A stretch of 58,308 bases of DNA from Bacteroidales bacterium. Its GTDB lineage: Bacteria > Bacteroidota > Bacteroidia > Bacteroidales > ML635J-15. The stretch is taken from the NCBI GenBank assembly GCA_016937855.1, contig JAFGVU010000092.1, positions 1-58,308 on the forward strand, in the 5' to 3' direction. A model generated the notes under the pieces. That model saw only the letters and a program-made list of their open reading frames with translations, searched no databases and had not been told where the DNA came from. Shown here piece by piece: positions 1 to 58,308 of the stretch; position 1 is the stretch's first letter, and every line of letters begins with the position of its first letter. The position numbers and the translations under genes are program-made.

Positions 1-4
1 TAGA

Positions 5-129
5 ATTTCGTCGTGAGGCTGGTAATCCCACAGAAATCAGGTGTTTCACGAAATAAGCGTACTAACCAGTACGGTTATTGAGAGAAACACAATGTAATGT
101 CTGATTTCAAAGGGATTTACAGACGGAAT
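5..129. other. Large nested imperfect hairpin (structured RNA or inverted-repeat element)
   Basis: Reading inward, 5-12 pairs with 122-129 (one G-U), 22-29 with 112-120 (one bulged base), 33-40 with 101-108 (8/8), 41-47 with 84-90 (7/7) and 52-63 with 68-79 (11/12). The tip is a four-base AACC loop. Together this is roughly 40 base pairs in 125 nt, far more than expected by chance. It lies just past the stop of the leftward DUF4105 gene, with no T-tract, so it is not a plain intrinsic terminator. It could be a small RNA, a processed 3' end or a miniature inverted-repeat element. The window edge hides what lies to the left. Confidence 0.55.
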
Positions 130-147
130 AGATTTTCTAATGCATAA

Positions 148-1299
148 TCAGGGTTTTATAGCTTTCTTAATAATCTCTAAATCCAACAAGCTTACAACCA
201 AAAGCATTATCATCCACGGGATAAAAGTAAATGATAGTTGTTGTGGTAATATTGTCTGTAAGGCAATAAATAGAACAATTATCAGGATGTATGCTAGTTT
301 TAGATAGTCGTTAAACTTACGCTTTCTGAAAAGTATTAGAACAATCGCCGGCAAAGTCCATAAAGTGTTAAGATTGCTGCCTATTGCCGGATGAAGAGAG
401 TATAAATCCATAAATAATAGTAGTAATCCCAAAAGTGTAAATATTATCGAAACAAAGTACAACAACGGTTTTCTGGTTTTAGGGATAAAACTTAAGCCAA
501 TCAACAATAAAACTATAAGCCACGGACTTAAATACGAAAAATTAAATCCTTTCTCTGTTTTTGGTGATGCATCCAAGAGAATTACACTTTTTTGTTCATA
601 CTCCGACCCGTCAAGAAAATCGTAAATGTAAACAGGCAAAAACATATAATCCGATGGAGTAGCAAGTTTGTCTGTTTCCATTCCCATAGCGATGTTAATA
701 CCAAATTCAATCCAATAGTTTTTCGAAACAAAGGGTTTTAAAAGTTGACGAAATGTTTTGCCCTTAAAACCCGACTCGTCGAAGTCGATTCGTTTATTTG
801 TTGCATCCTCGATAATATCTCTGATTTTAGTCGCACAATTGTTTTTTAAAAAATCGTAACGATAGTATCTGGCAGAGGTAGTGTAACATGTTTCAAGCAA
901 TGTAACCATATTAACTTTTTCCTCGTAAGTGAGATTTAAAACCTGTTCGTGTATTGTGCGTTTTGTCTCTGACGAAAAATAGACAAAATAATCAAAATCG
1001 TCAATAGAAAGACAATAGTCTAAATCGCCCCGAATAAACTTTATGTAAAAATTAGGAGTGTTAAAATCAAACGTACCATAGTTATAAACCTGATCGATAT
1101 TTAGCGAATCGTCTTTTATTCTTATTGCGGTATGACCAAAATATGCATACATTTCATCTCCTGCATCCTGCGTTAATAGTGATATTTGAGCATCACGAGA
1201 TAATGCAACTGCATTAAAAGACATCAATAAAAAAAGAATCGGCAGAAAAAAACTACTTATTCTTTGTTTTAAGTTAGTATTGTATTGGTATAATCTCAT
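148..1299 (-). CDS. DUF4105 family membrane protein
   Basis: 383 residues. A signal-like hydrophobic segment covers about residues 15-33. The following periplasmic domain has features typical of DUF4105 (Lnb N-terminal-like) proteins: an AYFGHTAIRI stretch near residue 52, then YNYGTFDF, and a conserved NNCATKIRDI motif near residue 153. The C-terminal third carries four or five hydrophobic segments (about residues 255-380). The family is common in Bacteroidota envelopes and its biochemical role is unsettled. The gene starts 18 nt after the murF-alr stop on the same strand, so it is probably the last gene of the tdk/murF-alr transcript. The family call is fairly secure; no function is claimed. 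Confidence 0.8.
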   Translation of the reverse strand: MRLYQYNTNLKQRISSFFLPILFLLMSFNAVALSRDAQISLLTQDAGDEMYAYFGHTAIRIKDDSLNIDQVYNYGTFDFNTPNFYIKFIRGDLDYCLSIDDFDYFVYFSSETKRTIHEQVLNLTYEEKVNMVTLLETCYTTSARYYRYDFLKNNCATKIRDIIEDATNKRIDFDESGFKGKTFRQLLKPFVSKNYWIEFGINIAMGMETDKLATPSDYMFLPVYIYDFLDGSEYEQKSVILLDASPKTEKGFNFSYLSPWLIVLLLIGLSFIPKTRKPLLYFVSIIFTLLGLLLLFMDLYSLHPAIGSNLNTLWTLPAIVLILFRKRKFNDYLKLAYILIIVLFIALQTILPQQLSFTFIPWMIMLLVVSLLDLEIIKKAIKP

Positions 1300-1317
1300 T
1301 TTAGTGCTTAATTTTTA

Positions 1318-3765
1318 TTATTCTTCGACATATATTCGTTTTACTCTTTCCGATATCCCGGTAATTACTTCGTAAGGAATTGTATTTAAAACTTTTGACA
1401 TTTGTGTTATACTGTTTTGCGGACCAAAAATAATAACTTCGTCGCCGGTTTTTGTGTCAATTCCCGTAATGTCAACCATACACATGTCCATGCAAATATC
1501 GCCAATTGTAGCAGCTTTTTGTCCATTGATAATAAAGTGCCAATTTCCATTTCCAAGTCGTCTGTCAATGCCATCAGCATAGCCAACAGGAATGGTTGCT
1601 GTTCTGGTATCTTTAGTTGGTTTTCCCGATCGGTTGTAGCTCACACTCTCACCTGCTTTTACTTCGTGTGTTTGGGATATTATTGATTTAAAAACCGAAA
1701 CTTGTTCTAATTTATCGGTAACAGAATCCATTAAACCATAAAGACCTATACCGAGTCGAACCATCTCAAATTGGTAATTTGTAAATCGTAAAATTCCTGC
1801 TGAGTTTAAAATATGACGCAGTACTTGTTGATTTGTAAGTGATGAAATCTTGTCGGAAATTTTGATAAATATTTTAATTTGATTTTGTGTAAAATCATCA
1901 AATTTGCTACTATCAGCTCCAACAAGATGTGAGAAAACACTTGCAATTTTAATATTTGGTGTGGCGTTTAATAATTGGCAAAATTCATCAACTTCTTGCT
2001 CGCTTATTCCAAGGCGGTTCATTCCTGTGTTTATTTTTATATGTACAGAAAAGTTTTGTTTTTGAAAAGCCTTAATTTCTTTGACCAAATCTTGCAGTAA
2101 TTCGTAGCTGTATATCTCGGGTTCGAGATTGTAATCGATCATTGTTTTAAAATCCTTGGCTGATGGATTCATTACCATTATTGGTGTAATAATTCCTGAT
2201 TTTCTTAATTCGACACCTTCGTCGGTATAGGCAACAGCCAGATAATCGATACGGTTATGCTGTAAAAAAGTGGCAACTTCGCGATATCCGCTTCCGTACG
2301 AGAATGCTTTTACCATTGCCATTATTTTTGTCTGTGGCTTGATCTGCGAACGAAAAAATAGCAGGTTGTCGCGCATTAGGTTCATGTTTGTCTCTATGTA
2401 CGACTCGTGCGATTTTGCCTGCAATCGTTTCGATATTTCCTCAAATCGAAAGTTGCGGGCTCCTTTTAACAAAATTGCTGCATTACTGTAGTCCGAAAGT
2501 ATCAGTTCATTTAAAAAAGCATCTGTGTCTTGATAAAAAATCGAGTTTTTAGCAAAACCATCTTTTTGTTTCGATAAGTTTTCTCCAATTCCAATAAGTT
2601 GATCGATATTTTTTTCTGAAATCAGCTTATTAACACTTTTGTAGAAAATGTTTTCTTTTTCTGAGTTTTGGAGAATATCCGACATTATCAGAATGGACTT
2701 TTTGTTCGCTTTTTTTTGATTGAGATAATCTAGAGCAATTTCCAATGAGTTGATATCACTATTATAACTGTCGTTTATGAGTATGCTGTTGTTTATAGCA
2801 TCGAGAGTTTGAAGCCTCATTTGAACTCCCGGCAAGCTTGTAAAACGTGATATTATGTCTTTGTCGGGTTTGGGAAAGAAAACAGTTATCAGGGCAAAAC
2901 AGCTTATAGCATTTTCGATAGATCCTTCATCAGTAAATGGTATTTTTAGCTCATGTAATTGATTATTATATGCTATTTTTATTTCTGAAAATGTATTGTG
3001 TTTTATTATTTTATCGACAAAAATTGTAGCATCTTTTTCCCTATGCGACAATAAAATTGTTTTTGTGTCTTTGTTTGTTTTGAATTTTTCGAAATCGGAG
3101 TTGCAAATTATTGTTTCACAATCTTTAAAAAGGGCGAATTTTTCGCTTATTTTTTGTTCGATTGATGAAAATTGTGACTGATGAGCTTCTCCTATATTTG
3201 TAAATAGTCCAATGTTTGGTTTTATAACAGCTTCTAATTTTTGCATTTCACCAATTTCGGATATTCCGGCTTCGATTATAGCTAATTCAGTCGAACTGTT
3301 TATCAGCCACAACGATAAAGGTACTCCAATTTGAGAGTTGTAACTTTTTGGACTTCTGGTAATGTTAAAATATGGTGATAAAATGTGAAACAGCCATTCT
3401 TTGACAATAGTTTTGCCATTGCTGCCAGAAATTGCAATAATTGGGATGTCGAATTTTCTGCGTTTTATATTTGCAAGCTTTTGTAAAGCATCCACAGAAT
3501 TTTCGACTTTCAAAAATGAAGCGTCCGGATATACTTGAGTGTTTATGTCTTTACTGATAATAAAAGATCTTAAGCCTTTTTTGTAAAGCTCCGGTATAAA
3601 TAAGTGTCCATCGTGTTGTTTTCCATCCAGAGCAATAAATAAACTATCGTGAAATTTGACAATTTTACGGCTGTCGGTAAGTAATTTGTCGAATTCATTA
3701 TCGGGATTTCCTAAAAAAAATCCGTTTAATTGGTCGGCAATATCAGATAATTTGAATTTTAGCAT
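1318..3765 (-). CDS. Bifunctional UDP-MurNAc-tripeptide:D-Ala-D-Ala ligase / alanine racemase (MurF-Alr fusion)
   Basis: 815 residues in two enzymes. The N-terminal part (about 1-450) is a Mur ligase: ATP loop GSNGKT at 114-119, NIGEAH near 191 and NDSYNS near 331. It adds D-Ala-D-Ala to the UDP-MurNAc-tripeptide. The C-terminal part (about 455-815) is a fold-III alanine racemase with the PLP lysine in VKAFSYG (K486), the catalytic tyrosine in VSYN, and GYADG near the end. It makes the D-Ala consumed upstream of MurF. This fusion is a known Bacteroidota arrangement. The gene lies 15 nt after tdk and 18 nt before the DUF4105 gene. A second free-standing racemase is encoded at 26346-27497. Confidence 0.96.
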   Translation of the reverse strand: MLKFKLSDIADQLNGFFLGNPDNEFDKLLTDSRKIVKFHDSLFIALDGKQHDGHLFIPELYKKGLRSFIISKDINTQVYPDASFLKVENSVDALQKLANIKRRKFDIPIIAISGSNGKTIVKEWLFHILSPYFNITRSPKSYNSQIGVPLSLWLINSSTELAIIEAGISEIGEMQKLEAVIKPNIGLFTNIGEAHQSQFSSIEQKISEKFALFKDCETIICNSDFEKFKTNKDTKTILLSHREKDATIFVDKIIKHNTFSEIKIAYNNQLHELKIPFTDEGSIENAISCFALITVFFPKPDKDIISRFTSLPGVQMRLQTLDAINNSILINDSYNSDINSLEIALDYLNQKKANKKSILIMSDILQNSEKENIFYKSVNKLISEKNIDQLIGIGENLSKQKDGFAKNSIFYQDTDAFLNELILSDYSNAAILLKGARNFRFEEISKRLQAKSHESYIETNMNLMRDNLLFFRSQIKPQTKIMAMVKAFSYGSGYREVATFLQHNRIDYLAVAYTDEGVELRKSGIITPIMVMNPSAKDFKTMIDYNLEPEIYSYELLQDLVKEIKAFQKQNFSVHIKINTGMNRLGISEQEVDEFCQLLNATPNIKIASVFSHLVGADSSKFDDFTQNQIKIFIKISDKISSLTNQQVLRHILNSAGILRFTNYQFEMVRLGIGLYGLMDSVTDKLEQVSVFKSIISQTHEVKAGESVSYNRSGKPTKDTRTATIPVGYADGIDRRLGNGNWHFIINGQKAATIGDICMDMCMVDITGIDTKTGDEVIIFGPQNSITQMSKVLNTIPYEVITGISERVKRIYVEE

Positions 3766-3780
3766 ATTTAATTACTCAGA

Positions 3781-4365
3781 CTATTTGTCCTGTTTTGTTT
3801 CTTCATTGTAGCATCGGCGACAAAGAGGTTCGTAGATGTCTTTTTCGCCCAACACTACAATGCTTTCGCCCGCCGATTTTCTATGACTGTATTGTGCTAA
3901 TTCACCACAGTGCATACAAACTGCATGAACTTTTGTAACATATTCGGCAACAGCAAAAAGTGCAGGCATTGGTCCAAAAGGACGACCGGCAAAATCCATA
4001 TCAAGACCGGCAACAATTACTCTGATTCCCTGATTAGCGAGTTGTACGCAAACTTCGACAATCCCGTTGTCAAAAAACTGTGCTTCGTCAACTCCAACAA
4101 CATCAACATCGCCTACCATTAGTAGAATATTGGCAGCAGAAGGTACAGGAGTAGAGCGTATCGAATTTGCATTGTGCGAAACAACCTCTTCTTCGCTGTA
4201 GCGTACATCAATTGTCGGCTTAAATATTTCGACGTTTTGCTTTGCAAATTCGGCTCGTCGCAACCTGCGAATCAGCTCTTCGGTTTTCCCCGAAAACATC
4301 GAACCGGCAATTACTTCTATCCAGCCTTTTTTTGGTTCACCTTTTCTCGATTGTTCAAGAAACAT
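3781..4365 (-). CDS. tdk: Thymidine kinase
   Basis: 194 residues, normal for type II thymidine kinase, which phosphorylates thymidine for dTTP salvage. The Walker A loop is GSMFSGKT near residue 22. The catalytic acid is in GVDEAQFFD near residue 91, the lasso/substrate region is [17 protein letters not shown], and the structural zinc ligands are CMHC and CRRC. It is the first gene of the leftward tdk/murF-alr/DUF4105 group. Its start faces the rightward gene at 4428 with only 62 nt between, and that gap holds facing promoter-like boxes. Confidence 0.95.
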
Positions 4366-4381
4366 TTTTCAATTTTTTTTC

Positions 4382-4413
4382 TAATTTTGTAAAAAATATT
4401 TATCACAAATTTA
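4382..4413. promoter_or_regulatory. Facing divergent promoter boxes
   Basis: TAATTTTG at 4382-4389 fits the Bacteroidota -7 consensus TAnnTTTG for the rightward gene at 4428. CAAATTTA at 4406-4413 reads TAAATTTG on the minus strand and fits the same consensus for tdk at 4365. The boxes lie within 32 bp, so the two polymerases would compete for the same DNA. I found no convincing -33 box for either. Confidence 0.45.
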
Positions 4414-4427
4414 GAAAATTATTCTGC

Positions 4428-5186
4428 ATGGAAAACTTATTGACAGTAAAAGAAAAAATAAAAATTCTTAACAACATTGTGCAAAAGATCGAAAGAGATG
4501 GTTTTAGTCGCATAGAGAAAGATATTATTTTGCAGGAATTACGCGACATTTACCTGCTTGTTGACAATCTACAGAATCAGCCGGTAGTTGCAACAGAAAC
4601 TGTTAATAAAATGCCGGAAAATCCTATTTTGACCGAAAAGCCACAAGTGCAAATTCAAATCGAAGAAAAGCCCGAAACTGTTGTCGAGTTTGTTGATGAA
4701 GAACCAATTGAAGAAAAAGCACAAGAGCCTGTTTTAGTTGCTGAAACAGTAATAGAAAAACCCGAAGTAACACAAGATAAGCCTGTAGAAAAACCTCAGG
4801 AGCGCAAACCAGCACCTCAACAGCAAAACCTTTTTGCAACAAATAATAGCAATGGAGTTAAAACTATTGGCGAACAATTAGGCCAGAATAAAACATCGTT
4901 GAACGAGAGATTGTCATCAACAAACTCACCAAATGATGTGGCAAGTAAAATTGGACAAAAACCAATTAACGACATCAAAGCTGCAATTGGAATTGGTGAT
5001 AGATTCCTTTATATTCGGGAGTTGTTTAATGGAAATAACGATGATTTTGAGCAAACTATACAGCATTTAAACTCATTGACTAATTTTAACCAAGCGCAGG
5101 AATATCTCGACAAAAATTATTCATGGGATAGTAATCAGGAAACTGTAGCTAATTTTATTAATGTTGTTAAAAGACGCTATTTGTAA
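4428..5186 (+). CDS. Conserved hypothetical protein, Bacteroidota-type
   Basis: 252 residues from the ATG at 4428. An in-frame extension upstream would run back into tdk and is not protein-like. Residues 1-55 look helical. A Glu/Val/Pro-rich low-complexity linker covers about 60-135. The C-terminal 75 residues form a compact domain (IGIGDRFLYIRELFNG, then a YLDKNYSW stretch and a terminal VVKRRYL) that I recognise as recurring in Bacteroidota hypothetical proteins. No signal peptide is seen, so it is probably cytoplasmic. Its TAA shares a base with the ATG of the next gene, which implies translational coupling to the M28 peptidase. Function unknown. Confidence 0.8.
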   Translation: MENLLTVKEKIKILNNIVQKIERDGFSRIEKDIILQELRDIYLLVDNLQNQPVVATETVNKMPENPILTEKPQVQIQIEEKPETVVEFVDEEPIEEKAQEPVLVAETVIEKPEVTQDKPVEKPQERKPAPQQQNLFATNNSNGVKTIGEQLGQNKTSLNERLSSTNSPNDVASKIGQKPINDIKAAIGIGDRFLYIRELFNGNNDDFEQTIQHLNSLTNFNQAQEYLDKNYSWDSNQETVANFINVVKRRYL

Positions 5187-6469
5187 TGAAGATTTTTTTA
5201 AAAATAGTAATAATTTTTAACGTTCTTGTTGGTTTTTGTTTTGTTACAAATGCTCAAGATAAAGAGAAAACACTTAGTCGGATAGAGGTTTTAACATCTC
5301 CGGAGTATCATGGACGCGGTTATGTAAAGGATGGAAGTGGAAAAGCGGCAGATTATCTTGCAGATCAAATGGAAGAGATAGGTTTAAACCATTTTGGTGA
5401 TGATTATTTTCAGACTTTTACTTTTGATGTAAATTCTTTTCCTGGTAAGCTTAGTGTGAAACTTGATAATAATAAGCTTGAACCGGGTGTCGATTATTTG
5501 ATAGGCCCTGCAACACCTGATGTAAATGAAACTTTTGAGTTGTTCTTGCCGGATTCTGTTTTGTTAAATGATACAAGTGAATTTAAAAAACTGGTTAATC
5601 GCACTGACTTTTCGAATAAAATGTTGGTTGTCGATTATGCCCAAACTCAAAATGTTGAGATTAAAAAGTTCTATATCGCTGTGATGATGAGAAATGAGAC
5701 TTTTGGAGGTGTAGTAGAACTAATTCCTGACGAGTTGATGTGGGCAGTCAGAACTTTTCAGCAGGATTATCCGGTTGTTAAAATTAAACGCGAATCATAC
5801 ATTAGAGATGCAAAGGAATTGAGTTTAAAAGTAAAAGCTGATTTTATTGAAAATTTTGAAGCCAAAAATGTAATCGGATACATTGAAGGCGAGAAAAAAG
5901 ACGAATTCTTTGTTTTTTCTGCACATTATGATCATCTGGGTCGTATGGGTAAAAAAGTTTACATTCCGGGAGCACAAGATAATGCTAGTGGCACTGCCAT
6001 GGTTTTGGATATTGCCGAGTATTATAAAAAAAATAAACCGGAGTACTCCATTGTATTTATGCTTTTTGCTGCTGAGGAGGCAGGACTGCTTGGTTCTGTT
6101 CATTATGTATTAAATCCCATGTTTGATTTGAGAAAAGTAAAAATGGTTGTTAATTTAGATCTTGTGGGTACCGGCGATGATGGTATTACAATTGTTAACG
6201 GAGCTAATCCTGATTATTCTGATATTTGGCAAAAGTTTGAAAAGATAAATATTGAAAAGGAATATTTTACAACTTTAAAGGCTAGAGGTGAGGCATCAAA
6301 TAGTGATCATTATCCATTTCATGCTGTCGGAATTCCAGCTGTTTTTATCTACACAATGGGAGGACAAACTTATTATCATAATCCAAAAGATAAGCCCGAA
6401 ACTTTAACTTTTACCGGTTATAATGCTCTTTTTAACCTTCTTTTAAATTTTGTTGATGATTATGAGTAA
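5186..6469 (+). CDS. M28 family metallopeptidase, exported
   Basis: 427 residues with a signal peptide (about 1-23, hydrophobic then TNAQ). The C-terminal half is the di-zinc aminopeptidase fold. Candidate metal ligands are in SAHYDHLG, GAQDNASG, AAEEAGLLGS, NLDLVG and the terminal YYHNPKDKPE. The last sits in the position of the family's final histidine. The enzyme probably trims amino acids from peptides in the periplasm or at the surface. Its ATG overlaps the previous stop by 1 nt and its end overlaps rsmI by 8 nt, so the three genes form a tight operon. Substrate is not predictable from sequence. Confidence 0.9.
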   Translation: MKIFLKIVIIFNVLVGFCFVTNAQDKEKTLSRIEVLTSPEYHGRGYVKDGSGKAADYLADQMEEIGLNHFGDDYFQTFTFDVNSFPGKLSVKLDNNKLEPGVDYLIGPATPDVNETFELFLPDSVLLNDTSEFKKLVNRTDFSNKMLVVDYAQTQNVEIKKFYIAVMMRNETFGGVVELIPDELMWAVRTFQQDYPVVKIKRESYIRDAKELSLKVKADFIENFEAKNVIGYIEGEKKDEFFVFSAHYDHLGRMGKKVYIPGAQDNASGTAMVLDIAEYYKKNKPEYSIVFMLFAAEEAGLLGSVHYVLNPMFDLRKVKMVVNLDLVGTGDDGITIVNGANPDYSDIWQKFEKINIEKEYFTTLKARGEASNSDHYPFHAVGIPAVFIYTMGGQTYYHNPKDKPETLTFTGYNALFNLLLNFVDDYE

Positions 6470-7154
6470 ACTATATCTTGTGCCAACACCTATAGGTAAT
6501 CTCGAAGATATTACTTTAAGAGCTATCCGAATTTTAAAAGAGGTTGATTATGTTTTAGCGGAAGATACACGGACATCTGGTTTTTTGCTAAAACATTTTG
6601 ATATTGATACTAAAATGTATTCTCATCATAAGTTTAACGAGCATAAATCTGTTGAGCATATAGCCGATAAAATTCTCGGAGGAGAATCTTATGCATTAAT
6701 ATCTGATGCAGGAACACCATCAATTTCAGACCCTGGTTTTTTATTGGTTAAGACTTGTGTCGAAAAAGGAGTTAACGTTGAATGTTTGCCGGGAGCAACA
6801 GCTTTTGTGCCGGCTCTGGCTGTTTCCGGATTGCCTTCCGATAGATTTTGTTTCGAAGGGTTTCTACCGCAAAAAAAAGGTCGCAATAAAAAAGTTCAAG
6901 CTTTAGTTGATGAAGAAAGAACTATGATTTTTTATGAATCTCCTTTTCGATTGCTTAAAGCCATAGAGCTGTTTATAGAGTTTTTCGGAGAGGACAGACA
7001 GGCATCCGTATCTCGTGAGATTTCAAAAATTCATGAGGAAAATGTACAGGGAACGCTAAAAGAACTGCATAATCACTTTAGCTCAAAAACAATAAAAGGC
7101 GAAATCGTAATTGTTGTTGGCGGCAAAAGTTGTGTCAAAACTTATGATGTATAA
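6462..7154 (+). CDS. rsmI: 16S rRNA 2'-O-ribose C1402 methyltransferase
   Basis: 230 residues from ATG 6462 (MSKLYLVPTPIGNLEDITLR). The in-frame TTG at 6450 is an unlikely start. The family's N-terminal TPIGNLEDIT and AEDTRTS motifs are present, as are the SAM-binding SDAGTPSISDPG and GATAFVPALAVSGLPSDRF. RsmI methylates the ribose of C1402 in the ribosomal decoding centre. The protein is shorter than the E. coli form (about 286 residues) because it lacks the C-terminal extension, as is usual in this phylum. It overlaps the M28 gene and converges on uvrA, with a 124-nt gap that has no obvious terminator. Confidence 0.93.
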   Translation: MSKLYLVPTPIGNLEDITLRAIRILKEVDYVLAEDTRTSGFLLKHFDIDTKMYSHHKFNEHKSVEHIADKILGGESYALISDAGTPSISDPGFLLVKTCVEKGVNVECLPGATAFVPALAVSGLPSDRFCFEGFLPQKKGRNKKVQALVDEERTMIFYESPFRLLKAIELFIEFFGEDRQASVSREISKIHEENVQGTLKELHNHFSSKTIKGEIVIVVGGKSCVKTYDV

Positions 7155-7278
7155 TTTGACTAAAACTTTTTAATTTACATTAAAACCCGCATTATGTGCT
7201 TCGACAAAATTCTACAAAACAATCTAATAGAAGAATCCTAAAACAAACAAAAAACCTAAACACCAAAGATTACTTTAC

Positions 7279-10104
7279 TTACATTTCCTTCGCTAAATAC
7301 TCACCGGTAAAGCTGTTTTTGTTTTTTGCAATATCTTCGGGTGTGCCTTCTGCAATTACAGTTCCTCCTCTTTCGCCGCCATCAGGACCAAGATCAATTA
7401 TCCAATCTGCTGATTTAATTATATCTAGATTATGCTCGATAATTATCATACTGTTTCCGCGTTCAATTAAAGAATTAATCACTCCTAACAACACTCTTAT
7501 ATCTTCAAAATGCAAGCCGGTGGTAGGCTCATCTAAAATATACAGAGTGTTGCCGGTTTCACGACGCATCAATTCTGTTGCTAGTTTTACTCTTTGTGCT
7601 TCGCCACCCGAAAGTGTTGTTGATGACTGACCCAGACTAATGTAACCTAGTCCTACTTGCTGTAAAACAAGTAGCTTTTTATACAATTGAGGAATATTCT
7701 CAAAAAAATCGACAGCAGTGTTTATAGTCATGTTGAGAACATCTGATATCGATTTGCCCTTAAATCTTACTTCGAGTGTCTCTCTGTTATATCTTTTACC
7801 GCCACAAGTCTCGCAAGGAACATAGACATCAGGTAAAAAGTTCATTTCAATGGTTCGCAATCCGGCACCTTTGCATGTTTCGCATCTACCACCCGACACA
7901 TTAAATGAAAAACGCCCTGGTTTATATCCTCTGATTTTCGATTCAGGTAGGTTTGCAAACAAATCACGAATGTCGGTAAAAATACCTGTGTAAGTGGCCG
8001 GATTTGATCGTGGAGTTTTTCCAATTGGAGCCTGATCGACTTCAATAAACTTATCGATGTTTTTTAAACCCAATATTTTATCGTGATCAAGTGGAAATGT
8101 GTTGGCATTGTTAAAATATCGTGCAAGAGCCGGCACCAATGTTTCGTTTAATAGTGTTGACTTCCCTGAACCAGAAACTCCTGTAACACATACTAGTACT
8201 CCTAACGGAATTTGGATATCAATATTTTTTAGATTATTGCCTCTTGCGCCTTTTATTGTAAGTTTTTTGTCGCTAATTTCGCGCCTTACATTAGGGATTT
8301 CTATTTCTTTAGATCCGTTGATATATTTGCAGGTAATTGTTTCGGATTGCATCATCTGCTCGGGATTACCAGAAAAAACCAGTTTGCCACCCTTTCGGCC
8401 TGCGCCAGGTCCAATGTCAACAACGTAATCAGCTTTTAATATCATGTCCTTGTCGTGTTCAACCACTATAACAGTATTGCCACGGTCGCGTAATTCCTTT
8501 AAGGAGCCAATAAGTTTATTGTTGTCGCGTTGATGCAAACCTATGCTGGGCTCGTCGAGAATGTAAAGAACGTTAACGAGTCTTGATCCAATTTGTGTTG
8601 CTAGTCGAATGCGCTGCGATTCTCCTCCTGAAAGGCTTTTTGCCGGACGATTTAGACTTAAATAATCTAATCCAACATCAAGTAAAAAGCCTAACCGACT
8701 TCTAACTTCTTTTATAACTTCTGAGGCAACAAGTTTATCTCTTTCGGATAGGTCATAATCACAGTTTTCAAGGAAATTGTGAAGCTTTCTGATATCCATC
8801 GACGATAATTCGTAAATGTTTTTGTCTGCAAATCTAAAATGCAGGGCTTCTTTGTTTAATCTGGCACCATTACACTTTGGACAAGTTACAAACTTATTAA
8901 ACCGAAAGGAGGATTTGTTTGAGTAAGGGTCTTTCTCTTCTTCGTCTTGTTTTGCTCGAATTTGATTTATTACTCCTTCGTAATTAACGATGTAATTTGA
9001 TGATTCGCCCAAAGGAGTGTTTTTTAATCTTAGACTTTCGCTACATCCGTATAGTAGAGCATCTATAGCTTCCTCGCTAAGTTCGTTTATTGGCGTTTGA
9101 AGCGAAAAGTCAATTTTCTCGGCTAAGGCTTCTAAAATCCAGAACTGAAGAGCGTTTTTATATTTGCCAAAAAAACTAATACCTCCATTATAAACAGAAA
9201 GAGAATTGTCGGGAATTATTTTCGAAATGTCAATGTCAGCAATTACACCAAGTCCATTACATTTAGAGCAAGCTCCATGTGGTGAATTAAAAGAAAAAGT
9301 GTATGGTGCAGGCTCTTTATAAGATATGCCGGTACTTGGACACATAAGAAATTTACTAAAGAATCGTGGTTTGTCACTATCTTTTTCGAGTAACATGATT
9401 ATGCCTTTTCCTAAGCTCATTGCTAGATCGATAGATTTTTTTAGTCTTTGTCTATCAGTTTCTTTAACAACGATTTTATCTACAACTAATTCAACGAAAT
9501 GGGTTTTATATCTGTCCAGTTTGAGGTTGTAAACAATCTCTCTCATTTCGCCATCTATTCGGGCATTTAAAAATCCCTTTTTTCGGTAAGATTCAAATAG
9601 TTCTTTGTAGTGTCCTTTTCGTCCATCAACTAATGGCGATAAAATGTAAACCGGTTTACCTGAGAACTCTTTAATAATGATATCTATTATTTGTTCGTCG
9701 GTGTATCTAATCATTTTTTCGCCCGTGATATGCGAGTATGCAGTTGATGCTCTGGCATACAACAAACGCAGATAGTCGTATATTTCTGTTATAGTACCTA
9801 CGGTAGAACGAGGGTTTTTTACTGTAGTCTTTTGTTCTATTGCAATAACAGGGCTTAATCCTGTAATGCCATCGACATCGGGGCGTTCCATATTCCCGAT
9901 AAAGTGGCGCGCATAAGCCGAAAATGTTTCCATGTATCTCCGTTGTCCTTCAGCATAAATAGTATCAAATGCCAAAGAAGATTTTCCACTACCGCTTAAA
10001 CCTGTAATCACACTTAGCTTATGCTGTGGAATATCAACATTAATATTTTGTAAATTGTGTACACGTGCTCCGCGAACACTTATTGTTTTATTTGTTTTAC
10101 CCAT
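7279..10104 (-). CDS. uvrA: Excinuclease ABC subunit A
   Basis: 941 residues from ATG 10104 (MGKTNKTISVRGARVHNLQN). The longer in-frame start at 10116 is TTG and adds only four residues. Two ABC ATPase halves are visible: Walker A GLSGSGKSSLAFDT and GVSGSGKSTLLNET, signatures SLSGGESQRI and TLSGGEAQRV, and Walker B YILDEPSIGLH and YILDEPTTGLH. Zinc-finger cysteines are also present (CSKC, CPKC, CETC, CETC). UvrA recognises DNA damage in nucleotide excision repair and loads UvrB. Full length. It is followed downstream by converging rsmI. Confidence 0.97.
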   Translation of the reverse strand: MGKTNKTISVRGARVHNLQNINVDIPQHKLSVITGLSGSGKSSLAFDTIYAEGQRRYMETFSAYARHFIGNMERPDVDGITGLSPVIAIEQKTTVKNPRSTVGTITEIYDYLRLLYARASTAYSHITGEKMIRYTDEQIIDIIIKEFSGKPVYILSPLVDGRKGHYKELFESYRKKGFLNARIDGEMREIVYNLKLDRYKTHFVELVVDKIVVKETDRQRLKKSIDLAMSLGKGIIMLLEKDSDKPRFFSKFLMCPSTGISYKEPAPYTFSFNSPHGACSKCNGLGVIADIDISKIIPDNSLSVYNGGISFFGKYKNALQFWILEALAEKIDFSLQTPINELSEEAIDALLYGCSESLRLKNTPLGESSNYIVNYEGVINQIRAKQDEEEKDPYSNKSSFRFNKFVTCPKCNGARLNKEALHFRFADKNIYELSSMDIRKLHNFLENCDYDLSERDKLVASEVIKEVRSRLGFLLDVGLDYLSLNRPAKSLSGGESQRIRLATQIGSRLVNVLYILDEPSIGLHQRDNNKLIGSLKELRDRGNTVIVVEHDKDMILKADYVVDIGPGAGRKGGKLVFSGNPEQMMQSETITCKYINGSKEIEIPNVRREISDKKLTIKGARGNNLKNIDIQIPLGVLVCVTGVSGSGKSTLLNETLVPALARYFNNANTFPLDHDKILGLKNIDKFIEVDQAPIGKTPRSNPATYTGIFTDIRDLFANLPESKIRGYKPGRFSFNVSGGRCETCKGAGLRTIEMNFLPDVYVPCETCGGKRYNRETLEVRFKGKSISDVLNMTINTAVDFFENIPQLYKKLLVLQQVGLGYISLGQSSTTLSGGEAQRVKLATELMRRETGNTLYILDEPTTGLHFEDIRVLLGVINSLIERGNSMIIIEHNLDIIKSADWIIDLGPDGGERGGTVIAEGTPEDIAKNKNSFTGEYLAKEM

Positions 10105-10120
10105 CTTAGAAATCAATCTT

Positions 10121-11083
10121 TTATTCCGGTATTTTACATTCTCTAACTCCTTTGGCAGGAATCAAAATTGTATATTCCTTTCTTGTGTTATTAATAAGAC
10201 TATTTCCTCTGATCCATGGGTTGAAGTATTTAAGCATTTTATAGTTTGTTCCATTGTCAAAAGCAAACTGCACAAGGTCGTTTATTGTTGTGTCAACTTT
10301 TATTTCGATGGTTTCCAGTTTGTGGTACAGGTCTTCTTCGGCAATGTTAAATCCATATTTTTCAGGTTCTGACATAATTAATTTATATGCCAATATTCGA
10401 TAAACATATCTTGCTGTTTCACTATTAAGTTCCAAATCCCAATAATCATTAACTCTTTGATATGAAATGTCTTTTTGCAATCCGCCCATTCCCATATTAT
10501 ACGATGCAGCAGCTAGTGTCCAACTACCAAATTTACGATATGCTTCATTAAGGTATGCTGCAGCTGCAATTGCCGATATTGTTGGGTGATATCTTTCATC
10601 AATCACTCTGTTTACTTCCATGCCTTTTTCAATTGCAGTTGGTTTCATAAATTGCCAAAACCCTGCCGCGTTCGATGGGCTAACGACATTAGCCAGGCCA
10701 CTTTCGGCAACACAAAGGTATTTCATGTCGTCGGGTATGCCATTTTCTTTTAAAATCTTTTCAATCTCAGGAAAAAATCTGTTTGCTCGCTTGATGTATA
10801 AAATTGTCATAGAGTGACGATAAGTATTTGCAATGAGCTCATAATCAAGTGCTTCGCGAACATCAAAATAGTTTAATGGAACTTTTTCTCCACAAAAATC
10901 AAGCTCATCAGGAATGTGAGGCTGAAAGACATTGTAAGGGGTTAAGATGCTATCAGGAGTCTCTTGCTTTTGATTATCAGCATTTATTGTGTCTGAGAAA
11001 ATAAAAAGATTCGACATAAGTAATCCAATTCCAACTCCGACAATTAGTAAAGCCGGTATTCGCACTTTTTTGTTAACCTTCAT
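10121..11083 (-). CDS. Lytic transglycosylase with N-terminal membrane anchor and LysM-like tail
   Basis: 320 residues from ATG 11083 (MKVNKKVRIPALLIVG), which overlaps the upstream stop as TAATG. A membrane anchor lies at about 9-27. The SLT goose-type lysozyme fold has its catalytic glutamate in AESGLANVVSPSNAAGFWQF, followed by AAAYLNEAYRKFGSWTLAAASYNMGMGG. The last 65 residues (ending YTILIPAKG) look like one degenerate LysM peptidoglycan-binding unit. The product should cleave peptidoglycan glycan strands in the periplasm, as MltD-type enzymes do. It is coupled to the WecA-like transferase gene, which may only reflect operon packing. Confidence 0.88.
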   Translation of the reverse strand: MKVNKKVRIPALLIVGVGIGLLMSNLFIFSDTINADNQKQETPDSILTPYNVFQPHIPDELDFCGEKVPLNYFDVREALDYELIANTYRHSMTILYIKRANRFFPEIEKILKENGIPDDMKYLCVAESGLANVVSPSNAAGFWQFMKPTAIEKGMEVNRVIDERYHPTISAIAAAAYLNEAYRKFGSWTLAAASYNMGMGGLQKDISYQRVNDYWDLELNSETARYVYRILAYKLIMSEPEKYGFNIAEEDLYHKLETIEIKVDTTINDLVQFAFDNGTNYKMLKYFNPWIRGNSLINNTRKEYTILIPAKGVRECKIPE

Positions 11084-12144
11084 TATTTTTGTTTTGATAT
11101 TTTTGTGTTGATATATAGTAATAAGAAAATGATTATAGGATATGCAGCAAAAAACCATAAGAAGTTATAGTTTAGATCACCTGCAGAGTTTATCAAATAC
11201 AGGGCTAACAAAACTCCAATTGTGTTTATTAAGAATAGTGCTGCACCCACCCAACGTACTGATAATCCAAGATAAAACAAATGATGAGTTGTATGGTCGC
11301 GTCCGCCAACAAATGGAGATTGTTTACGTAGTAACCTATTGATTGTGACAGTTGTTGTATCACTTAAAGGTACAATAAATGCACTTGCAACAATGACAAT
11401 TTGCTTTAGGTTATATCCATATTGGAATTCCTCTATTGGAACGGCGTTCCAATAAAACACAATCCCCACCAGAGCCAAAACAGCTCCAAGATATTGCGAT
11501 CCATTATCTCCCATATACATTTTTGAGGGAGACCAATTGTAAAAAATAAAAGCAATAAGAGCCGCACTTGTGGAAACTAACACTAGTCCAACAAAAATGG
11601 ATATTTGAGAGTTGAACATAATAGAGTATATTGCAGCACCACCAATTATTGATAAACTTGTTAGCGCAGTTACAGAATCCATATTATCCAGCATATTTAT
11701 AGAATTCATTATTCCAACTACCCAAAGTACAGTGATTACATAATTATACCAATCGTATGGAGAAATTTCGATGTAAATGCCGTTAAAAATGAATATCCCA
11801 GCACATAAAAACTGCACAATAAATTTAAATGAGGGAGGAGTATTGATTACATCGTCTGCGAGTCCCATAATGAACGACAATGTAATAACAAGCATTATGC
11901 TTATATACTCACTTGTTTGATATATTTCATTTTTGAGAACAAATAGAGCTGCAATTGCCAAACCCAAAAAGACTGCATAAAAACCAATGCCACCAAAAAT
12001 TGGCTTCGACTGAGTGCTAAACCTGATAGCAGAATTGTTAGCTTTCTTTACTAGGAATTTAATTGGTCTTTTAATAAAAAAATTATTTAAAAAAAGACCA
12101 AGTACAAATGAGATTACAAATGTTAGAATTATTGTGATTTGCAT
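11083..12144 (-). CDS. Undecaprenyl-phosphate sugar-1-phosphate transferase (MraY/WecA-like)
   Basis: 353 residues with about ten or eleven transmembrane segments. The family motifs run in order: GLADDVINTPP (the Asp-Asp pair), NSINMLDNMD, YMGDNGSQYLG and the cytoplasmic histidine motif GRDHTTHHLFYLG. These enzymes load a HexNAc-1-phosphate onto undecaprenyl phosphate and start glycan assembly. The neighbouring Wzc- and Wza-like genes favour a WecA-type role in exopolysaccharide over MraY, which would sit in the division/cell-wall cluster. It overlaps the Wzc-like gene by 1 nt. Sugar specificity cannot be read from sequence. Confidence 0.87.
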   Translation of the reverse strand: MQITIILTFVISFVLGLFLNNFFIKRPIKFLVKKANNSAIRFSTQSKPIFGGIGFYAVFLGLAIAALFVLKNEIYQTSEYISIMLVITLSFIMGLADDVINTPPSFKFIVQFLCAGIFIFNGIYIEISPYDWYNYVITVLWVVGIMNSINMLDNMDSVTALTSLSIIGGAAIYSIMFNSQISIFVGLVLVSTSAALIAFIFYNWSPSKMYMGDNGSQYLGAVLALVGIVFYWNAVPIEEFQYGYNLKQIVIVASAFIVPLSDTTTVTINRLLRKQSPFVGGRDHTTHHLFYLGLSVRWVGAALFLINTIGVLLALYLINSAGDLNYNFLWFFAAYPIIIFLLLYINTKISKQK

Positions 12145-14606
12145 TATTTTTTCTTTTTAAATTTATCGGCTATTTTTTCAAAAAACGATCTTTTATCTTC
12201 AACTTCTTCTCCATAATAAGAATTATGTATTTTGGTTAGATAGCCATAACCATAACCATAAGTTGAATATCCGTATTGATAACCATATCCGCTTTTATAA
12301 CCATATCCGTATCTTCCGCTACTCCTTTCAATACCATTAAGTATAATTGCCATCTTTTCGACTTTACTACCCTCAACAAATGAGTTTACATTTTCGATAA
12401 AAGATTTTGGACTTATTCCGGCTCTCATAACATAAATTGGGTTGTCGGCTAGTTGATATGTTACGAGTGCATCGGTAACTATTCCAACAGGTGGTGTATC
12501 AATTACGATGAGGTCGTAACTTTGTTTGATTTCCTCAATAAGTTCCTTTAGTTTATTGCCCAATATTATTTCGGCCGGATTTGGAGGTAATGGTCCACTC
12601 GTTATATAGTCCAGGTTCTCAATGTCGCTCTTATGAACACATTCGGTGTAATGATGTTTTGAAATTAAAATAGTACTTATACCCTTAATGTTGTCCACTC
12701 CAAAACATTTATCTAAACGAGGTTTACGAAGGTCAAAATCAAGAACTATAACTTTTTTTCCAGTCATTGCATATATTGCCGAAATATTTAGTCCAACAAA
12801 TGTTTTTCCTTCTCCTGCAATAGTTGACGAGACAGTAACAACACGGCATTTATCTTTGCTAGTGTAAAATTCAATGTTTGTACGGATATTACGGAACGAT
12901 TCCGCCATCATTGATTTGGGCCTTTGATGAACCACGACTTGTGAAACATCCATATTTATTTTTGCAGTTGGGACACCGCCAATAACGGGTATCTGAGTAT
13001 ATTCGGAAATGTCAACAGTAGATAATATTTTATTATATAATAAATACTTTAATAGCACAAAAACAATGGATAAAACAAAAGCAATTATCAATGCCATTAG
13101 AATTACCTGACTTAGAATCGGATAATCAGGAGTATTTGGAATGGATGCTTTCTCGAGTATTAGATTATCGCTAACATATCCTGCCTGGGATATCATTGTT
13201 TCTGCTTTAGTCTTTATTAGTTGGGAGTAAAAATCCTCGTTAATGGAATATAATCTCAATAAGCGAGCATATTCTATCTCATCATAGTTTGAATCGTCAA
13301 AAACCTGATTCTCTAGTTCATTTGTTTTCTTTGCATATTCAATCTTTTCAGATTTTAACCTTTCGATTGTAGATCCAATAAAATCAACTATTGTTTTCTT
13401 TTTGGATGCTATTTGTTCATCAAGAGTAACAATTTTATGATTGTTGGCGGTAACATCAAAAAGAAGAACTTCTCGTTTGCTAATTAGTTCTTGTAATGAA
13501 TTAATCATTCCGGCTATAAAATTTTCGGATTGCTGTCCCGAAAGCATAGCTAAAATTTCGTATGTTTTAAGCTCGGGATCCTTCTCAATCTTTTGTGAAA
13601 CTTTTTGCAATGTCATAATTTCAAAATCGATATTTAGCAATTTTGTTTCTAATTCTGACATTTTGCTCGTGTATAGATTTGCACGATTAAACAACAAGTC
13701 TTCGTTACCCGATTTAATATTATTTATTTGCTTAAAATTATGCAGATCCTGTTCGGTTTCGTTTAATTGAACAAAAACATTTTCCATCTGCTGGTCAATA
13801 TATTTTATAATATTTGTTGCAGATTCCTTTTTCTTGTTTTCGTCAAACTCAATAAACTTTTCGGCAATTGCATTCGTAATTTCTGCGGATTTGCGAGCGT
13901 TGTAATCGTTATATGTTATTAAGATTGTTCCAGCATTTTCGTTAAGAACTTGAATGTTTAGTTTACTTACGATATTTGTAAGAACTGTTTTTGTATTGTT
14001 GATTGTTATAAAATATTGTGCTTTGTTGTCGGGGCTTAACTCGAACTCCATATCTTTCTTGGATGGGAAATGTATAAATATCTCCATACCGAAAACTGAT
14101 TGCCATTCTTCGGGCGAAACAAGATATTCATATTCCTGATTTCCTATTTTATAAGATAGGTGACATTTGTAGTCAATAAAATCGACTTCAATTTTTTGAT
14201 CCAATATTATTGTGTTGTTTATACGGTATTTTACTTCGAAAGGTGTATTGCCGTAAAGTTCGGTGTATAAAAACGTTCCTTGTCTGTAATAGCTAACATC
14301 TAGAGGTAAGCTAGAAGCAACTGTTTTGAGAAACTCATTTGATCTGATAAGTTCAATTACGGGGGCAAGGTCGGTTTCCATTATACCTGAGTTTATCCCA
14401 AGTATTTGATTTGTTTTATTCTCGTTTTTAATTTGGAGAATGGTTGATGTTTTATACACAGGTCGTGTATATCTAAAATATGCATATCCAGACAATATCG
14501 ATACAATAAAAATTATTAGTATCAGCCATAAGTTTTTCTTCAGAATCGTGAAGAAAGTTCTGGGGTCGAACTTTTGATTTAAAAATGGTATTTTATTTGA
14601 TTCCAT
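12144..14606 (-). CDS. Wzc-like polysaccharide co-polymerase and tyrosine autokinase
   Basis: 820 residues. A Wzz-type chain-length domain has membrane segments near 30-48 and 510-535 flanking a long periplasmic coiled-coil region. The C-terminal cytoplasmic BY-kinase has Walker A STIAGEGKT, Walker A' VIVLDFDLRKPR and Walker B LIVIDTPPVG. Near residues 765-790 lies a tyrosine cluster in which about every second residue is Tyr, the usual autophosphorylation tail. Such proteins control export and chain length of capsule or EPS with a Wza-type outer-membrane pore, and the next gene encodes one. The stop shares a base with the start of the WecA-like gene. Confidence 0.93.
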   Translation of the reverse strand: MESNKIPFLNQKFDPRTFFTILKKNLWLILIIFIVSILSGYAYFRYTRPVYKTSTILQIKNENKTNQILGINSGIMETDLAPVIELIRSNEFLKTVASSLPLDVSYYRQGTFLYTELYGNTPFEVKYRINNTIILDQKIEVDFIDYKCHLSYKIGNQEYEYLVSPEEWQSVFGMEIFIHFPSKKDMEFELSPDNKAQYFITINNTKTVLTNIVSKLNIQVLNENAGTILITYNDYNARKSAEITNAIAEKFIEFDENKKKESATNIIKYIDQQMENVFVQLNETEQDLHNFKQINNIKSGNEDLLFNRANLYTSKMSELETKLLNIDFEIMTLQKVSQKIEKDPELKTYEILAMLSGQQSENFIAGMINSLQELISKREVLLFDVTANNHKIVTLDEQIASKKKTIVDFIGSTIERLKSEKIEYAKKTNELENQVFDDSNYDEIEYARLLRLYSINEDFYSQLIKTKAETMISQAGYVSDNLILEKASIPNTPDYPILSQVILMALIIAFVLSIVFVLLKYLLYNKILSTVDISEYTQIPVIGGVPTAKINMDVSQVVVHQRPKSMMAESFRNIRTNIEFYTSKDKCRVVTVSSTIAGEGKTFVGLNISAIYAMTGKKVIVLDFDLRKPRLDKCFGVDNIKGISTILISKHHYTECVHKSDIENLDYITSGPLPPNPAEIILGNKLKELIEEIKQSYDLIVIDTPPVGIVTDALVTYQLADNPIYVMRAGISPKSFIENVNSFVEGSKVEKMAIILNGIERSSGRYGYGYKSGYGYQYGYSTYGYGYGYLTKIHNSYYGEEVEDKRSFFEKIADKFKKKK

Positions 14607-15392
14607 CTAGTTAGTTTTATTTAAAGTGAAAAAAACGCCATAAACTGTAACAATGGTTGTTGTTAAAGTTAAATATGGAGATAATTCACGCAAAACTCGA
14701 TACACATATTGCGGCTTACTATCCACATAAATAATGTCGTTTGCTTCAAGAAATATATTTGAGTTCTTTAACTCGCTTAGCTTTGAAATATTCCAGTAAT
14801 AAACTTCAGGATTTGATGTTAAATCGCCTCTAATAAGTTTTATTTTATAGGATTTGCTAATTTCAGATAAGCCTCCTGCTTGTGCAATTGCTTCTATAAG
14901 TGTTAGGTTTTCAGTTGGCATCTCAATTATAGAGGCATTAGTGCCGGAATTCATAAATACCATTACTTTGCGATTTGTAACCTGAAGAAGTACAAATGGG
15001 TCAACAAAAAAATCGCCATATAATTCTTCGAGATGCGTTTCTGCCTCTCTTACTGTCATTCCACTTATAGGGATTCGGCCAACAATAGGAAGCTTTATAA
15101 GTCCATCAAACTCTACGGGGAATTCAAATCCGTTTTGATTTCTTTGAAAGTTTGCAGTGCTTCCCTCGCCATTCATGCTACCAGTACCAAACATAGATTC
15201 TCCTTCATTGCTAATAACTCTCAGCGATACTTTATCGTACGGTTGAATGACGTATTCTTTTTTTGAGACCTCAAAGCTAGAAACAGGATACTCTTCATCA
15301 ACCTGAAACATCTCTGATGGCCTTAAAATGCTGCACGAGCTCAAAAAGAATGAAAATATGATTAATCCAAATATTATATACTTAATTTTCAT
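14607..15392 (-). CDS. Polysaccharide export lipoprotein (Wza-like)
   Basis: 261 residues from ATG 15392. The lipobox is FFLSSCSIL, giving a mature N-terminal cysteine near residue 21. The body contains the polysaccharide biosynthesis/export domain (YVIQPYDKVSLRVISN) and an SLBB-like beta-grasp region (PTENLTLIEAIAQAGGL). A hydrophobic C-terminal helix ends the protein. It probably forms or gates the outer-membrane exit for the polymer made by the neighbouring genes. It directly abuts the Wzc-like gene. A TATTTTTG box on the minus strand near 15405-15412 is a plausible promoter element for this block. Confidence 0.9.
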   Translation of the reverse strand: MKIKYIIFGLIIFSFFLSSCSILRPSEMFQVDEEYPVSSFEVSKKEYVIQPYDKVSLRVISNEGESMFGTGSMNGEGSTANFQRNQNGFEFPVEFDGLIKLPIVGRIPISGMTVREAETHLEELYGDFFVDPFVLLQVTNRKVMVFMNSGTNASIIEMPTENLTLIEAIAQAGGLSEISKSYKIKLIRGDLTSNPEVYYWNISKLSELKNSNIFLEANDIIYVDSKPQYVYRVLRELSPYLTLTTTIVTVYGVFFTLNKTN

Positions 15393-15572
15393 GTTCGAGT
15401 TTATTACAAAATACAAAAATAAAAAATAATTTGTTAGTAGTTATAATATAAATCTATTATTTGCATTGTCATCATGATATGATACACTTATCTCCAAACC
15501 ATCAGTAGGGTGTAACTTTAAATTTTATCTTATAAAAAGTGATAGGAGCAGGGTTTCGAGTAATTGATTTCG

Positions 15573-16763
15573 TTATTTTTTTGCTAAAAGCTCGTCATAA
15601 AGTTCTTTCATGTCGGAAACTAAACGTGTATAGTGGAATTGTTGTTTTACAAATTCCCAACCGTGTTTTGCCATTTCAGTTCGCATTTCGTCATTTTTTA
15701 TGAGCAGCAAAAGCTTGTTCGAAAAATCATCAAGATTATCATTTTCAGCTAATAGAGCGGTTTTATCTTTGATAACAACATCTTCGATTCCGCCAACATT
15801 TGTTGTTACAATTGGAGTGTTTGCTGCCTGAGCTTCGATTAGTGAAACAGGAGTTCCTTCGTTAAAAGATGTAAGAGCTGTTATATCGCTCCCTGCTAAA
15901 ACGGTGTCAGCTTCTTGAATCCATGAAGTAAAGATTATATCAGCATTATAATCCGGTTTTTCGGGAATCGAGCAACTTAAGCCCAGTGAATATGCCAATT
16001 CTATAAGCCCGTTTCTTAGTTGACCATCACCAACAATTAAAGCTTTTATCTTTTTGTCTGTTTTATCTTTAATTTGTGCAATAGATTTAATAAATAGTGG
16101 ATGATTTTTTACCGGCACGAGACGACCAATTATTGAAATAGCAATGTCTTCGTCTTTTAATTGATAGTTTTGTCTGAATTGTATTCTTTTTTGATTGTAG
16201 TTGTCCTGAAATCTATCTAAATCAAACCCCAAAGGTATAACTCTAAATTTGTCGGCAGCAGCAATGTTGTGAATGTTGCAAAGTTCGTGTTTTTGAATCT
16301 CACTAATTGCTACAATTGCCGAACTCTTGGCCGCCATGTTTTGCTCAAGTTTTTTGAAAACAGCTGTTTTGTGTTTGTTAAAATAAGAGTGAAAAATGTG
16401 TCCGTGAAATGTATGTACAACCACCGGCACATTACTCTTTATAGCTGCTCTTCTCCCAATAAATCCAGCTTTAGAAGCATGTGTATGAACAATGTCTGGT
16501 TTGTATCGTTTAATTATATTTTTGATTTTATAATATGCTATCATATCGTTATACCCGTTGATTTCGCGCATCATTTCAGGTATTTTAATAGCATGAATAC
16601 CAAGTTTTTTTATTATGTAATCTGAACAGGCCTCGTGCTCATCGTTCATTCCACCCACTAAAAGAGTTTCGTAATCAGGCGACAAGTATTTTGTTAAATA
16701 GGCCACATTATAAGTTGGACCTCCTAAGTTAAATCGGTTAATAATTCTTAATACTTTCGGCAT
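15573..16763 (-). CDS. Glycosyltransferase family 4
   Basis: 396 residues from ATG 16763, two bases after the asnB stop. The GT-B fold has an N-terminal acceptor half with FNLGGPTYNVAYLT and VHTHASKAGFIGR. The C-terminal donor half has IGRLVPVKNHPLFI and the EX7E motif SFNEGTPVSLIEAQAANTP near residue 300. Retaining GT4 enzymes transfer sugars from nucleotide donors, here presumably onto the lipid-linked glycan of the adjacent export system. Start and spacing imply co-translation with asnB. About 180 nt separate it from the Wza-like gene; that gap shows no clear terminator. Confidence 0.9.
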   Translation of the reverse strand: MPKVLRIINRFNLGGPTYNVAYLTKYLSPDYETLLVGGMNDEHEACSDYIIKKLGIHAIKIPEMMREINGYNDMIAYYKIKNIIKRYKPDIVHTHASKAGFIGRRAAIKSNVPVVVHTFHGHIFHSYFNKHKTAVFKKLEQNMAAKSSAIVAISEIQKHELCNIHNIAAADKFRVIPLGFDLDRFQDNYNQKRIQFRQNYQLKDEDIAISIIGRLVPVKNHPLFIKSIAQIKDKTDKKIKALIVGDGQLRNGLIELAYSLGLSCSIPEKPDYNADIIFTSWIQEADTVLAGSDITALTSFNEGTPVSLIEAQAANTPIVTTNVGGIEDVVIKDKTALLAENDNLDDFSNKLLLLIKNDEMRTEMAKHGWEFVKQQFHYTRLVSDMKELYDELLAKK

Positions 16764-16765
16764 AT

Positions 16766-18655
16766 TCAATCTTTAAAATATTTTTTCCACCAGTTCTGAA
16801 ATACAATCAGTGCCCAAATCTTTGCCGGTGAATCTTCCGGGTTATTACTAAAAAGTTTACTCTTTAATTTTTTTATCTCGTGATAATTAAAAATTCCTTG
16901 TTCTTCAATAAACGATTCTTTAAGTAAATCGTTGTCTATCAATTGCCATAAATCATTTTTAAACCAGTCAAGAAGTGGAACTTCAAAACCATGTTTAGGT
17001 CTGTCGATAAGCTCTTGTGGTAATAAATGGCTAAATGTGTCTTTCAAAATTTTCTTTTTTGTTGTTGAATTTATTTTGTAAGCTGCTGGCAAATTTGATA
17101 CAAAATCAACTACTGTATGGTCGAGAAATGGAGTTCTTACCTCTAAACTATTTGCCATTGACATTAAATCAACTTTTGTAAGCATATCGCCCTGTAAAAC
17201 TAGATGCATATCGGTGTATAATACATTATTTATTTCAGTAAAATCGATATCAGACTTTAAAACGGCTTGTTTTTGAGCAATAAAATCATCTTGGGAAACT
17301 GAAATTTTTAATAGATTTTCGGTGTATTTATCCGATCCGATAGAAGCCCAATACCAGTATCTTTCGGAAGGACTTAAGTTAAATCCATTCGCGAAACGAT
17401 TAAGTTGTCGAGCCATGTTAGCTTGCTTTGAATTTCTCGATTTAGGCATTATTTTCCATAATGGATTCATTACAGCAGCAATTTTCTCTTTTACTCCAGC
17501 ATGTTGGACACTAAAATGTGCTGAATGTTTATTATAACCCGAAAATAATTCGTCGGCTCCATCGCCGCTTAGTGCAACAGTAGCTTTTTGCTTAGTAAGT
17601 TTACTTAACAAGTTAACAGCTAATGCCGATGAGTCTGCAAAGGGCTCGTCTATATAATCCAAAACGTAATTTAGCTCTTGTAAAAGATCATCGTTAGTAA
17701 CCTTAAATACTGTATGATTTGTACTGTACCTTTTTGCAACTAACTCGGCATAATTGGTTTCGTCAAAGTATTTATTATCGCTAAAACCAATTGAAAAAGT
17801 GTTGAGTTTATTAGTATGTTGTGCAGCAAGTGCGGTTATTATCGACGAGTCAATTCCTCCACTTAAAAAAGATCCTAAAGGAACATCTGCAATCAATCGA
17901 CGACTAACAGCTGAATCAATAAGATTATACAGCGTTTTTTTCGCATCTTCGTAATTAGGAACAGCTGCCTGTGAATCAAAAACAGGAATCTTGTAGTAAT
18001 ACTCTTTTTTAATTCCATTTTGATTTGTAATTAAATATGAACCCGGCTCCAGTTTGTGCACATTGTTTAAAATGCTCTGCCCGTTTGGTAGATAGTTTAG
18101 CTGAAAGTATGTTTTTAGGCTTGTAGTATTTATTTGTCTATTGATCTTAAATGCTAAAATTCCTTTTAGCTCAGAAGCAAATATTATTTTATTGTCATCG
18201 AGATAATACGTTAACGGATTTATGCCCATTCTATCGCGAGCAATTATACAAGTGTTTTCTAAAGAATCGTAAAAAGCAAAAGCAAAACATCCATTTATTT
18301 TGTTAATTGCCTTAGTTCCATGCTTTATTAGTAAATAAAGTAAAACTTCTGTGTCGGATAGAGAAGAAAAAACTATTCCATCACTTTCCAGTTCATTCCG
18401 GTATTCTTGATAATTGTAAAACTCCCCGTTAAAAACTATATGGTATCTGCCCGATTTGTCTGAGAATGGTTGTTTACCCGCACTGCTAGTATCAATTATA
18501 GATAAACGAGTATGACCGAGCCCTGTGTTTTTGTCAATAAAAAACCCCGAGTCATCAGGACCCCGCGATCTAAGTGCAGTTACCGAATCTACCAGTTGGT
18601 GTGTGTATTTATCAGCCTGCTCCTTAAAACAATATATTCCACTTATCCCACACAT
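16766..18655 (-). CDS. asnB: Asparagine synthase, glutamine-hydrolysing
   Basis: 629 residues. The N-terminal nucleophile is Cys2 (MCGISGIY) of the class II glutamine amidotransferase domain, with RGPDDSG and FNGEFYNYQE following. The synthetase half has the PP-loop FLSGGIDSS near residue 266 and ALSGDGADELFSGY. The enzyme makes asparagine from aspartate, ATP and glutamine. Members of this family inside polysaccharide clusters may instead amidate sugar acids. Its place next to a GT4 gene makes that possible but unproven. The gene uses TGA as its stop, showing that TGA terminates in this genome. Confidence 0.92.
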   Translation of the reverse strand: MCGISGIYCFKEQADKYTHQLVDSVTALRSRGPDDSGFFIDKNTGLGHTRLSIIDTSSAGKQPFSDKSGRYHIVFNGEFYNYQEYRNELESDGIVFSSLSDTEVLLYLLIKHGTKAINKINGCFAFAFYDSLENTCIIARDRMGINPLTYYLDDNKIIFASELKGILAFKINRQINTTSLKTYFQLNYLPNGQSILNNVHKLEPGSYLITNQNGIKKEYYYKIPVFDSQAAVPNYEDAKKTLYNLIDSAVSRRLIADVPLGSFLSGGIDSSIITALAAQHTNKLNTFSIGFSDNKYFDETNYAELVAKRYSTNHTVFKVTNDDLLQELNYVLDYIDEPFADSSALAVNLLSKLTKQKATVALSGDGADELFSGYNKHSAHFSVQHAGVKEKIAAVMNPLWKIMPKSRNSKQANMARQLNRFANGFNLSPSERYWYWASIGSDKYTENLLKISVSQDDFIAQKQAVLKSDIDFTEINNVLYTDMHLVLQGDMLTKVDLMSMANSLEVRTPFLDHTVVDFVSNLPAAYKINSTTKKKILKDTFSHLLPQELIDRPKHGFEVPLLDWFKNDLWQLIDNDLLKESFIEEQGIFNYHEIKKLKSKLFSNNPEDSPAKIWALIVFQNWWKKYFKD

Positions 18656-18664
18656 AAAATATTC

Positions 18665-20065
18665 TTAAAAATCTTGCATAAACATTGGATCCCAAGGTGG
18701 TAACATTATAGGTTTTTGTGACATTAGTTTAAGGGTTTTTTCATCGATAAACTTTTTATTTACAACAACTCTGAACATGTATTCGTCAAACCATTCGTCG
18801 GTAAAAGTTAAATATCCGTTATGTCCATACGAAGCACCCCATGAGTTTTCAAATTGCCACTTAACAGTTTTGTCTTGTTCGTCGGTGTCAACAGCCATAA
18901 GCAGCATTGCATGAGATGAGCCGCTATCATAAGTTTTAATTCTTTCAGACTTATCCATACTAAAATCGATTCCTAGTAAAGATTCGAAATCATAATTGTT
19001 GATGTCAAGAGTGCCATCGTCTTTATTTAATTGTTTGCCAACATCGCATGAAGCATACATTGCTTCGTTGTTTTTAATGCTTTCGAGAGCAAAAACTTTG
19101 ATTTCATCCGAGGGTAAATTCAAATATCTCCAGTTTCGTCCTTCGAGCACATTGCGATCAAATTCGATTTCATAAACTTTGTAATATTCTCTTGTCGGAT
19201 CATTCATAAGCATTACATAATTATCGATGCTGAACTCCGGGAACATTTCTTTAAAAAAACTATTAGGAGTATATTTTTTGTAATCACCAATATTGCCTGA
19301 TTTGTCAACAAACCTATATTCAAACTCTGATGGCGGTTCTCCCAAAAACAAAACTAACATGCGATACATTTCAGACATCATTTCAAATTTAACATTTGCA
19401 ATGTCTTTTTCAGGTTTATTCTCGTTTTTCAATTTGTATAATTCCAAGCCATATTCGCGTAATTTGCGTGCAAGTAAACGGTTAACCCACGAAGTGTTTT
19501 CGCTATGGTAGGTTTCGGGCATTACCGATTTTGGAACAGCACCATACTTACTTACAATATTTGCAAAAGAATTCCAAACACCTCCATCACCTATGGGATT
19601 TTTAAACAGCCACTCGAGGGTTTTGTCTGTCATTTCTTTTTCGGAATTTAGCATTACAGCCTCAAGAAATAAATTTGATTTTTCAAGTAAATCCCAGAAA
19701 TAGAGATAGTTTGTCGAAAACTCAAAGGCGGAAAGGTCTTTGTTAGAAATAATTTCGGGACGTAAAGAGTTGAGTCCTGTAAACATCCAGCATCGACCCG
19801 AAGATTCCTGATTAGTAATTCCACTCACTTTAACTTTATATTTAAAGTTATGCTCCGATTTTCCGGAAATATCTCGATTTAATGCAAGCTTTTTAATTTC
19901 GTTGTTTGTGACAGCATTGCGAATCCCTTTATCGCTTTCCGCCTTTTTAGAATAGTCAGCTTTTAATCTGTTGATTGTCTGCTCATCAAGATTGCCAGAT
20001 TGTGCAAAAACAGAAACAGAAACAATGATTAGGTTAATCAAAATCAAAATATTCTTTATCATCAT
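18665..20065 (-). CDS. Exported C1 family cysteine peptidase (bleomycin hydrolase/PepC-like)
   Basis: 466 residues, the usual size for C1B enzymes. A signal peptide (residues 1-21, ending VFAQ) is unusual, since the classical homologues are cytosolic. The catalytic cysteine is in NQESSGRCWMF, the histidine in SSHAMLLMAVD and the asparagine in FENSWGASYGHNGY. C1B enzymes are aminopeptidases that trim small peptides. A periplasmic form in Bacteroidota probably serves peptide nutrition. It starts with two adjacent ATGs (20065 and 20062). No operon partner is close; asnB begins 10 nt after its stop and may share the transcript. Confidence 0.9.
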   Translation of the reverse strand: MMIKNILILINLIIVSVSVFAQSGNLDEQTINRLKADYSKKAESDKGIRNAVTNNEIKKLALNRDISGKSEHNFKYKVKVSGITNQESSGRCWMFTGLNSLRPEIISNKDLSAFEFSTNYLYFWDLLEKSNLFLEAVMLNSEKEMTDKTLEWLFKNPIGDGGVWNSFANIVSKYGAVPKSVMPETYHSENTSWVNRLLARKLREYGLELYKLKNENKPEKDIANVKFEMMSEMYRMLVLFLGEPPSEFEYRFVDKSGNIGDYKKYTPNSFFKEMFPEFSIDNYVMLMNDPTREYYKVYEIEFDRNVLEGRNWRYLNLPSDEIKVFALESIKNNEAMYASCDVGKQLNKDDGTLDINNYDFESLLGIDFSMDKSERIKTYDSGSSHAMLLMAVDTDEQDKTVKWQFENSWGASYGHNGYLTFTDEWFDEYMFRVVVNKKFIDEKTLKLMSQKPIMLPPWDPMFMQDF

Positions 20066-20257
20066 ACTATTATACTTTTTAAATTTGTGTAAAAATATGA
20101 AAAATCGTGCTTATAGAGCGGAATTATTTAAAATCTTTTTGTTTCTAGCAGATTGCAAAAAAGAGAAATATTAAAATTTTTAACAAATTATTAAGATTAG
20201 ACAATAAAAGATATAACAATAATCGTTAATTATGTGTTTTCAAAAAGCACTATAATT

Positions 20258-23068
20258 ATGTTTAGAAAATTTGTATCAATTTTTGTTTTTCTTGCGTGTT
20301 CTGTTTTAGTTTTAGGGCAATCGCCACAGAACATTAGTGTTAAAGGTCGAGTTTTGGATAGTTTGGGCGAAACTGTGCCGGCAGCAACAGTTATGTTGTT
20401 AACAAGTAGCGATTCGACATTAGTAAATTACACTACAACCGACTCTGACGGTAGTTTTATGTTTAGGTCAGTTAAAAACTCAGGATTATTGTTAAAAATT
20501 TCTCATATCAGTTATATGCCAATTCAAAAGTCAATTCCAATTATTGATAATCAAGAGTTTGATTTTGGAAATATTTTAGTTGAGCCTATAGCCGAAGTAT
20601 TAATGGAGGTAGTGATTAAATCTGCACAAGCCCCGTTATTTATTCATGGCGATACGGTAGAATATGATGCCCGTTTATTTAAAGTACCGCCCGGATCAAC
20701 CGTAGAAGATTTGCTAAAAAGACTACCAGGAATAGAAGTTGACGCCGATGGTAATATTTCATCAATGGGTAAGGGTGTAAGACGTGTTTATGTGGATGGA
20801 AAGACTTTTTTTGGTGACGATCCCAAAAGTGTTACCAAGAATCTTGATGCCGAGGCAATATCAAAAGTGCAGGTTTATAACGATAAATCGGAACAAGAAA
20901 GATTAACAGGTATCGATGATGGTTCTGAAGATAAAGCAATGAATTTGGAATTAAAAGAGGAATACAAAAAAGGATATTTTGGCAAAGCTTCTGTTGCAGC
21001 AGGAACAGAACAACGATGGGCAGCGCGCGGTAGTTATAACCGTTTTAATGAGACATCTCAACTCTCGTTTATGGGATATGGCAATAATATAAACTCTACA
21101 GGAGTTAACTGGGAAGATTATCAGGAGTTTAAAGGAAGCTCTGCTTATTCGGAATACGATGATGGAGATTTTGGATTTAATACTCGAAACTATAGACATT
21201 ATTCAATGTCTTATGTCAATGATTATTCGGGTAAGGGTTTTACCGAAAACTATGGTGGAGGTGTTAATTACAATTATTTTAAAGATAAAATAAAATTCAA
21301 CGCATCTTACTTTTTTAATCAGTCAGATTTAGTTTATGACGAGTTTTTAAAGCGGCAGACATTTTTAACCGATACATCTTACTATCAATTTGATACGACT
21401 GATTACAACAGACTAAACTTTTCACACAGTATTTCGTCCAGAGTGGAGGTCGAGTTTGATTCTACAAACACTTTAGTTTTTAGAATTAATTCCAGAGTCT
21501 CCGGTTCGGGAATAGATAGTTACAAAACTCAACTATATCAGACCGATGCTCCGCTTTTTTCTGATATTAATATGAATACTAATCGAGACAGTTCAAATTT
21601 AGGATCATATTCAGTAAATGCTTTAAGTATTTATAATCATAAATTCGATAAAAAAGGTAGAAGTGTTTCTGTAAGTGGATCTGCCGACATAAGCGATAAT
21701 AACACCGGACGATTGACCGATAACATAAATGAATTCTTTCTACTTCTAACCCCAACAGAACAAATAAAGTACTTATATGATAACACTCGTAGCAATAACC
21801 TCTATAAATCTAGTGTTATGTATGTTGAGCCATTTGGGAAACGTTTTTCGCTAATGGGCTTTTATAATTTTTCATCAAACGAAACAAAATCAGGTAAAGT
21901 TGTTAAAGACGTATTGGCTGATAATGTTCTTGTCAACTCGATGACAAATTACTATATCCATAAAGTAATGTACAACAGATTGGGAACAAGTTTTACTTAT
22001 GCATATCAAGGTTTAAATATAACTTTGGGCGGAGCTTATCAACTAATAGATATGGATGGACGCTATGCCTTTTTACAGGCTTCTTCTGATTATACCAATC
22101 TTGTTCCAAAGTCGTTTAATAATTTTGTCCCCTACTTTAATGCTAATTGGCAGATGCCTAATAATTTGCGTTTAAGTTTTGATTATTCTTATGATATTGA
22201 CGAACCGGAAATGAGCCAGTTACAACCTATAGTTGACAATAGTAATCCTCTTTTTAGCGTTGAAGGGAATCTAAACCTAACCCCTGAAATTAGTCATAGT
22301 ATGTCTGGTGGAGTTTACTTTTGGAATCAGGCTTCGTTTGCTAGTTTTTCAATTCATGCAGGTGCTAGTATTTATGAAAACTCAATCGTTTACAATCAGA
22401 CAACTGTTTTAGAGGATGGAATTGGCTATGTAACTACCTCGAAACCCGAAAATGTGGAAGGTGGACAAAACTCTTATGCCTATTTTTGGGGGTCTGTCCC
22501 AATCATAAAAACAATTCTCACTCTAAATCTTTCTGGAAATGTGCGATTTGCTGACAACCCGGTTTATATAAACGGAATAAAGAATATTACTAATTCAGAT
22601 TACTATGGCACAAGTTTGGGGTTAAACTTAAGTATAGGATCAAAGTTAAGTTTTACTTTTGGTGGAGGAATATCACAGAATAATGTAAAGTATTCGATTC
22701 AAACTAGTCAAAATCAGAATATTGATGACTTCTCAGCTAGAAGCGGAATAAAATGGCAGATTTTTAAGAAGACTTTTGTCGAAGGCAATCTCGATTGGAA
22801 TAACTATGTAAGCGATAGGTTGGATTACAATCAAGATGTTTTGCTGGTAAACATGTCGATAAGGCAGGTTTTGGGAGAAAAAAATCGTTTTGAAGTAAGA
22901 CTCGCAGGATTTGATTTATTGAATCAAAAACAATACCTATACCAAATGGCTTATAGCAATTATACTCAATTTACTGAAGCTCCAACTTTGGCAAGGTATT
23001 TTATGCTTAGTGTAGCTTATAATTTAAAAGGATTTGAAGCAAAAAATGCGAAAAATAGATATTGGTAA
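20258..23068 (+). CDS. Outer-membrane beta-barrel protein with carboxypeptidase-regulatory-like N-domain
   Basis: 936 residues from ATG 20258; the upstream in-frame GTG at 20234 is less likely. The signal peptide ends LVLGQS. A CarboxypepD_reg-like beta-sandwich covers about 27-115 (ISVKGRVLDSLGETVPAATV). A plug-like region follows (PGSTVEDLLKRLPGIEVDADG, then VRRVYVDGKTFFGDD). The rest is a long beta-strand-rich barrel. This is the TonB-receptor-like outer membrane family of Bacteroidota, often paired with a GLPGLI protein, as here 34 nt downstream. I see no clear TonB box. The ligand is unknown; peptide or metal handling is guessed for such pairs. Confidence 0.88.
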   Translation: MFRKFVSIFVFLACSVLVLGQSPQNISVKGRVLDSLGETVPAATVMLLTSSDSTLVNYTTTDSDGSFMFRSVKNSGLLLKISHISYMPIQKSIPIIDNQEFDFGNILVEPIAEVLMEVVIKSAQAPLFIHGDTVEYDARLFKVPPGSTVEDLLKRLPGIEVDADGNISSMGKGVRRVYVDGKTFFGDDPKSVTKNLDAEAISKVQVYNDKSEQERLTGIDDGSEDKAMNLELKEEYKKGYFGKASVAAGTEQRWAARGSYNRFNETSQLSFMGYGNNINSTGVNWEDYQEFKGSSAYSEYDDGDFGFNTRNYRHYSMSYVNDYSGKGFTENYGGGVNYNYFKDKIKFNASYFFNQSDLVYDEFLKRQTFLTDTSYYQFDTTDYNRLNFSHSISSRVEVEFDSTNTLVFRINSRVSGSGIDSYKTQLYQTDAPLFSDINMNTNRDSSNLGSYSVNALSIYNHKFDKKGRSVSVSGSADISDNNTGRLTDNINEFFLLLTPTEQIKYLYDNTRSNNLYKSSVMYVEPFGKRFSLMGFYNFSSNETKSGKVVKDVLADNVLVNSMTNYYIHKVMYNRLGTSFTYAYQGLNITLGGAYQLIDMDGRYAFLQASSDYTNLVPKSFNNFVPYFNANWQMPNNLRLSFDYSYDIDEPEMSQLQPIVDNSNPLFSVEGNLNLTPEISHSMSGGVYFWNQASFASFSIHAGASIYENSIVYNQTTVLEDGIGYVTTSKPENVEGGQNSYAYFWGSVPIIKTILTLNLSGNVRFADNPVYINGIKNITNSDYYGTSLGLNLSIGSKLSFTFGGGISQNNVKYSIQTSQNQNIDDFSARSGIKWQIFKKTFVEGNLDWNNYVSDRLDYNQDVLLVNMSIRQVLGEKNRFEVRLAGFDLLNQKQYLYQMAYSNYTQFTEAPTLARYFMLSVAYNLKGFEAKNAKNRYW

Positions 23069-23102
23069 GTTGTAATATACTTAGGACTTTAAATTTAGAA
23101 AC

Positions 23103-23849
23103 ATGAAAATAAAAACAATACTTGTATCAACGTTTATATTTATAGCTGTAATAGTGCTTTCGCAGCCAAACAGCGGGAAAATCAATTATAATGTCAGACA
23201 CAAGTGGACAAAAAAAATTGCTGCCGTCGATTATATGAGTAAAGCAAAAAGAGAACACTATGAGTATGTCTGGGGGAATAGCCCCGAATATGAGGAAAAA
23301 TCGGTATTAACATTTACTCCCGAAGCTTATAGATATGATGAGATTGAAGATCAAACCGAATACGTTGGCTATTCATGGAGATCAACAGAGTATTTTATAT
23401 TTCGTGATATAACTAACAATTCGACCTATGATGTAATGCGGATGTTTAATAAACTTTATCTTATTGAGGATAGTATCCAATATCCTAACTGGAAAATTTT
23501 AAATGACCTGAAAGAAGTTGCCGGACATATTTGTATGAGTGCAAGTTATGTTGACACAATTAAAAATAATAAAATTACGGCATGGTTCGCACTGGATTGG
23601 CCAGTGAATATGGGACCTGAGAGGTTTGGCGGTTTGCCGGGTGTAATTCTTGAGGTTGATATAAACAACGGTGCCATGATAATTTCTGCTGACACAATTA
23701 TCGAAGATGCAAATGTGAAAGTCGAAAAACCCGAACATAAAAAAAGAATTAAAACTCTTACCGAATCGGAGTACATAAAGCTATTAATTGATTATATGGA
23801 GGAATGTAAGGCAGAAGAAAGACCCTACTTCTGGGGACTTCGATACTAG
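23103..23849 (+). CDS. GLPGLI family protein
   Basis: 248 residues with a signal peptide (ending VLSQP). The hallmark motif appears as FGGLPGVILEVDI near residue 178, preceded by ITAWFALDWPVNMGP, which is the typical family context. GLPGLI proteins are secreted or periplasmic and their function is not established. They often sit beside outer-membrane barrel proteins of the type encoded immediately upstream. The 34-nt spacing suggests co-transcription. The following 800 bp contains no gene. Confidence 0.9.
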   Translation: MKIKTILVSTFIFIAVIVLSQPNSGKINYNVRHKWTKKIAAVDYMSKAKREHYEYVWGNSPEYEEKSVLTFTPEAYRYDEIEDQTEYVGYSWRSTEYFIFRDITNNSTYDVMRMFNKLYLIEDSIQYPNWKILNDLKEVAGHICMSASYVDTIKNNKITAWFALDWPVNMGPERFGGLPGVILEVDINNGAMIISADTIIEDANVKVEKPEHKKRIKTLTESEYIKLLIDYMEECKAEERPYFWGLRY

Positions 23850-23932
23850 GTGTTTGCTGGTTACATAAGTTTTTATTCGCTAGTATTCTCTATTTCTATT
23901 ATTTCTTAAATTATTTTACAGGTTTTACCTCG

Positions 23933-23997
23933 TTGACCTTTACATTGCCTCTAGTATTTGATAACTCAATTAGGTTTAGTCCGCAATGTAAAGTCAA
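23933..23997 (+). repeat. 65-bp imperfect inverted repeat, copy 1
   Basis: The left arm TTGAC-C-TTTACATTGC pairs with the right arm GCAATGTAAAGTCAA. One unpaired base sits after TTGAC. The spacer between arms is 34 bp. The other copies are at 24181, 24523 and, inverted and diverged, 37795. Confidence 0.8.
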
Positions 23998-24031
23998 AAT
24001 ACTGCTTAAAGTCCAACTGCGATACGATTTC

Positions 24032-24094
24032 TGTCCCGTTAAAATACGAGGATCCTCGACTAGCCAAAGGCTTAGTCGGGAATTTAACGGGATT
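24032..24094 (+). repeat. Compound palindrome with CCCGTTAAAAT / ATTTAACGGG arms
   Basis: The outer arms are CCCGTTAAAAT and ATTTAACGGG. Inside are the perfect 12-bp palindrome CGAGGATCCTCG and the hairpin ACTAGCC-AAA-GGCTTAGT. The right half (24062-24094) recurs almost exactly, inverted, at 43951-43983 upstream of cysS. Related shorter forms lie at 37579-37616 and 37711-37754. It reads as a dispersed hairpin element, not a terminator: it lies about 180 bp past the GLPGLI stop and has no T-run. Confidence 0.65.
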
Positions 24095-24180
24095 TGTCAT
24101 TCAATTGTTCTAATTTTCCAAAATCTGATTTTGCGATAATGAAAACCCTGAAAAAGGGAAAAAAATTCTTTTCTAACTCA

Positions 24181-24245
24181 TTGACGTTTACATTGCCTCC
24201 AATTCTTGTTAACACAATTATCTTTAGTTCGCAATGTAAAGTCAA
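24181..24245 (+). repeat. 65-bp imperfect inverted repeat, copy 2
   Basis: Same architecture as copy 1: TTGAC-G-TTTACATTGC and GCAATGTAAAGTCAA with a 34-bp spacer. The spacer CAATTCTTGTTAACACAAT is close to that of copy 3, while the flanking sequence differs. Confidence 0.8.
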
Positions 24246-24294
24246 AATACTGTTCTTACTCCCATTACGATGCAATTTATTATTTATAGGGTTC

Positions 24295-24351
24295 TTTTGG
24301 TTAATAATGTTTCGGTGCTCTGCACCTTGCTTTGACACCGTTTAGTGTTTT
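24295..24351 (-). repeat. Dispersed module containing GGTGC-AGA-GCACC hairpin
   Basis: On the minus strand this stretch reads very close to 38211-38266 on the plus strand. The shared order is an AACACTA segment, a GTC-AAGCAAGGTGCAGAG core, the hairpin GGTGCAGAGCACC, CGAAACATT and TTAACCAAA. The two copies are about 14 kb apart and inverted. A third, shorter occurrence of the hairpin core is at 38183-38195. Confidence 0.7.
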
Positions 24352-24522
24352 AGTTCGCTTCGATATTAAATTAGTGTATCACCTATGGACTAAAAAACAA
24401 GCTCTAAGTGTGTGTTATTGCCCGTAGGGCATGTATATTAGTAAAAAGCTTGTTAAAGATTTTTACTTTTTTCGCGTAGCGAATATAACTTTTAGAATTT
24501 AATTTACTTGGGTTTAACTTCA

Positions 24523-24587
24523 TTGACGTTTACATTGCCTCCAATTTTTGTTAACACAATTTGGTTTAGTACGCAATGTAAAGTCAA
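24523..24587 (+). repeat. 65-bp imperfect inverted repeat, copy 3
   Basis: Arms TTGAC-G-TTTACATTGC and GCAATGTAAAGTCAA are identical to copy 2. The extra base is at the same place. The 34-bp spacer differs from copy 2 at only a handful of positions. Confidence 0.8.
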
Positions 24588-24657
24588 ATTAAAGCACTTG
24601 CTCCAAATAAGTATAATTTACGATCAAACTGAATTCGTTATTCGAAATTCCTCAGGA

Positions 24658-26179
24658 TTACTTCAACTTCTTAACACTATAAAGATCGAGGCGTCTGTTT
24701 TGCAAGTTTTTAACACTACCAAATTGATGTAATTCGCGTAAAAGGCTTATGTCAACATCAGCAATAAGTATCATTTCGGTGTTAGGCGTTGCTTCTGCTT
24801 TGATGCCATTTACCGGAAATGCAAAATCACATGGAGTAATAACTGCCGATTGAGCATATTGGATATCCATATTATGCACGCGAGGTAAATTGCCTACACT
24901 ACCTGCAATTGCAACATAACATTCGTTTTCGATGGCTCTTGCCTGGGCACAATTACGAACTCGACTATACCCATTCTGCGTGTCAGTTAAAAACGGCACA
25001 AATAAAATATCCATTCCTTCGTCTGATAATATTCGTCCAAGTTCTGGAAACTCAATATCGTAGCAGATTAAAATCCCTATTTTCCCGCAGTCGGTATCAA
25101 ATGCTTTTATTGCATTACCACCTTGCATACCCCAAACTTTTACTTCGTCAGGAGTGGCATGTATTTTTTCAAATCGTTCGATATTTCCATCACGTTTGCA
25201 TAAATATCCGACGTTAAAGAGGAGTCCGTCAACAATTTCTGGCATACTTCCGGTAATAACATTGATATTATATGAAATAGCCAACTCTGAGAATCGTTTA
25301 ACAATCGTTTCAGTATGCTCTGCAAGTTGTCTAATAGCATTGGCTTCTGCTAGGTGATTGAAATCGGCCATTAGAGGTGCATTAAAAAATTCAGGGAATA
25401 GAGCAAAATCCGATCTATAACCAGAAACTGCATCAATAAAGAATTCGGCTTGTTGCATTAAGTCATCTATCCCTTTGTAATTACGCATTTGCCATTGTAT
25501 AAGTCCTAATCTTACAATAGTTTTAGTAATACTAGCTACCTGCTGTGTTTTTTCATAGTAAATATTATCCCATTCAAGTAATACTGCATATTCGTTCGAT
25601 GATTTATCTCCTTCGAGGTAACCTTTTAATATTTTTGAAGGATGAAAATCATTTGACATCTGAAAGTCTAAAACAGGATCGTGAATTTCTTTTTTTCGAA
25701 CTTTTTCTATGTATTGTTTGGGACTTATTTCTGAGGCATATTTATGATAATTTGGGATACGTCCTCCAAAAGCTATTCCACGCAAATTTAATCTTTCGCA
25801 TAACTCTTTTCTGTAATCGTATAATCGACGACCTAATCTTAATCCTCTAAATTTTGGACGGATAAAAATTTCAATCCCATATAATACATCACCATTTTCA
25901 GAGTGTGTGCTAAAACTGTAATTCCCGGTAATTGCAGAATATTGATGGTTGTTTTCAAACTTGCCATAATCAATAATTAAAGATAAAGCACATCCTGCAA
26001 ATTCACCATTGATTTTTATTGAAACTTGTCCCTCAGGAAAGATTTTGATTAGTTTTTCAATTTGTTTTTTCCCATACTAAATTGGGGATTTCACTATAAG
26101 CCTCTTTCATAGCTATTAGCAAGTCATTATAATCATCATTTTTGAGATAAACCAGCTCTATGTTTTCGATGTGTTTCAT
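24658..26179 (-). pseudogene. GNAT acetyltransferase / carbon-nitrogen hydrolase fusion, frameshifted near the start
   Basis: From ATG 26179 the frame encodes a GNAT-like start (MKHIENIELVYLKNDDY to PNLVWEK) and then hits TGA. Removing one A from the six-A run at 26065-26070 restores one frame of about 506 residues. The GNAT domain then continues (IFIRPKFRGLRLGRRLYDYRK), followed by a nitrilase domain. All three nitrilase catalytic residues are present: Glu in LFPEFF, Lys in ERFEKIH, Cys in GILICYDIEFPE. Such GNAT-nitrilase fusions are a known nitrilase-superfamily branch of unknown substrate. The rest of the gene is intact, so a sequencing slip, a recent mutation or homopolymer slippage are all possible. 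A shorter product from an internal TTG at 25785 would lack the GNAT domain. Confidence 0.8.
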
Positions 26180-26345
26180 TTGGTAAAGTATTATTTTTGT
26201 AAAAAAAATTACTCAAAAATATTCTTTTTTTTGTTTGATATTCTCAAAGTGTAAAAAGATTTTTCAAAGATATGTATGTCTTGGTAGCAGTAAGTTCGTA
26301 ATTAGCAATGTTGTGGGTTTTTACTACGCTATAAAAGAAAAATAT

Positions 26346-27497
26346 CTACTCAACAACGAATCTTGGTATGTTCTCTGGCAATCGCGCAAGTACTTGATAG
26401 TTTAGATAATTACTCATTTCGCTAAAGGATGCTATAGTTATTTTGTTCTTATTATGATTCCCGATTAAAATAACTTCATCACCAACTTCCGCCGTTTTGA
26501 TATCTGTAATATTAACCGAAATTGTATTCATGGTTACTACACCCAAAACATCGGCACGTTTACCATGAATTAATACATGTCCTCTGTTGCTGAGAGATCT
26601 GCTATAACCGTTGTTGTAACCTACAGGAATTATTGCAATTTTAATGTCTTTTGAAGCCTGAAAGCTATTCCCATATCCAACAAATTCGCCTTTTTTCACA
26701 CACTTTATTGCCATAATTTCTGACTTCCAGCTAATTACACGTTTTAGGCTGCTCTCTTTATCACCATATTTATTATTTCTGGTAATTAAAACTTCGGGAG
26801 TTGGCCAAAAACCATATTGGGCAATACCAATTCGCACCATATTAAACCGTGTTTCAGGATAAATTAGGCTTGCCGAAGAACTTGAAGTGTGAAGATATTT
26901 TGGATTTATCCCATTATTTAAAAAGTATTTATGATATTTCTTAAAAAGTAGTAATTGGCTTTTAATGCGTACGTAATTTGCAATGCTTTCGGCTCCTGCA
27001 AAATGTGTACACAAACCCATAATTGAGAAACTCTCTTGATTTTGATGTATAAATAATATCATCTCATCAAATTCTTCGGGTTCTATTCCTGTGCGTTTAA
27101 ATCCGGTTTCGAGTTCAATATGTATTTTTGCAGTTTTATTTAACCGCGATGCAATTTGTGATGCCTTTTTTAGATAATCCAAATCAAAAATATAGAATTC
27201 TATTTCGTTATCAATAACCCACTCTAGTTGCTCATTAGTTATAAATCCAAAAATCATAATATCGGTCTTTTTGGATGAAAATTTTGCAACTTGCTTTGCT
27301 TCAAATGCAGAAAAAACCGAAAAGTGATTTATACCAAACTCTTCGGCAATTGGAATTATCTGTTCGTAACCATGTCCATACGCATTTCCTTTTACCACTG
27401 AACTAATTTTTACATTCTCGCCTACAACTTTACTGAGAAATCGAATATTGCTTCGGTAAGCTTTTTTACTAATTTCAATATATGATGTATTATCCAT
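26346..27497 (-). CDS. Second, free-standing alanine racemase-family enzyme
   Basis: 383 residues. Fold-III PLP racemase with lysine K36 in VVKGNAYGHGYEQ, the expected tyrosine in EFVGYGNSFQA, and PVGYNNGYSRSLSNRGHVLI near the C-terminus. The motif after it is VVTMNTISVNIT, where canonical alanine racemases, including the fused enzyme in this window, have an MD pair. This Asp-to-Asn difference may mean altered specificity. It is probably cytoplasmic, as no signal peptide is seen. The ATG overlaps the end of the M20 amidohydrolase gene by 8 nt, so the two are co-translated. I leave the symbol blank because the substrate is uncertain. Confidence 0.88.
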   Translation of the reverse strand: MDNTSYIEISKKAYRSNIRFLSKVVGENVKISSVVKGNAYGHGYEQIIPIAEEFGINHFSVFSAFEAKQVAKFSSKKTDIMIFGFITNEQLEWVIDNEIEFYIFDLDYLKKASQIASRLNKTAKIHIELETGFKRTGIEPEEFDEMILFIHQNQESFSIMGLCTHFAGAESIANYVRIKSQLLLFKKYHKYFLNNGINPKYLHTSSSSASLIYPETRFNMVRIGIAQYGFWPTPEVLITRNNKYGDKESSLKRVISWKSEIMAIKCVKKGEFVGYGNSFQASKDIKIAIIPVGYNNGYSRSLSNRGHVLIHGKRADVLGVVTMNTISVNITDIKTAEVGDEVILIGNHNKNKITIASFSEMSNYLNYQVLARLPENIPRFVVE

Positions 27498-28641
27498 TTT
27501 TTATGAGTAAGTTTTTATAAATTTCGAAAAATATTTTTATCGATGTTGCTATTATTTCGTCAGGAAAATCGTAGTTTTCGTTATGCAATTGTGGGTGATC
27601 TAATCCGGAACCGATGCCAAAGAATGCAGATTTGAAATTGCTTGCAAAATGTCCAAAATCTTCGCTCCACCTAAAGGCATTATCTAATTCAATAGTGTCA
27701 ATATTGCACGTGTTTGCCGATTCTTTAACGAGATTGACACAATATTCATCACTTCTATTAGCCGGAAAATGCTCTGTAAAATTAATTTGGTGATTAATTT
27801 TATGTTTCTTACAAACCTGGTCAAGTGTAGAGTTGATGTTTTGAATTAAATTGTCCATATCTCTATTCAAGTATGATCGAATTGTTAGCATTATTGTTGC
27901 ATCACCCGGAGTTGTGCCAAAAGCTACCTCCCCAAGTTTGGCATGTATGACAGTGACTAATACAAAATCATCATATCTGTTTTGCGTACTTATACTGTTA
28001 AATTCGTTTATAAGTTCTGCAAGACATTTATCCGGATTATTGCCGTCTTCGGGATAGGCTGCATGCGATGATAATCCTTTAAGTTTAATTATCACACCCG
28101 TTGAGGCCGAAGAAAATGTGCCATATCTTATAAAACATGTGTTTTTTTGATAACCGGGTAAGTTGTGAAAACCAAAAGCACAGTCGGGTTTTATTTCTTC
28201 AAACTTTTTATCTTTAATAACTAGTTCTGCTCCCGCTCCGGTTTCCTCAGCTGGTTGAAACAATATTACAAGTTTACCTATTACTGGGCGATAAGTATCT
28301 ACCATATTTGCTACACCACAAAGTACAGCTGTATGCCCATCGTGTCCACATAAATGAGCAACTCCTTTATTTGTAGATATATAGTCAATATTGTTTGCCT
28401 CTGTAATTGGAAGAGCGTCCATGTCGGCTCTGAAAAGAACAATTGGTCCGTTATTGCCCGAATCGAAAATGTAAGCGACTCCGTATCCGCCAATATTTTT
28501 AAAAATTTTGTCAGGATTTAGGTTTGATAAAAAATCGATAATTCGTTTTTGTGTTTTTATTTCTTTGCCTGATAATTCAGGATTCTTGTGTAAATCTTGC
28601 CTAAATAGTTGAAGTTTTTTTATTAGATTTTTGTCAGACAT
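27490..28641 (-). CDS. M20 family amidohydrolase (N-acyl-amino-acid / hippurate hydrolase type)
   Basis: 383 residues, cytoplasmic by absence of a signal peptide. Metal and catalytic motifs are RADMDALPI, AHLCGHDGHTA, PAEETGAGAE, FGFHNLPG and the terminal LDHPQLHNENYDFPDE. Family enzymes hydrolyse N-acyl amino acids or related amides with one or two divalent metals. It precedes and overlaps the racemase gene. One reading is that it releases an amino acid that the racemase then inverts, but that is inference from order only. The lid/dimerisation domain lies at about 180-290. Confidence 0.9.
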   Translation of the reverse strand: MSDKNLIKKLQLFRQDLHKNPELSGKEIKTQKRIIDFLSNLNPDKIFKNIGGYGVAYIFDSGNNGPIVLFRADMDALPITEANNIDYISTNKGVAHLCGHDGHTAVLCGVANMVDTYRPVIGKLVILFQPAEETGAGAELVIKDKKFEEIKPDCAFGFHNLPGYQKNTCFIRYGTFSSASTGVIIKLKGLSSHAAYPEDGNNPDKCLAELINEFNSISTQNRYDDFVLVTVIHAKLGEVAFGTTPGDATIMLTIRSYLNRDMDNLIQNINSTLDQVCKKHKINHQINFTEHFPANRSDEYCVNLVKESANTCNIDTIELDNAFRWSEDFGHFASNFKSAFFGIGSGLDHPQLHNENYDFPDEIIATSIKIFFEIYKNLLIKNG

Positions 28642-28745
28642 TAATATTTGTTTTCTGACAATATAAAAAAATATGCGAATTGACCATATAGATTTATAGG
28701 AAGATGTGTTTTGGGTCTATGAAAAGCAAAAAGTTGTTTTCTGGC

Positions 28746-29396
28746 TTAACCTATTACCCCATCTTTTATTGTAAACATCCTGTCGGTAAGTTTAGCGTGT
28801 TCTTCGTTGTGTGTAACAATAATAAATGTTTGTTCAAAGTCTTGACGAAGTTCAAATATTATTTTATACAAATCTTTAGCATTTTTAGAATCAAGATTTC
28901 CTGATGGTTCATCAGCTAAGATTATACTTGGATTATTGATTAATGAGCGAGCAATTGCAACTCTTTGTTTTTCGCCTCCCGATAGCTCGTTGGGTTTGTG
29001 ATCTTTGCGCGCTTCAATATTTAATGCGGATAATAATTCTATCGCTCGTTTGTGAACGTCGTTTTTATTTGTTTTTGCAATATAGCCGGGTATGCAAACA
29101 TTTTCAAAAGCAGTAAACTCGGGTAGTAGATGGTGAAATTGAAAAACAAATCCAATATGTTTATTCCTAAATTTTGCAAGATCTTTTTCGTTAAGCCCTA
29201 TTGTATTAACATTCTCGATAAGGACACTGCCTTTGTCCGGTTTTAAGAGTGTGCCTATAATTTGCAGAAGTGTGGTTTTTCCTGCACCGGATGCACCAAG
29301 AATAGAAACAATTTCCGATTTCTTTACATCAAAATTTATCCCTTTTAGGACTTCTAAACTACCGTATGATTTATAAATGTTTTCTACTTTTATCAT
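28746..29396 (-). CDS. ABC transporter ATP-binding protein, LolD/MacB type
   Basis: 216 residues, a single ABC domain. Walker A is GASGAGKTT near residue 34, Q-loop FQFHHLLPEFTAFENV, signature LSGGEKQRVAIARS, Walker B IILADEPSGNLDS and H-loop VTHNEEHA. The LLPEFTAFENV and EPSGNLD segments are typical of the LolD/MacB/FtsE group, which works with four-TM permeases in lipoprotein release or efflux. No permease gene is adjacent, so it is an orphan here and its partner must lie elsewhere. Intact. Confidence 0.9.
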   Translation of the reverse strand: MIKVENIYKSYGSLEVLKGINFDVKKSEIVSILGASGAGKTTLLQIIGTLLKPDKGSVLIENVNTIGLNEKDLAKFRNKHIGFVFQFHHLLPEFTAFENVCIPGYIAKTNKNDVHKRAIELLSALNIEARKDHKPNELSGGEKQRVAIARSLINNPSIILADEPSGNLDSKNAKDLYKIIFELRQDFEQTFIIVTHNEEHAKLTDRMFTIKDGVIG

Positions 29397-29631
29397 TTCT
29401 ATGATTTTTACAAGCTACAACAAATTGTTAAAATGTAAAATTACTTTTCAATTTACAATAATACAATTTTAGTTGATAAAAAATTATTAAAACTAAAATA
29501 TTTATGATTATTGTTTTGATAGTCAGTTGTTTATCAAGTTCAAAAAGATACTAACTAGTTTTTAATAACTCATGTGGATAAAAAAAACATTATCTTTTTG
29601 TAATTAAATGATGTTTGTCTTGATGATTTGT

Positions 29632-29639
29632 TAATTTTG
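29632..29639 (+). promoter_or_regulatory. Candidate promoter -7 box for dnaB
   Basis: TAATTTTG matches TAnnTTTG and ends 26 nt before the dnaB ATG. TTTG sequences occur further upstream, but none at a clean 19-21 nt spacing, so the -33 element is uncertain. Confidence 0.4.
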
Positions 29640-29665
29640 AATCCCCAAATTTTAAGGAAAAAACA

Positions 29666-31198
29666 ATGGCAGATAATAGAAAACGGACAACGACAAAAAG
29701 TAATGATAATCTTGATAGCATAAACGCTATTTTTGGCAAAGTTCCTCCTCAGGAGCCTGAGTTGGAAAAGGCAGTTCTGGGAGCCTTGCTTATTCAGACA
29801 GATGCTGTTTTTACTGTTATGGATATATTAAAGTCCGAGTGCTTTTACGAGCCTATACATCAAGAAATATTTCAAGCAATCCTTGATTTAGGAACAAATC
29901 ATAAGCCGGTGGATATTATGACAGTTGCTCATTACTTAAAGTCGAAAGATAAGCTGGATATTATTGGTGGAGAAGTATATCTGGCAGAACTTACCGACCG
30001 TCTTGCAACAGCATCACACCTTGAGTTTCATGCAAGAATAGTGCATCAAAAATATGTTCAGCGTGAACTTATCAGATCGGCTGCCGAAATTCAAAAACGC
30101 TCTTATGATGTTGGCGAAGATGTTGAAGAGTTAATAAATTTTGCCGAATCTGAGATTTTTAAAATTTCTGAAGGAAATATTAAGAGTGAAACACAAAAAA
30201 TAAATGTGATTTTAGAACAGGCGATATCTGCAATCGAAGAGGCCGCCAAGAATAAATCTAAACTTTTAGGAACACCTAGTGGATTTTCAAAACTTGATAG
30301 AATTACATCTGGTTGGCAACCTTCCGATTTGGTAATTTTGGCAGCTCGTCCATCTATGGGTAAAACAGCTTTTGTGCTATCAATGGCAAGAAATATGGCG
30401 GTTGATTATCAGAAACCTGTTGCTGTGTTTTCTCTCGAAATGGCTTCATTGCAATTAGTAAATCGTTTGATTTCTGCCGAAGTCGAAATTCGTGGCGATA
30501 AAATCAGGCTTGGCGAGTTACAGCCATACGAATGGCAACAATTAGAAACACGGGTTAAAAATCTTGAAACTGCCCCGCTTTATATTGATGATACTCCTGC
30601 AATTTCAGTTTTTGAATTAAGAGCCAAATGTCGCCGTCTGGCAAGAACAACCGGCATAAGTGCAATTATTATTGACTACCTACAGTTAATGACAGCCGGA
30701 GTCGATATGAAGGGAAACAGAGAACAGGAAGTTTCAACAATTTCACGGTCTTTAAAAGCAATTGCTAAAGAACTTAATGTTCCGGTTCTTGCTTTATCTC
30801 AGCTTAATCGATCGGTGGAAGCACGTTCGGGTGATAAACGACCACAACTTTCCGATTTGCGTGAATCGGGCGCAATAGAGCAAGATGCCGATATGGTTTT
30901 GTTTATCCATCGTCCCGAGTATTATGGAATTACTACAGATACAGATGGGAATTCTCTTATGGGACTTGCTGAGATAATTATTGCAAAACACCGTAACGGT
31001 GCAACGGGATCGGTTTGGCTTAAATTTATTAAAGAATTCGCAAAGTTTGTCGATAAACCAGACTATGATGGATTGGATGGTGAAGACTCTGTTAGGTTTG
31101 AATCTAAGATGAATGATGGAAACTCAATAAGTGCAAATGATGATATTCCGGTAAATTCAGGATTTGATATTAATGATGATGAACAAGCCCCTTTTTAA
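29666..31198 (+). CDS. dnaB: Replicative DNA helicase DnaB
   Basis: 510 residues. The N-terminal collar domain (PPQEPELEKAVLGALL) is followed by the RecA-like motor with Walker A AARPSMGKTAF near residue 228, SLEMASLQLVNR, Walker B IIIDYLQLM, LSQLNRSVEARSGDKRPQLSDLRESGAIEQDAD and AKHRNGATG. DnaB is the hexameric helicase at the replication fork. An acidic, probably disordered tail of about 45 residues follows. No intein is present. It stands alone between the LolD-like gene and a lipoprotein gene facing it. Confidence 0.97.
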   Translation: MADNRKRTTTKSNDNLDSINAIFGKVPPQEPELEKAVLGALLIQTDAVFTVMDILKSECFYEPIHQEIFQAILDLGTNHKPVDIMTVAHYLKSKDKLDIIGGEVYLAELTDRLATASHLEFHARIVHQKYVQRELIRSAAEIQKRSYDVGEDVEELINFAESEIFKISEGNIKSETQKINVILEQAISAIEEAAKNKSKLLGTPSGFSKLDRITSGWQPSDLVILAARPSMGKTAFVLSMARNMAVDYQKPVAVFSLEMASLQLVNRLISAEVEIRGDKIRLGELQPYEWQQLETRVKNLETAPLYIDDTPAISVFELRAKCRRLARTTGISAIIIDYLQLMTAGVDMKGNREQEVSTISRSLKAIAKELNVPVLALSQLNRSVEARSGDKRPQLSDLRESGAIEQDADMVLFIHRPEYYGITTDTDGNSLMGLAEIIIAKHRNGATGSVWLKFIKEFAKFVDKPDYDGLDGEDSVRFESKMNDGNSISANDDIPVNSGFDINDDEQAPF

Positions 31199-31304
31199 AA
31201 GATCTTATACTTATTCGTGACCGCTCATTAGACCTTTATTTGATCGTAAGAACTCTTTGCATGCGTATTAGTCGGCTAAAACCAACTAAACATATTATAG
31301 AAAT

Positions 31305-32144
31305 CTACTTATTTTTTCTACCGCAACCTGTCCAGCCGCCTCCGTCTTCCCATTCAAATAAAAACGAATATGGATATACATTTTCGGACATACCATCGTT
31401 ACATGATTCCTTTATAATCGCTATTGCAGCAACAGCTCCTTCACTTTCGTCGGTAACATCAATCCTTACGCCCATCTCGGTAAATGGTTTAATCGCCTCA
31501 CTTAGTTTTACTTTGCCAGACTTACCCTCAGCAACATAATAAAATCTAATTTTGCTTCCACTCGGATCGCCTTTTTCAACATAAGTATCGTAAAATTGTA
31601 CATCCCAAAAAGGCTCTGTTCCAAAAAACACGGCATTTTTGATTTCGTTTACCGATATTACACTTACCGATGTCGATTTTTGCTTAGCCACCTCGTCTGC
31701 AGAAAGCTCTCTGGCTTCAGTAATAACGGGTAGTATCTCAGTTTCATTTTTACGTGTTATTTCTCGTTCTTCGTATGTTAATTCAAAAGTCTTATGATAG
31801 TACTTATGATCGGTTGAACCAGGTTGCAAACTCATTGCAAATTCGAGTGCCTTAACGCTCTCGTCATGATAAAACTCCCACTCCTCTCCTACTTTATCAA
31901 CAAAACGATAGTAAGTTCCGCCAGTGCTGGCAATTAACATTTCAAAATCTGCTACAATAGTTTTTGATTTTATACCCGATTCTTTATTTTTGTTTATATC
32001 TTGATTTTCAGAACCATCAACATTATCGGCATCTGTTTGAGTTGTAGCGTCATCAGCTTGATTTTCGGTCTCATTTGAAGCGTTTTGACAACTATATACA
32101 AAAAAAGAAAACAACAGAACAAATAAAAGATTTAGATTTTTCAT
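31305..32144 (-). CDS. Lipoprotein with COG3650-like C-terminal domain
   Basis: 279 residues. The lipobox FFVYSCQN makes Cys19 the lipidated residue. An acidic Asn/Asp/Gln-rich linker covers about 20-60. The C-terminal half contains VFFGTEPFWDVQFY, then KESCNDGMSENVYPYSFLFEWEDGGGWTGCG (split here by the reader as SCNDGMS, YPYSF and GCG). That set resembles the COG3650 domain of small envelope proteins, which have no settled function. It converges on dnaB. I am fairly sure of the lipoprotein call and less sure of the domain. Confidence 0.75.
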   Translation of the reverse strand: MKNLNLLFVLLFSFFVYSCQNASNETENQADDATTQTDADNVDGSENQDINKNKESGIKSKTIVADFEMLIASTGGTYYRFVDKVGEEWEFYHDESVKALEFAMSLQPGSTDHKYYHKTFELTYEEREITRKNETEILPVITEARELSADEVAKQKSTSVSVISVNEIKNAVFFGTEPFWDVQFYDTYVEKGDPSGSKIRFYYVAEGKSGKVKLSEAIKPFTEMGVRIDVTDESEGAVAAIAIIKESCNDGMSENVYPYSFLFEWEDGGGWTGCGRKNK

Positions 32145-32259
32145 AACTACAATTTTAAATTCAACACAACATAATAATCTACTGCGCTAAAATAAAACTA
32201 TTCTTCATTTTATGAAAGAAAAAACTAAGTCTTTTTAATTCTTTGTAGAACAATAAGGA

Positions 32260-32377
32260 ATAGTCAGTGTAAATTTGAAATTTGATTAAATATTAAGCCA
32301 AAACTACTTTTCGGACAAGTCGCACGCAAGTAATCGTGCCGCAACTGAAAAGTATTAATTCAAACATAACTGACTAT
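32260..32377. other. Nested imperfect palindrome in intergenic region
   Basis: ATAGTCAGT at 32260-32268 pairs with ACTGACTAT at 32369-32377. TACTTTTC at 32305-32312 pairs with GAAAAGTA at 32347-32354. GCACG at 32322-32326 pairs with CGTGC at 32335-32339. It fills most of the 262-bp gap between two leftward lipoprotein genes. It has no T-run, and could be a small RNA, a 5' leader structure of the lipoprotein at 31305-32144 or a miniature inverted-repeat element. Confidence 0.5.
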
Positions 32378-32407
32378 AACTAATTGCTAGGAAGTTTATT
32401 CCGATAT

Positions 32408-32833
32408 CTATTCGTACTTTATTGTATAGGTTCCGGTATCATTACCATAAGCGCTTTCGACTCTGACATAGAAAAAGCCATCGTAATCTGATGCAGATAC
32501 TGTATGTGAAAGTGTTGCTCCACGTTCTCCAGCATCATCTGCCCAAAAATCAATCTGTTCCTGATCAAACAAATGAACTCTAACTTCAAGCCCTGTACCT
32601 CCGTCAACAGTAATGGTAACATCACCACTTGCAGTAATTTTAAAGAAATCCTGCTCTGCAATAGGATTAATCTCACAATCATATGTGTCGTTAATTGTCA
32701 ATGCGTTTGCAGTTGAAAAACTATCGTTTGGTTCCGATTCAGAAAAAGTATCCGTAGATTCTTTATCGCAAGCACTAAAAACTACAGCAAAAATAATTGC
32801 TAAACTTAATACTGATAAAATTCTTGTTTTCAT
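32408..32833 (-). CDS. Small lipoprotein with PPC (pre-peptidase C-terminal) domain
   Basis: 141 residues. The lipobox is FSACDKE. The rest is one PPC-like beta-sandwich, opening with SESEPNDSFSTANAL and containing the typical QDFFKITA strand and a YDGFFYVRVES to GTYTIKYE ending. In secreted proteases this domain is an accessory module; here it stands alone on a lipid anchor, with no enzyme part. It lies 66 nt downstream of the T9SS propeller gene and may share its transcript. A surface role is likely; no specific function is claimed. Confidence 0.8.
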   Translation of the reverse strand: MKTRILSVLSLAIIFAVVFSACDKESTDTFSESEPNDSFSTANALTINDTYDCEINPIAEQDFFKITASGDVTITVDGGTGLEVRVHLFDQEQIDFWADDAGERGATLSHTVSASDYDGFFYVRVESAYGNDTGTYTIKYE

Positions 32834-32899
32834 TTTACATTTGTTTTAGTTAATAATAATTTCGAATATTTAAACTATCTATGATATCAACTTACTCAA

Positions 32900-34375
32900 T
32901 TATTTTTTTACAATTTTAGACAACACAACTTCACCATCTACACGTATTTTAATTAGATAAAGCCCTGATTTTAAAGACTTAACAAATATTTTATTCCCGT
33001 CAAAATTCAATTCTTCAAAAACCAATTTACCATCGATGCCAAAAATCTGAACTGAGAGTATTTTGCTGGATTCAATGTTAACGAAATCCTCTACAATTGT
33101 AGGATAAACTCTAATATTATCACAGGACAAGTCATTTCTAACAGCATTTGAAATATTTCCATTATGAAAAACTTCGATAACTCCACTTTCAGAAACTGCA
33201 TTTTCGTCTCTACCGGGGATTCCTATTGCAACAGTACTTCCAATTGCATCTAAAGAGACATTAAATCCCATATTATCTTCATCTACAGTTTCTCCGAGAA
33301 TTGAATATCCTGGGAATTCTTCATTTCCATAGGGTCTCCATATTCCATTATAAAGTTTTAAAACATCTGCCAATCCTCTTTCTTCATCCCCACCTGCCAG
33401 TGCATATCCTGGAGAACCAACTGCTAACAAATCACCGGCAGCATTTAAACTTACAGAAGACCCTGCCTGGCTGTTTTCACTATTACCGTAAAAAGTATTT
33501 CCAATTTGTTGCCAATCTCCTGAAACAAATTCATAAACTTTTACATAGCCAATATCATCTATTACACCTTCTGAATCTTTACCATCCGGTGCCCCGGCAG
33601 CAATTATAGTTCCATCACCATTTATAGAAACATCCGATCCAAAATGGCTATTGCTACCATCACCCAGAACAGGAGACCCTTTTAAATTCCAAGCACCTGC
33701 ATTATATTCATAAACTTTTACTTCGCCTGATGGGCTTTTATATTTCGATCCGACAACAACAGTATTACCATCAGAAGAAATATCTGTGCCCCAGCCCATC
33801 ATTTCTCCGGTCTCTCCGTAAATAACATCTCCTTTTAGTTCCCAGCTTCCGCCAATAAGTTCATAAACATATACAGACCCAGTATTTGAATTATCATTTG
33901 TTGCAGAAATAGCAATAACATTGCCTGCGTTATTTAAAACAAACGAATATCCAAACATTACATTTCCTGTTTCTCCAACAATTGTATCTCCTAATAATTC
34001 CCAAGTATCGGCATTTATTTCGTAAACGCATACATATTCTCTGCTGCTCGATGCTCCGCCACTCATTGCTACTACAGTCCCGTCATAGTTTATCGCAACT
34101 TCACCATTCAGATTTGCAAAACTTTCATCAGTAAACGTATCTCCAATTTTTATCCAATCATCTGATGCATTTTTCTCATAAACTAACACGATATCAGCAG
34201 TAGAACCTGCAATAATAGTCGATCCATCTCCACTTATTTCACAATATTTTAAATACTGATATTCTATATTTTCGCCGGATATTGCATCCCCGACCTGATT
34301 CCATTGAGCAAATAATACCGACGATGTTAAACCCATCAGCGCAATAAGAAAAAATATGTTTTTTATCATTTTCAT
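32900..34375 (-). CDS. T9SS-exported beta-propeller-like repeat protein
   Basis: 491 residues with a signal peptide ending VLFAQ. The body consists of about seven repeats of 50-60 residues, each with a blade-like core such as SLNAAGDLLAVGSP, ISSDGNTVVVGSK or SINGDGTIIAAGAP, followed by a VYEY/VYEL strand. This resembles FG-GAP or WD-type propeller blades. The last 75 residues form a T9SS type A sorting tail: VRVYPTIVEDFVNIES, a FGIDGKLV strand, LKSGLYLIKI and VLSKIVKK. The protein should be secreted and attached to the surface. Two start ATGs are possible (34375 or 34369). Ligand unknown. Confidence 0.88.
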   Translation of the reverse strand: MKMIKNIFFLIALMGLTSSVLFAQWNQVGDAISGENIEYQYLKYCEISGDGSTIIAGSTADIVLVYEKNASDDWIKIGDTFTDESFANLNGEVAINYDGTVVAMSGGASSSREYVCVYEINADTWELLGDTIVGETGNVMFGYSFVLNNAGNVIAISATNDNSNTGSVYVYELIGGSWELKGDVIYGETGEMMGWGTDISSDGNTVVVGSKYKSPSGEVKVYEYNAGAWNLKGSPVLGDGSNSHFGSDVSINGDGTIIAAGAPDGKDSEGVIDDIGYVKVYEFVSGDWQQIGNTFYGNSENSQAGSSVSLNAAGDLLAVGSPGYALAGGDEERGLADVLKLYNGIWRPYGNEEFPGYSILGETVDEDNMGFNVSLDAIGSTVAIGIPGRDENAVSESGVIEVFHNGNISNAVRNDLSCDNIRVYPTIVEDFVNIESSKILSVQIFGIDGKLVFEELNFDGNKIFVKSLKSGLYLIKIRVDGEVVLSKIVKK

Positions 34376-34392
34376 AGTTGTGATATATTAAA

Positions 34393-34794
34393 TTAGTAAT
34401 TCTCATTTTCCATTTTAGCATTTGAATCTGCCATTTCTTTACGAAACTCCGATGGTGTTTTACCACATACTTTCTTAAATGCTGAAATAAAACTTGTTCG
34501 ATTTTTAAACCCAACAGATTCGGCGATCGACTCTATCGTATATTTCTCAAATTTATCTTCTATGAGTAATAATTTAGCATCCCGTATTCTGAGAGTGTTT
34601 ATAATTTGATTAAAATTCTGATGATAATAATTATTAATTGTTTGAGAAAGATACTGTCTGTTTGTTTCTATCATTTCGGCTATAATATTAAGATTAATGC
34701 CTGGCATTAGATAAACCTTTTTATCATCCATTAATTCGATAAATCCTAATAGAATTTCTTTTTGCCGTTGATTGGATAAATGTGTGCTTGACAT
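34393..34794 (-). CDS. AraC-type DNA-binding protein, domain only
   Basis: 133 residues from ATG 34794; the longer frame begins with TTG. It consists of a short N-terminal stretch and a two-HTH AraC domain (NIIAEMIETNRQYLSQTIN, then IAESVGFKNRTSFISAFKK and GKTPSEFRK). There is no sensor domain. It closely resembles the DNA-binding end of the TPR regulator encoded just upstream, suggesting duplication of that half. It sits directly before the T9SS propeller gene, 18 nt apart, so it may be co-transcribed with and control it. Confidence 0.88.
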   Translation of the reverse strand: MSSTHLSNQRQKEILLGFIELMDDKKVYLMPGINLNIIAEMIETNRQYLSQTINNYYHQNFNQIINTLRIRDAKLLLIEDKFEKYTIESIAESVGFKNRTSFISAFKKVCGKTPSEFRKEMADSNAKMENENY

Positions 34795-34877
34795 TTTTTT
34801 GTTTTGCAACAAATTTACCTCTGTTATATATATACTACAATTTTTCTATGTTAAGATTGATAAATATTAACAAAAAA

Positions 34878-36617
34878 CTATAAAATATTGCTTGAATTAA
34901 TTTTAAAGTAAGATGGGGTAACACCTGTATATTTCTTAAATGCGTCGATAAACGAGGTACGATTACTAAAACCGCATTTTTGTGCAATCGCTTCCATTGT
35001 AAACTTATCAAATTCAGAGTTTAATAACATTTTTCTGGCCTCTTTTACCCTAAATTCATTGATATAAGTGCTAAAATTTTTCCCAAACACGTCATTAATT
35101 GTCTTAGAAATATACTGCCTGTTGCTTTCGAGGGATTTTGCTAACTTATCAATACTAAAATCAGATTGTAAATATGGTTTTTCTATAACAATATAAGATT
35201 TAATTTTAACAGCTAATTCGTTAGTACTAGTATCTATAATGTTATGATTATGGTCTTTGTCAATAACTTCGTCATCATTATTTTGCTCACATTTTACAGC
35301 TTGCACATTCATCTTAACCAGAGCTTGATAAGCTTTGCGTTTTTGCCGATAAAATTTCCAGATTATTACTGTTAATGCTAAAGCAATAGCCAAGATTGTT
35401 GCCAGGATTATAATAAAAAGCCTTTGCTTTTGATTCTTATCTTTCTCGAGTTGATTCTGTATGCTTAAAAACTCAATTGCAAGTTCCTTTTTATCGATCT
35501 GATATTTTGTCTCAATCTCAGCAATTTTTTCGAGTGATTCGATACTATAAATACTATCCATACAAACGACGTAATCGCTAAAATAATCTCTTGCCCTATC
35601 AGTATCCCCTCTTCGCAGACTAATATCAAACAAATACTTAATTGACTCTGACAATCCTTCATAATTATTCTCGTTCTTAGCCATTTGATAGGCCTGACTA
35701 GCATATTTCTCTGCCAATTCAAATTGACCCAATTCTATATAGATGCTACTTAATGAATTTTTTGATATTCGGATACCATAAAAATGGTCTAATTTTTCTT
35801 CAATTTCCAAAGATTTTAAATGATAATCCAAAGCCTTCTGATAATCTCCCATGCTAATATAAACATTCCCAATATTTGCATAAGCTGCTGCTAATCCCGT
35901 ATCCCAACCGATTTTCATTGAATAATCTAAAGTTAAATTATAAAACTCTATGGCCTTTTCATAATTGCTTCGATTTTTTTCAAGAATTGCGAGTTGATTA
36001 TAAATGCGAGCATACATCATATCATCTTCAATGATATCATTAAGCAGGAGTGCATCAGCAAAGTATTGTTCAGATTTATCAAATTGTTCCAAAGACCTAT
36101 AAACACCTCCAATATTAAGGTAGGAATCCACTAACAAAATTGTATCATTTGTTTTATCAGCAATTTTAGAACACTCTACATAATAAACAATTGCATTATT
36201 GTAATCACCACTAAATTCATAAACTAAGCCCAAATTTTTATATGCTTTGGCTAGTCCCAAATCATCATTAAGTGCTAGGGTAAAATCAAGATAATTGTTA
36301 AAACAAATTATTGCACTATCGTGCATTCCAAGAGTTTCGTAACAAATACCAAGATAATTATTGATTTCAGCAGATTCTGTTGACAATTCCTTAACCGATG
36401 AATGCTTTAACGCTTTATAAAAATAAGGAATTGCAGAACGCATGTCCTGCAAATCTGAGAAGTAGTATAAAGCAACTTTATTGTTTATTTCAAACTTTTG
36501 TTCAGAAGTTTTAGCGTGTTTAATCTCGTTTAAAAGACTGTCCAAACTATGCTGACAAAAACATAGACCTGGAATAAAAATGACAAATAGTAAGATCTTC
36601 AGTCGATTTTGATTCAT
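34878..36617 (-). CDS. TPR-containing membrane-bound AraC-family regulator
   Basis: 579 residues. A signal/anchor (residues 1-22) leads to about seven tetratricopeptide repeats in the periplasm (for example YNNAIVYYVECSKIADKTND and YQKALDYHLKSLEIEEKL). A coiled-coil stretch and a transmembrane helix follow near 398-420. The cytoplasmic part ends in an AraC HTH domain (LAKSLESNRQYISKTIND to GVTPSYFKI). This single-chain layout is a Bacteroidota form of one-component signalling that passes a periplasmic signal to DNA. Likely targets are the neighbouring surface genes, by proximity only. Confidence 0.9.
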   Translation of the reverse strand: MNQNRLKILLFVIFIPGLCFCQHSLDSLLNEIKHAKTSEQKFEINNKVALYYFSDLQDMRSAIPYFYKALKHSSVKELSTESAEINNYLGICYETLGMHDSAIICFNNYLDFTLALNDDLGLAKAYKNLGLVYEFSGDYNNAIVYYVECSKIADKTNDTILLVDSYLNIGGVYRSLEQFDKSEQYFADALLLNDIIEDDMMYARIYNQLAILEKNRSNYEKAIEFYNLTLDYSMKIGWDTGLAAAYANIGNVYISMGDYQKALDYHLKSLEIEEKLDHFYGIRISKNSLSSIYIELGQFELAEKYASQAYQMAKNENNYEGLSESIKYLFDISLRRGDTDRARDYFSDYVVCMDSIYSIESLEKIAEIETKYQIDKKELAIEFLSIQNQLEKDKNQKQRLFIIILATILAIALALTVIIWKFYRQKRKAYQALVKMNVQAVKCEQNNDDEVIDKDHNHNIIDTSTNELAVKIKSYIVIEKPYLQSDFSIDKLAKSLESNRQYISKTINDVFGKNFSTYINEFRVKEARKMLLNSEFDKFTMEAIAQKCGFSNRTSFIDAFKKYTGVTPSYFKINSSNIL

Positions 36618-36672
36618 TTTTTTAATGCAAAGTTACAAATTCCACAAAATTCTCCAACATAAACATCAATTT

Positions 36673-37332
36673 TTAATACTTTGTCATAAGGTTGTCTTCT
36701 TCAGATTTAAACTTCCATCTAAAACCTACATTCGCACAAACATACAGATCTTTCTTCCATGAACCTGTGTTATATGAGTTGTAACCGATTTCAGGTTTCA
36801 CATAGAGAAAAAATCGTGGATGACCTAATTCGATAACCGGTCCTGCACTAGCAAAAAATGTAGATTTTGTTGTATCGGGAAAATTCCCAACAGTAAAAGC
36901 GCCAACTTTTGCACCAAATCCTAAATTTATTGGGCTGTTTTTAAACAATGTCCATTCATACATAAAGTATCCTTTATGTAAATTTACATTATCTTTACCC
37001 AAAGTAAACAAAAGAACAGCAAGATTTTCCGGTGTTCCCATCAGTGTGTTTGATAAGCCAAGCCCAAATCGATTATGTTTAGATTGTATCATTAAATCAA
37101 TAGTTGATTCACCAATAAAACCAGAATTAACAAGATTAGTACTAATAATAGGACCTAATCCGAGACTACCGCCGATAATAAAATAATCTAACTTAAAATC
37201 ACTTGCCGGCACCGGATTACTATTTGAGGTTGTACCTCCGGAATTTGCTGAGGTATTTACTATTTCTCTTCCTTGACCAAAAACTGAAAAAGAAATTAAA
37301 ACGGATAAAATGATTGTTGCAAAAGTTTTCAT
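36673..37332 (-). CDS. Small outer-membrane beta-barrel-like protein
   Basis: 219 residues with a signal peptide ending SVFGQG. A Ser/Asn/Thr-rich spacer follows, then strands with alternating hydrophobic residues and glycines (FIIGGSLGLGPIIST, GFGAKVGAFTVGNF, FFLYVKPEIGYNSY and an aromatic final strand VGFRWKF). The length suits an eight-stranded barrel such as an OmpW/OmpA-type fold. I do not recognise a specific family. It ends the leftward run containing the two AraC regulators; the gap to the TPR regulator is 55 nt. Confidence 0.65.
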   Translation of the reverse strand: MKTFATIILSVLISFSVFGQGREIVNTSANSGGTTSNSNPVPASDFKLDYFIIGGSLGLGPIISTNLVNSGFIGESTIDLMIQSKHNRFGLGLSNTLMGTPENLAVLLFTLGKDNVNLHKGYFMYEWTLFKNSPINLGFGAKVGAFTVGNFPDTTKSTFFASAGPVIELGHPRFFLYVKPEIGYNSYNTGSWKKDLYVCANVGFRWKFKSEEDNLMTKY

Positions 37333-37578
37333 AATTAATAATTTTAATGTTACAACACAAAACTAAGGCAACACGACTCCTTATAAAAGTGATATTGAGT
37401 TTATGGCAGGATTAAATTAGTAAACGGCAGAAATATATCAGGCAATGTAAATGTCGATAAAAACATTGGAAGTGCCTAGAGTGTCTAGATTTGGGAGTGA
37501 TTAGAGTCCCGAAAAACCTAATTTGTTTTTGCAAATTTGTAGTTTTTCGAGCCCCGTAAATGAGGGTCAAAGGAAATC

Positions 37579-37616
37579 CTCGAGAAATCCCAAACCAAAG
37601 GTTCGTGGATCTCGAG
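37579..37616. repeat. Hairpin element CTCGAG...AACC-AAA-GGTT...CTCGAG
   Basis: The outer arms are CTCGAG at 37579-37584 and 37611-37616. The inner hairpin is AACC-AAA-GGTT. It is related in plan to 37711-37754, with an outer arm, an internal loop and a short inner stem with a three-base loop. Confidence 0.55.
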
Positions 37617-37710
37617 AATATGAAATTGCTTATTAGCATTTTAATATTTAACGAGACTAAAAAGAGAAAATCGTAATTGTGAATAGTTTATTTGCAATTT
37701 CTGTCCCGTT

Positions 37711-37754
37711 ATCCCGAGGATACTCGAACCGGAGGTTCGGGATTTTCTCGGGAT
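37711..37754. repeat. Hairpin element ATCCCGAG ... CTCGGGAT
   Basis: ATCCCGAG at 37711-37718 pairs with CTCGGGAT at 37747-37754. The inner stem is CGAACC-GGA-GGTTCG. It is preceded by CTGTCCCGTTA, as is the element at 24032. Confidence 0.6.
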
Positions 37755-37794
37755 GTCTAAAGGTGGAAGTGAAATTAAAAAACTTTGAAGAATT

Positions 37795-37860
37795 CAGACT
37801 TTGCATTGCCAGCTAAAACCTGTTTGGGATGTGAAATAAATTGGGCAACGTAAACGTCGA
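37795..37860 (-). repeat. 65-bp imperfect inverted repeat, diverged copy 4
   Basis: On the minus strand it starts TCGACGTTTACGTTGCCC and ends GGCAATGCAAAGTCTG. It has the same length and arm plan as copies 1-3 and a similar GGTTTTAG segment before the right arm. Arm pairing is partly lost. Confidence 0.65.
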
Positions 37861-37864
37861 TTAA

Positions 37865-37899
37865 AACAAATGAACTATGAACAGACAAACAAACTAACA
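37865..37899 (+). repeat. 35-bp direct repeat, copy a
   Basis: Starts AACAAATGAACTATGAACAG and ends CAAACTAACA. Identical to copy b. Confidence 0.85.
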
Positions 37900-37960
37900 A
37901 TCGAACAAACGAACATTCAAACAAACGAACACCGCGAATCCGCTCGGTGCATCGCAATAG

Positions 37961-37995
37961 AACAAATGAACTATGAACAGACAAACAAACTAACA
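37961..37995 (+). repeat. 35-bp direct repeat, copy b
   Basis: Identical over 35 bp to copy a, starting 96 bp after it. It is preceded by a G/C-richer insert with CCGCGAATCCGCTCGG. Confidence 0.85.
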
Positions 37996-38140
37996 TTCGA
38001 ACAAAAGAATCCCGTTAAAACAGAAATTGCATTTACTCAAACAAAAACACAATTTATTATTTTAGCATTTTCGTAAAAAAGAATGCAGAGCAATTTCTTT
38101 TTTTAACGAGGATGCTCGAGCCTATGGCTCGGCACAGGCG

Positions 38141-38175
38141 AACAAATGAACTATGAACAGGCAAACAAACTAACA
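38141..38175 (+). repeat. 35-bp direct repeat, copy c
   Basis: Differs from copies a and b at a single position (A to G at 38161). It starts 180 bp after copy b and is preceded by a hairpin-like GAGGATGCTCGAGCC stretch. Confidence 0.85.
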
Positions 38176-38210
38176 AAAACAAGGTGCAGAGCACCGTAAT
38201 ATTATTAAAC

Positions 38211-38266
38211 AAAACACTATTAGATGTCGAAGCAAGGTGCAGAGCACCGAAACATTTTTAACCAAA
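38211..38266 (+). repeat. Dispersed module with GGTGCAGAGCACC hairpin, second copy
   Basis: Matches the minus strand of 24295-24351 with a few substitutions. Its hairpin core GGTGC-AGA-GCACC is at 38236-38248. Another core lies at 38183-38195. Confidence 0.7.
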
Positions 38267-38435
38267 CAAACGAATTACGAATTACGAATTATTAATCTAT
38301 CATTAAGCCCTTGGAGGTAAGGGACGAAGTGACGAACAAAGTATTATTTGCTAAGATTCGTAAAAAGTGCATCAATAAACCTGCCGCACCGCGGCGAACT
38401 ATTAGTAAAATTTTTACCCGGAAGTTCTTACCTTT

Positions 38436-38774
38436 TCACCCAACATATTCTTCCGACTTGCAAAATTCCAGAATTTCAACGGCACTCCGTAAAATGTTCT
38501 CATCGAACCAATATCCCGATTTCTCGCACTGCTGAATCCAATAAACAACATTTTTAAAATTAATTATAGCTTGCTTATTGCTGTCGATAAAATCTCGTCT
38601 GGTTTTTGAATGTAAAACTTTTTGCAATGCTGCTGTGCCGTCAATTGTTGAGCTCAAAATCCTTATTGCAATCGGCTTTTTGCCGGTTAGCACCAACTCG
38701 TTGTATAAATCTATCACTTCGAGTGTAAAAATACAGGATTTTTTAATGATTGATATGTCTGAATTTGTAAACAT
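38436..38774 (-). CDS. Four-helix-bundle protein (S23 / 23S rRNA intervening-sequence protein type)
   Basis: 112 residues, all helical, without signal peptide. The pattern follows the S23-like four-helix family: FTLEVIDLYNEL in helix 1, then IAIRILSSTIDGTAALQKVL, then a DFIDSNKQAIINFKNVVYWI helix and a last helix ending in EILEFCKSEE. The family was named for proteins encoded in 23S rRNA intervening sequences, but most members are free-standing and of unknown function. This one is chromosomal, facing away from the MBOAT gene and bordered downstream by the repeat island. A TACATTTG box on the minus strand (38840-38847) may be its promoter. Confidence 0.8.
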   Translation of the reverse strand: MFTNSDISIIKKSCIFTLEVIDLYNELVLTGKKPIAIRILSSTIDGTAALQKVLHSKTRRDFIDSNKQAIINFKNVVYWIQQCEKSGYWFDENILRSAVEILEFCKSEEYVG

Positions 38775-39022
38775 TTGGCAACTTTTACAATTTCTTACAA
38801 GTTACGAAATTATCACTACAAAATCAAGTTTATTTTTTACAAATGTACACACACACAATATTTCAAAACACAAATCAGTAAATGAAACATATTTCATAAA
38901 CATCAAAATTGACACTTAATATTCACAAAAATTAAATATTTACATTTATTGTTTTGCTAACTGCAAAAATCATATTTAATTTGTTAAAAATTAAAAACCC
39001 GGCAATATTAAAATAATTTACA

Positions 39023-40582
39023 ATGATTTTTCTTGCAAATAGCACTTTTTTCTACATTCTGGTTTTTATAATTATCTACAACACAAGCTCTTTTCTTGTA
39101 AAAAACCGAACCTTATCTAACATTTTATTATTGCTAGGTTCTTTTGCTGTAATTGGAACAGTTTGCTCTATCGAATCAATAATTACAATAATTACTATTT
39201 CAACATTGGTTTATTTTGCAGGAAGAAATCTTAGTAAAAATAAAAGAAAATCGAAACTATTACTCGGAATTTACATCGCACTATTGGTAACTATTTTTGT
39301 TTTAAAAAATTATGAAATCGCCAAACTAAGTTTTATCAGTGCAATAGGCTTATCATATATCCTTTTTAGACTAATTCATTATTTAATAGAAAGTAAAACC
39401 GAAAAAATTGCAGAGTATAACCTGTTGAGCTTCATAAACTACATTATATTTTTTCCCACTTTTTTAGCCGGTCCAATCGACGATTATAATAATTTTAACT
39501 ATTGGACAAAACAGAAAAGAAACTCATACAAAATAAGCCTGATAAAAGCAGGAGGATTCAAAATTTTGCTTGGCGTTGTAAAAAAGTTCTTTTTGGTTCC
39601 GATAATTGTTAACTACTCAATGGATTTTTCGTTGTTTAATGATGTTGATGTTTGGCAACAAGGATTTGTTTACAGTGTTCTACTGTACTCTTTGTACATT
39701 CTCTTCGACTTTTCGGGCTATTCCGACATTGCTATCGGTACCGCATATTTAACCGGCATTAAAACTCCCGAGAATTTCGACAATCCTTATTTTTCGAAAA
39801 GTTTATCCATATTTTGGAAAAAATGGCACATGACATTCTCCAATTTTTTGTTTAAGTATATTTTCAAGCCTCTTGTTGTGGGAATGTCCAAAACATTTGC
39901 AAAAACACCGAGACTACTAATTACTTTTATCGGTTATATCATTACATTTATTATTTGTGGAGTATGGCATGGTAATACACTAAATTTTATTTATTGGGGA
40001 CTATTTCATGGTGTCGGGTTAATTCTTTTTAAACTATGGAATATTTATATTTATAAAAAGAAGTTCGAAGTAATAAAAGGGAGAATAATTAAAATCACAT
40101 ACAATATTCTGGCAATTGCGATAACATTTCTATTTGTTAGTTTTGGATGGTTTCTTTTTAATTATCAATCAAACGAAATAAATACAATTTTGAGAAACAT
40201 AGGCTCAAAAAATGATCAAAATATTAAAATAAATACAGTATTGTTAAACAAAACCCCAATAATAGAGATTGATTTTAGTAATAATTCGGGGCAATCTGTT
40301 GATATAGAATATCAGACTTGTGAAAGCGATTCGATTGTCAGAGCCTACAATATTCCAACAAATGAAAATGATTTGTATTACATTTATCCAATTACTACCG
40401 ATAAAACTCTTAGCCTAATAAGGGTTAGATCATCGGATGGAATTCAAAAAGGCAATTGGAACACAAAACTATTTTATCTCGACCAAAAAGATATAAAACA
40501 AAATTGCATCTCTGACTTTATTTTTGGTAAAATAGAGCCAATAAAGTCAATAGACAAAATACCACAATATGCTAACAGTTAA
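39023..40582 (+). CDS. DltB/AlgI-like MBOAT O-acyltransferase with C-terminal extension
   Basis: 519 residues with about eleven membrane segments. DltB/AlgI-type signatures are FDFSGYSDIAIG near residue 228, TPENFDNPYFSKSLSIFWKKWHM near 248-270 (given as two pieces TPENFDNP and FWKKWHM), and the catalytic histidine in CGVWHG (His316), with a second histidine in GLFHG. MBOAT proteins of this type move acyl groups across the membrane to envelope glycans. The core ends near residue 380. A further 139 residues, predicted extracytoplasmic and strand-rich, are not usual for the family. The gene overlaps the DltD-like gene by 14 nt. The four-helix gene upstream is on the opposite strand. Confidence 0.9.
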   Translation: MIFLANSTFFYILVFIIIYNTSSFLVKNRTLSNILLLLGSFAVIGTVCSIESIITIITISTLVYFAGRNLSKNKRKSKLLLGIYIALLVTIFVLKNYEIAKLSFISAIGLSYILFRLIHYLIESKTEKIAEYNLLSFINYIIFFPTFLAGPIDDYNNFNYWTKQKRNSYKISLIKAGGFKILLGVVKKFFLVPIIVNYSMDFSLFNDVDVWQQGFVYSVLLYSLYILFDFSGYSDIAIGTAYLTGIKTPENFDNPYFSKSLSIFWKKWHMTFSNFLFKYIFKPLVVGMSKTFAKTPRLLITFIGYIITFIICGVWHGNTLNFIYWGLFHGVGLILFKLWNIYIYKKKFEVIKGRIIKITYNILAIAITFLFVSFGWFLFNYQSNEINTILRNIGSKNDQNIKINTVLLNKTPIIEIDFSNNSGQSVDIEYQTCESDSIVRAYNIPTNENDLYYIYPITTDKTLSLIRVRSSDGIQKGNWNTKLFYLDQKDIKQNCISDFIFGKIEPIKSIDKIPQYANS

Positions 40583-41726
40583 AAAAATAATAAAATATAA
40601 ACTTTGGATAGCCTCAACAACAGCAATATTTGTTGCATTAGTAGTGATTCCTGCGTTGTTGTGCCTTATTGATGTTCCTCAGTCAAGTCACTTAAACCAC
40701 GAGTACTACCAATCTAGCAAGATAACAGTGCCCAAAGGGATAGATTTTAAAAATGCTGATTCTGTTGTTTACGACTTCCTAATGGATGTTAAAAGAACTG
40801 ATGGTATTATTATTCTTGGAACATCTGAGACCGCAAACTGGATGTCGGGCAAGAACTACTATAGTTTATTAAATCAGGACAGTGTGTTGAATAGAGATTT
40901 TTATGCTATTTCGGGCGCGGGACGATGTGCAAATATGTATATCCCGCTAATTTTAAAATTCCCAAAAGCATTTGAAGGTTTAGATATGATTTTTTACATC
41001 AACCCAACATACTGGCGGAAAGAACTAAACAAATTCGACAATGAATATTTTGAACGGTATGTTGATTTCAACTTAGTGCTTGAGATAAAACCTGAGGCCC
41101 AAAAACGAGATATTTATGATCCATTTATTAAATTAAGTCCTATTTTTTATGCAAATGCATATTCTAATAAGCTTGTTTGCGATTACCGAAGGCTGTTTCA
41201 AGAAAATCTTAATCATTTTTTAAACCCTAATCTAAAACCAGATAAAAATTTAAAAATTGCCAGTAAAACGAAAGGTAATTCTTCGCAAAAGATTAATATC
41301 GATAATTATTACACTCCTCAAGAACTTGAAACTGAACGAAAAAAAATAAATTTGGAATATAATGTAAGCGATTTGTATTTGGCAGATAACGATCCTTTTC
41401 CAAAAGTTGACACAAAAGTTACTTATCAAGATGATTTATTGCAAGCTTTCATCAGTTTATGTCAAGAATTTAGAATTAATTGTGTTTTTTATTTAGGACC
41501 CTATAACGAAATTTATTGCAAAAAAATGAATCCTGAGCATATTGACGATTATAGACAAACAATAAAAAACATAAAATCGATTTTGGAAAAAAACAATGTA
41601 AAATACATCGACGGAACATCCATATCGACAATAACAGGGACTTTTAGTGACAAACAACATATTTCGGAGTATGGAGCATATTTAACTGCATTACAAATTA
41701 AGGAGTACTATGAAAAAAACAATTAA
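40569..41726 (+). CDS. DltD-like SGNH-fold acyltransferase partner
   Basis: 385 residues: a membrane anchor (about 12-34), then an extracytoplasmic domain. ILGTSETAN carries a likely nucleophile Ser86 in a G-x-S-E context like the GSSE of DltD. The C-terminal FSDKQHISEYG gives D361-x-x-H364, matching the Asp-x-x-His spacing of DltD. The overall length also fits DltD. I infer that it accepts an acyl group from the MBOAT partner and passes it to an envelope polymer. Overall identity to DltD looks low, so family membership needs a profile or structure check. It overlaps its neighbours on both sides, which implies coupling. Confidence 0.75.
   Translation: MLTVKKIIKYKLWIASTTAIFVALVVIPALLCLIDVPQSSHLNHEYYQSSKITVPKGIDFKNADSVVYDFLMDVKRTDGIIILGTSETANWMSGKNYYSLLNQDSVLNRDFYAISGAGRCANMYIPLILKFPKAFEGLDMIFYINPTYWRKELNKFDNEYFERYVDFNLVLEIKPEAQKRDIYDPFIKLSPIFYANAYSNKLVCDYRRLFQENLNHFLNPNLKPDKNLKIASKTKGNSSQKINIDNYYTPQELETERKKINLEYNVSDLYLADNDPFPKVDTKVTYQDDLLQAFISLCQEFRINCVFYLGPYNEIYCKKMNPEHIDDYRQTIKNIKSILEKNNVKYIDGTSISTITGTFSDKQHISEYGAYLTALQIKEYYEKNN
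41700..41705 (+). promoter_or_regulatory. Strong Shine-Dalgarno site for the DltX-like peptide
   Basis: AAGGAG ends four bases before the ATG at 41710 and lies inside the end of the DltD-like gene. Strong sites like this are uncommon in Bacteroidota, so it supports translation of the small frame. Confidence 0.6.
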
Positions 41727-41832
41727 AGTCATTTATATTGCACTTATTACCTTGATTTTTATATCTGTAATCGTTTACATATTAGTGCAAAAAAATGCAC
41801 AAGATATTCCTTATATTTATTTGGAGTTTTAG
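41710..41832 (+). CDS. DltX-like membrane microprotein (40 aa)
   Basis: 40 residues: MKKTIK, then one hydrophobic helix (about 7-26), then a short outer tail ending PYIYLEF with the stop straight after. Gram-positive DltX proteins are equally small, have one membrane helix and end in a conserved motif of the form FIYxxF. From the dlt literature as I recall it, the motif's tyrosine carries the acyl group between DltB and DltD. This frame overlaps the DltD-like gene by 17 nt, has AAGGAG four bases before its ATG and completes a DltB-DltD-DltX set. The positive-inside rule places the C-terminus outside. It is short enough to be missed by automatic annotation. The main alternative is a chance small frame. 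Confidence 0.72.
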   Translation: MKKTIKVIYIALITLIFISVIVYILVQKNAQDIPYIYLEF

Positions 41833-41893
41833 CTTAAAATGTAACTATTTAGGTCTATCATCTTGATGTGTTTGATTTTTGTCTTACGATTTA

Positions 41894-41952
41894 ACCCCCC
41901 GATAAACGAGGGTTCTTAACAAATTAAGCATTAGGAGTTTTGTTTACCCTCG
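41894..41952. repeat. Hairpin-forming element downstream of the acylation locus
   Basis: CGAGGGT at 41907-41913 and ACCCTCG at 41946-41952 form a perfect 7-bp inverted repeat. An overlapping alternative pairs AACCC with GGGTT around 41893-41914. It lacks a T-run. The CCCCGATAAACGAGGGT words resemble CCCCGTAAATGAGGGT at 37552. It may stabilise the 3' end of the upstream mRNA or be another dispersed element. Confidence 0.45.
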
Positions 41953-42048
41953 ATTACAAATACAAATTATTTGTAAAACGTATTATAATGTGCTAATATG
42001 TTATCGTGGTTAAACATTTCTTTGAGATAGCACACTGAACATTTCATT

Positions 42049-43821
42049 TCAATCATTGGAATAATGTTTCATTTTTTTGCGATAATTTGAGAATACTTTC
42101 GCCCTACTAACAAAGCCAATATACTTTCCATTATCAACAACCGGGAGATTATAATGCTGAGTTGTTTCAAATATCTCGGCAACTTGCTGCACACTCATAC
42201 TAGTCTCAACAAGCTCTACCGGCATATACATCAAATCACGAACAAAAGTATTATCATACAATTCCGGTCTAAACATTAAATGCTTCACATGATCCAGCCA
42301 AACTATTCCTTTTAATACATTTTGCTCATCAACCACCACATAAATTGTACGACTCGACTTTGATATTATTTTAGTTAAGTCTCCCAAACTAGCCTCTTCA
42401 TTAATTGTCAAGAAGTTTTTTTCAATTAAAGATTCGAGTTTAAGCATAGACAGCATATTTTTATCAGCATTATGAGTTAACAATTCACCTCTCTTTGCGA
42501 GTTGCTTTGTATAGACAGAGTTAGATGTGAAAATGCGAACTGTAGCATAAGAAATTGCTGCAACAATAATCAGAGGCAAAAACAACTCGTAACCACCGGT
42601 TATTTCAGCAATAAGAAATATTGCTGTTAGTGGAGCATGAATTATTCCGGCGATTGATCCGGCCATACCAACCAAGGCAAAGTTTGATAAAGATATTTTC
42701 CAACCAAGTTTATTTACAATAATGCTAAACATTAGTCCTAGATTTGACCCTAAAAATAAAGATGGTGCGAAAATTCCCCCAACACCACCCGCGTTAAAAG
42801 TTACACTTGTAGCAATAACTTTAAAGAACAATATTAAAAAAAAGGCAAGCACAATCATAATAAAGTCTGATTGCGAGTTATAGTAAAAAGTGTTCTCAAA
42901 CAGATGATCAAACTTACCACTCAATGCTCCGTTAATGACTTCATACCCCTCACCATATAAGCTAGGCATTAAAAAGATTAAAAGACCAAGAATCAAACCG
43001 CCTGCAACAAGCTTCCAAATCCAGGAATTTATCCTTTGAAAAGCCTTTCCCACGTACATATACATTTTAGTGAAATACACCGACATCAAACCTGTAAAAA
43101 CACCAAGAATGGCATAGAAGTGAAGATGTGATATTTGAAAGGCATCAACAAGTTGCACCGGATACAAAACATTTTGCCCCATAAATAAGTATGAAGTAAT
43201 TACAGCGGCAGCAGAAGCAAGCAGCAACGGCACCAAAGATGCCATAGTTAAATCAAGCATTATAACCTCCAGCGCAAAAACTATTGCTGCTACCGGAGCC
43301 TTAAAAATGGCAGCCATTGCTCCTGTTGAGGCACAGCCTAAAAGCAATATTATATGTTTATGTTTTAGATGAAAAAGTTTGCCTATTCGGCTACCATAAG
43401 CAGCCCCTGTAGCAACAGTAGGACCTTCTAAACCAACAGATCCACCAAAACCAACTGTTAGAGCAGAAGTTATAATAGAAGAAAACATATTATGTGGTCT
43501 GATTTCCCCTCTAGTCTTGCTTATAGAATATAAAACAGTTGGAATTCCATGTCCTACACGCTGCCTGATTAAATATCTGGCAACTATAACTGCTAATGTT
43601 ATCCCAACAATAGGATAAAACATAAAAAGGAAATTCTCTGTTTCGGAACTAAACCAACCTTTTAACAAATCCTGAATTAAGTGAACAGAGTTTTTTATCA
43701 CAACTGCTACCAGCCCGGTTACAACGCCTGTCAAAATAGCTAAAGCACTTATAAAAACGCGCTCATTTACATGCTTAATTCGCCAAATTAAGAATTTTTT
43801 TAACAATTGTCTGCCACTCAT
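42049..43821 (-). CDS. ClC-family chloride channel/antiporter with CBS pair
   Basis: 590 residues. The ClC core has the selectivity motifs GGSVGLEGP (the gating glutamate is present) and GGVGGIFAPSLFLG, with GxFxP intact. Two CBS domains fill the last 130 residues (SLIEKNFLTINEEASLGD and LMYMPVELVETSMSVQQ), a cytoplasmic regulatory module that often binds nucleotides. The transport mode (H+/Cl- exchange or channel) cannot be fixed from motifs alone, but the gating glutamate is compatible with exchange. It stands alone on the minus strand and converges on the acylation locus. Confidence 0.94.
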   Translation of the reverse strand: MSGRQLLKKFLIWRIKHVNERVFISALAILTGVVTGLVAVVIKNSVHLIQDLLKGWFSSETENFLFMFYPIVGITLAVIVARYLIRQRVGHGIPTVLYSISKTRGEIRPHNMFSSIITSALTVGFGGSVGLEGPTVATGAAYGSRIGKLFHLKHKHIILLLGCASTGAMAAIFKAPVAAIVFALEVIMLDLTMASLVPLLLASAAAVITSYLFMGQNVLYPVQLVDAFQISHLHFYAILGVFTGLMSVYFTKMYMYVGKAFQRINSWIWKLVAGGLILGLLIFLMPSLYGEGYEVINGALSGKFDHLFENTFYYNSQSDFIMIVLAFFLILFFKVIATSVTFNAGGVGGIFAPSLFLGSNLGLMFSIIVNKLGWKISLSNFALVGMAGSIAGIIHAPLTAIFLIAEITGGYELFLPLIIVAAISYATVRIFTSNSVYTKQLAKRGELLTHNADKNMLSMLKLESLIEKNFLTINEEASLGDLTKIISKSSRTIYVVVDEQNVLKGIVWLDHVKHLMFRPELYDNTFVRDLMYMPVELVETSMSVQQVAEIFETTQHYNLPVVDNGKYIGFVSRAKVFSNYRKKMKHYSND

Positions 43822-43950
43822 ATCTAATTATTTGTGTTGCAAATATGCAAAATTTAAATTATTTCGCAATAATAAAATCACATTTTTGAAGATTTGGCAA
43901 GATCCAAATTATCGAGCTTGATAGCAAAAATCTATAAAACTGATTAATCC

Positions 43951-43983
43951 CGTTAAAATCCCGACTAAGCCTTTGGCTCGGGA
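43951..43983 (-). repeat. Copy of the CCCGTTAA / GGCTTAGTCGGG module
   Basis: On the minus strand it reads GAGCCAAAGGCTTAGTCGGG, then ATTTTAACGGGATT. It nearly equals 24062-24094. The inner hairpin is CCCG...AGCC-TTT-GGCT-CGGG at 43960-43982. Confidence 0.7.
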
Positions 43984-44000
43984 CTGATAAACCGATTTTA

Positions 44001-44020
44001 CCCTGAGCGGAGTCGAAGGG
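44001..44020. repeat. Short dispersed element CCCTGAGCGGAGTCGAAGGG
   Basis: The 20-bp word, whose reverse strand reads CCCTTCGACTCCGCTCAGGG, is a recurrent intergenic sequence in many Bacteroidota genomes as I remember them. Its role is unknown. It lies 9 bp past the cysS stop. Confidence 0.55.
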
Positions 44021-44028
44021 AAACCGAT

Positions 44029-45498
44029 TTACATCTCCCACTCAAAACCGTCTTTTTTATCCTTAATCGTAATCCCTAGTTTTGTAAGTTCGTCTCGAAT
44101 AAAATCGGATGTAGCATAGTCTTTATTAGTCTTCGCCTGCATGCGTAAATTTAAAACCATATCAACAACATCCTTTAAAACCTCATTATTGGTGGCGGTA
44201 TTTTGAGTTTCCTTTTGCGTTCCCAAAATATCAAACAGGAACAAATTAAAAGCCTCTTTTAGAACATTTAGATTCTCAGTATCAATCGTTTCCTTTCCGG
44301 CTTCAATACTATTAATTGTTTTAAGAGCATCAAATAAATGAGCGATAACAATAGGAGAATTCAGATCATCGTTCATTGCTTGATAGCAATTATTTTTTAG
44401 TTCTTTGGCATCAATATTTCCTTGATTTGATGGTTTCAATTTTTCCAGAGTTTCTACACCTTTTAGTAATCTGGCTAAACCTTTTTCGGCTGCTTGTAAA
44501 GCTTCGTTCGAGAAATCGAGAGTACTACGATAATGCGCCTGTAAAATAAAGAAACGTATTGTCATTGGGCTATAAGCTTTTTCGAGCACCTCGTTTGTCC
44601 CATTAAATAAATCTTCGAGGGTTATGAAATTTCCCAATGATTTTCCCATTTTTTGTCCGTTAATGGTAATCATATTGTTATGAATCCAGTACTTAACGGT
44701 ATTTTTCCCGGTGGAAGCTGTATTTTGAGCTATTTCACACTCATGATGCGGAAAAAGCAAATCCATCCCTCCCCCATGAATATCAAATTCGTCACCGAGA
44801 TATTTGTGTCCCATTGCAGAACATTCTGCATGCCATCCAGGAAAGCCATCACTCCACGGAGAAGGCCATCTCATAATATGCTCAGGGCTTGCTTTTTTCC
44901 ATAATGCAAAATCAAAACTGTTTCTTTTTTCACTTTGTCCATCCAAATCGCGGGTATTACTGTATAGATCATCTAAAACGCGACCCGATAAAATACCATA
45001 TTTATGCTGTTTATTGTATTTTTCAACATCAAAGTAAACAGAACCATTGCTTTCATAAGCAAAACCGTTTTCGATTATCTTCTTGGTTAATTCTATCTGT
45101 TCGATGATATGACCCGATGCTCTAGGTTCAATACTTGGTCTTTGAACATTTAACTTATCCATCTCACGATGATATCTTGCAGTATAATATTCAACAACCT
45201 CCATTGGTTCAATCTGCTCAAGCCTAGCTTTTTTGCCGATTTTATCTTCCCCCTCATCAGCATCATTCTCCAAATGTCCCACATCTGTAATATTACGAAC
45301 ATAACGTACTTTAAAACCAAGATGTTTCATGTAGCGGAATAACAAATCGAATGTTATAGCAGGGCGTGCATGTCCTAAATGAGCATCGCCATAAACTGTT
45401 GGTCCGCACACATACATTCCAACAAGTGGTGAATTTATTGGTTTAAACTCCTCTTTCTTTCTGCTCAGTGAATTGTAAACAATCAATTTGTTGTCCAT
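44029..45498 (-). CDS. cysS: Cysteinyl-tRNA synthetase
   Basis: 489 residues. Class I synthetase signatures are the HIGH-like [10 protein letters not shown] near residue 36 and KMSKS-like [11 protein letters not shown] near 287. The zinc-binding residues are Cys29 in [12 protein letters not shown], then CSAMG, and HHECEIAQ. It charges tRNA-Cys. The C-terminal anticodon-binding part is complete ([14 protein letters not shown]). A TATTTTTG box on the minus strand (45526-45533) is a plausible promoter 28 nt from the start. No unusual features. Confidence 0.97.
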
Positions 45499-45596
45499 AA
45501 TGTGAAATAATTATTAAATCGACTCCAAAAATACTACTCTTAAATCTATTTCACGAATATTTTTTATAAAATTGTAGTTTTATTAAAAATTATCAA

Positions 45597-47045
45597 ATGA
45601 AACCAAATAAAATTACCATTTCAACTCTAGTTATTATTATTTTAATACTAACATTTTCATGCGAGAATGTAAAAGAGGATTCCCAACAAAAAGAAAAACA
45701 GCCCAAATACATATTTCTTTTTATTGGAGATGGAATGGGTATCAATCATGTAAACCTCACACAAGCATACTTAAAATCGACAAATGATGAAATAGGTTTT
45801 GATGAGCTAACAATGACACAATTTCCAGTATTTGGTAATAGCACTACATACTGTAAAAATCGCCTAATCACCGATTCGGGAGCAGCAGGTTCTGCTATCG
45901 CTTGTGGCGAGAAGGCCAATGTTGGAGTTATTTCATATTTTGAAAACGAAAATCACGATTTTAATCCGACATCTATTGCAAAAACCGCCCATACTAATGG
46001 ATTTAAAGTCGGGATTATTAGTTCCGTAAGCATAGATCATGCAACTCCGGCTTGCTTTTATGCAATTAACGAGAGCAGAGGCAATTATTATGATATTGGA
46101 TTGCAACTGCCTGAAAGCAATTTTGAGTTCTTTGGCGGTGGTGGTTTTAAATATCCAAACGGCAGGAATTCTGACCAATCAAACCTTTACGAATTAACAC
46201 AGACAAAAGGTTATACTCACATTACTGATATAAACGAGATCTCAAAATTATCTGATATTGATGACAAAATCTTATTTACAAATCCTGTTCTTTGGTCAGA
46301 TGCCGAAATGCCTTATGAGATTGACAGAAGCGAACATGGTGGATATGAACTAGCAGAGATAGTAAACTCAGGAATCAATTACCTTTCGAATGAAAATGGA
46401 TTTTTCATAATGGTTGAAGGTGGGAAAATTGATTGGGCCGCACATGAAAATGATGCAGCTACAATTATAAACGAAGTCATCGCTTTTGATAAAGCTATTT
46501 TACAAGCATATAATTTCTATTTAGAACATCCTGATGAAACACTTATAATAGTAACAGCAGACCATGAAACAGGAGGAATAAGTATAGGAATGGCTCAAAA
46601 TAATTACGAATCTAACTTAAAAGTTCTGCAAAATCAAAAAATGTCCATGTATCAATTTAGCACACATATAAGTGATTATAAAGAATCAAACAACACATAC
46701 AGTTTAAGTGAAATTCTCAATCTTGCAAATGAATTGCTTTTTGAAACACCACTTGACTTTACTGATGATGAAATAGAGCAGATACAGTGCGCATTTGATT
46801 ATTACTTCTACAAAAAAACTTCCTACAACAAGACGGAGCTTTATAATCTGTATGGTGATTACAACCCAATTGGTATTATTTTCATTAAAATATTGCAAAA
46901 CAGGGCATCTGTAGGATTTACAAGCTGGTCGCACACTGCCGCAAGTGTTCCTGTTTTTTCTGTGGGCGTTGGGTCAGAAAAACTAACCGGAAATATTGAC
47001 AACACCGAATTTAATAAAATATTAAAAGACCTAATGAACTGGTAG
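45597..47045 (+). CDS. Alkaline phosphatase, lipoprotein
   Basis: 482 residues. A lipobox (LTFSCEN) follows the N-terminal hydrophobic helix. Alkaline phosphatase motifs are FLFIGDGMGINH (metal aspartate), the nucleophile serine in ITDSGAAGSAIACGEKAN, HATPACFYA, MVEGGKIDWAAHENDA, TADHETGG and the terminal WSHTAASVPVF (histidine ligand). The enzyme hydrolyses phosphate monoesters with two zinc and one magnesium ion on the outer side of a membrane. It is larger than the minimal fold, with the insert before the final motif rich in acidic and aromatic residues. No Pho box was recognised upstream. Confidence 0.93.
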   Translation: MKPNKITISTLVIIILILTFSCENVKEDSQQKEKQPKYIFLFIGDGMGINHVNLTQAYLKSTNDEIGFDELTMTQFPVFGNSTTYCKNRLITDSGAAGSAIACGEKANVGVISYFENENHDFNPTSIAKTAHTNGFKVGIISSVSIDHATPACFYAINESRGNYYDIGLQLPESNFEFFGGGGFKYPNGRNSDQSNLYELTQTKGYTHITDINEISKLSDIDDKILFTNPVLWSDAEMPYEIDRSEHGGYELAEIVNSGINYLSNENGFFIMVEGGKIDWAAHENDAATIINEVIAFDKAILQAYNFYLEHPDETLIIVTADHETGGISIGMAQNNYESNLKVLQNQKMSMYQFSTHISDYKESNNTYSLSEILNLANELLFETPLDFTDDEIEQIQCAFDYYFYKKTSYNKTELYNLYGDYNPIGIIFIKILQNRASVGFTSWSHTAASVPVFSVGVGSEKLTGNIDNTEFNKILKDLMNW

Positions 47046-47088
47046 TCAGGACACAAGACTGTTTTATATTCAACAACATAGTTTTTTA

Positions 47089-47120
47089 TTGAAAGTTTTA
47101 GTGTATTTTTTTTAATTTTG
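47089..47120 (+). promoter_or_regulatory. Candidate promoter for ilvE
   Basis: TTG at 47089-47091 and TAATTTTG at 47113-47120 are 21 nt apart and fit the Bacteroidota -33/-7 pattern. The ATG follows 20 nt later. Confidence 0.5.
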
Positions 47121-47140
47121 GACAACTAAAATTTACTACT

Positions 47141-48163
47141 ATGCAAGATTTAAATTGGTCAAAACTTCCTTTTGCTTACGTAAAAACAAATTACAATGTA
47201 AGATGTACATTTAAAGATGGCAAATGGGGAGAAATCGAAGTTAGTGATTCAGAATATTTAAATATTCACATGGCAGCCACCGTGTTGCACTATGGACAAG
47301 AAGCCTTTGAGGGCATGAAAGCCTATAGAGGTACAGATAACAAAATCAGATTATTCCGTTGGGACGAAAATGCTGCACGTTTACAAAATTCAGCCAAAGG
47401 AATATTTATGGCTCCTGTTGACAAGGAGTTATTCTTTAATATGGTAAAAAAAGTTGTAGAATTAAATCAGGATTTTGTACCACCTCATGGAACAGGAGCA
47501 TCTCTTTACATCAGACCATTCTTATTTGGCTCTGGACCTAAAGTCGGAGTGCAACCTGCAGATGAATACACATTTGTAATATTTGTTACTCCTGTTGGAC
47601 CATATTTCAAAGAAGGTTTTAATCCTGTGAAAATTGCTGTCGTTCGTGATTCTGATCGTGCTGCACCACTTGGAACAGGAACTCTTAAAGTTGGTGGAAA
47701 CTATGCTGCTAGTTTATATGGTGTGGACAAAGCTCATAAAGCAGGTTATGGTGCTCCAATGTATCTCGATGCAAAAGAGAAAAAATATATTGACGAAATT
47801 GGCGCTGCTAACTTCTTTGGTATTAAAGACAATACCTACGTTACACCAAAATCAACTTCAATATTACCATCAATTACAAACAAAAGTCTCGAAGAACTTG
47901 CTGCTTTCTTAGGGTATAAAACAGAAAGAAGACCTGTGGCTTTTGATGAGCTTAGCTCATTTGAAGAAGTTGGAGCTTGCGGAACTGCCGCAATAATATC
48001 TCCAATTGGCGAAATTAAAGACCTCGATACAGGAGAAACATATACTTACTGTAAAGATGGAAAACCCGGACCAATCTCCACAAAACTATACAACACTCTC
48101 GTTGGAATACAGTTTGGAGATATAGAAGACCCGTTTGATTGGGTTACTATACTTGAGTTCTAA
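47141..48163 (+). CDS. ilvE: Branched-chain amino-acid aminotransferase
   Basis: 340 residues, fold-IV PLP enzyme. Motifs in order: LHYGQEAFEGMKAYRG, FRWDENAARLQNSAKG, the lysine-containing GTLKVGGNYAASLYG, YIDEIGAANFFG and EEVGACGTAAIISPIG. It transfers the amino group between glutamate and branched-chain 2-oxo acids in the last step of valine, leucine and isoleucine synthesis. The length fits the large eukaryote/Bacteroidota subclass. It is a single gene between a promoter-like sequence and a clear terminator. The final lysine assignment rests on family alignment from memory. Confidence 0.94.
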   Translation: MQDLNWSKLPFAYVKTNYNVRCTFKDGKWGEIEVSDSEYLNIHMAATVLHYGQEAFEGMKAYRGTDNKIRLFRWDENAARLQNSAKGIFMAPVDKELFFNMVKKVVELNQDFVPPHGTGASLYIRPFLFGSGPKVGVQPADEYTFVIFVTPVGPYFKEGFNPVKIAVVRDSDRAAPLGTGTLKVGGNYAASLYGVDKAHKAGYGAPMYLDAKEKKYIDEIGAANFFGIKDNTYVTPKSTSILPSITNKSLEELAAFLGYKTERRPVAFDELSSFEEVGACGTAAIISPIGEIKDLDTGETYTYCKDGKPGPISTKLYNTLVGIQFGDIEDPFDWVTILEF

Positions 48164-48186
48164 AGTATAACAATGTAATAATAATC

Positions 48187-48217
48187 AACGACTTCTATTT
48201 ATGAAGTCGTTTTTTTT
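48187..48217 (+). terminator. Rho-independent terminator after ilvE
   Basis: A perfect 9-bp stem, AACGACTTC with GAAGTCGTT, has a TATTTAT loop and is followed directly by a T tract (T at 48210-48217). It begins 23 nt after the ilvE stop. Confidence 0.88.
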
Positions 48218-48238
48218 GAAATGAAAAAGATATTTATG

Positions 48239-48248
48239 CTCAATTGAG
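48239..48248. promoter_or_regulatory. Possible operator upstream of arsC
   Basis: CTCAATTGAG is a perfect 10-bp palindrome 12 nt before the arsC start. ArsR/SmtB repressors bind short A/T-rich dyads. No arsR lies in the window, so this is a weak guess. Confidence 0.25.
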
Positions 48249-48260
48249 AAAACATAACCT

Positions 48261-48674
48261 ATGAAAATACTAATTTTATGTACCGGGAATTCATGTCGCA
48301 GCCAAATGGCTCATGGATTTTTGCAATCCTTTGATGATAAACTCATAGTTCATTCTGCCGGAACAGAAGCCAGTGGTAAACTTAATCCCGGAGCTGTGGA
48401 AGTTATGAAAGAAATCGGAATAGATATTTCTCATCACACCAGCGATTCTGTTGATATGTATCTCGGCGATGAGTGGGATTACGTTATTACAGTTTGCGGT
48501 GGCGCAAATGAAGTTTGTCCGGTATTTATAGGCAAGGTAAAAAACAGACTACATATTGGTTTTGACGATCCATCACATGCTGTTGGTAGCGATGAGTTTA
48601 TCAAGTCCGAATTTCGACGAGTTAGGGACGAAATTAAAGAAGCATTCACCAAATTTTACAAATCCCTCCCATAA
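48261..48674 (+). CDS. arsC: Arsenate reductase, thioredoxin-coupled (LMW-PTPase fold)
   Basis: 137 residues. The P-loop is CTGNSCRSQ near residue 8 (CX5R type). The further redox cysteines lie in VCGGANEVCPVF. This matches the thioredoxin-linked ArsC class, which reduces arsenate to arsenite through a cysteine relay. The next gene encodes the ACR3 arsenite pump, so the pair makes a complete resistance route. An inverted repeat (CTTCAAG at 48676, CTTGAAG at 48715) lies between the two genes. The thioredoxin encoded at 56804 is lipid-anchored, so it is not an obvious partner. Confidence 0.93.
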   Translation: MKILILCTGNSCRSQMAHGFLQSFDDKLIVHSAGTEASGKLNPGAVEVMKEIGIDISHHTSDSVDMYLGDEWDYVITVCGGANEVCPVFIGKVKNRLHIGFDDPSHAVGSDEFIKSEFRRVRDEIKEAFTKFYKSLP

Positions 48675-48744
48675 GCTTCAAGGTATGCGCAGTTGCGCTG
48701 CGGATCGTAATATTCTTGAAGATGTGGATTGAAAAATCAAAAAC

Positions 48745-49785
48745 ATGGAAAAACAAATAAAAAAAATCGCATTTTTCGAAAAGTACCTAACGGTTTGGGT
48801 GGCTTTATGTATTGGTTTAGGAATACTTATTGGCCATTTTGCCGGAGACAACATCACTGTTTTAACAGAAATGGAGTTGTTTAAAGTAAACATACCTGTT
48901 GCAATTTTAATTTGGCTAATGATATATCCGATGATGTTGCAAATTGACTTCTCTAGTATAAAAAAAGTCGGACAGCAGCCAAAAGGTTTATTTCTAACAG
49001 TTATTGTAAATTGGTTGATAAAACCATTTACCATGGCGTTTTTCGCATGGTTGTTTTTCTCCAAACTTTATGCTGCTTACATTGACCCATCAATGGCAGG
49101 AGAGTATATTGCAGGAGCAATAATTCTAGGAGCTGCGCCATGTACAGCAATGGTTTTTGTTTGGTCATATTTGTCGGATGGCGACCCAAATTACACACTC
49201 GTTCAGGTTTCAGTTAACGACTTGATAATTTTAGTGGCATTTGTTCCAATTGTTGGTCTGTTGTTAGGCATTACTGATGTAAAAATTCCGTACGAAACTT
49301 TATTGACCAGTGTTATAGTTTTTGTAGTGATACCTCTTTTGGCTGGATATATTACCAATCGTTCGGTTGTAAAAGTTAAAGGCGAACAATGGTTAAAAAA
49401 GAATCTGTTACCAAAACTTCGTCCGTTTTCTATAGTAGCATTATTGGTTACTCTGGTTCTATTATTTGCTTTTCAGGGGGAAATTATTACTAACAATCCG
49501 CTTATAATTTTATTAGTTGCAGTTCCACTAATTATTCAGACATATTTTATATTTTTCATAACTTGGTTTAGTGGTAAAAATCTAAAACTCCCCTACTCTA
49601 CTTGCGCACCTGCTGCAATGATAGGAGCTAGTAACTTTTTCGAGCTTGCAGTTGCTGTTGCAATTGTATTATTCGGTTACGACTCTCCTGCTGCATTGGT
49701 AACAGTTGTTGGTGTTTTAGTTGAGGTTCCAATTATGTTGTCATTGGTTGCATTTGCTAACCGGAATAAATATATCCAGCATTAG
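48745..49785 (+). CDS. ACR3-family arsenite efflux transporter
   Basis: 346 residues with ten predicted membrane helices. The family hallmark GAAPCTAMVFVWSYLSDGD (conserved cysteine) lies near residue 132. VSVNDLIILVAFVPIVGLL follows, and APAAMIGASNFFELAVAVAI comes later. ACR3 pumps export arsenite using the proton motive force. It follows arsC by 70 nt on the same strand. No arsR or arsA is nearby. The motif and helix pattern make the family assignment firm. Confidence 0.94.
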   Translation: MEKQIKKIAFFEKYLTVWVALCIGLGILIGHFAGDNITVLTEMELFKVNIPVAILIWLMIYPMMLQIDFSSIKKVGQQPKGLFLTVIVNWLIKPFTMAFFAWLFFSKLYAAYIDPSMAGEYIAGAIILGAAPCTAMVFVWSYLSDGDPNYTLVQVSVNDLIILVAFVPIVGLLLGITDVKIPYETLLTSVIVFVVIPLLAGYITNRSVVKVKGEQWLKKNLLPKLRPFSIVALLVTLVLLFAFQGEIITNNPLIILLVAVPLIIQTYFIFFITWFSGKNLKLPYSTCAPAAMIGASNFFELAVAVAIVLFGYDSPAALVTVVGVLVEVPIMLSLVAFANRNKYIQH

Positions 49786-49882
49786 TTAAAACAGCAAAAC
49801 ACTTATTAAACAACAGTCTTTTTGTTGATAACTATTTTGGTGGAAGTTCTTTTATTCCTTATTTTCGCAAAAAGTTTTAAAA

Positions 49883-50025
49883 ATGGGAATTAAACAAGGA
49901 ATAATTCTGTTTTTCAAAGGTGTGGCAATGGGTCAGCAAATGTAATTCCTCGGGTTTCTGGCGGAACAATTGCATTATTAACCGGAATTTTCGAAAGACT
50001 TCTTGATGCAATCAAGTCGTTTTAT
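49883..50025 (+). pseudogene. DUF368 membrane protein, 5' remnant
   Basis: The ATG frame gives [17 protein letters not shown] and then shifts out of frame at about 49931. In the next frame the sequence continues [18 protein letters not shown] and [12 protein letters not shown]. This is the N-terminus of DUF368, where the family has VIPGVSGGT; here the Gly is Arg. One base is therefore missing near 49931-49934. The gene stops at the IS terminus, and nothing resembling the remaining 200-odd residues lies beyond the element. It is a dead fragment. Confidence 0.82.
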
Positions 50026-51550
50026 CCGTAACTTTTCCAATTAACACGTAATGGTTGATTAAAAATGCTGAAATTATATTGTGACAACACATCCATCATG
50101 GGCTTTAGAGCACAAAAAGAAAGGAACCGAGCTACGCAATATTCGTGGACATTATTATCTTTATGAAGTTACGAGCAAATGGGATTCAAATCTTAAACGG
50201 TCGAAAAAGATAACTGGTCGAATGCTTGGAAAAATAACAAAAGAAGAAGGCTTTATTGAATCCGACAAGGAACGCTTAGTCAAACAATCTGTTAAAGTCG
50301 AGAACCTTAAAATAAAAGAATTCGGCATTACAAATTATATTGAAAAACAACTATCGGAATTACACAAAGCTTTTGAAGAAACACTTTCCGTCGCAATGGC
50401 AGACATTGTTGGGTCTTGCCTACGGACGATTAGTTTATCAATCACCGTTAAAAAACATGAGCTTTCATTTTCATCACAGTTATTTGTCCGAGATCTATGG
50501 TGGAGCAGATCTGTCGGCAAAAACGTTGAGCAAAACACTTAATGAAATTGGATACCAACGAGAAAAAATAAGTGATTTTTTTAAAGAATTTAAAGATGAC
50601 AATGATTGTATTCTGATTGATGGTAGCGATCTATGTAGCGATTCGAAAAAAATTGAACTTTGTGAATTGAATAAAAGTAAAAAAGGCGTTTATTGACCAT
50701 TAATTAACACAATGTTTATTTATTCTGTGGGTCAGCAATTGCCTTTGCATTATCGTCTATTTCCAGAAAAAATTAAGGATGTAAAAGCATTTAGTTTATG
50801 CCTTCAAGAAAGTGCAATAAGCAATGTTACAATTATTGCAGACAAAGGGTTTTTCTCGAAAAAGAACATTGATGAATTAGATAAAGAAAAGCTACAATAC
50901 ATAATTCCGCTAAGTAGAGATAGTTCTATGATAGAATATGAATCACTAAACCTGAATGACAAAAAAAGTTTTGATGGCTTTTTCGAATTTGAAAAACGGT
51001 TTATCTGGTATAAAAATTTTGAAATTAAAGAAGATAATCAAAAAGTCGTTGTATTTCTTGACGAAGAACTCAAAACAAATGAAGAAAAAGACTATCTGCT
51101 ATGAATAACAAAGGAACTTGAAAATTATAAACTTGAAAATTTTTATGAAAAGCAGAAGTCATTTGGAACAATAGCAATGTACACCAATATTGAAAAATCA
51201 GCATCGGAAATTTATGTTGATTACAAGTCTCTCGGAGCAATAGAAGGAATGATTGATACTATGAAAAATGTGCCTGATGCAGACAAATCGCACATGCAAA
51301 ACGAGCAAACTCTTGAAGGATGGATGTTCGTAAACTACATCGCATTACATTGGTATTATAGCATTTATAAACTACTAGTAAAAAACAACCTTAATAAAAA
51401 ATACTCCCCAACCGATTTTTTACTAATGCTCAAAGAAATAAGAAAAGTAAACATACAAAACAAATGGTACAATGCCGAAATTATTAAGCGTACTTCTGAC
51501 CTAATGAACAAAATAATGTTACCTATTACGTAAATTGAGAAAAGTTACGG
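50026..51550 (+). mobile_element. Decayed insertion sequence, IS4/IS1634-like
   Basis: About 1.5 kb bounded by related ends. The left end is CCGTAACTTTTCCAATT, and the right end on the minus strand is CCGTAACTTTTCTCAATT. ATCCG may extend both ends by two bases. The interior holds one transposase pseudogene that fills the element. No clean target duplication is visible, fitting a deletion that also removed the rest of the DUF368 gene. Confidence 0.8.
50081..51533 (+). pseudogene. IS4/IS1634-like transposase, frameshifted with two in-frame TGA codons
   Basis: It begins at GTG 50081 in one frame and moves to another between about 50400 and 50416 (continuing LAYGRLVYQSPLKNM). In the second frame it runs to 51533, interrupted by TGA at 50694 and at 51102. 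DDE residues are recognisable: Asp in CILIDGSDL, Asp in TIIADKGFFSKKN, and Glu in YKSLGAIEGMIDTMK. That last segment keeps the IS4-type Y-2-x-3-E-6-K spacing, with Leu where Arg is expected. The second TGA probably derives from CGA by C to T. No functional transposase can be made. Confidence 0.85.
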
Positions 51551-51612
51551 ATTAAAGGGGTGTGTAGGCAATTTTGCAAATTTTACCCATAAAAATATAA
51601 CTATTCAATTTT

Positions 51613-52404
51613 TCACTTCACAATTTTCCCACTCACAACTCTCCCATCATCCAAAACAACTTTTACAATATATACTCCATTTTGCAAACCGTAAACATTT
51701 ATTTCTGTTTCGTTTTTACCAACATCTTTCGTTTTATTTACAATTTGACCATTGCTGCTTACAATCTCAACATTTTTAATTTTAGTTAAAGACTCAATCT
51801 GCAAAGTATTGGATGCATTGTTAAAGTTTATTTTTACACCATCGTTACCAGCATCGGTTTTAGGTACAGAATTAGAAATTTCGGTTTGACCCCAAAGTAA
51901 TGGGTAGTTGGGGATGGTGCAAAAGGCCATTTTATCAATCCAAAGATAATTAGTATTACCACCATCATCGTTATGCACATAGGTTTTATACGCACGAAAC
52001 CATCCATAGTGAATTTGATCATCGATTAAATATCTAAAACCAAATTTCTCTGTAGCACCAGACCATATCCAATAAACTCCAAATGGTGTCCAATAAACAG
52101 CGCTTGCTAGGGTATCATTCTCACTAGCAGAACATAAACTAATATTACTATTCAATGGTTTAATTCTTGGGTTTTTCATAATCCCATCCATTTGGGTATA
52201 AACTAGTAAATCGGCATTACTATCAAAATTAATATCTAAAAACAAACTATCCATATTCCCAGTAGCAGGATTAGTGCTAGTATTCAAATAGCAGTAGCTA
52301 AAAATGTCAGGTTCAAAATCCAGATAAATAATCTCATTTGTTTTTTGAGCAAATGTGCTAATTACTACAAAAAATAAAAAAATATTTAATATTATTGTTT
52401 TCAT
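51613..52404 (-). CDS. Secreted protein with T9SS type A sorting tail
   Basis: 263 residues from ATG 52404 (MKTIILNIFLFFVVIS). The signal peptide ends TFAQ. The middle part (about 25-185) is strand-rich with many aromatic residues (YWTPFGVYWIWSG, YGWFRAYKTYVHND) and matches no family I know. The last 75 residues form the sorting tail: KINFNNASNTLQIESL, a VEIVSSNGQIV strand, LQNGVYIVKVVLDDGR and VSGKIVK. It should be exported by type IX secretion. It is the last gene of the leftward block with the GH16 enzyme 24 nt upstream. Confidence 0.82.
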   Translation of the reverse strand: MKTIILNIFLFFVVISTFAQKTNEIIYLDFEPDIFSYCYLNTSTNPATGNMDSLFLDINFDSNADLLVYTQMDGIMKNPRIKPLNSNISLCSASENDTLASAVYWTPFGVYWIWSGATEKFGFRYLIDDQIHYGWFRAYKTYVHNDDGGNTNYLWIDKMAFCTIPNYPLLWGQTEISNSVPKTDAGNDGVKINFNNASNTLQIESLTKIKNVEIVSSNGQIVNKTKDVGKNETEINVYGLQNGVYIVKVVLDDGRVVSGKIVK

Positions 52405-52428
52405 AATTTTCAATTTAAAAAGTTATTA

Positions 52429-53574
52429 CTATTCCGGACAAGGATGAGTGAGCAATTCCATTTCGCTACCTGCCGGCAATTCAAAATTTTGGGTAATCTC
52501 TATGTAATCGGTAGCTCTGAAAACTACCTTTGATGAAGCTGGGATAGTAACAGTATTTCCTGAAGAACCAATTGAAATTGACTGTTTAACCTCGTAGGTA
52601 AATGCAGTTAAAGCTGGAGTGTCGGGAATTGTGGCTGGATTTCCACAATCACATTTTAACTTGTGCACTTTTATGTAGTCGATTGTCATTTTGTCTGGAA
52701 AGTATCCAGTTCTAGGAATTCCATTATCCAATACTTCATTATCCAAAGCATAATTTGCTTTAAGAGTCATTGGTCTGTACGGTACTGTTTCGCCAAAATG
52801 TTCATTAACAATATCTCCGTCAAAATACCATATCACTCTTTCGGGTGACCACTCGCAACTAAATGTATGCCATTCAGATAAGTCGGGATCACCTACAGGC
52901 ACTTCGGGATTTTCGCGAGCATAACTATATTCCCATCCACCTACATTATTGTCATCATTAAAGTATAATCCAGTTGTAAATATTCTTGGAGATCCAAAGT
53001 CGGGATCAGTTTCTTCACCCGTAAACAACCACGAGTACTCAAAGATATCAATTTCTTCGTAATGATCTCCACCACCCCAAAGCCAGAAAGCAGGAAATGC
53101 ACCACGGTGCACTGGTAGTTTGCAACGAATTTCGAAATAACCATAGGTAAAATAATACGGATCTAGTTCTGGGTAACCAAGAGCATCAATTTCGCCGGAG
53201 TAATAATAAAGAGATGTGTGGTCGGGATCGCATGTGTAACCTCCAGGAGGTAAAGGATAAGTACAATTCATTGGCCCTCCAACATACTCTGCAACTAACT
53301 CCATTGTTTCATCAGTATCATTAAAAACACAATTTTCTTTTTGATAAACCTGATGTTCGTTATCTCCATGAATTACCCCACAGTCACGTGAATAAGCCCT
53401 CCATCTTGCATTAGGGATATCTACCCAGTTTGATTGCCATGATCGTCCCGAAACATCAAAATCATCAATAAAAAGCGGCGTACTGTTCCAGTTATTATCA
53501 CCCAAAATCTGAGCAGTAGTTTCTATATTTAATGTAAACATTAACATTAAACAAATATACAAAATCTTTCTCAT
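52429..53574 (-). CDS. GH16 family glycoside hydrolase (laminarinase/beta-glucanase-like), secreted
   Basis: 381 residues with a signal peptide ending TTAQ. The GH16 jelly-roll has the catalytic motif EIDIFE: E174 nucleophile, D176 helper, E179 acid/base. Supporting family signatures are YGYFEIRCKLP before it and WHTFSCEWSPERVIWYFDGD after it. GH16 enzymes cleave beta-1,3 or beta-1,4 glucans and galactans, so laminarin-type or agar-type substrates are possible. The C-terminal 75 residues (ending FELPAGSEMELLTHPCPE) resemble the small coathanger-like module of Bacteroidota secreted proteins, with no standard T9SS tail. It lies between two T9SS genes. Confidence 0.9.
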   Translation of the reverse strand: MRKILYICLMLMFTLNIETTAQILGDNNWNSTPLFIDDFDVSGRSWQSNWVDIPNARWRAYSRDCGVIHGDNEHQVYQKENCVFNDTDETMELVAEYVGGPMNCTYPLPPGGYTCDPDHTSLYYYSGEIDALGYPELDPYYFTYGYFEIRCKLPVHRGAFPAFWLWGGGDHYEEIDIFEYSWLFTGEETDPDFGSPRIFTTGLYFNDDNNVGGWEYSYARENPEVPVGDPDLSEWHTFSCEWSPERVIWYFDGDIVNEHFGETVPYRPMTLKANYALDNEVLDNGIPRTGYFPDKMTIDYIKVHKLKCDCGNPATIPDTPALTAFTYEVKQSISIGSSGNTVTIPASSKVVFRATDYIEITQNFELPAGSEMELLTHPCPE

Positions 53575-53586
53575 AACATCAAGTTT

Positions 53587-54906
53587 TTATTGAGTTAAAA
53601 TCATACGTTTTGTATCAATTTCTTTTCCATCAACGATTAACGAGTACATGTACATACCAGGCTGAAGTTCGTTGGCATTAACAATGATGCTGTTTTTACC
53701 AGGATTTAAATTTGAATAAGTTTTGATCAGTTTTCCCTGTAAGTCAAAAATGTATATTACACCATTGGAATTATCACCTGCTATATTATACTCTATTACT
53801 GTCTGGAAATTGAAAGGATTTGGATTGTTCTGAGAAAGATACGACATTCCATTAGACTTCATATCATTTGAATCTTCGATTGTATTATTATTAAAGCTTT
53901 TATCAAAAATGTACTCAGGGCAGCATTTTTGTAAATCAATTTGATTTTGGATAAGCTGCTGTTCCAAATCTTCGATTTGATATTGTTGTTCTTTAAAGGC
54001 TTCTATCAAAAGGGTTACTAATTTCGAATAATCCAGTGCTTTTTTCCCATCCATGGTTACAGCAACTACTTCAGGAACAATTGCTTCAACTTCTTGAGAT
54101 ATTAAGCCTATTTGTCTCCCCGAATTTTGCAAACATGCTATTTCCGGGCTAAAATCATAATAGTAACCATTTAAACTCATTACCTTTTGAACGGGATTCT
54201 CTATTGAAGCAAAGTTAGTTTTAACACTTTGATCACTCCAGTCGTAAAATCCAGTTGCAGAACAGACCAAACCATCTCCTCGAACATAAAACGTAACATC
54301 ATTACCATAAACCAAAGTGTAACCTGTTGAATTAGCTCTGTTTACAATAGTTTTCATAGAGTTTTGCCAGTCCGCAGTGTGATTTACCGTTAAAACGAGG
54401 GCTGTACCCCAACTACCGTTAATTTTAACTTTTTCTCCAACCTCGACACTGGTTGTTCCTATTCCAACATTTCCATTTGCATCTATCCTCATTCGCTCCG
54501 TACCTCCAGTTGCAAATGATAAAGTATTAGTTGTGGGCCAAAACAAGCCAGATGTAGTTTTACCTGAACCAGAACCTACAATTCCAGGAGCAGAAGCCGA
54601 TCCATCCAGAAAACGATGGGCAAGATTTGAACTAAGATAAGAACTGCCAACAATGGCGAAACGCGTTGTTGTTCCAGTCTGAAACAGAATTTGATTTGTG
54701 CTCGTTAAATTCCTAAAAGTAACGTTCCCACTAGCGAAGTACACATAAGGATTTGTTGCTTCAAACCTTAGATTACCATTAATTGCTAATTTCTCGGATG
54801 GAACACTAACCCCCATTCCAACATTACCATTACTTATTACTTTTACCTGCGAATACAGTACATAAGTAAAGCAAATGGCTACACATAATAGAATTACCTT
54901 TTTCAT
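53587..54906 (-). CDS. Tail-fibre-like surface protein with S74 chaperone domain and T9SS tail
   Basis: 439 residues from ATG 54906 (MKKVILLC); ATG 54912 would add two. The signal peptide ends LYSQV. The N-terminal half is made of repetitive strands like phage tail fibres (GNVGMGVSVPSEKLAINGN, GNVGIGTTSVEVGEKVKING). Residues about 230-330 form a peptidase S74/intramolecular chaperone domain: WSDQSVKTNFASIENPVQKV, then GLISQEVEAIVPEVV and LDYSKLVTLLIEA, followed by a coiled coil. The last 85 residues are a T9SS type A tail (NNPNPFNFQTVIEYNI to KRMILTQ). Trimeric surface fibres are the usual product. Confidence 0.88.
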   Translation of the reverse strand: MKKVILLCVAICFTYVLYSQVKVISNGNVGMGVSVPSEKLAINGNLRFEATNPYVYFASGNVTFRNLTSTNQILFQTGTTTRFAIVGSSYLSSNLAHRFLDGSASAPGIVGSGSGKTTSGLFWPTTNTLSFATGGTERMRIDANGNVGIGTTSVEVGEKVKINGSWGTALVLTVNHTADWQNSMKTIVNRANSTGYTLVYGNDVTFYVRGDGLVCSATGFYDWSDQSVKTNFASIENPVQKVMSLNGYYYDFSPEIACLQNSGRQIGLISQEVEAIVPEVVAVTMDGKKALDYSKLVTLLIEAFKEQQYQIEDLEQQLIQNQIDLQKCCPEYIFDKSFNNNTIEDSNDMKSNGMSYLSQNNPNPFNFQTVIEYNIAGDNSNGVIYIFDLQGKLIKTYSNLNPGKNSIIVNANELQPGMYMYSLIVDGKEIDTKRMILTQ

Positions 54907-54932
54907 AAGCATAAAGTTTAAAAATTAAAAAA

Positions 54933-54940
54933 CAAATATA
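54933..54940 (-). promoter_or_regulatory. Candidate promoter -7 box for the S74/GH16/T9SS block
   Basis: CAAATATA reads TATATTTG on the minus strand, matching TAnnTTTG, 27 nt from the start. Next to it is an AACACT...AGTGTT dyad at about 54939-54962, in the region where the -33 box would lie. Confidence 0.4.
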
Positions 54941-55095
54941 ACACTTATTTTATATATAGTGTTTTTTTTTACATATATTTTACATTAAATGAATCTTAAG
55001 AAATCGTGTACTTGAAAATTTTAAAGTAAAAAAAATGTCTACAATACAACTGTAAAAAACGTATCAGATGATGTGTTAAGAAAATATTAGGTACA

Positions 55096-55126
55096 AAAAA
55101 GGCTGTCGAAATTCGGCAGCCTTTTT
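55096..55126. terminator. Bidirectional intrinsic terminator
   Basis: AAAAAGGCTGTCG pairs with CGGCAGCCTTTTT (13 bp, one G-U) around an AAATT loop. A and T tracts flank both sides, so it can act in either direction. It follows the DUF1566-like pseudogene and precedes the S74 gene promoter on the minus strand. Confidence 0.85.
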
Positions 55127-55150
55127 AATTTTTTTAAAAAAAGATTTGGT

Positions 55151-55852
55151 TTAATCCACTACAAATTTAAATGATTCGTCGAATGATTTCCCAACAAGTT
55201 TTATTAGATAAATTAACATCAAAAACCGTAATTCTAATTTCCTCATTCTTATTAGAAACCATAATTCTTATTTCTTCTGTTGATTTATCTTGGATAAAAG
55301 TAATATCTCCGTAGCTGTGATTAGTTATAATTTTCGAAGGATATTCGCGACGTATGCAACGGCATTGGAACAAAAGATTCTTATAATGAGATGATGCCTC
55401 ACAAAGCCCAAACATTTGAATTCCAGCCAGATTGGGAACATCCCAAGTGACTGAGCACTGTTCCAATAAATATAACTATCATCTTTAAAATCTCCTATCG
55501 AATCTGCCTTTTGACAAATTCGAAATAATTCCATATGGGCTGGCAAGTACCAATCCGAATACCCAAAAGCAGTTAATGTGTCGAAAAATCTTGCAGCATA
55601 TGGTAAGCCGTTATTTTCGCCAAGTTGTTCTACAATTGAAGAAGTATTTAACTGCCCATTCATATGATTCGCGGCAGCATTTCCAAACGTAATATCTTCG
55701 CCGTATCCGCCCCATTCTACATAATTTGCACTGTTCTCTGGCATCACATACAAAATTGTATCTCCGTACCAGATATGAGGAATATCTGTTTGTGCAAATG
55801 TTATATTGCATAATGTAGAGATACATAAGCATAAAAATAATTTGTTTTTCAT
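55151..55852 (-). pseudogene. Secreted DUF1566-like protein, frameshifted
   Basis: The start is intact: signal peptide ending ITFAQ, then a DUF1566/SUMF-like region with GYSDWYLPAHMELFRIC and YIYWNSAQ. Near 55390 the frame shifts; the other frame continues SSHYKNLLFQCRCIRREYPSK, which matches the usual RCVRR end of that domain. A further shift near 55210 is suggested because the T9SS-like ending (LIKLVGKSFDES to KFVVD) lies in a third frame. At least one frameshift is firm; the second is less certain. A terminator follows at 55096. Confidence 0.7.
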
Positions 55853-55864
55853 AATTATAAATTT

Positions 55865-56718
55865 TTAATAAAAAATTGTTTCCAGTTCTGTTCCAAGTTC
55901 AACTTCAAAACCCGCACAAAAAGTATAGCTATCAGTTGCCCTAAGAGCATGCCTACCACCATCATCAAACTTTGAATCAGACGAATAGTTATCGCCTAGA
56001 GGTATTGTTTTCCATACGCCATAATCAAATAATGACTTGTAATTGTAGAAGTCAAGCAAAATTGTGTTGTATTGAAAGAATAAATTCTTATATAATCTGA
56101 TTCTAAAACTTTAGGAAAGGTCCCTGTCCCAAACTGTGGAAAGTTCCAATGTTTCATAATTTGCGCCATAGCTGTTGCAACACAACCGGTAACAGTGTGT
56201 AAGCAAGGTATGTTTAGGTCGTTAGGACATTGAGTATTATAAAAGCAACCTTGTCCCCAACGAGTACCTAATAAAAAACCACTTTTCGTTTGTGATGATA
56301 TAAACTCTCCATCACCAAGCTTTGACCAACTGTTATGAATAGCATAGTCACTTATCTGTAAAGAACTGCGTTTATTGTATAGCTCCTTTGCTATAAAGGA
56401 ATACCATAACATTTCGGATTCGTTAGTAAATTCCCTTGAATAGCTTGAACTTAAGCTATAGGCTAAAATTGCAGGATATCTTTGATCAGAATTTAAGGCT
56501 ACGTAAGAATTATTATTAAAGCTAAAAATGTAAATAATTGGAGTTTCTTCAACCGCAATAACCTCTACATTTGTAATAATTTCATCAGAAATTTTTCCAA
56601 AATTACTTTCATAGAATCTTTCGGCTTAATATACTAAGTCAGACTCAGTGGATATTTGCGAAAATAGATTTGAATAAAGTAAAAAGCAAAAAACAGTTAA
56701 TGACAATATCTTTATCAT
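55865..56718 (-). pseudogene. C10 family (streptopain-like) protease, broken and truncated
   Basis: From ATG 56718 the frame has a signal peptide (ending NLFSQ), reaches a TAA at codon 31, then continues in frame with a pro-region (YVALNSDQRYPAILAYS). The protease core follows: RWGQGCFYNTQCPND and the catalytic cysteine in TVTGCVATAMAQIMKHW. Near 56040-56060 the frame shifts. The sequence then jumps to a short C-terminal module (DGGRHALRATDSYTFCAG to ELGTELETIFY). The catalytic histidine half of the protease is missing, so an internal deletion has joined the two parts. No active enzyme is possible. Confidence 0.78.
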
Positions 56719-56803
56719 AAATCTCAAATTTATGTAAAGATAGAGAATTAAATATTACAAAAAAATGGTAATAGACTAATATGTCAATAAAATAACCTAA
56801 ATA

Positions 56804-57202
56804 CTACTGCGCATCCAGAACAACTTTTGTCAAAGTTTCTTTTTGTTGAACTCCAACCGCCTTCCAGATTGTTTTGCCATTTTTAAAAACCATTATTGTT
56901 GGAATACTTTGTATTCCATACTTGTTAGCTAATTGATCTTCGTAATCGACATTTACCTTAACCACGCGAACTTTTTCTCCTAACTCACTTTCAAGCTCTT
57001 CAAGAATAGGTGCTTGAATTTTGCATGGTTTACACCAATCTGCATAAAAGTCAACAATTACAGGTGTATTTCCATTGATAATTTCATCAAAGCTTTCTTC
57101 TTGATTCTGGATATCAGATTTTTCACTACTTCCTCCATTACAACTAACAACTGCAAACGAAACTGTTGCTAAAATAAATAATCCCAAAAATACTTTTTTC
57201 AT
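56804..57202 (-). CDS. Membrane-anchored thioredoxin lipoprotein
   Basis: 132 residues. The lipobox is FAVVSCNGG, giving a mature Cys21. After a short linker comes a full thioredoxin fold with VDFYADWCKPCK near residue 50 (active site WCKPC in place of the usual WCGPC) and the cis-proline in QSIPTIMVFKNG. It is anchored in the periplasm or to the outer membrane and likely handles disulphides of envelope proteins. The DUF6132 gene ends 4 nt before its ATG, so the two are co-transcribed. Confidence 0.93.
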   Translation of the reverse strand: MKKVFLGLFILATVSFAVVSCNGGSSEKSDIQNQEESFDEIINGNTPVIVDFYADWCKPCKIQAPILEELESELGEKVRVVKVNVDYEDQLANKYGIQSIPTIMVFKNGKTIWKAVGVQQKETLTKVVLDAQ

Positions 57203-57206
57203 ATAA

Positions 57207-57446
57207 TTAATCTATTTGTTTTTGATTTTCTTCTTCAATATCCTTCTCTTTTGGCTTATCCTTTATAAACAAACCACTGACCAAATAACCAATCACTCCA
57301 CCGTATAAACTTGACAAATACCATTTGGATTGAATTGGACATGTACCCGAAGCACAACCGACATAGTGCCAATATAAAAATCCACCAACAAAACCTAGTA
57401 ATGTTAATGAAATTCGGAAAATCAATTTTTGCTTAAATGTTTTCAT
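57207..57446 (-). CDS. DUF6132 family small membrane protein
   Basis: 79 residues from ATG 57446; the longer frame starts with TTG. Two membrane helices are separated by a short GCASGTCPIQSKWYLSSLYGG loop (given here as GCASGTCPI and SLYGG) whose two cysteines recall a redox or metal site. The C-terminal tail is charged (KDKPKEKDIEEENQK). I recognise this as the DUF6132 pattern of Bacteroidota. The tight linkage to a thioredoxin lipoprotein suggests the cysteine pair may be its substrate, which is inference. A TATATTTG box on the minus strand (57459-57466) may drive both genes. Confidence 0.8.
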   Translation of the reverse strand: MKTFKQKLIFRISLTLLGFVGGFLYWHYVGCASGTCPIQSKWYLSSLYGGVIGYLVSGLFIKDKPKEKDIEEENQKQID

Positions 57447-57563
57447 AATTTTACAAAACAAATATAATATCTAATTGTTTAAAAACGAGAAAAAATAATT
57501 TTGAATTTCTACAACAATACATTTAACCAAACATAAATCATTTTACTAAATCATTACATTTTA

Positions 57564-57571
57564 TAAATTTG
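57564..57571 (+). promoter_or_regulatory. Candidate promoter -7 box for the HAD gene
   Basis: TAAATTTG fits TAnnTTTG, 37 nt before the ATG at 57609. Confidence 0.4.
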
Positions 57572-57608
57572 CGACAAAAATAAACCAAAGTTTTTTAGAT
57601 TATATAAT

Positions 57609-58295
57609 ATGAAATACGAACACATTTTTTTCGATTTAGACAGAACATTGTGGGATTTTGAGGCAAATTCAATCGAAACTTTTAAAGAATTATTTGTAAA
57701 ATATGGATTAGAGAAGTGCTGTATTTTTGAGGATTTTCATAAAATTTATAGAGAAATAAACGAACAGTTATGGAAAGACTATCGCGAAAACAGAATTTCG
57801 AAAGAAAAACTAAGTTGGCAACGATTTTATCAGACAAATAATCATTTTGGTTTAAAAAGCGAGGACATTGCAAAAAAGATGAGTCAGGACTATATTGAAA
57901 TTAGTCCGACAAAAACCTTAATGATGCCAAATTCTATTGCTATTTTAGATTACCTTTCACGGAAATACACTTTACATATTGTTACAAATGGTTTTAAAGA
58001 AGTTCAGTATCGTAAGATTAATAATTGTGGTATCGAAAATTATTTTGAAACAGTTTTTACATCAGAAGAAGTTGGCTGCAATAAACCAAATCCGGCTTTT
58101 TTCGAATTTGTGTTAAAAACTACCGGAGCCAACCCTAAAACATCTATGGTCATCGGTGATGATGAAGCTGTTGATATACAAGCTGCAATTGAAGCAAATT
58201 TGGCATCAATCTGGTTTAATCCAAATATGCAAAAAGCAGTGAGTAATCCAAGTTATATAATTAAAGATCTGCTGGAAATTAAAAATATCTTGTAA
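57609..58295 (+). CDS. HAD-superfamily nucleotidase, YjjG type
   Basis: 228 residues, complete. HAD motif I is FFDLDRTLWDF (the DxDxT nucleophile), motif II IVTNGFKEVQ, motif III the lysine in GCNKPNPAFF and motif IV VIGDDEAVDIQAA. A helical cap lies between about 15 and 95. The sequence best fits YjjG-like pyrimidine 5'-nucleotidases, which clear non-canonical nucleotides, but substrate calls within HAD proteins are unreliable. It runs to the right edge of the window with its stop included. It diverges from the thioredoxin/DUF6132 pair. Confidence 0.85.
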   Translation: MKYEHIFFDLDRTLWDFEANSIETFKELFVKYGLEKCCIFEDFHKIYREINEQLWKDYRENRISKEKLSWQRFYQTNNHFGLKSEDIAKKMSQDYIEISPTKTLMMPNSIAILDYLSRKYTLHIVTNGFKEVQYRKINNCGIENYFETVFTSEEVGCNKPNPAFFEFVLKTTGANPKTSMVIGDDEAVDIQAAIEANLASIWFNPNMQKAVSNPSYIIKDLLEIKNIL

Positions 58296-58308
58296 GTCTA
58301 AAATCGAA

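Follow-up and report, generated by a model that had tools for sequence, protein, structure and literature searches.

Gene organization at the locus

The window analysed here, a contig of 58,308 nucleotides from a Bacteroidales bacterium, carries three overlapping genes on its forward strand (Table 1). The frames, as read, bear out the original prediction of an MBOAT, an SGNH protein with GTSE and DxxH motifs and a 40-residue single-helix peptide; the first two frames overlap by 14 bases and the last two by 17 bases. The microprotein consists of a positively charged N-terminus, a single hydrophobic helix and a C-terminal tail. The AAGGAG string that had been noticed 4 bases ahead of its start codon, inside the SGNH gene, was found by direct reading, and since an SD-like string precedes the microprotein in 12 of 41 units of this kind, the trait is not a conserved one.

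Table 1. Features of the MBOAT-SGNH-microprotein unit in the window
Feature	Positions	Strand	Description
DltB-like MBOAT	39023..40582	+	519 aa; His269 and His316 conserved; own C-terminus without acyl-shuttle motif
MBOAT C-terminal extension	40205..40579	+	residues about 395-519; beta-rich, fibronectin-III-like (low confidence)
DltD-like SGNH protein	40569..41726	+	385 aa; N-terminal helix; Ser86 in GTSE (84-87), D361-x-x-H364
AAGGAG	41700..41705	+	within the SGNH gene; 4 bases 5' of the microprotein ATG (41710)
DltX-like microprotein	41710..41832	+	40 aa; Tyr37, Phe40; tail DIPYIYLEF

The MBOAT matches PF03062 with 93.2 bits and the DltB equivalog model TIGR04091 with 214.6 bits, under the cut-off of 375, and four relatives score 194-217 bits on the latter. 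In a profile search against PDB, DltB was the sole match at E<=0.001, and the top three structural matches of the predicted MBOAT model are all DltB; because no AlgI-type structure is among the 50 matches listed for this model, the fold match cannot tell the DltB kind from the AlgI kind. Residues H269 and H316 are invariant in 32 alignment rows. The C-terminal extension is shared by the MBOATs of two other loci (L097 and L096) and is absent in the other members listed. The SGNH protein scores 19.9 bits on PF04914 against a cut-off of 22.7, and four relatives, at 26.6-33.0 bits, lie above it. All 12 structural matches of its predicted model at E<=0.001 are DltD entries, and Ser86, Asp361 and His364 are invariant in 14 alignment rows.

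Distribution of the unit and the search for donor-loading genes

The unit is rare and patchy, since the SGNH family was detected in 1 of 395 genomes drawn phylum-wide, the genome of the window itself, and in 13 of 393 drawn order-wide at E<=0.001, eight of which (this genome included) have full-length strong matches and five weak partial ones that were discarded. A motif-based scan yielded 41 named loci, a lower bound, of which 14 coincide with loci found before; with each locus counted once and the window added, 42 units from rumen, marine and other Bacteroidota of several orders were available. The SGNH gene has the MBOAT gene upstream in 41 of the 42, the exception (L136) lying on a contig that begins inside the SGNH gene.

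Conserved neighbours were considered as a clue to the acyl donor or acceptor and rejected. Clustering of 449 flanking frames from the 41 loci and the window returned the SGNH protein from 40 sources and the MBOAT from 38, and every other cluster comprised at most 7 sources. Both clusters of 7 reflect synteny within one rumen group. Clusters of 6 and 5 loci (long proteins), plus some of 3-4, cross lineages, which may be explained by joined domains.

The absence of DltA and DltC from the window, as originally predicted, was confirmed in that no match to PF00501 (AMP-binding) or PF00550 (PP-binding) was found on its contig. The DltA model TIGR01734 (cut-off 560 bits) was searched against 25 chosen genomes, 15 with the unit and 10 without. 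At a threshold of 75 bits, chosen after the scores were known, matches were obtained in 5 of the 15 and 1 of the 10, none above the cut-off; the other ten genomes with the unit, in which no match exceeds 75 bits, include the genome of the window, with a best match of 48 bits. The five positive genomes (G007, G056, G230, G246, G314) have DltA-like matches of 233-433 bits. These matches, together with the adenylation-carrier gene described next, count against the relay reading developed below, and a carrier-borne aminoacyl donor is possible. At one locus (L064/L099) a gene for an adenylation-carrier protein lies about 370 bases from the unit; a tblastn search with one adenylation-carrier protein as the query matched 1 of the 41 named loci, in flanks that extended to 6 kb at most and less far at several loci. 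Two PP-binding matches were found in the genome of the window, both away from the unit. One, of 86 aa, is on contig 126; the other, of 74 aa, is on contig 135 and adjoins a short AMP-binding protein, in a cluster taken by eye to serve nonulosonate sugar synthesis. The idea that MBOATs devoid of the AlgI 'PLGG' string are carrier-fed was discarded, as three loci (L142, L143, L144) have neither the string nor, by a crude pattern, a carrier. Locus L138 has a carrier.

The original prediction had overstated its case in treating a Dlt module as foreign to Gram-negative bacteria. Passages of PMC5541007 and PMC4448142 describe or cite Dlt-type operons in Gram-negatives, among them Dickeya, Pectobacterium and the dra locus of Bordetella, and we found two such operons, one in a Bacteroidota MAG (L137) and one on a Klebsiella electrica plasmid, where dltD and the MBOAT gene flank a DltX-like 40-aa frame. 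The unit shares with them the Dlt machinery in a Gram-negative envelope, but the operons of the K. electrica plasmid and of L137 retain an AMP-ligase and a carrier gene.

These observations bear on the strongest alternative, a true D-alanylation system with its DltA and DltC genes at another genomic location and an MBOAT that accepts the D-Ala-loaded carrier. It accords with the first matches of the MBOAT and SGNH models, to DltB and DltD, with the DltA-like matches in five genomes, with the adenylation-carrier protein beside one unit and with the two PP-binding carriers in the genome of the window, as well as with the DltC-binding helix, which in the family MBOATs has the length found in DltB, not that of AlgI, but retains the contact residues only in part. 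Yet the window proteins score under the TIGR04091 and PF04914 cut-offs, no DltA-like match above 75 bits was obtained in two thirds of the searched genomes with the unit, the one of the window among them, and in a tree the family MBOATs form a clade separate from four DltBs, with a warning of long-branch effects. The co-occurrence of a dlt-type operon and the unit in one genome (G056) argues, further, that the two have separate jobs. We therefore consider D-alanylation an unlikely function of the unit.

The microprotein and its C-terminal tail

A frame of 36-40 aa that ends in Tyr-x-x-Phe and starts with an ATG ahead of the SGNH stop codon is present in 41 of the 42 units; the remaining unit (L126), whose contig stops inside the small frame, was left unjudged. 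The 38 distinct sequences are not independent, about half of them coming from one rumen group. The extreme C-terminus is their best conserved part, and the Tyr and the last Phe of the tail hexapeptide are invariant (38/38), in line with the proposal of a conserved DltX-like partner of the DltB/DltD-like pair with an invariant C-terminal Tyr. The likeness of the tail to the C-terminal motif of DltX held only in part: both of these residues stood, whereas the first Phe of the motif occurs in 0 of 38. At the first position of the hexapeptide, 19 sequences have Cys, 17 have Tyr, 2 have Thr and none has Phe, hence the strict FxYxxF of Dlt does not apply and the family form is [CYT][LI]YxxF. The net charge is greater on the N side in all 38 sequences, which fits an orientation with the tail out.

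In profile searches, the Pfam DltX family PF12459 was the one touched by most members. At E<=1 it matched 5 of 38, with a best E of 0.0018, and judged by E-value all five lie under the curated 25 bits; the window microprotein has no PF12459 match, and 3 of the 38 touch an unrelated family (E 0.0076). For comparison, DltX of Enterococcus casseliflavus scores 57.6 bits on PF12459. In the Dlt operon of that organism the microprotein gene comes first, whereas in the unit it comes last, after the SGNH gene. According to a passage of PMC5541007, genes of the size of dltX are easily overlooked in annotation.

An acyl-Tyr relay has been shown for PatA, which is acetylated, and described for DltX, as stated in PMC12148441 (2025). 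In the same text, a DltX-like microprotein of its own goes with the carrier-fed Dlt pathway, and PatA/AlgI-type MBOAT-SGNH pathways are said to lack one and to have the motif fused instead. Consistent with this, [F]xYxxF is fused to the C-terminus in 23 of 23 AlgI-type MBOATs that we examined, a subset of many matches (L016-L034, L001, L003, the second MBOAT of L103, and L138). No such C-terminal motif occurs on the family's own MBOATs among those listed (of which L096 and L134 have interrupted frames), so that what is fused in PatA/AlgI-type pairs is a separate protein, acting in trans, in the unit.

Short single-helix proteins are often scaffolds. The discussion in PMC11035591 leaves the role of DltX open. 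The microprotein could be an assembly or stability subunit that joins the MBOAT to the SGNH protein, with the acyl group passing directly from one to the other. A purely structural part of this kind appears quite improbable to us, as conservation culminates at the C-terminus, in the Tyr and the last Phe, and as the same element is fused to AlgI-type MBOATs and is the acetylated one in PatA.

The small frame represents a genuine gene. Related genomes keep both the frame and its C-terminus, an outcome in favour of the original prediction, and the pooled pN/pS of 0.25 over 9 pairs is indicative of purifying selection (18 bases were trimmed at the 5' end, against SGNH overlaps of up to 32, and a few doubly constrained codons stay in). 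Neither 19,143 random positions nor the 236 ends of other frames of at least 200 aa yielded a single case that satisfied the same frame rule. An open frame that arose by chance where a gene ends might be suspected, as the frame is short and overlaps a gene and its window copy lacks a convincing family match of its own, but this reading is refuted by these counts and by the conservation across several orders.

A proposed acyl relay and its significance

The likely and best explanation, in our analysis, is a DltB/DltD/DltX-like acyl-tyrosine relay that is fed by something other than D-Ala-DltC loaded by DltA. It draws on the observed genes, gene order and conserved tail, and on the predicted folds. 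The three products would assemble into one complex of the inner membrane, which would take an acyl group from a thioester in the cytoplasm and deliver it to an acceptor in the cell envelope. The MBOAT, with His316 as the catalytic residue, would pass the acyl group through its pore to the microprotein, where Tyr37 of the periplasmic tail would receive it; this tail would then swing to the SGNH protein and hand the group to Ser86 of the putative triad Ser86-Asp361-His364, and the SGNH protein would esterify the acceptor. The chemistry of these steps is modelled on DltX and PatA, and the membrane topology is deduced from the charge pattern. The donor is probably not D-Ala-DltC; the likeliest candidates would be an acyl-CoA or else an acyl carrier shared with general metabolism, with a short acyl group such as acetyl. 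The acceptor may be some surface glycan or lipid. Bacteroidota are not known to make teichoic acids.

The proposed relay combines traits of two described arrangements. Like the DltX-DltB-DltD pathway, it has a separate single-helix microprotein with a Tyr-x-x-Phe tail, an MBOAT of the DltB fold and an SGNH protein of the DltD fold, but the unit is without the dltA and dltC genes that accompany D-alanylation in Gram-positive bacteria. Like PatA-PatB and other AlgI-type pairs, it unites an acyl-Tyr shuttle motif with an MBOAT and an SGNH protein, and the unit has no dedicated carrier gene. Dlt operons in Gram-negatives were already known; a carrier-less unit that has its DltX-like microprotein as a free protein departs from the account given in PMC12148441, and no report of a DltX-like microprotein in Bacteroidota was found among the papers listed by searches of the open-licence literature. 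We lean, by a modest degree, towards regarding the units as a third MBOAT-SGNH acylation lineage, so far seen in Bacteroidota only, in which a free microprotein shuttle operates without a dedicated carrier system.

The unit breaks the published pairing, in that a free shuttle protein occurs with no carrier gene alongside, and it shows that free and fused forms of the motif can each occur regardless of the type of donor. Since the trio occurs in scattered Bacteroidota without donor-loading genes, the hand-over device seems not to be confined to D-alanylation. If such a third lineage exists, the separateness of shuttle and MBOAT would be tied neither to D-alanine nor to teichoic acid, and an undescribed acyl modification would be placed on a Bacteroidota surface polymer. 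The 42 units offer material for work on the fit between tail, pore and SGNH protein, and they point to an undescribed modification of the envelope in rumen, marine and other Bacteroidota.

Conservation and spread of the microprotein gene

Three forward-strand frames joined by overlaps encode the DltB-like MBOAT protein, the DltD-like SGNH protein and the DltX-like microprotein, together termed the unit (see the table of features). The coordinates, motifs and AAGGAG string of the original prediction were all borne out by reading the window, which comes from a draft genome (4.44 Mb, 264 contigs, 95% complete, 3% contaminated). The whole case is built on sequence and single-chain structure.

Features of the window and of the loci discussed
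Feature	Coordinates	Strand	Source
MBOAT frame, 519 aa	39023-40582	+	window
C-terminal extension of the MBOAT	40205-40579		window
SGNH protein frame, 385 aa	40569-41726	+	window
40-aa frame, C-terminus IPYIYLEF	41710-41832	+	window
dltD, 40-aa 'hypothetical protein' ending FEYQKF, MBOAT, AMP-binding protein, acyl carrier protein	L139:4700-8752		Klebsiella electrica plasmid
Dlt-type operon	L137:3125-7376		G056 contig 250
Unit with interrupted large frames	L096:4464-7264		G012
AlgI-type MBOAT with fused FIYLKF and neighbours	L138:3912-8906		G007 contig 10
Unit followed by AlgI-type MBOAT	L103:4775-8685		
Adenylation-carrier didomain protein and lipid-A-acyltransferase-like protein	L064:1406-4140		
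Surface-sugar cluster	L155:4135-10328		window genome, contig 135

A search for the MBOAT in 100 related genomes gave 11 matches, including its own, at E <=7.1e-84, with the next only at 2.3e-39, and each of the 11 adjoins an SGNH frame together with a small frame like that of the window. In G012, both large frames of the unit are interrupted and the microprotein frame is intact, through either decay or assembly error. The genome_contigs collection (84,980 species per its description) was scanned with the SGNH alignment, a query independent of the small frame. All 41 loci found carry labels within Bacteroidota (Bacteroidales, Marinilabiliales, Flavobacteriales, Crocinitomicaceae and Chitinophaga-named bins among them), and going by the labels nearly all unit members are metagenome bins. 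The unit is rare: there were 8 strong matches in 393 genomes drawn from the order, and a phylum draw of 395 genomes returned the window's own genome only.

The window and the 41 loci make 42 units, and in all but one a frame of 36-40 aa with terminal Y-x-x-F ends shortly beyond the SGNH stop. Of the 41 loci, 36 were recognized by the initial automatic rule and L120, L130, L131 and L134 by reading the frames; the contig of the one remaining unit, L126, ends there. The detection rule returned nothing at 19,143 random positions and 236 other gene ends. Coding conservation was upheld, with a pooled pN/pS of 0.25 (nine pairs) and a range of 0.06 to 0.59 over 14 single pairs. The C-terminus is also kept: all 38 distinct sequences have Tyr(-4) and Phe(-1), and Ile(-8) and Asp(-9) occur in 37 and 34 of them. 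The sequences are not independent, since about half belong to a single rumen group whose tail reads CLYxxF. The start codon precedes the SGNH stop in 41/41 cases, with overlaps of 4-32 bases (120 in L134, owing to a shifted SGNH frame), so translational coupling of the microprotein to the SGNH gene is likely; a Shine-Dalgarno-like string stands ahead of it in only 12/41.

Identity of the components

The MBOAT matches PF03062 above the cut-off and the DltB model TIGR04091 below it (214.6 bits; cut-off 375), and the SGNH protein falls slightly under the cut-off for PF04914 (DltD). Against solved structures, the MBOAT profile retrieved only DltB at E<=0.001, as two distinct sequences (E 3e-45); at E<=1, only a DltD came up with the SGNH profile (E 0.0067). 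AlphaFold2 models (mean pLDDT 78 for the MBOAT and 76 for the SGNH protein) gave DltB as the top three MBOAT matches (8jem_B, E 4.3e-16, TM 0.76 when scaled to target length). All 12 SGNH matches at E<=0.001 are DltD (TM ~0.5; four entries, one of which, 3bma, bears the title D-alanyl-lipoteichoic acid synthetase). An AlgI-type structure was absent from the MBOAT-model matches listed, so the MBOAT match alone is no argument for DltB rather than AlgI kinds. His269 and His316 of the MBOAT and Ser86, Asp361 and His364 of the SGNH protein are invariant in the alignments. The window MBOAT also bears a C-terminal, beta-rich, fibronectin-III-like extension of ~125 residues, with counterparts only in L096 and L097 among the members listed.

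Profile searches with the window's 40-aa frame returned chance-level matches only. The Pfam DltX model matches 5/38 distinct microproteins, none convincingly (best E 0.0018) and not that of the window; this lends weak support, as unrelated families match 3/38. The microprotein has a positive N-terminus, a single hydrophobic helix and a mostly acidic tail, and its N-side net charge exceeds the C-side charge in 38/38, which predicts a tail-out topology.

Relation to Dlt-type and AlgI-type systems

The original prediction of a Dlt-like module in a Gram-negative genome holds for the module, although such a host is not new. Dlt genes in Dickeya and Pectobacterium are cited in a passage of PMC5541007, and the Bordetella dra locus in one of PMC4448142. 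The Klebsiella electrica plasmid NZ_CP041250.1 carries a dltD-X-MBOAT-ligase-carrier set (L139) flanked by insertion-sequence transposases; the MBOAT match on an Enterobacter cloacae plasmid has the same scores. A carrier-D-X-B-A set (L137) is present in the Bacteroidota metagenome-assembled genome G056, which also has a stand-alone unit. The set comprises a carrier-like protein slightly under the cut-off (PF00550, 19.5 bits), DltD (PF04914, 141.6 bits), a 49-aa DltX-like protein ending FVYQQF (PF12459, 18.1 bits, under the cut-off), a DltB-like MBOAT and a DltA-like ligase (TIGR01734, 432.6 bits; cut-off 559.85).

The other MBOATs in these genomes are of the AlgI type, and a fused motif (e.g. 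FIYFRF) ends all 23 examined, including the two other PF03062 MBOATs of the window's own genome (L001 and L003) and the one beside the unit at L103. Unit MBOATs end without it, the small gene accompanying them in all but one unit. In a tree of 59 sequences (32 unit family, 23 AlgI-type and 4 DltB), the unit MBOATs form one clade (100/99), separate from AlgI-type (100/96) and DltB (100/96); no branching order among them is asserted, because the tree program warns of long branches. The window MBOAT groups with a copy from a Crocinitomicaceae metagenome-assembled genome, L097 (100/99), apart from those of most genomes listed under its own genus. This grouping points to horizontal transfer or to two old lineages. 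At L103, free and fused forms adjoin: directly after the unit comes an AlgI-type MBOAT to which FIYFQF is fused. L138 is possibly a carrier-fed fused type: in an apparent glycan cluster, its AlgI-type MBOAT stands beside a 305-aa frame that by eye is an SGNH protein, along with carrier-like and formyltransferase-like proteins and an AMP-ligase that scores 284.9 bits for DltA.

Donor, acceptor and proposed acyl relay

The noted absence of DltA and DltC homologues from the window was confirmed for the whole contig. A tblastn search for an adenylation-carrier protein matched only 1 of the 41 named loci, L099, on the same contig as L064. There, an adenylation-carrier didomain protein and a lipid-A-acyltransferase-like protein lie ~370 bases past the microprotein; the pair is absent from the stretch of the same-genus relative L065. 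With the DltA model TIGR01734, 10 of the 15 unit-bearing genomes searched gave no match over 75 bits (48 bits at best in the window's own), and the other 5 gave matches of 233-433 bits. Given these results, an acyl-CoA or an acyl carrier of fatty-acid synthesis is a likelier donor than a DltA-loaded carrier. The DltC-docking helix of DltB, whose residues are named in a passage of PMC11035591, counts against certainty here, as it is of equal length in the unit MBOATs; DltB Arg317 corresponds to their nearly invariant Arg297, and Met302, Met309 and Lys312 are replaced. None of the neighbouring genes of the units points clearly to an acceptor. Elsewhere in the window's own genome, a surface-sugar cluster (L155), by eye like nonulosonate synthesis, contains a short protein of the AMP-binding kind and, apart from it, a PP-binding match.

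According to passages of PMC12148441, PatA acetylates the Tyr in the hexapeptide at its own C-terminus, PatB takes the acetyl group from such a hexapeptide, and DltX does likewise between DltB and DltD. Because the unit shares with PatA/PatB and DltB/X/D both the nature of its parts and their arrangement, we infer an acyl relay in which a donor thioester would pass the acyl group to the MBOAT at His316, from which it would move to Tyr37 of the microprotein, then to Ser86 of the SGNH protein and finally to the acceptor.

The unit belongs to neither system: it differs from Dlt proper in having no DltA or DltC and in scoring under the DltB and DltX cut-offs, and from the fused PatA/AlgI type in having its shuttle as a separate protein. 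It very probably works like both. Since Dlt genes in Gram-negatives are known from the papers cited and from L139 and L137, the Dlt-like module itself is not the novelty. According to PMC12148441, a DltX-like microprotein is missing from the other MBOAT-SGNH pathways. What is new is a free DltX-like shuttle with a modified motif, in a unit that has its own MBOAT clade and is conserved alone, without ligase and carrier.
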